Position numbers and translations under genes: made by a program | The notes under the pieces: generated by a model | Told to the model about the DNA's origin: nothing | What the model saw: the letters and a program-made list of their open reading frames with translations, nothing else | Database searches by the model: none | Origin: a bacterium | Lineage (GTDB): Bacteria; Zhuqueibacterota; Zhuqueibacteria; Zhuqueibacterales; Geothermadaptataceae | Assembly (NCBI GenBank): GCA_024275575.1 | Contig: JAJRYV010000049.1 | Coordinates: 1 to 37,103, forward strand | Reading direction: 5' to 3' | DNA: 37,103 nucleotides | Part shown: one piece after another, positions 1 through 37,103 of the stretch | How positions within the stretch are numbered: position 1 is the first letter of the stretch | How the letters are laid out: every line of letters begins with the position of its first letter

Positions 1-279
1 CTTAAGTGTAACAGCGATGGATTCGAGAATAAAATCTCCAAATTCATAGCTGTAACGATGATTGATCGCATGAAAATAGTCGATATCCATTATCAGTAAA
101 GCGATGGGGATTTTGCGAGACTTGGCAAATTTGAAAGATTGCGCCAGCTCTGTATGGAAACTGGCGTGGTTAAGTAAACCAGTGAGAGAATCACGCTTGC
201 GACGGATATTCTCTTCAAAATTTCCGATTTTTTTTCCTTTAATATCCTGGGCGGATATCAGACCATTACATCTCTGCAT
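1..279 (-). CDS. GGDEF-domain protein (diguanylate cyclase-like), N-terminal part, cut by window edge
   Basis: The reverse strand reads an open frame of 93 codons from ATG at 279 to the window edge with no stop. A GGAG ribosome site lies about 8 bases upstream of the ATG. Residues 30-93 match the first half of a GGDEF domain: RDSLTGLLNHASF is the usual domain-opening motif, and MDIDYFHAIN is the metal- and substrate-binding strand. The usual FKxxND...GHxxGD stretch is altered here: FH replaces FK, NH replaces ND, and the YGH pair reads YSY before GD. The GG(D/E)EF signature itself lies outside the window, so cyclase activity cannot be judged. There is no room for a long N-terminal sensor: only about 29 residues precede the domain. 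In the family such proteins make cyclic di-GMP from two GTP in the cytoplasm; for this copy that is inference. Confidence 0.8.
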   Translation of the reverse strand, partial: MQRCNGLISAQDIKGKKIGNFEENIRRKRDSLTGLLNHASFHTELAQSFKFAKSRKIPIALLIMDIDYFHAINHRYSYEFGDFILESIAVTLK

Positions 280-347
280 GATAGATTTTCTCCACTTGCT
301 GTTCTGCCGGTAAAACCCGGGCAAAGCCGGAGTTCTTTTCTGAACAT

Positions 348-376
348 ATTATCGACCCGGCATAAAAATCTCTTAA
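348..376 (-). promoter_or_regulatory. candidate promoter for the GGDEF gene
   Basis: On the reverse strand TTAAGA and GATAAT are separated by exactly 17 bases. The predicted start of transcription is about 60 bases before the ATG at 279. The -35 box matches only four of six consensus bases, so this is a tentative call. Confidence 0.35.
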
Positions 377-543
377 TGGTAATAATTGATACTATTCTCT
401 CACAATGGTGATCTTTTTGTTTCATCTTGATCATGCAACAAAAAACGCTGCCCACTGTGATGATTCCGGAATTTTACTGCGAAACAAGGCTTATTAAAAT
501 CTATTCATGTTTCAGGCTGTGATGAATATGCTTGAGCAAGTTG

Positions 544-572
544 TTGACATTTTACAGCGTATTAATTATATT
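544..572 (+). promoter_or_regulatory. strong sigma-70-type promoter upstream of valS
   Basis: TTGACA at 544-549 is a perfect -35 box. It is followed by a 17-base spacer and TATATT at 567-572. Transcription would begin near 579, giving a leader of about 45 bases before the valS ATG. It probably drives valS and the tightly spaced genes behind it. Confidence 0.75.
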
Positions 573-625
573 CGCCTTTTCTATATTTTTTTGGAAGTTA
601 GCGATAATCTTCGTGGGAGTCGTAC

Positions 626-3334
626 ATGAGTTTTACCGATATTGACAAAGTTTATAACCCGGATAAAGTCGAAAGACGCATCTATCAATTCTGGCTTGCA
701 CAAAATGCTTTTCATGGCGAGCCAAATCCCGATAAATCACCATATTCAATCGTTATCCCCCCACCAAACGTCACCGACCGCCTGCACATGGGGCATGCAT
801 ATAATAATACTTTGCAGGATATTCTGATCCGCTTCAAAAAAATGCTCGGATTCGAAACGATGTGGATGCCCGGCACCGACCATGCAGGCATCGCCACACA
901 AACGGTCGTCGAACGCAGTTTGAAAGAAAATGAAAGCAAGACCCGCTATGACCTCGGACGGGAAAAGTTTATCGAGCACGTCTGGTTATGGAAAGATAAA
1001 CACGGCGCCATCATCATCGATCAGTTGAAAAAGCTCGGCTGCGCCTGTGACTGGCAGCGCGAAAGATTTACCATGGATGCAGGCCTCTCTGAAGCGGTAC
1101 AGGAAGTGTTTATCCAATTGTATGAGCGCGGGCTGATCTACAAAGGGCAACGCATCGTTAACTGGGACCCGGCCTCGGCAACCGCCCTCGCTGATGACGA
1201 GGTCGAACACAAAGAGATCAACGGTAAGCTTTACCATATCAAATATAAATTCAAAGATTCCGATGATTTTCTCGTCGTCGCCACGACACGACCGGAAACC
1301 CTGCTCGGCGATACGGGCATCGCCATTTCTCCTGAAGATTCGGAAAAGCAGTATCTTTTGGGCAGAGAAGTCATTATTCCGTTTGTCAATCGTCCGGTGA
1401 AAATTTTTGCAGATGAGCATGTTGACAAAGAATTCGGGTCCGGGTTTGTCAAAGTTACACCGGCACACGATCCCAACGATTTCGAGATGGGTCAGCGGCA
1501 TCATCTCGATCAGATCGTCATCATGGACCGTGACGGCAAGATTTTACAGTGCTGTATTCGTGTCCGGGGAAGCGAGCGTGCTGAAGAATTATCTATCCCT
1601 GCTTTTTTATCCGGTGCTGATCGTTTTGAAGCGCGAAAACGCATCATTGCCGAACTCGAAAAAACAGGAGATATCGTCAAAATCGAGGAACACGTTCACG
1701 CGGTTGGGCACAGCTATCGTTCCAAAGTGCCCATCGAACCTTACCTCTCGGAGCAGTGGTTTGTAAAAATGAAACCACTCGCCGAAAAAGCGCTTGCAGC
1801 CGTACAATCGGGACAGGTTAAACTCTACCCCGAAGGACGGTTCGAAAAAACCTATGAACACTGGATGAGCAATATCCGTGACTGGTGTATTTCACGGCAA
1901 TTGTGGTGGGGACACCGCATACCGGCGTGGTACAATGAGAAAAATGAGATCCGCGTCAGCAAAACCGACCCCTCGACTGCTGAAGAAAAATGGACGCAGG
2001 ACCCTGATGTGCTGGACACCTGGTTTTCCTCACAACTCTGGCCGTTTTCAACGCTTGGCTGGCCGCAGGAAACTGCAGCTTTGAAATATTTTTATCCGAC
2101 AAATACCCTCGTGACCGGTGCTGACATCATTTTTTTCTGGGTTGCACGGATGATCATGGCCGGGCTGGAATTTCGCAAAGATATCCCGTTTGAAAATGTC
2201 TATTTCAACGGCATCGTGCGCGATGAAAATGGCCGTAAAATGAGCAAAAGCCTGGGCAACGGCATCGATCCCTTGGAGATGATCGACAAATACAGCGCCG
2301 ATGCCGTGCGCTACACGCTGCTCAGCTTGTCTTCGGAAGGGCAGGATATTTATCTCGGGAAAAAAGATTTTGAAATCGGTCGCAATTTTACCAATAAATT
2401 ATGGAATTCCTTCCGTTTTCTCAGCATGCATTTGAGTGAAGATATGCTCGACAAAGCCCGGTTGAGTGATATCAATAAACTGCAGGAAGAACATAAACTC
2501 GATTTGGCGGATGAATGGATTTTGAGCCGCTACAGCGCCACTATTCAACGCGTGACCAAAGGCTTCGAAGAATTCAAATTTCATGAAGCCGTCAGCGCTT
2601 TGCATTCATTTTTCTGGCGCGAATACTGCGATTGGTATCTCGAATTATCGAAACCGCGGCTTTATGGCGCTGATAAAGAATTGCGCGATGCTTCGCTTAA
2701 GGTAGCGCTATTTACGCTAAAAGGTATCCTGAAACTTCTGCACCCATTGATTCCATTTATCACCGAAGAAATCTGGCAAATCATCGGCTTGCCGGAAAAC
2801 AAAAGTATACTGCTCTCCGAATGGCCCGCAGATGAGGCTGTTTTTGCCAATCCAGCGATCGAAGCCGACGCTGACTTTTTGCAGGCGATGATCAACGCGG
2901 TGCGTAATATCCGCGGCGAAATGAACGTGCCGCCTAAAAACCCGGCACAACTGCTGATCTCCGGTGCCGATGATCACGTTGCGCAACTTGTTCAAAAATA
3001 TTTGCCATACTTTACCCAATTAGCAAATGTCGATCAAGTTCGGGCGAGCCGGCAATTGCAACGGCCGGAATTATCGGCGACAGCGGTTGTCAACAAACTT
3101 GAAGTTTTTGTGCCGCTTTCCGGTCTCATCGATATCGAGAAGGAAAAATCCCGGTTAGAGAAAGAGAAGAACCGGTTGGACAAACAGTTGACCGGGCTGA
3201 TGAAAAAACTTGGCAATGAAGATTTTCTCAATCGCGCGCCCGAGGAGGTGATCGAGCGGGAAAAACAGAAACTGGAAGATTGGCGGGTCACGCTGGATAA
3301 AATCAGAGAAAATCTCGAACAGTTAACCCTTTGA
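626..3334 (+). CDS. valS: valine--tRNA ligase
   Basis: This 902-residue protein charges tRNA-Val with valine in the cytoplasm. It is a class I synthetase of normal bacterial length. The HIGH-type signature reads HMGH at residues 54-57 after PPPNVT, and KMSKS is at 538-542. The inserted editing domain is recognisable from TTRPETLLGD and from GFVKVTPAHDPNDFEMG, which in the family clears mischarged threonine. The C-terminus is the typical coiled-coil arm, rich in Glu, Lys and Leu (about residues 830-900). ATG 626 has GGGAG six bases upstream and lies behind a strong promoter. The linker before RFEARK is rather long but resembles the long form seen in other ValRS. It is first in a run with a DUF4139 gene and recG, and the next gene starts 14 bases after its stop. 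Confidence 0.97.
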   Translation: MSFTDIDKVYNPDKVERRIYQFWLAQNAFHGEPNPDKSPYSIVIPPPNVTDRLHMGHAYNNTLQDILIRFKKMLGFETMWMPGTDHAGIATQTVVERSLKENESKTRYDLGREKFIEHVWLWKDKHGAIIIDQLKKLGCACDWQRERFTMDAGLSEAVQEVFIQLYERGLIYKGQRIVNWDPASATALADDEVEHKEINGKLYHIKYKFKDSDDFLVVATTRPETLLGDTGIAISPEDSEKQYLLGREVIIPFVNRPVKIFADEHVDKEFGSGFVKVTPAHDPNDFEMGQRHHLDQIVIMDRDGKILQCCIRVRGSERAEELSIPAFLSGADRFEARKRIIAELEKTGDIVKIEEHVHAVGHSYRSKVPIEPYLSEQWFVKMKPLAEKALAAVQSGQVKLYPEGRFEKTYEHWMSNIRDWCISRQLWWGHRIPAWYNEKNEIRVSKTDPSTAEEKWTQDPDVLDTWFSSQLWPFSTLGWPQETAALKYFYPTNTLVTGADIIFFWVARMIMAGLEFRKDIPFENVYFNGIVRDENGRKMSKSLGNGIDPLEMIDKYSADAVRYTLLSLSSEGQDIYLGKKDFEIGRNFTNKLWNSFRFLSMHLSEDMLDKARLSDINKLQEEHKLDLADEWILSRYSATIQRVTKGFEEFKFHEAVSALHSFFWREYCDWYLELSKPRLYGADKELRDASLKVALFTLKGILKLLHPLIPFITEEIWQIIGLPENKSILLSEWPADEAVFANPAIEADADFLQAMINAVRNIRGEMNVPPKNPAQLLISGADDHVAQLVQKYLPYFTQLANVDQVRASRQLQRPELSATAVVNKLEVFVPLSGLIDIEKEKSRLEKEKNRLDKQLTGLMKKLGNEDFLNRAPEEVIEREKQKLEDWRVTLDKIRENLEQLTL

Positions 3335-3348
3335 TATGGAGAATAACC

Positions 3349-4695
3349 ATGCGCCTGCGACTGCTGTGCGCCGGTATTTTCGTTCTTCTCGCGAATGAGA
3401 CACTCAACGCGCAGGGAACAATCAAACTCACCGTCTACAATAATGATCTCGCACTTGTCAGTGAAACCCGTGAGGTTGCCATTGCTGCCGGGAACAGCCG
3501 GGTTGAGTTTCCCGGTGTTGCAGCGAGAATTATTCCTGCGAGTGTATTGATCAATGTACTCGATGATTCACGGAGTTTACAGGTATCAGAGCAAAATTTC
3601 GAATTTGATCTGATTGGCAGCGCCAAATTGTTCGACAAATATCTCGAGCAAAAAATAACACTGGAAACCGAACACAACGGCCGCATCAGCGGCAAATTGC
3701 TCAGCAGGAGTGGAACAGATATCATTCTGCAAATGTCAGCTGGACAACTGATGGTTATGAATACAAGGGAAATTCTGTCAACCCGTTTCGACAAACTACC
3801 CGAAGGATTACGCACGCGGCCAACGCTTTTGTGGGAAGTCGAAAATGATGGGAAAACTGCCCGCAAGCTGGAAGTGAGTTATCTCACCAACGGCATTTCT
3901 TGGCAGGCGGAATATGTTGGCGAGCTCGGCACAGAGGAAAAAAAACTCAATTTCACCGGATGGATTTCCGTCGATAACCGCAGCGGTAAAACCTATAAAA
4001 ATGCAAAACTGAAGTTGGTTGCCGGTGATATCAACCGACAGCATGTGGTAAGACGGCAATCGCGCTACCCCCAGGCTTTGCTGGAAAAATCAGCGGCGGT
4101 CGATGAAAAAAGCTTTTTTGAATACCATCTGTACACTGTCAAGCGAGCCACCAGCGTTAAAGATCAGCAGGAAAAACAGATCATTTTCATCGCACCAATT
4201 ATTGTTCAGGTTAAAAAAGAATATGTCTACACCGGCAGTGAAAACCCACGCAATGTTTCGGTTTATCTCAAATTCAGAAATGACCGGTCGGCAGGGCTCG
4301 GCATGGCTTTGCCCGCCGGCATCGCGCGCATTTACAAGGCGGATTCAGATGACGGCAAAATATTCCTCGGTGAAGACCGGCTCAGCCATACACCCAAAAA
4401 TGAAGATATTCGCCTGAAAATCGGCAATGCTTTCGATATCATCGGCGAGCGCAAAGAACTTTACACTAATAAACTATCCAAACGCAGCAGTGAACGAGCA
4501 TTTGAAATCAGTTTGCGCAATCACAAACAGGAAGCGGTTGTCGTGTTGGTGATAGAGCAATTTTATGGCGATTGGCGTATTACGGAATCTTCTCTGCCGG
4601 TAAAATCAAAAACTGCTGAAAAAGCCACATGGCTGGTCAAAATTCCTGCAGAAGGAGAAAGTAAATTAAACTTTGTCATCCACTCCCGCTGGTAG
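3349..4695 (+). CDS. secreted DUF4139 domain protein
   Basis: The protein is 448 residues from ATG 3349, which has GGAG seven bases upstream. A TTG at 3331 overlapping the valS stop is possible but less likely. Residues 1-22 form a signal peptide (MRLRLLCAGIFVLL..., cleavage near NAQ), so the protein is exported to the periplasm or outer surface. The rest looks beta-rich. The DUF4139 hallmark is clear in the middle: NGISWQAEYVGEL followed by ISVDNRSGKTYKNAKLKLVAGD. A short motif with VYNNDLALVSE opens the mature protein, as is common in this family. No enzymatic residues are known for DUF4139 and I cannot assign a function. It probably shares a transcript with valS and recG, which says little about its role. 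The family call is secure; the function is unknown. Confidence 0.85.
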   Translation: MRLRLLCAGIFVLLANETLNAQGTIKLTVYNNDLALVSETREVAIAAGNSRVEFPGVAARIIPASVLINVLDDSRSLQVSEQNFEFDLIGSAKLFDKYLEQKITLETEHNGRISGKLLSRSGTDIILQMSAGQLMVMNTREILSTRFDKLPEGLRTRPTLLWEVENDGKTARKLEVSYLTNGISWQAEYVGELGTEEKKLNFTGWISVDNRSGKTYKNAKLKLVAGDINRQHVVRRQSRYPQALLEKSAAVDEKSFFEYHLYTVKRATSVKDQQEKQIIFIAPIIVQVKKEYVYTGSENPRNVSVYLKFRNDRSAGLGMALPAGIARIYKADSDDGKIFLGEDRLSHTPKNEDIRLKIGNAFDIIGERKELYTNKLSKRSSERAFEISLRNHKQEAVVVLVIEQFYGDWRITESSLPVKSKTAEKATWLVKIPAEGESKLNFVIHSRW

Positions 4696-4731
4696 CTCTT
4701 TTTTCTCCTGATGCAGTGAGATGAATTCCAA

Positions 4732-6822
4732 ATGCCGACATTAAAATCTATCGATATTCGTTTTGTAAAAGGTGTGGGCGAGAAGCGGGCAGCTTTGTTG
4801 AAAGAACATGGTGTCTGTAATCTGGAGGATTTAATCTATCTTTTTCCCCGGCGCTATCTCGATCGCAGCACGGTAAAACCGCTGGGGCAGGTGCAGGAAG
4901 GCGAAGAAACAACCATTCTCGGAAAAATCATCCGGGTCGAGGAGGTTCGCGGAAAGAAGCCGCGATTTATCGCCACAATCAGCGATGGTAAGGGTTTTCT
5001 TCAGTGTATCTGGTTCAAAAGTTTGTATATTTGGCGCCGGGCGTTCAAACCGGGAGATTCATTTGCTTTCTTTGGAAAAATCACTTATTTTCGCGGTTTG
5101 CAGATGGTGCATCCTGAATATGATCGCATCGATGCGGATGGCAACTGGAACACCCTGAACACCGGTGTCATCGTGCCGATTTATCCATCGAGTGAAAAAC
5201 TGCGGCTCGCCGGCATGCACAGCCGCAGTATGCGACGTTTAATTCAAAGTTCGCTCGAACTTTATGGCGAACTGATCAAAGAATCGCTGCCGGATGAAGT
5301 TTTGCAGAAGAATGAGTTGATGCCACTACAACCGGCGCTGCAAAACGTTCATTCACCATTGTCGCAGCGTGAATTGGAAATGGCCCGGCGGCGTTTAAAA
5401 TTTGATGAATTTTTTTATCTCGAGCTAATACTGACACTACGTCGGCAAAAGATGCGTACGCAGGCACAAGGCATCGCTTTCGCCGATGTGGGCGACAAAA
5501 CCCGCCAATTGATTGAAAATTTGCCTTTTGAACTGACCGCCGCACAGAAACGTGTCTGCCACGAAATCTGGGAAGACATGCACAGCCCGATGGCGATGAA
5601 CCGACTGTTACAGGGCGACGTCGGTTCGGGCAAAACCATCGTCGCACTGATCGCTATGCTCATGGCCATCGAAAATGGTTATCAGGCGGCAATGATGGCA
5701 CCGACGGAAATCTTGGCCGAGCAGCATTTTCGGAATATCAATACGGCGCTTGAACAAATCGGTGTTCGAACGGTCATTTTGCTTGGTGGCCAGACAAAAA
5801 AGGTGCGTGAATTATATCTCGGTGAAATCAAAAACGGTGTGGCGCAGGTCATCATCGGTACGCATGCACTAATTCAGGAGACGGTCGAATTTAAAAATCT
5901 CGGCATTGCCATCGTCGATGAGCAGCACCGTTTTGGCGTCGTGCAGCGTGGCGCTTTACAGAAAAAAGGTAAAACCCCGGATGTGCTGGTGATGACGGCA
6001 ACGCCCATCCCGCGAACTTTATCGATGACGCTGTATGGCGATCTCGATGTGTCGATTATCGATGAATTACCCAAAGGCAGAAAACCAATTCGTACCGTCT
6101 GGCGTCCTTCTAAAAGGCGAAAAGAGATTTACCACTATATCCGCGATGAACTCGTACAGGGTGCCCAAGCTTATATCGTTTTTCCGCTTGTTGAAGAATC
6201 TGAGAAAATCGATCTGCGCGCCGCAACGGAATTTTATGAAAAAGTAAAAAAAGGCTTTTTTGAGCAATTTGCGGTCGGGCTGCTGCATGGCCGGATGAAA
6301 TCTGCTGAAAAAGATGCGGTCATGCAGAATTTCAAATCCGGAAAAACGCAATTACTGGTGGCGACTACCGTCATCGAAGTCGGTGTCGATGTGCCGAATG
6401 CAACGATAATGACTATCGAACATGCGGAACGGTTCGGTTTGACGCAATTGCACCAACTGCGCGGCAGGGTGGGGCGCGGTGAAAAAGAGAGCATCTGCAT
6501 TTTAATTGCCGAGACCCCGCTGAATGCCGAGGCCCGCAGAAGAATAAACACGATGTGTGAAACAAACGATGGATTTAAAATCGCCGAGGTCGACTTGGAA
6601 TTGCGTGGTCCGGGAGAATTCCTGGGCACACGGCAATCCGGCCTGCCTGATTTTAAAATTGCCGATGTCGTCGCTGACGCCGACGTTCTGCTGCAGGCAC
6701 GGAAGGAAGCCTTTCGTGTTGTCGAAAACGAAATAGCGCTAAAACAGGCTATGCTGCGAGCGGAACGCTGGGATTTTTTTCATCGTTATTTACGAAAACT
6801 GGAATTTGCAAAAATAAGCTGA
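4732..6822 (+). CDS. recG: ATP-dependent DNA helicase RecG
   Basis: RecG remodels stalled replication forks and Holliday junctions. This 696-residue protein has the family's full layout. An N-terminal wedge region with a helix-hairpin-like opening ([13 protein letters not shown]) and PRRYLDRS is followed by an OB fold. The superfamily 2 motor comes next: Walker A GDVGSGKT near residues 295-302, DEQHRFG at 396-402, and [10 protein letters not shown] near 422. The second RecA-like half contains [20 protein letters not shown] and QLRGRVGRG. The C-terminal part includes [14 protein letters not shown], a conserved RecG motif. The start at ATG 4732 has only a weak GTGAG-like site about a dozen bases upstream, but the protein length is right. 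It follows the DUF4139 gene by 36 bases and precedes a DUF2723 gene by 65 bases. Confidence 0.97.
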
Positions 6823-6887
6823 CTTGTTTCCCGCCAAATTGCCGGACGCAAACAAAGCGCAACAAAATACCTGGAGGAAAGAAAAAC

Positions 6888-9614
6888 TTGAGCCGCTTTA
6901 AAAATCCAAAATCGCTTATCGGCGGAATTGTCTTTCTCGTTTCGCTGATCACTTACATCAAAACGCTAGCCCCCACGACCTCTTTCTGGGATTGTGGTGA
7001 GTTCATCGCGACCTCGTATACCCTCGGCATACCGCATCCTCCGGGTTCACCGCTCTTTATTCTCGTCGGCCGCATTTTTTCGATGATTCCCTTTGTTGAA
7101 GACATCGGCCTACGCGTCAATTTTATTTCACCGCTGCTCAGTGCATTTGCCGCGATGTTCACCTATCTGATCATCGTTCGTCTGATCGAAATGTGGCAGG
7201 GCAAAGCAGCTTCTGTTGAGCAGCAAATTATCCATTATGCCAGTGGCGCTATCGGTGCGCTGGCTTTTGCTTTTTCCGACAGCCAATGGTTTAATTCAGT
7301 CGAGGCGGAAGTTTATGCAGCCTCGCTTTTTTTGACCGCAATTGTCGTATGGATGATTTTAGTCTGGGCTGAAAACAGTGACGATCCCAATTCGGATCGC
7401 TGGATTTTGATGATCTTTTATACTATTGGGTTAGCGATCGGCGTGCATTTGCTCAATGTGCTCACACTCATTACCGTGTTTATGATCATCTATTTTCAGC
7501 GCAAAAAAATTACGCTGGAATCAGCCGTGTTCTTCAGCGCTTTCGCCGCTTTGAGTTTCATCGCGATCTACCCTGGTATTGTCAAAGGCATTCCGTTTTT
7601 GCTCAATGAAGTTGGATTTCTGCCCGTTTTTGCAGCGCCGGTCGTTCTTATTTTCGCAATTCGTTATACCGTGCTCAACAAGCAGCGATTAACTTCGCTT
7701 GTTTTGGTATCCTTTTTACTGGTATTGATCGGTTACTCGACTTACAGTCTTATTTATATCCGCTCGGGATTGAATCCGGAAATTGATGAGAATGCGCCGG
7801 ATACGACAGAAAAATTCGTTAAATATCTCAACCGGGAACAATACGGCGACTGGTCGATTTTTGATCGCAAAGCAAGCCTGGAACGCTCTCCCAATGCAGC
7901 ACTTTACACGGCCAACCCGAGAACTGCAACGGCGGCTGAAGTGAATAAATTTCTCTGGGATTATCAAATCAAAAAAATGTTCGTTCGCTATTTTGGCTGG
8001 CAATTTATCGGCAAAGGCGATGCGAAAGGCCCGGATGGTTTGATCGCCGACACGATTTCATTTCGCGGCCTGCTCGGGTTGCCGTTTCTATTGGGGTTAA
8101 TCGGTTTATTGCACCACTTCTGGCGCGATTGGCGACGTGCATCGGCGGTGATGATCCTTTTTATTATGACCGGCATTGCCATCGTCATTTATCTGAACCA
8201 GATTGATCCGCAACCACGGGAAAGAGATTATGCCTATACCGGGGCATTTTTCGCTTTTGCATTGTGGATAGGCATCGGCGCCTCAGCGATTTTGGAAAAT
8301 ATCCGTGATTTTTTACATCTGGAAACACGCAAACGCAACAATATACTCGCCCTGGCCGCGGTTGTGATGATTGCTGCCATACCGGCAAAAATGTTCGCTT
8401 TCAATTATTTTGAACACTCGCGCGACGGCAATTACGTCGCTTGGGACTATTCGAAAAATATTCTCGAAAGCTGTGAGCCCAATGCCATCGTCTTCACAAA
8501 CGGTGATAACGATACTTTTCCATTATGGTATTTACAGACCGTCGAAGGCATACGTCGGGATGTTCGCGTCGTCAATTTGAGTCTGCTCAATACCAGTTGG
8601 TATATCAAACAATTACGGGATTTTGAACCGAAAATAACCATCAAACTGGGTGATAAAGCCTTAGAGCAAATCTCTCCGATGCCCTGGAAAGAGAAAAAAA
8701 CAGTGACCATTCAAGTTCCGGATGAAGTGCTAGCAAAATGGATGGATAAAGATAAAATAACGGATGCACACCGTGAAATGCGTTTTGAACTCGGGCCGAC
8801 TTTGATGGGGCAGGGTATTCGCGTACAGGATATCATGATTTTGCATATTCTGGCGGAAAATAAATTCAAACGGCCGGTTTATTTCGCTGTCACGGTTTCG
8901 CCGGACAACAAGGTTGGATTGGGCAATTATTTGCGTATGGACGGCCTCGCTTTCCGCGTTCTTCCGGTAAAAAAACCAAAAGACGGCATCGACCCGGAAG
9001 TGCTGTCCGATCGTATTTTTAACAGATTTGCCTACCGCAACCTGGATAATCCGGATGTTTATTATAATGACAATATCATTGCACTTTTGGGCAATTACCG
9101 TTCGGCTTTTCTGCGGTTAGCGCAGTATCAGTTGGAAACGGAAAGAGACAAGGACAAGGCGCTAAAAACGCTTGACCATATGGAAACGGTGATTCCGGAG
9201 GAGGTTATTCCTCCGGCTGATTTTCGCTATAGTTTAATGATCGGGCAAATGTATCAGGCTGCCGGACGACCGGAAGAACTGAAACGCCGGCTCGATAAAG
9301 TGGCCTGGGATGCGAGAACGCCGGCAAATGAACGTGCTCGTTTTATCTTTCTTTATGCACAGCAATTGAAGGACTATGAGGGCGCCGTCAAACTGGCGCA
9401 AGATATTGCGAAAAACAATCCGCAAATGCGGCAAGCCTATTACAGTTATCTGATCGATTTATTGCGCAAATCGGGGCAGACCGGTTACAGCACTGAACTG
9501 ATAGATGAATGGCTGCAATTCGACCCCGCAAATCCTTCCGCCCTGCTCATGCAAAAACAACTGCAGCAAGCAGCTGAGAAAGATTCGATGACGAACGCAA
9601 ACAGTCACCAGTAG
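6888..9614 (+). CDS. DUF2723 multi-pass membrane protein, probable GT-C type glycosyltransferase
   Basis: The 908-residue frame begins at TTG 6888. The start is supported by GGAGG at 6873-6877 and by the family motif beginning shortly after. The N-terminus carries the DUF2723 hallmark SFWDCGEFIATSYTLGIPHP followed by PGSPLF. About a dozen hydrophobic segments run to roughly residue 490. The acidic WDxxEF loop after the first helix resembles the catalytic loop of GT-C glycosyltransferases. The remaining part (about 500-900) is soluble, with TPR-like helices near the end. The human relative TMEM260 is reported to be a protein O-mannosyltransferase; bacterial members are poorly characterised. 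A Dpm1-like gene that would make polyprenyl-phosphate mannose lies about 6 kb downstream, fitting a lipid-linked sugar donor. The family call is firm; activity and substrate are inference. Confidence 0.85.
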   Translation: MSRFKNPKSLIGGIVFLVSLITYIKTLAPTTSFWDCGEFIATSYTLGIPHPPGSPLFILVGRIFSMIPFVEDIGLRVNFISPLLSAFAAMFTYLIIVRLIEMWQGKAASVEQQIIHYASGAIGALAFAFSDSQWFNSVEAEVYAASLFLTAIVVWMILVWAENSDDPNSDRWILMIFYTIGLAIGVHLLNVLTLITVFMIIYFQRKKITLESAVFFSAFAALSFIAIYPGIVKGIPFLLNEVGFLPVFAAPVVLIFAIRYTVLNKQRLTSLVLVSFLLVLIGYSTYSLIYIRSGLNPEIDENAPDTTEKFVKYLNREQYGDWSIFDRKASLERSPNAALYTANPRTATAAEVNKFLWDYQIKKMFVRYFGWQFIGKGDAKGPDGLIADTISFRGLLGLPFLLGLIGLLHHFWRDWRRASAVMILFIMTGIAIVIYLNQIDPQPRERDYAYTGAFFAFALWIGIGASAILENIRDFLHLETRKRNNILALAAVVMIAAIPAKMFAFNYFEHSRDGNYVAWDYSKNILESCEPNAIVFTNGDNDTFPLWYLQTVEGIRRDVRVVNLSLLNTSWYIKQLRDFEPKITIKLGDKALEQISPMPWKEKKTVTIQVPDEVLAKWMDKDKITDAHREMRFELGPTLMGQGIRVQDIMILHILAENKFKRPVYFAVTVSPDNKVGLGNYLRMDGLAFRVLPVKKPKDGIDPEVLSDRIFNRFAYRNLDNPDVYYNDNIIALLGNYRSAFLRLAQYQLETERDKDKALKTLDHMETVIPEEVIPPADFRYSLMIGQMYQAAGRPEELKRRLDKVAWDARTPANERARFIFLYAQQLKDYEGAVKLAQDIAKNNPQMRQAYYSYLIDLLRKSGQTGYSTELIDEWLQFDPANPSALLMQKQLQQAAEKDSMTNANSHQ

Positions 9615-9627
9615 AGCGGAATTCTCA

Positions 9628-10668
9628 ATGCAACAAAATGCGTTCGTCAGTATTATTATTCCCCATTTTAATGGCGAGGCGATTCTCATGCGCTGCCTGA
9701 AATCCCTCGCCCAATTTACCGAATACCCGCATGAAATTATCATCGTTAACAATGCATCCTCAGACGATAGTATCGAGCATGCTACAGCGGCATTCCCGGG
9801 GATTCGCATCATTGAATCGCCCATCAACCTTGGTTATGCCGGGGGATGCAATCTGGGGATGGAAGCTGCCAAAGGGGACTATTTTCTTCTGTTAAATAAC
9901 GATGCCGTCGTCACTGCCAACTGGCTCTCGCAACTCATGGCTTTTGCTGCCGGCCATGCGGAATATGGTGCGTTACAGCCAAAAATTCAATCGATCGATC
10001 GTGAGGGCTGGTACGATTATGCCGGCGCTGCCGGTGGAAAAATCGATATATTTGGTTTTCCTTTCAGCCGCGGTCGTATTTTTTTTACGATTGAAAAAGA
10101 TGAAAATCAGTATGACCAAACGGTCGATCTGTTTTGGGCGAGCGGAACCTGTACATTGCTGCAGCGGCGCGCTGTAGAAATCACCGGCATGCTCGATGTC
10201 GATTTCTTTGCGCACATGGAGGAAATCGATCTCGATTGGCGCATGCTGCTGGCAGGTTTTAAAATTGGCTTTGTGCCCGGCGCGATGATTAAACATAATG
10301 CCGGTTCGACCCTGGCGCAAAACTCTCCGCGCAAAATCTACCTCAATCACAGAAATAATCTGGAGATGCTGCTGAAAAATTACACTGCCGGTTCATTACT
10401 TTTGATCTTTCCGCTGCGATTGCTTTTTGAACTGGTTGCGGTTTTTTTCGCGCTTATGAAAGCTGATTTTGCACAAGCCGCCGCTATATTGAAAGCCGGG
10501 TTTGCCATCGCTTTAAAACTGCCGTCGATTGCCGGCAAAAGGAAAATGATAAAAAAAATTCGCAAGCGGACCGATGGTGAAATCATGGATTTTATGTATA
10601 AAAACAGTATCATCTGGCAATATTTTATCAAGGGCAAAAAAAACTATGCGAGCTTGAATTGTGAATAA
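9628..10668 (+). CDS. GT2 family glycosyltransferase
   Basis: The 346-residue protein has a GT-A glycosyltransferase fold of family 2. It opens with VSIIIPHFNGEAILMRCLKS, continues with IIIVNNASSDDS, and has NLGYAGGCNLGM before the nucleotide-binding LLNNDA at about residues 89-93. The acceptor-side motif DVDFFAHMEEIDLDWRML and the later HNAGST are typical of rhamnosyl-type WbbL-like enzymes. A hydrophobic segment near 250-275 (LLLIFPLRLLFELVAVFF) should anchor the C-terminus to the inner membrane. It starts 13 bases after the DUF2723 gene and overlaps the methyltransferase gene behind it by 8 bases, so the three are very likely co-transcribed. It probably adds a sugar to a surface polysaccharide or glycolipid; donor and acceptor cannot be told. 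Confidence 0.88.
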   Translation: MQQNAFVSIIIPHFNGEAILMRCLKSLAQFTEYPHEIIIVNNASSDDSIEHATAAFPGIRIIESPINLGYAGGCNLGMEAAKGDYFLLLNNDAVVTANWLSQLMAFAAGHAEYGALQPKIQSIDREGWYDYAGAAGGKIDIFGFPFSRGRIFFTIEKDENQYDQTVDLFWASGTCTLLQRRAVEITGMLDVDFFAHMEEIDLDWRMLLAGFKIGFVPGAMIKHNAGSTLAQNSPRKIYLNHRNNLEMLLKNYTAGSLLLIFPLRLLFELVAVFFALMKADFAQAAAILKAGFAIALKLPSIAGKRKMIKKIRKRTDGEIMDFMYKNSIIWQYFIKGKKNYASLNCE

Positions 10669-11620
10669 ACAACAACCAAAATTTGAATTTACAAACTGCC
10701 CGCTGTGCGCTTCTTCACACAGCGGTTTTTATCTCGCAACTCCCGACCGCTTCGATTTGCAATCTCGCCGATTGTACAATCTCGTCCGATGCAGTGACTG
10801 TGCGTTTGTTTACCTTAACCCGCGACCATTAGAAGAGCAAAGCGGTGTTTTTTACAAATATGCGGAATATTCACCCCATCTCACCGGTAACCGGCAATTG
10901 TCTCTGCAAGAAAAACTTTATGTGCGTTTGCGTGATTTTAATAATCGTAACAAGCGAAAGTTTATCGAAAAAGAAAAATCACAACGCACAAAAGTGCTCG
11001 ATATCGGCTGCGGCACCGGCGAATTTTTGCAGGAAATGCAAAATGCCGGCTGGCACGTTCACGGTGTGGAACGCGATCCCGATGCTGCCGGCGCTGCACG
11101 TGATGAAAAGAATTTAGCGGTCACAAAAGGGACTCTCGCTGATCTGCCGTTAAATACTACAACTTTTGAAGTGATTACCCTGTGGCATGTTTTTGAACAT
11201 ATCTACCAGCCGGTCACAGAAATTGAACGCATTCGCGCCCGGCTCACCGACGACGGAGTGCTGGTTATCGCCGTGCCCAATTGTGCCGGACTCGACGCTG
11301 CCTTTTACCGGCAAAACTGGATTGCCTGGGATACGCCACGGCATGTCAATCATTTTCATCTTAAAAGCTTGCAGAAATTCATGGAATTACATAAGTTTAT
11401 ACTGATAAAGAAATCCAGCCTGGCGCTGGATTCGTTTTTCAACGCTTTGATGAGTGAGCAGCTTGTCAATCAGTGTTCTCGCGCCTCTCGCGGAACGAAA
11501 ACATTGCGTTTGTTACGGGCAGGATTGATCGGCGGTTGTTCATTTTTTGCGGGCTGGTTTTCACCTTTTCTGGAACAGAGTCGCGGTGCATCACTGCTAA
11601 CCATGTGGCAAAAATATTAA
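10661..11620 (+). CDS. class I SAM-dependent methyltransferase with N-terminal zinc-binding-like motif
   Basis: The 319-residue protein starts at GTG 10661, inside the end of the preceding glycosyltransferase gene. Residues 8-60 contain CPLCASSHSGF and later VRCSDCAFVYLNPRP, a paired-cysteine unit often found at the front of methyltransferases in polysaccharide clusters. The Rossmann methyltransferase core follows, with motif I VLDIGCGTGEFLQEM, an acidic post-I residue in HGVERDP, and WHVFEHIYQP as motif IV. A C-terminal hydrophobic patch (LLRAGLIGGCSFFAGWF) may touch the membrane. Its place between a glycosyltransferase and a second methyltransferase suggests that it modifies a sugar or lipid-linked glycan, but the substrate is unknown. 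Confidence 0.85.
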   Translation: MNKQQPKFEFTNCPLCASSHSGFYLATPDRFDLQSRRLYNLVRCSDCAFVYLNPRPLEEQSGVFYKYAEYSPHLTGNRQLSLQEKLYVRLRDFNNRNKRKFIEKEKSQRTKVLDIGCGTGEFLQEMQNAGWHVHGVERDPDAAGAARDEKNLAVTKGTLADLPLNTTTFEVITLWHVFEHIYQPVTEIERIRARLTDDGVLVIAVPNCAGLDAAFYRQNWIAWDTPRHVNHFHLKSLQKFMELHKFILIKKSSLALDSFFNALMSEQLVNQCSRASRGTKTLRLLRAGLIGGCSFFAGWFSPFLEQSRGASLLTMWQKY

Positions 11621-11636
11621 AAAGAGACAATATCAT

Positions 11637-12377
11637 ATGAAAGCCGATCTGCCCAGACCCCAAACATTCCAACCTGATATCTACGATAAAGTGCTCAAAC
11701 AGATATCCAGGGAACAACCGTCTCACATACTCGATGTTGGAGCTGGACAAGGATATTTCTCTCTCCGTCTCAAGCAAAAGGGGTATCAGATTGAAGCCTG
11801 TGATTACGATGCGGAGAATTTCAAATGCCCGGATATTCCGTTTAAGACGGCGGATTTAAATACATGTCTTCCATTTAGTGACAACCTGTTTGACTGCACC
11901 GTCAGCATTGAGGTTGTCGAACATATTGAGAATCACTTCAGATTTATTAGCGAAATGATTCGGGTTACAAAACCTGACGGACTTATTATTGTCACAACTC
12001 CGAATATTCTTAGCTTGCCGTCTCGCTGGCATTTCTTCTTATATGGTTATACCGATTGTGCACCGATTCCTTTGAACCCTGACCGGAAGGACTACTTTAT
12101 GCAACATATCAACCCTGTCAGTTTGCCTGAGCTGCTCTTTCATTTCGAACGTTTTGGAGCCGATCTTGTCACGCTGACAACCAACCGGTTACGACGCAGC
12201 GCCTTTATCCCGATGTTGCTGTATCCATTTTTAAACATAGCCATACGCCGCAAGTTGTTGCGTTCAAAGTACACTGAAGTATTTGATCTTCATCGTCGAC
12301 ACATACGTTGGCTTACAACCCTGGCAAACATGATGGGACGAATCACGATTGCTGTGGCCCGCAAACGAAGGGTATGA
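11637..12377 (+). CDS. class I SAM-dependent methyltransferase
   Basis: This 246-residue protein has a compact methyltransferase core. Motif I is ILDVGAGQGYFSLRL, the acidic ribose-binding residue is in EACDYDAENF, and the motif IV region reads FDCTVSIEVVEHIENHFRF. The following strand, GLIIVTTPNILSLPSRWHFF, is typical of the Methyltransf_11/23 group. It starts 16 bases after the previous methyltransferase gene but is not a close duplicate: it lacks the N-terminal cysteine unit and its motifs differ. A probable substrate is a glycan or polyprenyl-linked sugar because of the neighbours. There is no signal peptide, so it should act in the cytoplasm. Confidence 0.85.
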   Translation: MKADLPRPQTFQPDIYDKVLKQISREQPSHILDVGAGQGYFSLRLKQKGYQIEACDYDAENFKCPDIPFKTADLNTCLPFSDNLFDCTVSIEVVEHIENHFRFISEMIRVTKPDGLIIVTTPNILSLPSRWHFFLYGYTDCAPIPLNPDRKDYFMQHINPVSLPELLFHFERFGADLVTLTTNRLRRSAFIPMLLYPFLNIAIRRKLLRSKYTEVFDLHRRHIRWLTTLANMMGRITIAVARKRRV

Positions 12378-12483
12378 GAATGAATGGCAATCATTCCAAT
12401 AAAAAATAAACTTGAAACCTTGCCGGATGAGCAGTATTATAGCACAAAATGTTATTTTGAACCCGCAGGGAAAGGTTAAATTA

Positions 12484-13518
12484 ATGAAAAAAAATATTCT
12501 TTTTCTTTTGTTCTTCATATTCGCTTTAAATATGGGTTGCAGCACTAAAAGAGCGGCAAAAGGCAAAGAAAACCGCATCATTGTCGTCGCCGACAGCTTG
12601 CTTTATATAGAACTAAAACCACAACTCACCAGTATTTTCGAACGCGAAGTACGCACACCCTGGGCAGAAAAATCTTTTGAGCTTGAATTTATCCCTGGCC
12701 GCAAGCTGTCGCACGCCAGCATTCAGCATAACGTCATCATGATTGGATTGCTGGATAAACCGGACGTTACCTCAAAACAAATCGCTCAGATGCTTAACCC
12801 TGAGCTGGTGGAAAAAGTTCGGCGCAACGAAACGTATGTTTTTCGCAAAGAAAATCCCTGGGCAAAGGGGCAGCTCTTGCTCGTTCTTGCAGGAGAGTCG
12901 GCAGAACAACTGCAGGGGAACCTGAAAAAGAATGCTGATTATTTGTTTTCTATCATGCATGATAAAATTATCGAAAAAACGTCGAAAACGATTTACTCCC
13001 GTTACGAACAGACTGAATTGGCGGATTCGCTGATGCAGAAATACGGCTTTCGTCTTCGCATCCCGCATGATTATCATTTTTTCCAGGATATCCCGCAAAA
13101 CAATTTTGTTCATTTCCGGCGGATTAATCCCGAACGCTGGATTTATGTGCACTGGGTGGAAACCGACGACCCCACCGTGGTTCTCGATAAAGCGTGGTTT
13201 TTTAAAAAACGAGCGGAAATCGGTCGCCTGCATTATGAGAATGATGTTATAGTCGATACCCTTTATCAATTCAGCGAAACCGAGATCGCTGGCCGATGGG
13301 CGTTGCAATTCCAGGGCTTGTGGGAAAATACGAAAAAGGTAGCCGGCGGGGCGATGAAGGCATTTATATTTTATGACGAGAATACACACCGCGCTTACAT
13401 CATCGACATCGCCATTTACGCGCCTTCACGCAAAAACAAACTCGTCTACCTCAACCAACTTGAAGCCATTGCACGCACTTTCCGCACCCGTGAAGATTTG
13501 CTGGCTGAACAAAAATAA
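12484..13518 (+). CDS. DUF4837 family lipoprotein
   Basis: The preferred start is ATG 12484, which has an AGGGAAAGG-like ribosome site and begins a good lipoprotein signal (MKKNILFLLFFIFALNMGCS). An ATG at 12412 would add 24 residues that hide the signal. The cleavage site LNMGC is a relaxed lipobox of the kind common in the FCB group. The 344-residue protein matches DUF4837 through its length and its regular alternation of ADSLLYIELKPQL, TPWAEKSFELEFIPG and RFRIP-like segments, ending with WALQFQGLWENTKKVAGGAM. DUF4837 proteins are envelope lipoproteins without a known role. The neighbouring genes are glycan enzymes upstream and purE downstream, which does not fix a function. Confidence 0.8.
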   Translation: MKKNILFLLFFIFALNMGCSTKRAAKGKENRIIVVADSLLYIELKPQLTSIFEREVRTPWAEKSFELEFIPGRKLSHASIQHNVIMIGLLDKPDVTSKQIAQMLNPELVEKVRRNETYVFRKENPWAKGQLLLVLAGESAEQLQGNLKKNADYLFSIMHDKIIEKTSKTIYSRYEQTELADSLMQKYGFRLRIPHDYHFFQDIPQNNFVHFRRINPERWIYVHWVETDDPTVVLDKAWFFKKRAEIGRLHYENDVIVDTLYQFSETEIAGRWALQFQGLWENTKKVAGGAMKAFIFYDENTHRAYIIDIAIYAPSRKNKLVYLNQLEAIARTFRTREDLLAEQK

Positions 13519-13572
13519 CCTGATTTAAATGAGTGTTTTAGTCAATATAGATTTAAAACAAGGGACAGAAAA

Positions 13573-14031
13573 ATGCCAAAAGTGGCCATCCTGATCGGTA
13601 GTAAAAGCGATGTCGATAGTATTGACAATTGCCGCAGATATCTGACTTATTTCGAGATAGACAATGAATTGCATATCCTTTCCGCCCACAGAAACCCTGC
13701 TGAGGTCGCCGCGTTTGCTACGGACGCCCGGCGCCGGGGGTTTTGCGCCCTCGTTGCCGCGGCCGGCATGGCGGCGCATCTTGCCGGGGTTGTCGCTGCC
13801 CATACGACCCTACCGGTAATCGGTATTCCCATGCCCGGTTCGGCATTGCAGGGTGTTGACGCTCTCTATTCGACGGTACAAATGCCGACAGGCATTCCCG
13901 TTGCGACGATGGCAATCGGTTCAGCCGGTGCTGCAAATGCGGCTATTTTTATTGCTGAAATGCTTTCATTTCAATCCCCGGAAATGGCTGCAAAACTCGA
14001 TGAGTTTAGAAAAAACGGCGCCCGATTATAA
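13573..14031 (+). CDS. purE: 5-(carboxyamino)imidazole ribonucleotide mutase, class I PurE
   Basis: PurE moves the carboxyl group of N5-CAIR to make CAIR in de novo purine synthesis. The 152-residue length is typical of class I. The signatures are GSKSDVDS near the start, ILSAHRNPAEV with the active-site histidine, AGMAAHLAGVVAAHT, and GVDALYSTVQMPTGIPVATM. The usual AHLPG reads AHLAG here, a mild change. An AAGGGA site precedes ATG 13573. The partner purK is not in the window. Its location among glycan genes looks incidental. Confidence 0.95.
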   Translation: MPKVAILIGSKSDVDSIDNCRRYLTYFEIDNELHILSAHRNPAEVAAFATDARRRGFCALVAAAGMAAHLAGVVAAHTTLPVIGIPMPGSALQGVDALYSTVQMPTGIPVATMAIGSAGAANAAIFIAEMLSFQSPEMAAKLDEFRKNGARL

Positions 14032-14106
14032 TTTACACAAATGAGAAAGCCGCAGATTAGCCCGGCCTGAATAAATGTTTTCGCATTCAGATTCATCATC
14101 AATTTT

Positions 14107-15045
14107 ATGAAAAAAATCGCATTCATCGGCACTTTTATTCGAGATAAAATCATTCCTCTGCAGGGGGAAATCACGCAAAGCATCGGCGGATTATATCACG
14201 GCTTGGCGGCTGCAGCTTTCTCGGCAAAAGATGACTTCCTCATTTATCCGGTCGCCAATATCGGTAAAGATTTTGCATCTGTTTTATTACCGGTTTTGCA
14301 AAAACTGCCCCGGCTCGATCTGCAATATGTCGAAATGGTCGAGCAGTGCAATACCGCCGTGACCTTAAAATATATCAGTGAATCCGAAAGACAGGAAACA
14401 TCGACGCGATTTATGCCTGCCATCAGTATCGAAAAACTGGCCGGCATCATCGGTTTTTCCGCAGTTCATATCAATATGATCTCCGGCGCCGATATTGAGC
14501 TTGAGGCCCTCGCCGATTTTCGCAAGCAATTTAAAAACATCATCTGCCTTGATTTTCACACATTAGCCCAGGGAATCGATGCTTGCGGAAAAAGATTTCC
14601 GCAGCGCCCGGAAAAGTGGCAAAACTGGATACGCTGTGCTGATATCGTGCAAATGAACGAAAACGAAGCAGCGATACTTTCAAGCTCGCCAATAGAAAAA
14701 GAGCCGCAAAAACTCAGTGAGTTTTTGGAGACTATCTTACAACTGGGACCACAGGCTGCGGTGATAACGCTCGGCGCCAAAGGTGCAATCGTCGGTAAGA
14801 GAATGAGATTTGATCAAATGGAAATCAGACATATTCAACCGCCCATGACCGAGCACAGCATTGTTGACATCATCGGCTGCGGCGATACATTTGGCGCTGT
14901 TTTTCTGTTAAACTATTTGCGAATAAACGACCTGTGGGCTGCGGTACGGAAAGCGCTGCAAATTGCTTCATTAAACGCGACATTTATGGGATCGATAACA
15001 AAATCAATATTTGAGGAAAGAATTCTACCTTATGCAGAAAGTTAA
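14107..15045 (+). CDS. PfkB (ribokinase) family kinase
   Basis: The 312-residue protein has the ribokinase-like fold. A glycine-rich sugar-binding opening (SIGGLYHGLAAAAF) sits near residue 28. The C-terminal PfkB signature reads DIIGCGDTFGAVF, with the catalytic base expected at Asp260 in the GCGD anion-hole motif (usually GAGD). The NENEAAIL segment and VITLGAKGAIV are also typical. It should transfer phosphate from ATP to a sugar or nucleoside; the substrate is not readable from the sequence. There is no clear ribosome site before ATG 14107. The next gene, an RmlD-like reductase, overlaps its end by 14 bases, so the two are coupled and may act on related sugars. Confidence 0.85.
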   Translation: MKKIAFIGTFIRDKIIPLQGEITQSIGGLYHGLAAAAFSAKDDFLIYPVANIGKDFASVLLPVLQKLPRLDLQYVEMVEQCNTAVTLKYISESERQETSTRFMPAISIEKLAGIIGFSAVHINMISGADIELEALADFRKQFKNIICLDFHTLAQGIDACGKRFPQRPEKWQNWIRCADIVQMNENEAAILSSSPIEKEPQKLSEFLETILQLGPQAAVITLGAKGAIVGKRMRFDQMEIRHIQPPMTEHSIVDIIGCGDTFGAVFLLNYLRINDLWAAVRKALQIASLNATFMGSITKSIFEERILPYAES

Positions 15046-15946
15046 AGGCAATGTTTTCGTCACCGGAGCGCACGGGCTGCTCGGTTATAATCTCGTCAGA
15101 TTGCTAAAAGACAAATTCGACGTCATCGCTCTCGACGTAACGACCCAAAAGGAAATTTGTCTTGATGGTGTCCAGTATTTTCAGGCTGATATCACCAGCC
15201 GGAAAACTATGCTCGATCTGGTTAAAAATCATCATCCCCGATATATTTTTAACGCGGCGGCCTACACCAATGTCGATGGTGCGGAAACCGAACGCGAGCT
15301 TTGCTGGAAAATCAACGTCGACGGTGTAGCACGGCTGGCACATGCCTCACGTGTTTATGGCAGCCGTCTGATTCACGTATCGACTGATTATATATTCAAC
15401 GGCAACACCGGTCCCTATCGCGAGAGCGACAGGCCGGAACCGTTGGGATATTACGGTAAATCAAAACTTGCCGGCGAAAACGAGCTAATTTGCTCCGGGG
15501 CCAATTATGCCATCGGCCGCACGATGGTATTATATGGCGCAGCTCCCGGCGTTCGTTTGAATTTTGTCACCTGGATTGTTACACAATTGCGGGCGAACAA
15601 GAATATCCGCATCGTCGATGACCAGATCGGCAATCCGACGCTGGCGAGCGATCTCGCTGCTGCGCTCATTAAATTAGCTGTGTCAAGCAAGCAAGACATC
15701 TACCACCTTGCAGGTAGTGAAATTATCGACCGTTATCATTTTGCTCTGCTCGTCGCTGATGTTTTTGAGCTCGATGCCGGATTGATCGAACGTATCAAAA
15801 CCGCCGACCTCGATCAGGCGGCCAACCGGCCGCTAAACTCCGGCTTTTTCACCGATAAAGCTGAAAAAGAGCTGGGATTTAAAATGGCGACTGCACGCGG
15901 CGGTATTGAACGACTGAAAGCTGAAATGGCGAACGCACAATATTGA
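15032..15946 (+). CDS. RmlD-like NAD(P)-dependent sugar reductase/epimerase (extended SDR)
   Basis: The preferred start is ATG 15032, with GAGGAAAG upstream; a TTG at 15011 is in frame but gives a poorer N-terminus. The 304-residue protein shows the NAD(P)-binding motif TGAHGLLG at residues 11-18. STDYIFNG with the active-site threonine comes next, followed by the catalytic YxxxK pair at Tyr141 and Lys145. NPTLASDLA and the later IYHLAG are characteristic of dTDP-4-dehydrorhamnose reductases. It probably reduces a nucleotide-linked keto sugar for the surface glycan. The other rhamnose genes rmlA, rmlB and rmlC are not in the window, so I do not assign rmlD outright. It overlaps the kinase gene and precedes the Dpm1-like gene by 25 bases. 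Confidence 0.82.
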   Translation: MQKVKGNVFVTGAHGLLGYNLVRLLKDKFDVIALDVTTQKEICLDGVQYFQADITSRKTMLDLVKNHHPRYIFNAAAYTNVDGAETERELCWKINVDGVARLAHASRVYGSRLIHVSTDYIFNGNTGPYRESDRPEPLGYYGKSKLAGENELICSGANYAIGRTMVLYGAAPGVRLNFVTWIVTQLRANKNIRIVDDQIGNPTLASDLAAALIKLAVSSKQDIYHLAGSEIIDRYHFALLVADVFELDAGLIERIKTADLDQAANRPLNSGFFTDKAEKELGFKMATARGGIERLKAEMANAQY

Positions 15947-15971
15947 ACACTTCGATCTTGAAAGGTTACGC

Positions 15972-16721
15972 ATGAAGACGGTGATCGTTATTCCAACTTA
16001 TAATGAAGCAACCAATATTCAAAATCTGGTCAATAGCATTTTTCAAGCGACGAAAAATCAGGTCGATTTATTGTTTGTCGATGATAATTCTCCCGACGGC
16101 ACCGCGGAAATTATCAAAAAAATGATGGCTGAAAACGAACATATTCATCTGCTCGAACGACCGATGAAAATGGGTTTGGGCACGGCCTATGTCGCAGGAT
16201 TCAAATATGCTATTCGAAAAAAATACGAATTCATTTTTGAAATGGACGCCGACTTATCACATAATCCGGCTGATGTGCCCCGTATAATGAAAGCGATGGA
16301 TAACTTTGATTTAGTGATCGGATCTCGCTATCTGACCGGTGTAAATGTGATCAACTGGCCACTTTCACGGCTTGTTCTCAGTTTGTGGGCCAACTGGTAC
16401 ACGCGCACGATTACCGGTTTACCGTTGCAAGATTGCACTGCCGGCTTCAAGTGTTTCCGCCGACAGGTTCTTGAAGCGATTGATCTTGACAATATCCGCA
16501 GCGATGGCTATTCATTTCAGATCGAGCTGCATTATATTACCTGGAAAAACAAATATAGAATTAAAGAACTACCGATTATTTTTACCGATCGGGAGAGCGG
16601 CAGCAGCAAAATGTCGCGTAAAGTGATGATTGAGGCGGCATTTATGGTCTGGCGGTTAAAATTTAATGAATGGTTCGGAAAGAAGGAAAACTCAGAAGCA
16701 AAGCAAAAGGTTACGCATTGA
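15972..16721 (+). CDS. polyprenol monophosphomannose synthase (Dpm1-like GT2)
   Basis: The 249-residue soluble protein has the compact architecture of bacterial and eukaryotic Dpm1. VIVIPTYNEATNIQNL opens it, followed by LLFVDDNSPDGTAEII and then GLGTAYVAGFKYA. The metal-binding DAD is at residues 92-94 within EMDADLSHNP. GSRYLTGV, TAGFKCFRR, DGYSFQIEL and FTDRESGSSKMS complete the signature. In the family it moves mannose (or sometimes glucose) from GDP to a polyprenyl phosphate on the inner face of the membrane, supplying GT-C enzymes. A DUF2723 candidate acceptor enzyme lies upstream at 6888. There is no C-terminal transmembrane pair, unlike GtrB-type enzymes, which favours the Dpm1 assignment. 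Confidence 0.87.
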   Translation: MKTVIVIPTYNEATNIQNLVNSIFQATKNQVDLLFVDDNSPDGTAEIIKKMMAENEHIHLLERPMKMGLGTAYVAGFKYAIRKKYEFIFEMDADLSHNPADVPRIMKAMDNFDLVIGSRYLTGVNVINWPLSRLVLSLWANWYTRTITGLPLQDCTAGFKCFRRQVLEAIDLDNIRSDGYSFQIELHYITWKNKYRIKELPIIFTDRESGSSKMSRKVMIEAAFMVWRLKFNEWFGKKENSEAKQKVTH

Positions 16722-18859
16722 CCTCTTCAAGAGCAGGAAATGCTTGCAGCGATAGCGAATCAGGCAATACAGCGGTAAAAACCGGCATTACTCTTTCCGT
16801 CATCATCGTCAATTATAATGTCAAAGAATTTGTTCAACAACTGCTGAATTCACTGGAAAACTCTCTCAGACATATCTCATCCGAGGTGTTTGTTGTCGAT
16901 AATGCTTCTGATGATGGCAGCCAAAAAATGCTTGCCGAGCAATTCCCCTTTGTTAAATTGATCGCCAACACCCACAACGTTGGCTTTGCACGCGCCAATA
17001 ATCAGGCTCTTGCACGAGCTGTCGGGAAATACCTTGTTCTGCTAAATCCTGATACCATCACCCAGGCTGATACTTTTCAAAAGCTGCTTGATTTCATGGA
17101 GTCACAGGCAGGTGCCGGTATGGCAACCTGCAAAGTTTTAAACCCTGACGGCAGTTTGCAATTGGCTTGCCGGCGGAGTTATCCCACACCATGGGTGGCG
17201 TTTACTCGGCTGACCGGATTGAGCTATTTTTTCCCAAAATCAAAAACATTCGGTCGCTACAACCTGACCTATCTCGCCGAAAATGAAATTGCTGAAGTGG
17301 AGGCCATATCGGGTTCTTTCATGATGGTCCGGCGCAGTGTCATCGATGAAATCGGTATGCTCGATGAAGCATTCTTCCTCTACGGCGAAGACCTCGACTG
17401 GTGCTACCGCATCATCGAAGCGGGCTGGAAGATTTATTATGTTCCGACCACGCAAATCATCCATTTTAAAGGAGAAAGCAGCAAGCAAAGTCATCTCGAC
17501 GGCCTGCTCATTTTTTACCGGGCGATGGCACTTTTTGTAAAAAAGCACTTTCGCAAAAGGTACTTTTTCGTAACTTATCAGATTTTATTGCTGGCCATCT
17601 GGCTGCGTGCCGCTTTCAGTTTCTTGCAAAACAGCCTGTTGGTGATGGCGGTCCCTCTTTTCGATTTTTTATTATTGCAATTTTCACTGATCTGCGCTCT
17701 TTATTTCAAATTCGGCCACCTGCAATACTGGAATGATTATTTATTGGTCAATGCCGTTTATTCTTCCGTGTGGATATTTAGCCTGTTGCTTGCCGGGTCC
17801 TACGGCAAATGGCGTTTTTCTTCATCAAAAGCTGGTTTTGCTGTGTTTAGCGGTTTTTTGGCAAACAGTGCATTGACCTATTTTTTTAAAGATTATGCCT
17901 TTTCACGGGCTGTATTGCTCTTTGCCGGTGGTTTGAGTTTTATTATCATCGTCGGCTGGCGATTTTTTATCAAATTCATGCACCGCTTCGATCTGGCCTC
18001 TTTTTATGGCACACTGGGACATACTTTGCTCGCTCGCCCCACATTGCTTGTCGGGGATTTCTCCCGCGGGGAAAGCGTGTTGGAAAAATTGCGCACACGT
18101 ATCGGTGCAGGGTACGATATCATTGGCCTGGTCAGTGTTAACGTAGAAGACATCGGTAAAGAATATAACGGTGTTTCCGTGCTCACGACAATAGAAAGCC
18201 TCGATGAAATCGTCAATCGCCGCAATGTTAAAGAAGTGATTTTCAGCACTCAGCAAATATCATATGACGTCATTTTATCGGCGATAACGAATTCGCGCAC
18301 TCATGCAGCGCATTTTAAAATCATTCCCAGTAATCTCGACGTCATCATCGGCAAAGCCAGTATCGATCAGCTCAGCGATGCACCACTGCTCGATATCGAT
18401 TATAAATTGGCGACAAAAGGCAATCGCCTTAAAAAACGGGCTTTTGATTTAATTATAGCATTATTATGTTTAGTTTTGGGTTTACCTGTTTTTTTTGTAT
18501 ATTTAAAGTTTAAAAAACTTGACCGGCATCGCGTATTGTTACCGGTCGATTTCGGCAAAACTAAAAAAACGATTCATCTTTGGTGTTTAAGAAATAATCG
18601 TTTTTTGTCAAATTTGCCGCTTATGTGGTATGTCTTGAGAGGTGATTTAACGATCGTCGGCCGTGAATTAACCGCCTCTGCCGAGAGTGAAAAACCTTCA
18701 TCTGAAATAATGAAACCCGGGCTCACCGGTTTGATTCAACTCAGACGACATAAAAAAATGAGTGAGGAAGAAAAAGAAAAATATCGCTTGTTTTATGCGA
18801 TGAACTATTCTGTCCTGCTCGATATTGAAATTATATTTAAAACGATTTTCAGACTTTAA
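16718..18859 (+). CDS. fusion of GT2 glycosyltransferase with a degenerate polyprenyl-phosphate sugar-transferase domain
   Basis: The likely start is TTG 16718, which overlaps the previous stop and has AAAAGG seven bases upstream; ATG 16670 is possible. The 713-residue protein has three parts. Residues about 25-270 form a GT2 domain ([42 protein letters not shown]). Hydrophobic segments follow, then a CoA-binding-like Rossmann unit around 440-560 ([18 protein letters not shown]). From about 571 comes a sugar-transferase domain ([12 protein letters not shown]..., [23 protein letters not shown]). Families WcaJ/PglC use an Asp-Glu pair in LDELPQLWNVL; here the aligned residues are Ser631-Asn632 ([11 protein letters not shown]), and GPRP reads GREL. 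The second domain is therefore probably inactive as a phosphoglycosyltransferase, while the GT2 half looks intact. The region 18430-18660 is also unusually AT-rich. Confidence 0.82.
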
Positions 18860-18878
18860 CCGGGAGAAATGCAGCACG

Positions 18879-19853
18879 ATGCAAAAATTCGTTCTGGATT
18901 TTGAAAAACCAATTCTCAAATTGGAACAACAAATAAAAGAAATGCAAGACTATGCCCGTTCGGAAGGAATTTCACTCGACGATGAAATCGACCGTCTGCA
19001 GGCAAAAGCCAGGAAAATGCAGAGAGAGATCTTCGCAAAATTGACACGCGAACAACGGGTGAAGCTGGCCCGCCATCCCCAGCGCCCTTTTACGCGTGAC
19101 TATATCGAACGTATCGTCGAAGATTTTGTCGAGCTCCACGGCGATCGCGCTTTTGGGGACGATCCGGCTATTATCGCCGGGATCGGCAGACTGGGCAGCG
19201 AAAAAGTTGTTATTATGGGCCATCAAAAGGGGAGAGACACCAAACAAAAACTCTACCGCAATTTCGGCATGGCCCATCCGGAGGGCTATCGCAAAGCACT
19301 GCGTCTCATGAAACTGGCGGTAAAATTTAAACGTCCGATCATCATGCTGGTGGATACACCCGGAGCCTATCCCGGCATCGGCGCCGAAGAACGCGGCCAG
19401 GCAGAGGCGATCGCAAAAAATCTTTTTGAAATGGCGATCATGCCGGTTCCCATCATCATCGTCATCATCGGCGAAGGCGCTTCTGGCGGCGCATTGGGCA
19501 TCGGCGTCGGCGATCGCATTCTGATGCTGGAGAATACCTGGTACTCGGTGATCTCACCGGAAGGTTGCTCCTCGATTTTGCACAAAGACGCCGGCAAAGC
19601 AAGCGAAGCTGCTGAAGCCTTGAAGCTCACCGCGCCCGATTTACTGGAACAGAAAATCATCGACAAAGTTGTCGATGAACCGGCCGGCGGCGCCCATCGC
19701 GATCACGATGAAGCCGCGCAAATTTTAAAGCAGGAAATTCTCGAATGCCTCGCCGAACTTAAAAAAATTGAGCCTGATGAACTCGTGCAAAAACGTATTG
19801 AAAAATATGAAAATATGGGCTATTATTCTCAACACCCCTTCCGTGAAAGTTAA
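18879..19853 (+). CDS. accA: acetyl-CoA carboxylase carboxyltransferase subunit alpha
   Basis: AccA pairs with AccD to move the carboxyl group from biotin to acetyl-CoA, making malonyl-CoA for fatty acid synthesis. The 324-residue protein from ATG 18879 has the family's length and helical N-terminus ([15 protein letters not shown]). The core includes [44 protein letters not shown] and [33 protein letters not shown] and [15 protein letters not shown], the oxyanion-hole region, follow. GGGAG lies about 12 bases before the ATG. accD and the biotin genes are elsewhere. It sits 19 bases after the fusion glycosyltransferase and 10 bases before the thioesterase gene. Confidence 0.97.
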
Positions 19854-19863
19854 CATTTAAACG

Positions 19864-20271
19864 ATGGTTGAACATAAAACCCAGCTCCGTGTGCGATTTG
19901 CCGAAACCGATCAAATGGGAGTCGTGTATTACGCAAACTATTTTGTCTGGTTTGAAGTCGGCCGCACGAATTTATTGCGCGATGCCGGACTACCCTACCG
20001 GGTGATGGAAGAAAACGGTGTCTTGCTGCCGGTGATCTCGGCGAATTGTACTTATATCAAATCCGCCCGTTACGATGATCTGTTAACGATAATTACCCGC
20101 ATTCATGAAAAACCACGCGCTCGTGTGCGCTTGGATTATACGGTTCAAAATGAAAGTGGAGATAAACTCGCCGAAGGTTTTACAGTGCACAGCTTTATGC
20201 GGCGGAACGGCAGACCCGTGCGGCCGCCTGAGGCATTTCAGGCGATAATGGCGCCCTATTTTAAGGATTGA
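19864..20271 (+). CDS. YbgC/FadM-type acyl-CoA thioesterase (hot-dog fold)
   Basis: The 135-residue protein has the 4-hydroxybenzoyl-CoA thioesterase signature RFAETDQMGVVYYANYFVWF, with the expected catalytic Asp16. It hydrolyses acyl-CoA thioesters in the cytoplasm; the preferred chain length is unknown. It starts 10 bases after accA, in keeping with a lipid-related pair. In Proteobacteria ybgC is linked to tol-pal, but no tol genes are present here. Confidence 0.87.
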   Translation: MVEHKTQLRVRFAETDQMGVVYYANYFVWFEVGRTNLLRDAGLPYRVMEENGVLLPVISANCTYIKSARYDDLLTIITRIHEKPRARVRLDYTVQNESGDKLAEGFTVHSFMRRNGRPVRPPEAFQAIMAPYFKD

Positions 20272-20299
20272 TTTATTGCGATTATAAATTCATTATTCG

Positions 20300-20320
20300 C
20301 CGGCATCAAACTCGTGCCGG
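20300..20320 (+). other. perfect 6-bp inverted repeat between the thioesterase and HNH genes
   Basis: CCGGCA at 20300-20305 pairs with TGCCGG at 20315-20320 around a 9-base loop. No run of T follows, so it is not a standard terminator. It may be a transcript hairpin or a binding site. It falls in the 87-base gap before the HNH gene. Confidence 0.35.
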
Positions 20321-20358
20321 AACCAACCTGGAATTCTTAATCAGGCACAGGCAGAACA

Positions 20359-20877
20359 ATGGCTTCTGTTTCATTAAAACGCAAAGTTTTGATTTTAAAT
20401 CAAAGTTACGAGCCGCTCAGGGTGGTCACCGCTCAAAAAGCGATCGTCCTGGTTTATCTTGGCAAGGCTGAAATCATTGAAAAACATCCAACGTTAATGA
20501 TTCATTCGATCATGGTGAGTTTTCCATTTCCAAGTATTATCCGCTTGTGCAATTATGTCTATATTCCGCGAAAACGGGTTATCCTTTCACGTAAAAATAT
20601 TTTACGCCGTGATGGTTTTCGCTGCCAGTATTGCGGCGAGAAATCACAACCGTTGACTGTCGATCACGTCATCCCTAAAAAAATGGGCGGCCCGGATTCA
20701 TGGGAAAATCTCGTTTGTGCCTGTTTTAAATGCAATAACAAAAAAGGCGATCGTACACCGGAAATGGCGGGCATGCCTTTGAAGTTCAAACCTAAAAAAC
20801 CGATATATTTGTTTTTTATTCAACAGGAGATTAAATATGCCGACTACAACTGGAAGCCTTATCTGTTTATGAGCTGA
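20359..20877 (+). CDS. HNH endonuclease family protein
   Basis: The 172-residue protein belongs to a widespread stand-alone HNH group. The N-terminal half is the conserved VLILNQSYEPLRVV... AIVLVYLGKAEIIE unit, and the second half is the HNH domain. Zinc-type cysteines are Cys89 and Cys92 (CQYC) and Cys122 and Cys125 (CFKC). The DH pair at Asp102-His103 and the NKK segment complete the ββα-metal site. Its cellular role is not established. It is usually found alone in genomes and not with a restriction methylase; none is present here. There is no strong ribosome site before ATG 20359. It lies 27 bases before trpS. Confidence 0.87.
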   Translation: MASVSLKRKVLILNQSYEPLRVVTAQKAIVLVYLGKAEIIEKHPTLMIHSIMVSFPFPSIIRLCNYVYIPRKRVILSRKNILRRDGFRCQYCGEKSQPLTVDHVIPKKMGGPDSWENLVCACFKCNNKKGDRTPEMAGMPLKFKPKKPIYLFFIQQEIKYADYNWKPYLFMS

Positions 20878-20904
20878 AAGGTTGGGCCGGTTTGAAACTA
20901 TACG

Positions 20905-21885
20905 ATGAATAACAAGGTGATTTTAAGCGGTATCCAGCCTTCGGGAACACTGCATATCGGGAACTATTTCGGCGCTATCCGGCAATTTTTAGAACTGCAG
21001 AATACCAATGAATGCTATTATTTTATCGCCAACTATCATGCGTTGACCACGATTAATGAGGCGCGTGAACTGGCGGATAACAGCCGTATGGTTGCTCTGG
21101 ATTATCTCGCTCTCGGGCTCGACCCTGAAAAAGTCGCGCTATTTTTACAGGCCGATGTCCCTGAGGTGACAGAGCTCGCCTGGATTTTATCGACCGTCAC
21201 CTCAATGGGGTTGCTGGAACGGGCGCATTCTTATAAAGACAAAACGAGTCGCGGAATCCTGCCGTCTCACGGGCTTTTCGCTTATCCGGTATTGATGGCT
21301 GCCGACATTCTCATTTACGACAGCGAAGTTGTACCCGTCGGCAAGGATCAAAAGCAACACCTTGAAATGACCCGAGATATTGCCATGCGCTTCAATAATA
21401 TCTATGGCGACACCCTGAGAATCCCAGAACCTATGATCCTCTCCGATGTCGCGGTCGTTCCCGGTATCGACGGGAAAAAAATGAGCAAAAGCTATGATAA
21501 CACACTGGAAATCTTCTGTGAATTTAAAGCGCTCAAGAAAAAAGTGATGCGTATTGTCACCGATTCCCGCAGCCTTGAAGACCCCAAAGACCCAGACAAT
21601 TCGACCATTATTGATTTATTTAAGTTATTTGCCGACAGCAAAGAATTGCAGACGATGCGCGATAATTTTTTCGCCGGTGGATACGGCTATGGCCACGCGA
21701 AAAAAGAGTTACTGGATAAGATTTATTCTTTTTTCGAACAGGCGAGAGACAGACGTAACAAACTCGAAAATGATATGGAGTTTGTGGAGCAAATCCTGCG
21801 TGACGGTGCAAACAGGGCGCGAGCGCGTGCTGCTGAAGTTATGAAACGTGTGCGTGCGGCCGTCGGCATTGAAAAACTCATTTAA
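20905..21885 (+). CDS. trpS: tryptophan--tRNA ligase
   Basis: The 326-residue class I synthetase charges tRNA-Trp. SGIQPSGTLHIGNYFGAIRQ near the start includes the HIGH-equivalent HIGN at residues 17-20. KMSKSYDN begins at residue 192. The segments YHALTT, ADILIYDSEVVPVGKDQKQH and EDPKDPDNSTI are family-typical. Length is normal. There is no strong Shine-Dalgarno. It leads directly to scpA with a 28-base gap, an arrangement also seen in other bacterial phyla. Confidence 0.97.
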   Translation: MNNKVILSGIQPSGTLHIGNYFGAIRQFLELQNTNECYYFIANYHALTTINEARELADNSRMVALDYLALGLDPEKVALFLQADVPEVTELAWILSTVTSMGLLERAHSYKDKTSRGILPSHGLFAYPVLMAADILIYDSEVVPVGKDQKQHLEMTRDIAMRFNNIYGDTLRIPEPMILSDVAVVPGIDGKKMSKSYDNTLEIFCEFKALKKKVMRIVTDSRSLEDPKDPDNSTIIDLFKLFADSKELQTMRDNFFAGGYGYGHAKKELLDKIYSFFEQARDRRNKLENDMEFVEQILRDGANRARARAAEVMKRVRAAVGIEKLI

Positions 21886-21913
21886 TGAGGGCCATTGACC
21901 GGATTATCAACTT

Positions 21914-22636
21914 ATGAACTATCGCGTAAAACTCGAAAATTTCGACGGACCGCTCGATTTGCTTCTTTTTTTGATCAAAAAAAACGAGGTGGACTTGTTC
22001 AATATTCCGGTTGCGGTCATCACCCGGCAGTTTCTTGAATATGTCGAACTTATCAAGCTGCTTGATCTGGAATATGCGAGTGATTATATTCTTCTGGCGG
22101 CGACCTTGATTCGCATCAAAGCCAGGATGCTTCTGCCGAAAAGCCCTGTTGATGATGATGAAGAAATCGAAGAAGACCCGCGAGATGAATTGGTCAGGCA
22201 GTTGCTGGAATATCAGCGTTTTAAAGAGATTACCAGCGATATGTCCCGGCTTGAAAACCAGCGCCGGCTCGTTTATAGCCGAAGATACTTCGATTTTAAT
22301 ATCGATGATGAAGAGATTCTCTGGGAGCCCAACGGTGATTACACACTTTTTGAGTTGATGAGTGTGTTTAAAGAAGTTCTGAAAAGAAAACCGCGCATTA
22401 CCCATCATCATATCGAGCAGCACTCGGTAACGGCTGAGGAACAGATGGAGTTCCTGCTCGATTTACTTGCACAAAAAGGCGGTGAACTCCTTTTTTATGA
22501 ACTTGCTGAACAATTGACCTCCCGCATCGTGGTGATCATTACTTTTATCGCCATGCTTGAGCTCATTCGAAATGGAAAAATTTTAATCACACAATCGTCG
22601 ACGTTCGGTGAAATATGGATAAAGATCAAAAAATAG
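21914..22636 (+). CDS. scpA: segregation and condensation protein A (kleisin)
   Basis: ScpA is the kleisin that bridges the SMC heads in the bacterial condensin complex and recruits ScpB. The 240-residue protein opens with the conserved FDGPLDLLLFLIKKNEVDLF, then IPVAVITRQFLEYV, and has AATLIRIKARMLLP near residue 70. An acidic linker and a C-terminal winged-helix region (LLDLLAQKGGELLFYELAEQ) follow. The gene overlaps scpB by 22 bases, so their translation is coupled. Confidence 0.95.
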   Translation: MNYRVKLENFDGPLDLLLFLIKKNEVDLFNIPVAVITRQFLEYVELIKLLDLEYASDYILLAATLIRIKARMLLPKSPVDDDEEIEEDPRDELVRQLLEYQRFKEITSDMSRLENQRRLVYSRRYFDFNIDDEEILWEPNGDYTLFELMSVFKEVLKRKPRITHHHIEQHSVTAEEQMEFLLDLLAQKGGELLFYELAEQLTSRIVVIITFIAMLELIRNGKILITQSSTFGEIWIKIKK

Positions 22637-23292
22637 GATTTCAGCATTTTAAAAAAACACTCGAAGCGTTGATTTTTGCTGCAGATACGCCGGTAAGTGA
22701 AAAGAATCTCGAGACTTATATCGGTGATGAAATAAACAGTTTTTCGATTGAGGAAACGGTTGCAGTTTTGAACGACGAATACAGTGATAGTGGCCGGTCG
22801 TTTCGCATTGTCACGGTTGCAGAAGGTTATCAGATAATCACGCGTCCGGAATTTGCCGGATATATCAAAAAAATGTACATGGGGCGCGTGCGCAACAAAT
22901 TATCCCAGGCGGCGCTGGAAGTGCTCGCGGTGATATCCTTCAAACAGCCGATAAGCAAGGCCGATATCTCGGCCGTACGCGGCGCCAACAGCGATAGCGT
23001 GGTTAAGAATCTGCTCGAACGCCGGTTGATCACAATTTCAGGCCGCGGCGAAGGCATTGGCCGGCCGTTGCTTTATTCGACCACATCTGAATTTCTTGAA
23101 TATTTCGGCATCAACAGCATCAATGAATTGCCGAAACCCCGGGAAATTGAGGAGTTATTCAAAGAAGGAAAATATTCGGATCAGATCGTCGATGCCCTCG
23201 CAGGTTTGGATGAATCTCTTGATTCCGATGATTCTGATAAAAGAAATGAACATACCGGAGATGAATTTAACAGCCAAAATCAGACTGAATAA
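22615..23292 (+). CDS. scpB: segregation and condensation protein B
   Basis: ScpB forms dimers of tandem winged helices that bind the ScpA linker. The 225-residue protein shows LEALIFAADTPVSEKNL, the conserved LSQAALEVLAVISFKQPISKADI split around residue 100, and RGANSDSVVKNLLERRLI. GRPLLYSTTSEFLEYFGI is near 155. A charged tail of about 40 residues follows, rich in Asp and Ser. It overlaps scpA upstream and the pseudouridine synthase gene downstream. Confidence 0.95.
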   Translation: MDKDQKIGFQHFKKTLEALIFAADTPVSEKNLETYIGDEINSFSIEETVAVLNDEYSDSGRSFRIVTVAEGYQIITRPEFAGYIKKMYMGRVRNKLSQAALEVLAVISFKQPISKADISAVRGANSDSVVKNLLERRLITISGRGEGIGRPLLYSTTSEFLEYFGINSINELPKPREIEELFKEGKYSDQIVDALAGLDESLDSDDSDKRNEHTGDEFNSQNQTE

Positions 23293-24007
23293 GTTTCTCG
23301 CGCAAGCCGAACTTGGCTCGCGCCGGTCTGTGGAAAAGTTGATATTATCCGGCCTGGTGAAAATCAACGGTAAAGTCGTTTCCTCACCAGGCATTACGAT
23401 CAACCCGCAAAAAGATATTGTCATCTACGACGGCAATATTATCCAGCACGAAATTGAGCCCACTTATATTATTCTCAACAAACCTGTCGATTATATTTGC
23501 TCCCGTCACGATGAAAAAAAACGCAAAACGGTTTATCAACTGGTGCGTACACCGCAAAAAGTCTTTTCCATCGGCCGGCTCGATAAGGATTCTGAGGGGT
23601 TGCTGCTTTTTACCAATGATGGTGAGTTCGCTAACCGGTTGATCCATCCGAAATACAAAGTGCTGAAAAAATACAATGTCATTCTAAAAAAATCAGCTCC
23701 GCCGGGGTTACAGGAAATATTTCGCAGGGGAGTGATCATCGATAAAAATGAACGGGCAATAGCTCATGTCGTTTTCCCCAACCGCAAAAACAAAAAAGCC
23801 TGTGTGGTCAGCATCACTGAAGGCCGTAATCGACAAATCCGCAAAATGTTCGCGGCTGTGGGTGTTCGTGTGAAATATCTGCAACGCTTTCAAATAGATT
23901 CACTTAAACTTGGCTCGCTCGCCCCCGGGGCGTGGCGTTATTTAACAAACAGAGAATTGAAAACTCTTAAAAAAGCTGTGGAGTTGGGCAATGGAAATAA
24001 CAAATAA
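23246..24007 (+). CDS. rluB: 23S rRNA pseudouridine synthase of the RluB/RsuA family
   Basis: The likely start is ATG 23246, giving 253 residues. ATG 23261 is also in frame, but GGAG directly abuts it, too close to serve. The N-terminus is an S4 RNA-binding domain (IRLNKFLAQAELGSRRSVEK). The catalytic domain carries GRLDKDSEGLLLFTNDGE with nucleophile Asp113, then HPKYKVLKKYNV and EGRNRQIRKMF near the end. It isomerises uridine in 23S rRNA; RsuA or RluF specificity cannot be excluded, but the scpB-rluB neighbourhood favours RluB. It overlaps scpB by 47 bases and the next gene by 17. Confidence 0.9.
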   Translation: MNIPEMNLTAKIRLNKFLAQAELGSRRSVEKLILSGLVKINGKVVSSPGITINPQKDIVIYDGNIIQHEIEPTYIILNKPVDYICSRHDEKKRKTVYQLVRTPQKVFSIGRLDKDSEGLLLFTNDGEFANRLIHPKYKVLKKYNVILKKSAPPGLQEIFRRGVIIDKNERAIAHVVFPNRKNKKACVVSITEGRNRQIRKMFAAVGVRVKYLQRFQIDSLKLGSLAPGAWRYLTNRELKTLKKAVELGNGNNK

Positions 24008-25700
24008 GCGCATTCTCGTTCTTGGAGGAGCAGGTCTTGTTGGCATGGCCATTTGTCGAAGATTACTGAATGAATCACCGGATGAAATAATCATCGCCAG
24101 TCTGGAAGAAGTTGAGGCGCACGAAGCCTGTGAAGCGCTGAAAAAGGAGCATAAAGGCAAAACGACCATTACGCCGGAATGGGGAAACATCTTTGTTCGT
24201 GACAGCCTGCAAAACATGTCGCGCAGTGAACTCATCGAAAACCCGGTCAACCGAGAAATCGTGATCAACGACGTGCTGGGTGAGATGGCAGAAAATGTTT
24301 TAAAAGCAAGTTACCTGTATCAGATAGTCATGCGCTACCGCCCACACGTGGTGATCGATTGTATCAATTCAGCGACGGCGCTGGCTTATCAGGATGTTTT
24401 CAACAGTTACCGGGAAGTGGCGAAAGAGCTCGATAAGGTCAAATCAGGGGTGGCTGAAACGACCCATCTTGTCGCAGAAGTCGAAAAGCTGCTATGCACC
24501 TTGTACGTGCCGCAACTCATCCGCCACGTCCAAATTTTATATGAGGGCATGCGCCGTGTCAAAGCAGAGTTTTATTTCAAAATCGGCACCAGCGGTACCG
24601 GTGGCATGGGTTTGAATATTCCATACACCCATTCGGAGGAAAAACCAAGCCGTGTTCTGTTGAGCAAATCATCTGTCGCCGGTGCTCATAGCTTATTGCT
24701 TTTTCTCATGGCGCGAACACCTGATGCACCGATTACCAAAGAGATCAAACCGACGGCCGCAATCGCCTGGAAACGCATCGTTCACGGTGAAATTCACAAA
24801 GGGCGCAAACCGGTTCAGTTATATGAATGTCTTATTGAAAATGCGACAAAACTGGATTCAATTCTAAAATTAAATGATGATAGCTGCGCCCGGCCAATTA
24901 AAAACAAGGTTTTGGAGTCCGTATTCATCGATACCGGCGAGAACGGCATTTTTTCAAATGCAGAATTTGAAGCGATCACTTCATCAGGACAAATGGAATT
25001 TATCACACCGGAAGAAATAGCCCGCAGCGTGGTTTATGAGCTCAAGGGTGGCAACACCGGGCACGATATCATCAATGCGCTGGATAATGCAACAATGGGT
25101 CCGACTTATCGTGCCGGATTGCTGCGTCAGAGAGCGCTGAAACGCATGCAGGATTTGATGAAAAAACATGATTGCGCCAGCATCGCTTTTGAGCTTCTCG
25201 GGCCGCCCCGCTTGAGCAAATTGCTGTTTGAAGGTCATCTTCTAAAGCTGGCTTTCAAAACGATGGCCGGTGTGCGCAACGCAACAGCAGCGCAAATGAG
25301 TGAAAATCTTGAGAAAGTCGTGCTCGATAACGCAAAACTGCGCTCGGAGATTATTTCCATCGGCATTCCCATTTTACTGGTAAACGGCAAGGAATTATTG
25401 CGGGGACCAAACATCAAAATCCCACCATATCGCGGCGAAAGCGAATTACAAATTACGCCGGGAAATATCAATAAGTGGTCATCCGAAGGCTGGATTGATT
25501 TGCGTACGGAGAATATGCAATTATGGAAAAATCGTTTCGACAGAATTTTTGAAGAATTGAGTCAGCACCGGGATGATAACAGCAGTTCACAATACGACCG
25601 GGACCTCTCATATTGGCTGGAAGATAATACGATCAATACCGGCAAAGTCGCCGGCTGGATTCTCGCCAATGAGGAAAAGGGCGCGCGCATGAAAGATTAA
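23991..25700 (+). CDS. uncharacterised Rossmann-fold (SDR/epimerase-like) protein, 569 aa
   Basis: The N-terminus is a clear dinucleotide-binding start: RILVLGGAGLVGMAICRRLL, with glycines at 12, 15 and 18 in the GxxGxxG spacing. RYRPHVVIDCINSATAL follows where SDR proteins have their fourth strand. I do not see the YxxxK catalytic pair of ordinary SDR enzymes. A glycine-rich loop GTSGTGGMGLNIPYTHSEE near residue 198 looks like a second binding site. The remaining 350 residues match nothing I recognise. There is no signal peptide or membrane segment. The gene overlaps the pseudouridine synthase by 17 bases, so it belongs to the scpAB operon, and cmk follows after 84 bases. Possible roles are a nucleotide-sugar or amino-acid dehydrogenase; I cannot name the reaction. 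Confidence 0.65.
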   Translation: MEITNKRILVLGGAGLVGMAICRRLLNESPDEIIIASLEEVEAHEACEALKKEHKGKTTITPEWGNIFVRDSLQNMSRSELIENPVNREIVINDVLGEMAENVLKASYLYQIVMRYRPHVVIDCINSATALAYQDVFNSYREVAKELDKVKSGVAETTHLVAEVEKLLCTLYVPQLIRHVQILYEGMRRVKAEFYFKIGTSGTGGMGLNIPYTHSEEKPSRVLLSKSSVAGAHSLLLFLMARTPDAPITKEIKPTAAIAWKRIVHGEIHKGRKPVQLYECLIENATKLDSILKLNDDSCARPIKNKVLESVFIDTGENGIFSNAEFEAITSSGQMEFITPEEIARSVVYELKGGNTGHDIINALDNATMGPTYRAGLLRQRALKRMQDLMKKHDCASIAFELLGPPRLSKLLFEGHLLKLAFKTMAGVRNATAAQMSENLEKVVLDNAKLRSEIISIGIPILLVNGKELLRGPNIKIPPYRGESELQITPGNINKWSSEGWIDLRTENMQLWKNRFDRIFEELSQHRDDNSSSQYDRDLSYWLEDNTINTGKVAGWILANEEKGARMKD

Positions 25701-25747
25701 CAGTCGAATTCTCTGTCAATATTACTACTTAATTTGCAATTCTTTAT

Positions 25748-25776
25748 TTGTTTTTTTGGAAAAAGCATCGTATACT
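25748..25776 (+). promoter_or_regulatory. promoter-like site immediately upstream of cmk
   Basis: TTGTTT at 25748-25753 and TATACT at 25771-25776 are separated by 17 bases. The expected transcription start falls around 25783, only a base or two before the cmk ATG at 25785. No Shine-Dalgarno sits before that ATG, so the transcript could be leaderless. Confidence 0.5.
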
Positions 25777-25784
25777 TAACGTTC

Positions 25785-26483
25785 ATGAAAAATCAGCATC
25801 CGAATTCGGTCAATAGACGAGAGATTATTGCAATCGATGGGCCTGCGGGCTCCGGGAAGAGCACAACCGCACGGGCAGTTGCCGCAAAACTCAACTTCAC
25901 TTTTTTGGATACCGGCGCTCTTTACCGGGCTGTGACTTATTTGGCGCTTGCGCAAGAAATTGATTTATATGAAGAAAACGCCCTCGATCGCCTTATTGGC
26001 GGGACTGAATTTGAATTGAGTACCTCCGGCGATGAAACTTGTGTCTGGGCAAATGGCGAAGAAATCTCGCAAAAAATTCGCACAATCGAAGTGACGAACA
26101 ATGTGAGCGTGGTTTCAAAATACACTAAAGTGCGAAATGCGATGGTCGGTTTGCAGCGGAAAATTGCCAGTGATGGTAAATTCGTTGTCGAAGGCCGGGA
26201 TATCGGCACAGTAGTTTTTCCGGACGCCCGGTTGAAGATTTTTCTCATCGCCTCGCTGGAAACTCGCACCAACCGGCGCAAACTCGAGCTGCAAAAAAAT
26301 GGTGTTGAAATTCCATTCGCAAAGCTTTATCAGGAGATCGCAATACGCGATAAGATAGATTCAGAAAGAGCTGTCGCGCCATTAAAAAAGGCGGATGACG
26401 CTATCGAACTCGATACGACCAAGATGACGATTGATGAACAGGTTGATAAAATAGTCACTTTGTATCGACAGATTACGGCCTGA
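25785..26483 (+). CDS. cmk: cytidylate kinase
   Basis: Cmk phosphorylates CMP and dCMP with ATP. From ATG 25785 the protein has 232 residues, the usual size; a TTG at 25734 would add a hydrophobic 17-residue extension not seen in the family. The P-loop IDGPAGSGKSTTARAVA is at residues 17-33, then FLDTGALYRAVTYLAL. Further on are VVEGRDIGTVVFPDA and the R-rich LID segment TRTNRRKLEL-like, and ERAVAPLKKADDAIELDT near the end. No ribosome site precedes the ATG, but a promoter-like site does. It stands 83 bases before rpsA, an order shared with many bacteria. Confidence 0.95.
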   Translation: MKNQHPNSVNRREIIAIDGPAGSGKSTTARAVAAKLNFTFLDTGALYRAVTYLALAQEIDLYEENALDRLIGGTEFELSTSGDETCVWANGEEISQKIRTIEVTNNVSVVSKYTKVRNAMVGLQRKIASDGKFVVEGRDIGTVVFPDARLKIFLIASLETRTNRRKLELQKNGVEIPFAKLYQEIAIRDKIDSERAVAPLKKADDAIELDTTKMTIDEQVDKIVTLYRQITA

Positions 26484-26523
26484 TTTTGCCGATGAATCAG
26501 AGCCGGTTTTGATTGAAAAAAAC

Positions 26524-26540
26524 CCGTACCCCTGGTGCGG
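26524..26540 (+). promoter_or_regulatory. short stable hairpin in the rpsA leader
   Basis: CCGTACC pairs with GGTGCGG (one G-U pair) around the loop CCT, forming a 7-bp stem that ends 11 bases before the AGGAGG ribosome site. It could serve translational autoregulation by S1. It is not a plus-strand terminator because A-rich sequence follows. Read on the minus strand, the same stem is followed by a run of T. Confidence 0.45.
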
Positions 26541-26566
26541 TAAAAAATAAAAGGAGGCTTTTTTAA

Positions 26567-28504
26567 ATGTCTAAACCACAAACCCAAAATCAGCTTTTCG
26601 CTGATGAAGAAAAAGTCGTTAGTTTTAGCGACCTGAAAGAAGAGCAGGAATATGGCGAAGAGGAGTATGAAAACTTCTTGCAGCTCTATGACAACACCAT
26701 CGAGGATTTTGTTGAAGGTGAACTCGTCATCGGACGTGTCATCGCAATTTCTCAGAAAGACGTGTCGATCGATATCGGTTTTAAATCCGAAGGATTGGTT
26801 GCTATGGATGAATTCACCAATGCGGAAGAACTGAAAATCGGTGATGAAATCGAAGTTTTTCTCGATAATGTTGAAAATGTCGATGGTGAGCTTGTTCTGT
26901 CGAAGCGTAAAGCAGATTTTATGCGTGTATGGGCGAAAATCACCGATTCGTATGACCGTGGTGACGTTCTCACAGGAAGATGTGTTCGTCGCATCAAAGG
27001 TGGAATCGTCGTCGACATCATGGGTGTTGATGCCTTTTTGCCGGGATCACAAATCGATGTCCGCCCGATTCGCGATTTCGATGCCTTTATCGGCAAAGAC
27101 CTCGATTTTAAAATTGTTAAAGTAAATGAACTTCGCAAGAATATCGTTGTTTCTCATAGAGTTCTTGTTGAAGAAACACTTAAAGAGCAACGCGCCAAAA
27201 TTCTTGAAAACCTTGAGAAAGAGCAAAAACTCGAAGGTGTTATCAAAAATATTACCGATTTCGGCGTCTTTATCGATCTCGGCGGTGTCGATGGATTATT
27301 GCATATCAACGATCTTTCGTGGGGGCGTGTCAGCCACCCGTCGGAAATCGTTTCCCTCGATGAAACGATCACTGTTCAGGTACTCGATTTTAACGAGCAA
27401 AAAGACCGAATTTCACTGGGTCTAAAACAGTTGCAGCCTCATCCATGGATCGATGTCGATGAGAAATACCCTGTTGGCAACACCGTTACGGGTAAAGTGG
27501 TCAGCATCTCCGATTATGGTGCATTCATCGAACTGGAAAAAGGTGTTGAAGGCCTGATTCATATTTCAGAAATGAGCTGGACACAACATATCCGCCACCC
27601 ATCAAAACTGGTAACGATTGGTGAAATGATCGATTGTAAAGTCCTCAACCTCGATGTGGAAGACCGGAAGATTTCTCTTGGGCTGAAACAACTTGAGCCC
27701 GATCCCTGGGATCAGATCGAAGAGCGTTATCCCATCGGCTCTGCTCAGCATGGCATCGTTCGCAATTTGACCAATTTCGGCGCTTTTGTCGAGCTGGAAG
27801 AGGGTATTGACGGGCTGGTGCACATTTCCGATCTCTCCTGGACAAAGAAGATTCGCCACCCCGGAGAAGTCTTGAAAAAAGGCGAAGAAATCGATGTGGT
27901 CGTCCTCAATGTCGATAAAGGCAATCGCCGCATTTCACTTGGATATAAACAAACCAAGCAGAATCCGTGGGATAATTTCGAAAACGCCTATAAAGTCGGC
28001 ACACGTACTGCAGGAAAAATCGTCCGCATGATCGATAAAGGTGTGATCGTCGAATTGCCCGATGATGTCGATGGGTTTGTGCCGATCAGCCACCTCGTGA
28101 AAGAAAATCTTGGAAAACCATCTGATGGTTATGCTGTCGGTGATGACCTGGAGCTATCGGTCATCGAATTTAATGCGGAAAACAAGAAAATCATCCTCTC
28201 ACAAAAGGTTGCTGCTGAAGAAATGCCACAGGAAGCAAAAACTGCTGAGGTCAAAACGGACAAAACTGAGGCCGAAGCACCGGTAGTTGAGGAAACGGCT
28301 GAGGCTGAAACCCCTGAAGTGGAAGAAGCAGCTGATGCAGAAGAACCTGCCGCGCAAGCCAAGTCCGAAACCTCTGCTGAAGCTGAAAAGACGGAAACAG
28401 AAGAATCTGAGGTTACTGAAGAAGCTGCACAGGATGCCGCAGTAGCATCGACAGAAGCTTCAGCAGATGCAGATGATGACAAGGACAAAGAAATAGAGCA
28501 ATAA
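26567..28504 (+). CDS. rpsA: 30S ribosomal protein S1
   Basis: S1 binds mRNA single strands and helps load them on the 30S subunit. The 645-residue protein has six S1 (OB-fold) repeats at about 50-115, 132-200, 222-288, 303-375, 390-462 and 477-548. Repeats three to five carry the canonical pattern of DFGVFIDL or YGAFIEL, then GLIHISEMSW, then the final KISLGLKQL. The first two are the diverged ribosome-anchoring repeats, as usual. A tail of about 95 residues (550-645) is almost entirely Glu, Ala, Thr, Ser and Asp, clearly longer and more acidic than in E. coli S1. AGGAGG at 26552-26557 is the best Shine-Dalgarno in the window, and a hairpin lies just before it. A terminator follows at 28512. 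Confidence 0.96.
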   Translation: MSKPQTQNQLFADEEKVVSFSDLKEEQEYGEEEYENFLQLYDNTIEDFVEGELVIGRVIAISQKDVSIDIGFKSEGLVAMDEFTNAEELKIGDEIEVFLDNVENVDGELVLSKRKADFMRVWAKITDSYDRGDVLTGRCVRRIKGGIVVDIMGVDAFLPGSQIDVRPIRDFDAFIGKDLDFKIVKVNELRKNIVVSHRVLVEETLKEQRAKILENLEKEQKLEGVIKNITDFGVFIDLGGVDGLLHINDLSWGRVSHPSEIVSLDETITVQVLDFNEQKDRISLGLKQLQPHPWIDVDEKYPVGNTVTGKVVSISDYGAFIELEKGVEGLIHISEMSWTQHIRHPSKLVTIGEMIDCKVLNLDVEDRKISLGLKQLEPDPWDQIEERYPIGSAQHGIVRNLTNFGAFVELEEGIDGLVHISDLSWTKKIRHPGEVLKKGEEIDVVVLNVDKGNRRISLGYKQTKQNPWDNFENAYKVGTRTAGKIVRMIDKGVIVELPDDVDGFVPISHLVKENLGKPSDGYAVGDDLELSVIEFNAENKKIILSQKVAAEEMPQEAKTAEVKTDKTEAEAPVVEETAEAETPEVEEAADAEEPAAQAKSETSAEAEKTETEESEVTEEAAQDAAVASTEASADADDDKDKEIEQ

Positions 28505-28511
28505 TAAATAT

Positions 28512-28548
28512 GTGGCTGCATTCCGCATGGACTGCAGCCACTATTTTT
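28512..28548 (+). terminator. intrinsic terminator after rpsA
   Basis: GTGGCTGCA at 28512-28520 and TGCAGCCAC at 28533-28541 form a perfect 9-bp stem, with a further short inner pairing in the 12-base loop. TATTTTT follows directly. It lies 8 bases after the rpsA stop and closes that transcription unit, at least in part. Confidence 0.85.
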
Positions 28549-28567
28549 AGGCATAAAGGAGCCATCC

Positions 28568-28921
28568 ATGTGGATTGTACGCTGGATATTCACTGCAGTA
28601 ATCGTTTTGATCATATTGGGTTTTGCTCTGCAAAACACGACTGAGCAGGTATCCGTGGTGCTTGTTAGAGGGTTATATGAAACCGGCCCGCTGCCGATTT
28701 GGGTCATCGTTTATGTCTCTTTTGCACTTGGTGTTGTTTTTTGGCTATTTATGTCTATCTTTCAGGTTTTTGCACTTAAAGCTGAGGTCCGCAAAGCAAA
28801 TATTCGCAATACAAAGCTGCGTAAAGAACTGGATAATTTACGCAATGTCTCAGTAGAATCCGATATTGAACTCTTGCAGGAGCCTGAGAGCAATCCTGAG
28901 CAAGAGGCCCGGGAAATCTGA
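28568..28921 (+). CDS. lapA: LapA-type inner membrane protein (DUF1049)
   Basis: The 117-residue protein has two membrane segments (about 5-23 and 43-66) and a charged cytoplasmic coiled-coil tail. FALQNTTEQVSV between the helices is the LapA/DUF1049 hallmark. GGAG lies 7 bases before ATG 28568. In E. coli LapA works with LapB to tune LpxC turnover by FtsH and so lipopolysaccharide synthesis. Here a LapB-like gene follows after 35 bases, supporting the assignment. It comes directly behind the rpsA terminator, so expression may be by read-through or an unseen promoter. Confidence 0.8.
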   Translation: MWIVRWIFTAVIVLIILGFALQNTTEQVSVVLVRGLYETGPLPIWVIVYVSFALGVVFWLFMSIFQVFALKAEVRKANIRNTKLRKELDNLRNVSVESDIELLQEPESNPEQEAREI

Positions 28922-28956
28922 ATCTCACCAATTAAATAATTATTTTATTTCGCCCT

Positions 28957-30015
28957 ATGGAAGAGCTAAAAATACTAATTATTACACTTTTGGGAGTAAT
29001 GGTGCTGGCAGGATTATCATTTGTTTCCTGGCGCCGGAAACCAAAAAAAGGCAACGATGCTTCTGCAGATTATGCTGCAGGGCTCAATTACCTGCTCGCA
29101 GGCGATGCAGCCATGGCATTGCGAAAATTTCGGGATGCCGTGCAAAAAGATACGACCAATATCGATGCATACCTCAAAATAGGTGACATCTTGCGCGAAA
29201 ACGGCAAAATCAGCCAGGGTATCAAGATTCATCGCGATTTAACCGCACGCACAACCCTCACCGACGTCCAGCGGATGCAGGTCTTTCGCAGTCTCGTGGC
29301 AGATTATGAGAATTCAAATCGTCCTGATCTTGCCCTGAAAATGATCAATAAAATCTGGGAAATTAAACAGGATGACCTATGGGCGAAAGAAAAGCAGTTG
29401 CAAATATTCGAACGGCTCGAACAGTGGGAAGATGCTGCGTCTGCTTATAAATCCCTGAGTAAAATCAAAGGCAGTAGTGACGAATCAAAACTCGCGAGCT
29501 ATCGCATCAAGCAAGGCCAAAAATATGCCGCTGAGAACAAAGGCAAAGACGCCCGGCTCGCATTCAGGGAAGCCATCAAAATCGACGCCCGGGCAACAGA
29601 GGCTTATATCGGCCTGAGTGATAGCTATATTCAGGAAAATCGTCCGCAGGACGCACTGAATGCACTGAAGAAATTAACTGAGAATGCCTCCGACAAAGCC
29701 TCTTGTGCCTTTCAACAGATTAAGGATTTATTGTATCAGATCGGTGAATTTGGGGAGATAGAAAATATCTATAACCAGGTTATCGCCAAAAGCCCGGAAA
29801 ACTGGGAAGCTTACATGCAACTGGCGAAATTAAAAGTTAAAAAAGGGCATCTCGACCAGGCAATCGAAATTTGTCAGAACGTGCTGCAACTCAACCCGGA
29901 TTATAAACCTGCCCGGGAACAGCTCATTCGCTATTATCACCGCGACGGCAAAGCCCTGTTAGCTGTTGAACAAGCACTGGCGCTGATCGATGATAATGAT
30001 TCTCAGTCTTCATGA
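28957..30015 (+). CDS. LapB-like membrane-anchored TPR protein lacking the C-terminal zinc ribbon
   Basis: The 352-residue protein begins with one membrane helix (about 4-24, ILIITLLGVMVLAGLSFVSW) followed by a basic stretch. It continues as tandem TPR helices to the end: YAAGLNYLLAGDAAMALRKF, AYLKIGDILRENGKISQGI and MQLAKLKVKKGHLDQAIEIC are repeat examples. Topology and the lapA neighbour match LapB (YciM). LapB ends in a rubredoxin-like domain with two CxxC pairs; this protein has only two isolated cysteines and no such domain. It may therefore be a LapB relative with a shifted mechanism or a general scaffold. There is no Shine-Dalgarno before ATG 28957. It precedes the TPR-SPOR gene by 21 bases. 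Confidence 0.75.
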   Translation: MEELKILIITLLGVMVLAGLSFVSWRRKPKKGNDASADYAAGLNYLLAGDAAMALRKFRDAVQKDTTNIDAYLKIGDILRENGKISQGIKIHRDLTARTTLTDVQRMQVFRSLVADYENSNRPDLALKMINKIWEIKQDDLWAKEKQLQIFERLEQWEDAASAYKSLSKIKGSSDESKLASYRIKQGQKYAAENKGKDARLAFREAIKIDARATEAYIGLSDSYIQENRPQDALNALKKLTENASDKASCAFQQIKDLLYQIGEFGEIENIYNQVIAKSPENWEAYMQLAKLKVKKGHLDQAIEICQNVLQLNPDYKPAREQLIRYYHRDGKALLAVEQALALIDDNDSQSS

Positions 30016-30036
30016 AATCGACGTGATCTTTTTCTT

Positions 30037-30870
30037 ATGAAAATAAGAGCATGTTTCCACCTCATTCTGTTTTTATTCTGCCTGTCTGTAATACCTCAAC
30101 CTGCTGTTGCACAACTTTCAACTCAACAAATCCTCAAAATCATTGCAGCGAATGATCTGCAAACCACCCGGGCACGATTGGGGCAGCTGAGCGCCAAATA
30201 TCCAGCATCGCCCGAACTTCTTTATTTAAAAGCTATGCTCGTTGAAAACGGGGCAACTGCATTCAAATCCTATTCCTATGTTTATTCAAAGTTTAAAGCA
30301 TCGCGCCATGCACCAGATGCTCTGATGAAAATCGCACAATATAATTATGCAAAAGGGGATTATGAGCGCGCCAGAGTTTTCTTCACAGCAATCGTCACCA
30401 AATATCCAAATGCCGAAAATCGCAGGCTGGCGCAATACTTTGCCGCAAAAACTTTGCTGGCACAATCAAAACTTGAGGCTGCGGAATCTGAGTTGAAACG
30501 CGTTCGGAAAAAAGCACAGGATGCAACAATTATATCGCTTGTTAAAGAAGACCTTGCCTACATCGAAAAACTAAAGCAAGCATCGAGCAGGCCGGAAGCA
30601 CAGAAGATGAAAAATAAAAGTCGGCAAAAAGGAAAATATGCTGTGCAAATCGGCGCTTATAGCCGGAAAACGAATGCGTTGAACCAGGTTCAATATTTTG
30701 GTAATCTTGGGTACTCAACGGAAATAATTACATATAAGTCCAGCAATGGTATGCTCTATAGAGTGATCATCGGACGCTATCAAGACGAAGTCAGCGCGCG
30801 CAGAAACGGGGAAAAATTTAAGTCGATTTTCAAAAAACCCTTCAGAGTCATAGAATTAAAAAACCGGTGA
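30037..30870 (+). CDS. secreted TPR-SPOR protein
   Basis: The 277-residue protein has a signal peptide (MKIRACFHLILFLFCLSV, cleavage after AVA at 25). The mature part starts with about 150 residues of TPR-like helices (YPASPELLYLKAMLVENG, YAKGDYERARVFFTAIVTKY). The C-terminal 75 residues form a SPOR domain, YAVQIGAYSRKTNALNQVQY to ARRNGEKF. SPOR domains bind peptidoglycan strands stripped of stem peptides, as made by amidases at the septum. An amidase gene lies two genes downstream, which fits a cell-wall role. The coiled linker between the parts is basic. It overlaps nothing and stands 3 bases before moeA. Confidence 0.85.
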   Translation: MKIRACFHLILFLFCLSVIPQPAVAQLSTQQILKIIAANDLQTTRARLGQLSAKYPASPELLYLKAMLVENGATAFKSYSYVYSKFKASRHAPDALMKIAQYNYAKGDYERARVFFTAIVTKYPNAENRRLAQYFAAKTLLAQSKLEAAESELKRVRKKAQDATIISLVKEDLAYIEKLKQASSRPEAQKMKNKSRQKGKYAVQIGAYSRKTNALNQVQYFGNLGYSTEIITYKSSNGMLYRVIIGRYQDEVSARRNGEKFKSIFKKPFRVIELKNR

Positions 30871-30873
30871 TTT

Positions 30874-32088
30874 ATGATCAGTGTAGATAAGGCGTTGCAA
30901 ATCGTGCTCGATCAAAGTGTGCATCTGCAAACAGAAACAATAGCATTGGAAAATGTGAATGGCCGTGTTCTGGGCGAAAATATCATTTCAGATATCGACA
31001 TGCCACCATTTGCCCGTAGCATGATGGATGGATTTGCAGTCAGGTCAGCTGATGTGGCTGATGCACCGACCGTGTTGAAAAATATCGGGTTTATTCCTGC
31101 CGGCACATTCCCTGGCTTGCATCTTCATGAAGGCGAAATTGCCAAAATCATGACCGGTGCTCCACTGCCTGAGGGTGCAGACAGCGTGCGGGAAATCGAG
31201 AAAACAAAACCAGGATGCAAAGCCAGTTTTATAAAAATACTCGAACCGCTCTTGCCGGGGATGCATGTCGTGCCCAAAGGTGCGGAAATTGAAAATGGTA
31301 AGCAGGTTCTCGAAGCTGGACTTTTTATTACGCCCGCAATCGCCGGTGTTCTGGCCACTGTCGGAATAACTGAAGTTTGTGTATTTAAAAAACCAACGGT
31401 TTCTATACTCTCAACCGGTGACGAGCTGGTCTCGCCAGCAGAGATACCGGGACCGGGGCAGATTCGGGATTCCAACAGTTACACCTTGCTTGCACATTGT
31501 CAGTGTTTAGGAATCAGGTGTGAAAAAATCGGTATTGCAAAAGATCAACGCAATCATCTGCAGCAGCACATCGCCCGCGGTTTGGAATCAGATGTTTTAT
31601 TGATCAGCGGTGGCGTTTCAATGGGCGATCTCGATTTTGTCAAAGATGTTTTCGAGTCCTTTCATCTGAAAATATGGTTCTCAAAAGTAGCCATCAAACC
31701 GGGAAAACCGACCATTTTTGCGACCCATCCAAAAGGTCTTGTATTTGGACTGCCCGGCAACCCTGTTTCCGGTGCGACTGTTTTTGAGGTGTTTGTTCGA
31801 CCAGCTTTGAGAAAAATTTCAGGGTTTAAAAACTTTGGCAATTTCATCGTCGAATCTACCATCATCGATAAATTTTCCAATAAATCGTCTCGAACGAATT
31901 ATCATCCTGCTTTCACATTTTATGAGCGAGGAGAGTTTTTTACGCGACCAATTCAGACGAAAGGTAGTGGAGATATTACAAGCTATTCGAAACTGAATTC
32001 ATTTCTGATTTGCCCCGCAGCGACAACTGTACTTGAAAAAGGGGGAAGATGCAAAATTCAATTAAGCCAGAACTTTGATTTAATTTAG
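30874..32088 (+). CDS. moeA: molybdopterin molybdenumtransferase MoeA
   Basis: MoeA inserts molybdate into adenylylated molybdopterin. The 404-residue protein has the usual four-domain order. It begins with ALENVNGRVLGENI and MPPFARSMMDGFAVRSADV near residue 45. IMTGAPLPEGADSV follows, and the MoCF-like core holds STGDELV, RDSNSYTL and SGGVSMGDLDFVKDVF. KPGKPTIFATHPKGLVFG with GLPGNPVSG lies near residue 290. A C-terminal beta domain completes it. No other cofactor genes (moaA, moeB, mogA) are in the window. It follows the SPOR gene by 3 bases, suggesting co-transcription rather than a functional link. Confidence 0.95.
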   Translation: MISVDKALQIVLDQSVHLQTETIALENVNGRVLGENIISDIDMPPFARSMMDGFAVRSADVADAPTVLKNIGFIPAGTFPGLHLHEGEIAKIMTGAPLPEGADSVREIEKTKPGCKASFIKILEPLLPGMHVVPKGAEIENGKQVLEAGLFITPAIAGVLATVGITEVCVFKKPTVSILSTGDELVSPAEIPGPGQIRDSNSYTLLAHCQCLGIRCEKIGIAKDQRNHLQQHIARGLESDVLLISGGVSMGDLDFVKDVFESFHLKIWFSKVAIKPGKPTIFATHPKGLVFGLPGNPVSGATVFEVFVRPALRKISGFKNFGNFIVESTIIDKFSNKSSRTNYHPAFTFYERGEFFTRPIQTKGSGDITSYSKLNSFLICPAATTVLEKGGRCKIQLSQNFDLI

Positions 32089-32104
32089 TGCATAAACAGA
32101 GCGG

Positions 32105-33982
32105 ATGGTCGATAGAGAGGTAAAAGGATTACTGACAGATTGGTTATATGAAAAAGTTATCGCTGAGGTCTCACTATTTATTTTTTTGCGCTTATCTGCC
32201 ATTCTCTGCTGTGCACCAGGAATTATTTCCGCACAACAATATAATAATGTCGTTCATCCCAAACCTGCCGATTTTATCGTTGCCAGGGATTCTATTTTTG
32301 TCTTCGGTAATTTTTCGGACCCTGCGACGGAAGTCTTCGTTAATGGAAATCAGGCAATTACTTTCCCCAATCAGACTTTCCTTGCTATGATTCCCGTAGC
32401 TCCGGGATCTCTGGCTGTTCACACTCTTTTCCAAACGCCGGAAGAATCATTTTCAGATTCCCGCCAGGTTTTCGTGCCGCCATATATTTTCGCAACACCT
32501 GCAGAAACAATCGCCTTTGATACGACTTTTTTTTATCCCGATAGAAATATCTCCATCAAATCCGGTGATCGGATTGCGGTCATCGTCAAAGGGACCCCGG
32601 GCGGCAATGTTTATTGCAGTCTGGACGAAGAAACTATTTTTAAACTGAAAGAGGTCAATCACCGGCGCAGGTACCGCTGGCGTAATACGGTATTTGGCTT
32701 CGACAACCCATGGCAATTGCCACGCGTCAAGGGTGTTTACGTCGGCTTTTTTACAGCGACTGATGAACACAGGGGAAGGGCATTTAGCCCGTTTTTTACT
32801 TTGATAACCCGGGATGAACAGGTGCGTACCTTTCGAGGACGCGGTACGATTCATGTGATGAAAAATTCCGGAGCCAATATCAAAAAGGTGATTCAGGACG
32901 TAACGATTTTTAAAAACAGCAGGAACCAGACCTTTTTGACTGCGCTTCAAAAAGACGTGCTGGTAAACGATAATGGGGGATATGGCGATTACAGCCGCGT
33001 GCGATTAGACAAAAAACAAATATTGTGGATCCCGCGTCGTAAACTGCAAACAGCAATTGAAAACCTGCATGTCGAAGAAATCCCCCTGTCACGGTTGCAG
33101 ATAAACAGAGCAACAAGTGATTCCGCAACAATTTCCATCGAATTTTTATCTGACAGTATTGTGCCGTTTCAAATTCACCAGAGTACAAATCTGAAATCGT
33201 TTATTTTGAAATTTTGGCATATTCAGAAAATGCCGGCCATTCTGCGCAATGACTATATCGATCCACTTTTTCATAAAATTTCAGGAAAAATGTTTGCTGA
33301 AACTGGTTATCAGTTCAACCTCAATTTCACGCATAAAATGGTCTGGGGATTTGATATCAGCGCCGAAGGGAATAAAATCATCACACGATTTTATAAAAGC
33401 CCTGTCCCTGCTTTCGATCGGTCAAAACCTTTGCTGGGTATAAAAATATGTCTCGATCCCGGCCACGGTCCTGATGATGGGGCATTTGGTTTAACCGGCA
33501 TCAATGAAAAAATGATAACCTTGCCCTATGCCGAATTACTGCGTGAAATGCTGGAATCTCGCGGAGCAACGGTCTTTTTAACGCGTGAGAATGAATCGGG
33601 GCCCAGCCTGCAGCAGCGGAAACTTTTCGCCGAAGCAAATGGCGCCGATTTATTTATCAGCTTGCATTTTAATGCCTTGCCGAACGGTGTCAATCCTCTG
33701 AAAGTTCGCGGGACCAGCACGTATTATTACCACCCACACAGCAAACCGCTTGCTTTAGCTGTTCACCGTCGTATGCTTCGGCAAAGCCAATTGCCTGACA
33801 AGGGTGTGCATCTGAAGAATCTCGCAGTTTGCCGCATCACCAGCATGCCGTCAATTTTGCTCGAACCGGCTTTTATCATGCAACCATTTGAAGAAACACA
33901 AATCCTGGACATGCAATTCAGAGAAGCTGTCTGCAAAGGCATCGCTCAGGGCATCGAAGATTTTATCGCAAAATATCATTGA
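32105..33982 (+). CDS. secreted N-acetylmuramoyl-L-alanine amidase (Amidase_3)
   Basis: The 625-residue frame ends in an Amidase_3 zinc domain that cuts the bond between MurNAc and the stem peptide. Zinc ligands are His454 (DPGHG), Glu468 (GINEKM) and His521 (SLHFNA), with catalytic Glu587 (ILLEPAF). About 400 residues precede it, beta-rich and without a family I recognise, perhaps a targeting or AMIN-like region. The start is uncertain. ATG 32105 gives an n-region with four acids before the hydrophobic stretch. ATG 32148, in the next frame, starts MKKLSLRSHYLFF, which would join the hydrophobic core if the T run at 32181-32187 had one more T. Export is clear from PGIISAQQ. The SPOR gene two genes upstream fits a shared cell-wall role. 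Confidence 0.87.
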   Translation: MVDREVKGLLTDWLYEKVIAEVSLFIFLRLSAILCCAPGIISAQQYNNVVHPKPADFIVARDSIFVFGNFSDPATEVFVNGNQAITFPNQTFLAMIPVAPGSLAVHTLFQTPEESFSDSRQVFVPPYIFATPAETIAFDTTFFYPDRNISIKSGDRIAVIVKGTPGGNVYCSLDEETIFKLKEVNHRRRYRWRNTVFGFDNPWQLPRVKGVYVGFFTATDEHRGRAFSPFFTLITRDEQVRTFRGRGTIHVMKNSGANIKKVIQDVTIFKNSRNQTFLTALQKDVLVNDNGGYGDYSRVRLDKKQILWIPRRKLQTAIENLHVEEIPLSRLQINRATSDSATISIEFLSDSIVPFQIHQSTNLKSFILKFWHIQKMPAILRNDYIDPLFHKISGKMFAETGYQFNLNFTHKMVWGFDISAEGNKIITRFYKSPVPAFDRSKPLLGIKICLDPGHGPDDGAFGLTGINEKMITLPYAELLREMLESRGATVFLTRENESGPSLQQRKLFAEANGADLFISLHFNALPNGVNPLKVRGTSTYYYHPHSKPLALAVHRRMLRQSQLPDKGVHLKNLAVCRITSMPSILLEPAFIMQPFEETQILDMQFREAVCKGIAQGIEDFIAKYH

Positions 33983-34163
33983 GCACATTTTAAAAATCGA
34001 AATCAGAGCAATGGCCACGAATTAACGCGAGCTCTCATTTAGAACAACGGGTGAAATTACGCCATATCATTGCTTTGAGGAATATTTTCCTTGCCTTTCA
34101 CTTGCAATCCCTTTATTTATATTCACAACTCATCTTCAACGTGATTAGCCGGAGTTTTTCTGC

Positions 34164-34574
34164 ATGTGCAAACAATCCTTTGTTATTTTCTTTCTCGCCT
34201 TGTTATCATGCAGCCCGCCGGTCAAAAAAAACATTGCATCTGACATTCAATCTAAAACCCCTTCATACATGCAAAAAACCTATGTTGAATCCGTGGAAAT
34301 TGATGCAAACTATTCGGGAACTGGTGAGATAAAATTTATTGTATACGGCCAATTGCCGAGCCCCGCATATAAATTGGATATTGTTGATGTCGCGGTAGAA
34401 GAAAAAAATGTCTTTCTCACACCGTACGCATATTATCAGCAAAAGACATCAACATTGCAGGTGCTCATTCCGTTTCAAACCTCCGTGATCGTCAAGCTGG
34501 ATTCTCCCGGAGAGTATAAAATTCATCTGATCGGCCGCGCCAGCACGCTGCAAAAAAACTTCACTTATAACTAA
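34164..34574 (+). CDS. small hypothetical lipoprotein
   Basis: The 136-residue protein opens with MCKQSFVIFFLALLSCSPP, a lipoprotein signal with LLSC lipobox (modified cysteine at residue 16). The remaining 120 residues look beta-rich, with no family I recognise. CGGAG lies about 9 bases before ATG 34164. The 181-base gap before it holds no other gene; a frame at 34051-34332 overlaps this one and has no coding character. The next gene, a deacetylase-like hydrolase, starts 22 bases on, so they may share a transcript. Confidence 0.7.
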   Translation: MCKQSFVIFFLALLSCSPPVKKNIASDIQSKTPSYMQKTYVESVEIDANYSGTGEIKFIVYGQLPSPAYKLDIVDVAVEEKNVFLTPYAYYQQKTSTLQVLIPFQTSVIVKLDSPGEYKIHLIGRASTLQKNFTYN

Positions 34575-34596
34575 TCTACGTTGCTCGCTAATTCTG

Positions 34597-35535
34597 ATGA
34601 CCACAGCAATTTATTACGATGAACTTTTTATCGAACATGATACTGGTGATTCGCACCCTGAAGCGCCGGCAAGGCTTGCTAAAATCGTGCATCAATTACG
34701 CCGACACCGGCACTGGCATCCCTTTTTCCAGGAAATCACTCGCCATGCAACAGATGGTGAGATTTCTCTTGTTCACTCTCCGGAATATGTAAAATCCATC
34801 GCAGCAGCTTGTGAAAATGGTGTGCTGCAATTAGATGCTGATACCTGGATTAGCGAAAAATCGGCGGAAGCGGCAAAGCTCGCCGCAGGCGCCGGTTTAC
34901 AGGCTGTTGCCGCGATTATGCATGAAGAGTTCAAAAATGCCTTTTGTCTCGTGCGCCCGCCCGGGCATCATGCAGAGCAGGACAGGGCGATGGGTTTTTG
35001 TCTTTTTAATAATATTGCCATTGCCGCAAAAGAATTACTGTGTAATTTTGGGTTAAAGCGTATCATGATAATCGATTGGGATGTGCATCACGGAAACGGT
35101 ACACAAAATGCATTTTATGATAACGGCAACGTTTATTATCTGAGCTTTCACCAATGGCCGCTTTATCCCCAAAGCGGATTGCAGGAAGAAGTCGGTGTGG
35201 AAGCCGGTATCGGTGCAAACAAAAACATAGTTTTTCCTGCCGGCACCACCGCATTAGCTTATATGGATAAATTCAAAACAGAGGTTGAAAAGAGTTTTCA
35301 GTATTTTCAACCAGAATTCGTGCTCCTTTCCGCCGGTTTTGATGCGCACATCAATGATCCGTTAGCGGATTTATCGCTGCAAGCGAACGACTATTTTGAA
35401 ATGACCCGTCTGGTTTGCGATTTGGCGCAGCAAATTGCGCAAGGCCGGCTCGTATCCTTTCTCGAAGGTGGATACGCCCTGACAGCGCTCTCCGATAGCG
35501 TCGAAGCACATATTCATGCTCTTAACTCTGCTTAA
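34597..35535 (+). CDS. histone deacetylase family zinc hydrolase
   Basis: The 312-residue protein has the HDAC/AcuC fold. It contains DSHPEAPARLAKIV near the start, VRPPGHHAEQDRAMGFCLFN with the paired active-site histidines, and DWDVHHGNGTQNAFY. The expected zinc ligands are Asp162 and His164 in that motif and Asp249 in GFDAHINDPLADL. Bacterial members remove acetyl groups from lysines or from polyamine-like small molecules. The substrate is not readable here; no acetyl-CoA synthetase or polyamine gene lies nearby. There is no signal peptide, so it acts in the cytoplasm. It is followed by the isoaspartate methyltransferase gene after 20 bases. Confidence 0.9.
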   Translation: MTTAIYYDELFIEHDTGDSHPEAPARLAKIVHQLRRHRHWHPFFQEITRHATDGEISLVHSPEYVKSIAAACENGVLQLDADTWISEKSAEAAKLAAGAGLQAVAAIMHEEFKNAFCLVRPPGHHAEQDRAMGFCLFNNIAIAAKELLCNFGLKRIMIIDWDVHHGNGTQNAFYDNGNVYYLSFHQWPLYPQSGLQEEVGVEAGIGANKNIVFPAGTTALAYMDKFKTEVEKSFQYFQPEFVLLSAGFDAHINDPLADLSLQANDYFEMTRLVCDLAQQIAQGRLVSFLEGGYALTALSDSVEAHIHALNSA

Positions 35536-35555
35536 ATTAAATCATTTTTCGGTGA

Positions 35556-36224
35556 ATGAAAGAGATGAGCGCTGATAAGCAATTGTTCGATTTTCGTGAA
35601 ATGCGCCGGCATATGGTCGAAGATCAGGTCGTTCGCCGCGGCATTAAATCGGCGAGGGTGATCAAAGCTTTAAAAATGATCCCGCGACAAAAGTTTGTCC
35701 CGCAGAAATTAATCGTTGAAAGTTACAACGATTGCCCGCTTCCCATCGGTTATCACCAAACTATTTCCCAGCCGTACATTGTCGCACTGATGTCGGAAAT
35801 CCTGGCCATCGAAAGTCATCATGATGTTTTAGAAATAGGCACAGGATCGGGATATCAGACAGCGATCCTTGCTTTGCTTGGCCGCACCGTTGCGAGTGTC
35901 GAAATCATTCCGGAATTGCATGCCAAAGCCCGTGAAATACTCGAACTTTTACAACTTGACAACATCGAGCTATTTTGCGGGGATGCTTGTGCCGTCCTGC
36001 CGCAGGAAGCCAGGTACGACCGCATCATCGTTACTGCTGCGGCAGAAAAAATTCCTCGTCACCTTGTCGACCTGCTCAAAGATGATGGGAAAATGGTGAT
36101 CCCGATCGGCAAAAAAGATCAACAGTTAAAAATGGTTATCAGGCATGGCAGCCGTATTGAAATATTTAACGGCCCCGGTGTTCGTTTCGTCCCGATAACC
36201 GGATGCGATTTCAAGAACGGATAA
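35556..36224 (+). CDS. pcm: protein-L-isoaspartate O-methyltransferase
   Basis: The enzyme methylates isoaspartyl residues so that damaged proteins can be repaired. The 222-residue protein has the family order: MVEDQVVRRGI, IPRQKFVP, the conserved CPLPIGYHQTISQPYIVALM, and then the SAM motif VLEIGTGSGYQTAILA. YDRIIVTAAAEKIPRHLVD and GKMVIPIG follow. ATG 35556 is chosen, though ATG 35565 is equally possible; neither has a clear ribosome site. Its stop is only 5 bases from the stop of the convergent aldolase gene, and I see no terminator between them. Confidence 0.94.
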   Translation: MKEMSADKQLFDFREMRRHMVEDQVVRRGIKSARVIKALKMIPRQKFVPQKLIVESYNDCPLPIGYHQTISQPYIVALMSEILAIESHHDVLEIGTGSGYQTAILALLGRTVASVEIIPELHAKAREILELLQLDNIELFCGDACAVLPQEARYDRIIVTAAAEKIPRHLVDLLKDDGKMVIPIGKKDQQLKMVIRHGSRIEIFNGPGVRFVPITGCDFKNG

Positions 36225-36229
36225 GTGAA

Positions 36230-36874
36230 CTATGGGTCAAACCTGTCACGTAAATCGATAAGATAGTTTACCTCATCCGGTTCGAGCTTTTTAACCTTGC
36301 CGAGGGATTTTGCGATGAAAAGAATGTGAGCAAAATGCTCAAGCGTTTCCATCTTGTGATACGCTGAGAATACATTTTTCCCAATTGTCAACGCTCCGTG
36401 ATTTTGCAGTAAAAATGCATCGTGGCCCGCGATAAATGGTCTGATCTTCGCAGATAAATCCGGGCTCCCCGGATGAGCATAACCCACCAATGGTATCTTC
36501 CCCAAAGTAATAATCACTTCCGGCAAAATCGATTGATTTAGCTCATAGCCTGCAACAGCAAACCCTGTAGCAAATGGTGGATGGGCATGGCAAACACTCA
36601 TGATATCCGGTCGTTTCCGGTAGACCTCTAAATGCAATAAATATTCCGACGATGGCTCATGGTTTTCCTTTGAATGATTCCCCAGCATATCGATGAGCAC
36701 CAGCTCTTCGGGTTTCATGAACCCTTTGCTAACACCTGTCGGTGTAATTAAGATCTGTGTGTCGTCGACCCGAACGCTGAGATTGCCGTCATTTGAAGCG
36801 ACAAACCCACGATTGTACAATCGGCGTCCGGCATCGACGATTTCATCTCTTAAAAATTGAATATCATTTGACAC
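36230..36874 (-). CDS. class II aldolase/adducin family protein
   Basis: The 214-residue protein resembles L-fuculose-phosphate aldolase. Expected zinc ligands are His96 and His98 (CHAHPP) and His159 (LLQNHGALTIG), and the catalytic acid is Glu77 (SSEYLLH), the same spacing as E73, H92, H94 and H155 of the E. coli enzyme. SNDGNLSVR and ITPTGVSKG bind the phosphate side in the family. It cleaves a sugar phosphate to dihydroxyacetone phosphate or a related product; the substrate is open. The start is GTG 36874, preceded by AAGAGGAT. The IS21-like end lies only 37 bases upstream, so the native promoter may be displaced. Confidence 0.88.
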   Translation of the reverse strand: MSNDIQFLRDEIVDAGRRLYNRGFVASNDGNLSVRVDDTQILITPTGVSKGFMKPEELVLIDMLGNHSKENHEPSSEYLLHLEVYRKRPDIMSVCHAHPPFATGFAVAGYELNQSILPEVIITLGKIPLVGYAHPGSPDLSAKIRPFIAGHDAFLLQNHGALTIGKNVFSAYHKMETLEHFAHILFIAKSLGKVKKLEPDEVNYLIDLRDRFDP

Positions 36875-36911
36875 AATTTTATCCTCTTGGATTCTTGATT
36901 ATGCAGGAATT

Positions 36912-37022
36912 TGTCGGCGGGCACTTTAAAATCGACCGCTGATGGGCACTTTAGATGGTCTCAAAACCGACCACTTCAAGTGTGAATTATTTTAGTGGTT
37001 TTGTTTTATTATTGATAGTGTT
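36912..37022 (-). mobile_element. terminal region of a probable IS21-family insertion sequence
   Basis: Beginning with TGT at 36912 are repeated units: GGGCACTTTAAAATCGACC at 36919-36937, and a second copy from 36944 that keeps GGGCACTTT and the closing CCGACC with a longer middle, ending at 36972. A partial third (CCACTTCAAG) follows. Tandem repeats just inside a TG-ended terminus are characteristic of IS21 elements. The adjacent frame at 37023-37103 resembles the end of IstB, which strengthens the call. The other end lies outside the window, so target duplication cannot be checked. Confidence 0.55.
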
Positions 37023-37103
37023 TTAATCATTTATTTTGGTTTTTGCAATTGCTTTAAGTCTATAGCTTTTTCCGGGAATTTTAAGGAAATGTGCTTCTTC
37101 CAA
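37023..37103 (-). CDS. C-terminal 26 codons of a probable IstB transposition ATPase, cut by window edge
   Basis: On the reverse strand an open frame enters from the window edge and ends at TAA 37025-37023. Its 26 residues contain IPGKSYRLK, which resembles the GxSYRLK segment that closes many IstB proteins. IstB is the AAA+ helper that directs the IS21 transposase IstA to its target. The frame lies about 50 bases inside the repeat array at 36912-36972, the place expected for the 3' end of istB. The piece is short, so the family call rests on the motif and position together. Confidence 0.5.
   Translation of the reverse strand: MEEAHFLKIPGKSYRLKAIAKTKIND

Follow-up and report, generated by a model that had tools for sequence, protein, structure and literature searches.

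The stretch of DNA analysed here (the window, 37,103 nt) carries between rluB and cmk an open reading frame of 569 codons, and raises the question of what its product does and whether its place behind scpAB and rluB says anything about its function. The gene, which we call FAM, runs on the forward strand from an ATG at 23991 to 25700. Upstream of it are scpA and scpB (21914..23292, +; recurring clusters c2 and c4) and the pseudouridine synthase gene rluB (ORF 23057..24007, +), whose end it overlaps by exactly the 17 nt described in the first-pass annotation (23991..24007, +); cmk (25785..26483, +) begins 84 nt past its end. The true start of rluB is probably later than that of the ORF, since rluB matches in other genomes begin mostly at about residue 70. 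A scan of GTDB genomes found 102 loci encoding FAM relatives, and most of the best 80, which were retained, match across residues 1–568/569 with identities of 38–80%. Because the relatives share the start residue and span the full length, both the gene, already proposed at first reading, and its start are real. The opposite strand, in the same register as FAM, contains many stops and no open frame, and a promoter/terminator scan gave site numbers about equal to those of shuffled sequence. Conservation was scored on an alignment (A1) of 78 rows, i.e., the window protein and 77 of the 80 loci; L015 and L057, which are cut by a contig end, and L060, whose frame is broken, were omitted. A second alignment (A2) holds 71 of these 78 rows.

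The protein had been described as uncharacterised, and at the family level profile searches agree. No Pfam or NCBIfam family spans FAM, and the NAD-binding families match its first ~75 residues only. Polysacc_synt_2 (PF02719) scores 24.1 bits on residues 8–77, above its gathering score of 20.2, in a partial match covering positions 1–73 of the 293 of the profile, while Epimerase (PF01370) reaches 18.8 bits, below its gathering score of 20.9; at E ≤ 0.01, 30 of the 78 members match Epimerase and 17 of the 78 match Polysacc_synt_2. No cut-off is reached among the NCBIfam matches listed (the best 25 of 30), the one with the best E-value having 25.1 bits vs. a cut-off of 250. All PDB sequences matching at E < 0.1 fall inside residues 1 to ~165, mostly in the first 75. 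FAM matched neither plasmids nor any of the defence families searched, and a literature search, judged from titles and abstract openings, found no paper on the family.

Structure prediction and fold comparison bear out that FAM is a Rossmann-type protein, as first supposed, and specify an SDR fold. The AlphaFold2 model computed from the 78-row alignment (mean pLDDT 84.3, pTM 0.70) has SDRs as its top Foldseek matches (best 6bwc, E 6e-7), and VIA-align superposes it on the SDR 6nkh with Z 17.1 and an rmsd of 3.5 over 235 residues, in the model range 1–373. All 1000 listed chains of 1000 give Z ≥ 8 against the predicted model; the 50 best listed are all SDRs, by their title or by general knowledge, and their Z values are spread over at most 1.3. 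The 2-enoyl-CoA reductase 1yxm (Z 16.6) is level with the other SDRs. These matches are nearly tied in score, and the fold comparison cannot separate SDR subgroups.

According to the model, residues 1–257 and 335–373 form one SDR domain split by a 77-residue insert, with boundaries read from strands, motifs and aligned ranges. The first part of the domain (residues 1–257; 23991..24761, +) is defined by the model and the fold comparison. The insert (residues 258–334; 24762..24992, +), whose limits were deduced from motifs and the aligned folds, is beta-rich and contains an invariant GENGxF. The end of the domain (residues 335–373; 24993..25109, +), with MEFITPEE ... TGxD, is placed by the aligned range, which extends to residue 373, and presumably resembles the C-terminus of FabG. 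A helical C-terminal domain of 196 residues follows (residues 374–569; 25110..25697, +), for which no clear PDB match was found. Modelled alone from 71 rows (pLDDT 79.2), it yields no Foldseek match at E ≤ 0.001 and a best VIA Z of 2.9, which is chance level; its profile has a best E of 0.34 against PDB sequences, and phmmer with residues 300–569 returns nothing from the PDB sequences at E ≤ 1. An unmatched domain does not prove a new fold. The roughly 350 residues initially assigned to no family are accordingly divided: residues 78–257 and 335–373 belong to the SDR domain, and 258–334 and 374–569 do stay unmatched. Overall, FAM represents a conserved, unnamed family built on the known SDR fold, and not a new kind of system.

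Conservation is concentrated in the cofactor loop and around the predicted active site. In the dinucleotide-binding loop GGxGLVG (residues 12–18; 24024..24044, +), G12, G15 and G18 are each present in 78/78 rows, so that the GxxGxxG motif is as clean as first noted. The stretch D-C-I-N-T/S-A-T (residues 123–129; 24357..24377, +), with D123 in 78/78 and N126 in 77/78 rows, follows model strand 120–123 and would be equivalent to the SDR NNAG motif. The second glycine-rich loop, noticed earlier near residue 198, is part of KxGTSGTGGMGxNxPYTHSExKPS (residues 197–220; 24579..24650, +), which includes T200, Y212 and H214. It begins K197-x-G-T-S/T-G-T-G-G-M-G, residues 199, 200, 202 and 204–206 being identical in 78/78 rows, and its almost invariant part GTSGTGGMGxNxPYTHSE sits between the active-site residues T200 and K226. 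T200 (78/78) occupies the position that follows strand 5 (model strand 194–198) and in SDRs holds the catalytic Ser/Thr; residue 201 is S in 50 rows, T in 27 and C in 1 of the 78, and Y212 is found in 77/78. The SDR lysine, K226 (24666..24668, +), is likewise kept in 78/78 rows, whereas the residue four positions before it, 222, is variable (V24 T19 M13 K12 P5 L2 A2 R1) and never Tyr (0/78); indeed, no YxxxK occurs anywhere in residues 186–260 of the 78 rows. The YxxxK pair reported as missing is therefore half missing: the tyrosine is absent, but the lysine is there. Read from the alignment, the putative active site of FAM keeps the SDR lysine and Ser/Thr and has lost the tyrosine. Also invariant (78/78) are H179, K197, N209, P211, T213, H214, E216, P219, S220 and P254, as well as GENG 316–319, QMEFITPEE 334–342, K410, W501 and D503. 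The loop 204–218 is among the most conserved parts of the protein, yet among the least confident in the model, and may be one that closes on a ligand. At the end of strand 2, the 78 rows have neither an acidic residue nor a conserved basic pair, so NAD and NADP are not told apart.

Compared with classical SDRs (6nkh MalC, 1yxm 2-enoyl-CoA reductase, FabG), FAM has the same core fold in residues 1–257 and 335–373 and shares GxxGxxG, the Thr/Ser after strand 5, the Lys and the Pro after strand 6; on the other hand, the catalytic Tyr is missing, the loop leading to the lysine helix is longer, and the 77-residue insert and 196-residue C-terminal domain are additional. The extended SDRs of the Polysacc_synt_2/Epimerase type (e.g., PglF and Pen) supply its best weak sequence and Foldseek matches and have the cofactor loop in common with it, but only residues 8–77 match and the remaining profile does not. 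The SDR enoyl/dienoyl-CoA reductases (PECR 1yxm, DECR 1w6u/7ucw, pDCR 4fc6) combine an SDR fold with a CoA chemistry that suits the FAM neighbourhood. DECR keeps the lysine without a tyrosine four residues before it, and in this FAM is alike; however, the fold of FAM is no closer to these reductases than to other SDRs, its Tyr212 lies elsewhere in the loop, and there is no sequence match past the cofactor loop. The spacing of the displaced tyrosine in DECR is about that between Y212 and K226, a similarity dropped as evidence because the loop lengths differ. The paper on SimC7 (PMC5039031) describes an SDR ketoreductase that is active although it does not have the Ser-Tyr-Lys triad, which indicates that SDRs lacking the full triad can work; SimC7 retains the Ser but neither Tyr nor Lys, whereas in FAM Thr and Lys are retained and Tyr is lost.

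Full-length relatives of FAM occur in Calditrichota, Neomarinimicrobiota, Gemmatimonadota, Bdellovibrionota, Chloroflexota, Ignavibacteriota and Myxococcota, a distribution that contradicts the suggestion of a lineage-specific protein. Counting matches at E ≤ 1e-30, FAM is present in 34/82 genomes of Calditrichota, the phylum of the window, 41/120 of Neomarinimicrobiota, 27/150 of Gemmatimonadota, 6/201 of Chloroflexota and 4/144 of Bdellovibrionota, with one copy per genome, except for one match divided between two contigs in the Neomarinimicrobiota survey. This patchy occurrence makes FAM accessory, and with 34 of 82 genomes in its own phylum it is not the core enzyme that had been proposed. 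Absence of the gene from this place in close relatives, named in the first-pass annotation as counting against its view, is found within the phylum and not in the nearest family, f1, where FAM is present in 7/7 genomes. In a quick tree of 115 proteins, with SH-aLRT support only and long branches, the family divides into two groups of 84 and 31, and the scp-context label changes 6 times vs. 37.4 times in shuffles; L201 and L204, duplicates of L026 and L062, were omitted from this tree and from the neighbour control described below. Within Calditrichota, FAM does not track VorB (22/34 genomes with FAM, 26/48 without) or butyrate kinase, since 7 of the 10 genomes without a butyrate-kinase match carry FAM (G003–G006, G031, G037 and G561). 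In this phylum, therefore, FAM does not need these partners.

The data do not support the tie to scp function suggested by the overlap: in other genomes, FAM is found away from scp, next to genes of 2-oxoacid and acyl-CoA metabolism. The scp context accounts for 52/120 FAM loci, and about seven separate arrangements place FAM in operons for 2-oxoacid oxidation, acyl-CoA-to-acid conversion or beta-oxidation. Neighbouring ORFs were called mechanically, the Gemmatimonadota loci being GC-rich and some of their neighbours read in a wrong frame, and L070 was dropped from the set by the overlap filter. Among 20 Neomarinimicrobiota regions, 9 retain scp (L187–L195), 9 have the order VorB-KorB-gamma-Buk-Ptb-FAM (L177–L182, L184–L186) and one, L183, has Buk-Ptb-FAM, which is also the order in L022; of these names, VorB (555 vs. 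399) and butyrate kinase are above their cut-offs, and KorB, gamma and Ptb below. In the remaining one of the 20 regions, L148, a PorA/VorA-like gene and the beta subunit of a different kind of 3-methyl-2-oxobutanoate dehydrogenase (420.1 bits vs. a cut-off of 405) directly precede FAM. In Bdellovibrionota, three loci with subfamily-1 FAM (L026, L036, L202) have the order FAM-IorA-IorB-(acetate-CoA-ligase-like), and L203, with a subfamily-2 FAM, has the identical order; IorB is above a cut-off here, IorA and the ligase below theirs. IorA-IorB are divergent from FAM in L021. Finally, L205 presents the run thiolase-FadJ-FAM-EtfB-EtfA, in L068 a fused 2-oxoacid dehydrogenase E1 precedes FAM by about 230 nt, and in L065 a crotonase follows FAM after 151 nt; in these three loci the thiolase is above one subfamily cut-off and the other names are below theirs.

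The clustering was checked with phmmer, using 14 neighbour families as queries. Within two places of FAM, 39/432 genes matched, compared with 22/375 at three to four places and 9/405 farther away; the near matches come from 20 of the 117 loci examined, and all 31 outer matches (of 780 genes) lie in the same gene run as a near match, none elsewhere. As the query families were picked after they had been seen near FAM, these figures show clustering and not an unbiased rate. Other contexts are different. In Calditrichota, the subfamily-2 gene follows ispG and has near it Kbl (glycine C-acetyltransferase, above cut-off), FTCD or a PfkB kinase; in Chloroflexota, FAM is flanked by DUF711 and an LLM-class oxidoreductase or else precedes an unnamed gene and cluster c31, which we take to be pyruvate kinase; FtsZ and NuoM are further neighbours. 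These Calditrichota and Chloroflexota contexts indicate no single pathway and weigh against a narrow interpretation.

Some details of these regions may be recorded. The DUF711 (PF05167) gene is just upstream of FAM in six Chloroflexota loci (L066, L073, L076–L079), in several of which a TIGR03617-type LLM-class oxidoreductase follows. PfkB kinases (cluster c32) adjoin subfamily-2 FAM in L213 and L214, and the window itself has a PfkB/ribokinase-like gene at 14107–15045, which matches TIGR02152 weakly, at a score far under the cut-off. In L181, butyrate kinase and the gamma gene of the 2-oxoacid oxidoreductase flank a frame of ~89 codons from stop to stop (11659–11928, −), rubrerythrin/ferritin-like by eye. 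The short butyrate kinases (262–283 residues) of several Neomarinimicrobiota loci are probably an effect of calling ORFs with ATG/GTG starts only; in L181 the stop-to-stop frame has 352 codons. An apparent 862-residue fusion in L210 was rejected as an out-of-frame reading of ispG.

The explanation we prefer, with a probability of about 0.45, is that FAM is a divergent SDR-fold enzyme that uses NAD(P) in the catabolism of branched-chain 2-oxoacids and acyl-CoAs. The likeliest reaction is the oxidation or reduction of a short acyl-CoA, often a branched one (enoyl-/hydroxyacyl-CoA type), since a single metabolite, acyl-CoA, is common to the neighbours of FAM, namely Vor, Ior, 2-oxoacid dehydrogenase E1, Ptb/Buk, the ADP-forming acyl-CoA ligase, thiolase/FadJ/Etf and crotonase: it would be the product of Vor, Ior and E1, be consumed or formed by Ptb/Buk and the ligase, and be an intermediate of FadA/FadJ/Etf and crotonase. 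In such an enzyme, GGxGLVG of the SDR-type Rossmann domain would bind NAD(P); the active site would be a rebuilt one, with K226 and T200 kept and the tyrosine lost; proton donation and substrate binding may fall to the long invariant loop that carries Tyr212 and His214; and the insert and helical C-terminal domain would complete the enzyme. The analysis shows the predicted core fold, the conserved residues and the gene neighbours; we infer NAD(P) as cofactor and a part in breaking down 2-oxoacids (the branched-chain ones above all) and the acyl-CoAs formed from them, and FAM probably performs an unassigned step in the breakdown of amino-acid-derived acids and fatty acids. Against this stand the facts that most FAM loci are outside these catabolic contexts, that in Calditrichota FAM does not track VorB or butyrate kinase, and that the gaps in L068 and L065 are about 150–230 nt. 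A bolder form, which we consider less likely than not, would make FAM a new enzyme family with an unassigned step of branched-chain 2-oxoacid/acyl-CoA catabolism, spread over at least seven phyla, in whose rebuilt SDR active site the Tyr212/His214 loop and the unmatched helical domain carry out chemistry foreign to ordinary SDRs. A strictly conserved, unnamed enzyme family in mostly uncultured phyla is a gap in models of amino-acid and fatty-acid breakdown; its recurring gene partners offer a way to test the substrate class experimentally, and its active site would make an informative SDR variant.

The main rival places FAM one step earlier, as the enzyme that makes the 2-oxoacid, i.e., a dehydrogenase that uses NAD(P), acts on amino acids (branched-chain or aromatic) or 2-hydroxy acids and feeds Vor, Ior or E1, a part played by leucine dehydrogenase in the Bacillus bkd operon. 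Several kinds of 2-oxoacid oxidoreductase adjoin FAM, and L207, L213 and L035 have aminotransferase, Kbl and threonine synthase neighbours, which speaks for this proposal; it leaves unexplained, however, the thiolase-FadJ-FAM-Etf run of L205 and the crotonase of L065, and we consider it rather unlikely. We are equally sceptical of FAM as an SDR-fold lyase, dehydratase or isomerase with bound NAD(P), or a sensor, whose loop binds a phosphorylated or CoA substrate. The loss of the tyrosine and the very strict loop would fit such a protein, and the best weak profile matches are to families of sugar-nucleotide 4,6-dehydratases (Polysacc_synt_2; 3pvz), enzymes that use NAD internally; but these matches stop after the first ~75 residues and take in just the cofactor loop that every SDR has, and the invariance of K226 and T200 favours catalysis over sensing.

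The rluB-cmk site was surveyed in 31 Calditrichota genomes, comprising 26 of the 48 without FAM and 5 of the 34 with it, these 5 all carrying it elsewhere, and the cmk locus was recovered from 29 of the 31. In 26 of these 29 loci cmk is no more than 181 nt from the end of the rluB match and directly follows rluB, so FAM is a presence/absence gene between the two and does interrupt a shared gene order, as claimed. In the other three (L231, L232, L242), rluB and cmk are 450–910 nt apart, with no FAM match between them. The rluB-FAM junction recurs in Gemmatimonadota, where FAM is followed by cluster c6 (presumably MoxR-like) or c14 (HEAT repeats), and in Neomarinimicrobiota. Among 35 loci carrying both genes, the overlap is 10–17 nt in 21 and the gap is ≤30 nt in 34; the exact 17-nt overlap is seen in Calditrichota (L001, L002, L007) and L004, and again in Neomarinimicrobiota (L025) and Gemmatimonadota (L039, L040, L063). 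This common place in three phyla means that the junction either predates the phyla or moved between them. In the window, FAM is merely carried in the scpAB-rluB gene run through a short overlap, and a role in segregation is not implied. That FAM is a housekeeping partner of scp, rluB and cmk, in RNA modification, segregation or nucleotide supply, is very improbable: the junction shared by three phyla, often with the identical 17-nt overlap, speaks for it, but common descent or linked-gene transfer can account for this, 26/29 related loci keep rluB-cmk without FAM, and many genomes carry FAM away from scp.

A few minor observations concern the same loci. L004 (JAGHBR010000128.1) belongs to a MAG labelled Caldisericaceae, a label that is probably wrong, its FAM and gene order grouping with Calditrichota. 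A gene that we take from its sequence to be HNH-endonuclease-like (window 20359–20877; cluster c23) precedes trpS-scpAB, as it does in several relatives, and in L018 (250–687; Ignavibacteria) an HNH-like gene stands directly before FAM, as might follow from loss of the genes in between. Finally, in five Neomarinimicrobiota loci (L187, L189, L190, L192, L195), cmk and rpsA constitute one open frame (c5 ORFs of 1024–1104 aa), in which cmk matches the N-terminal ~220 residues and ribosomal protein S1 the later part, with ~140–180 residues between them.
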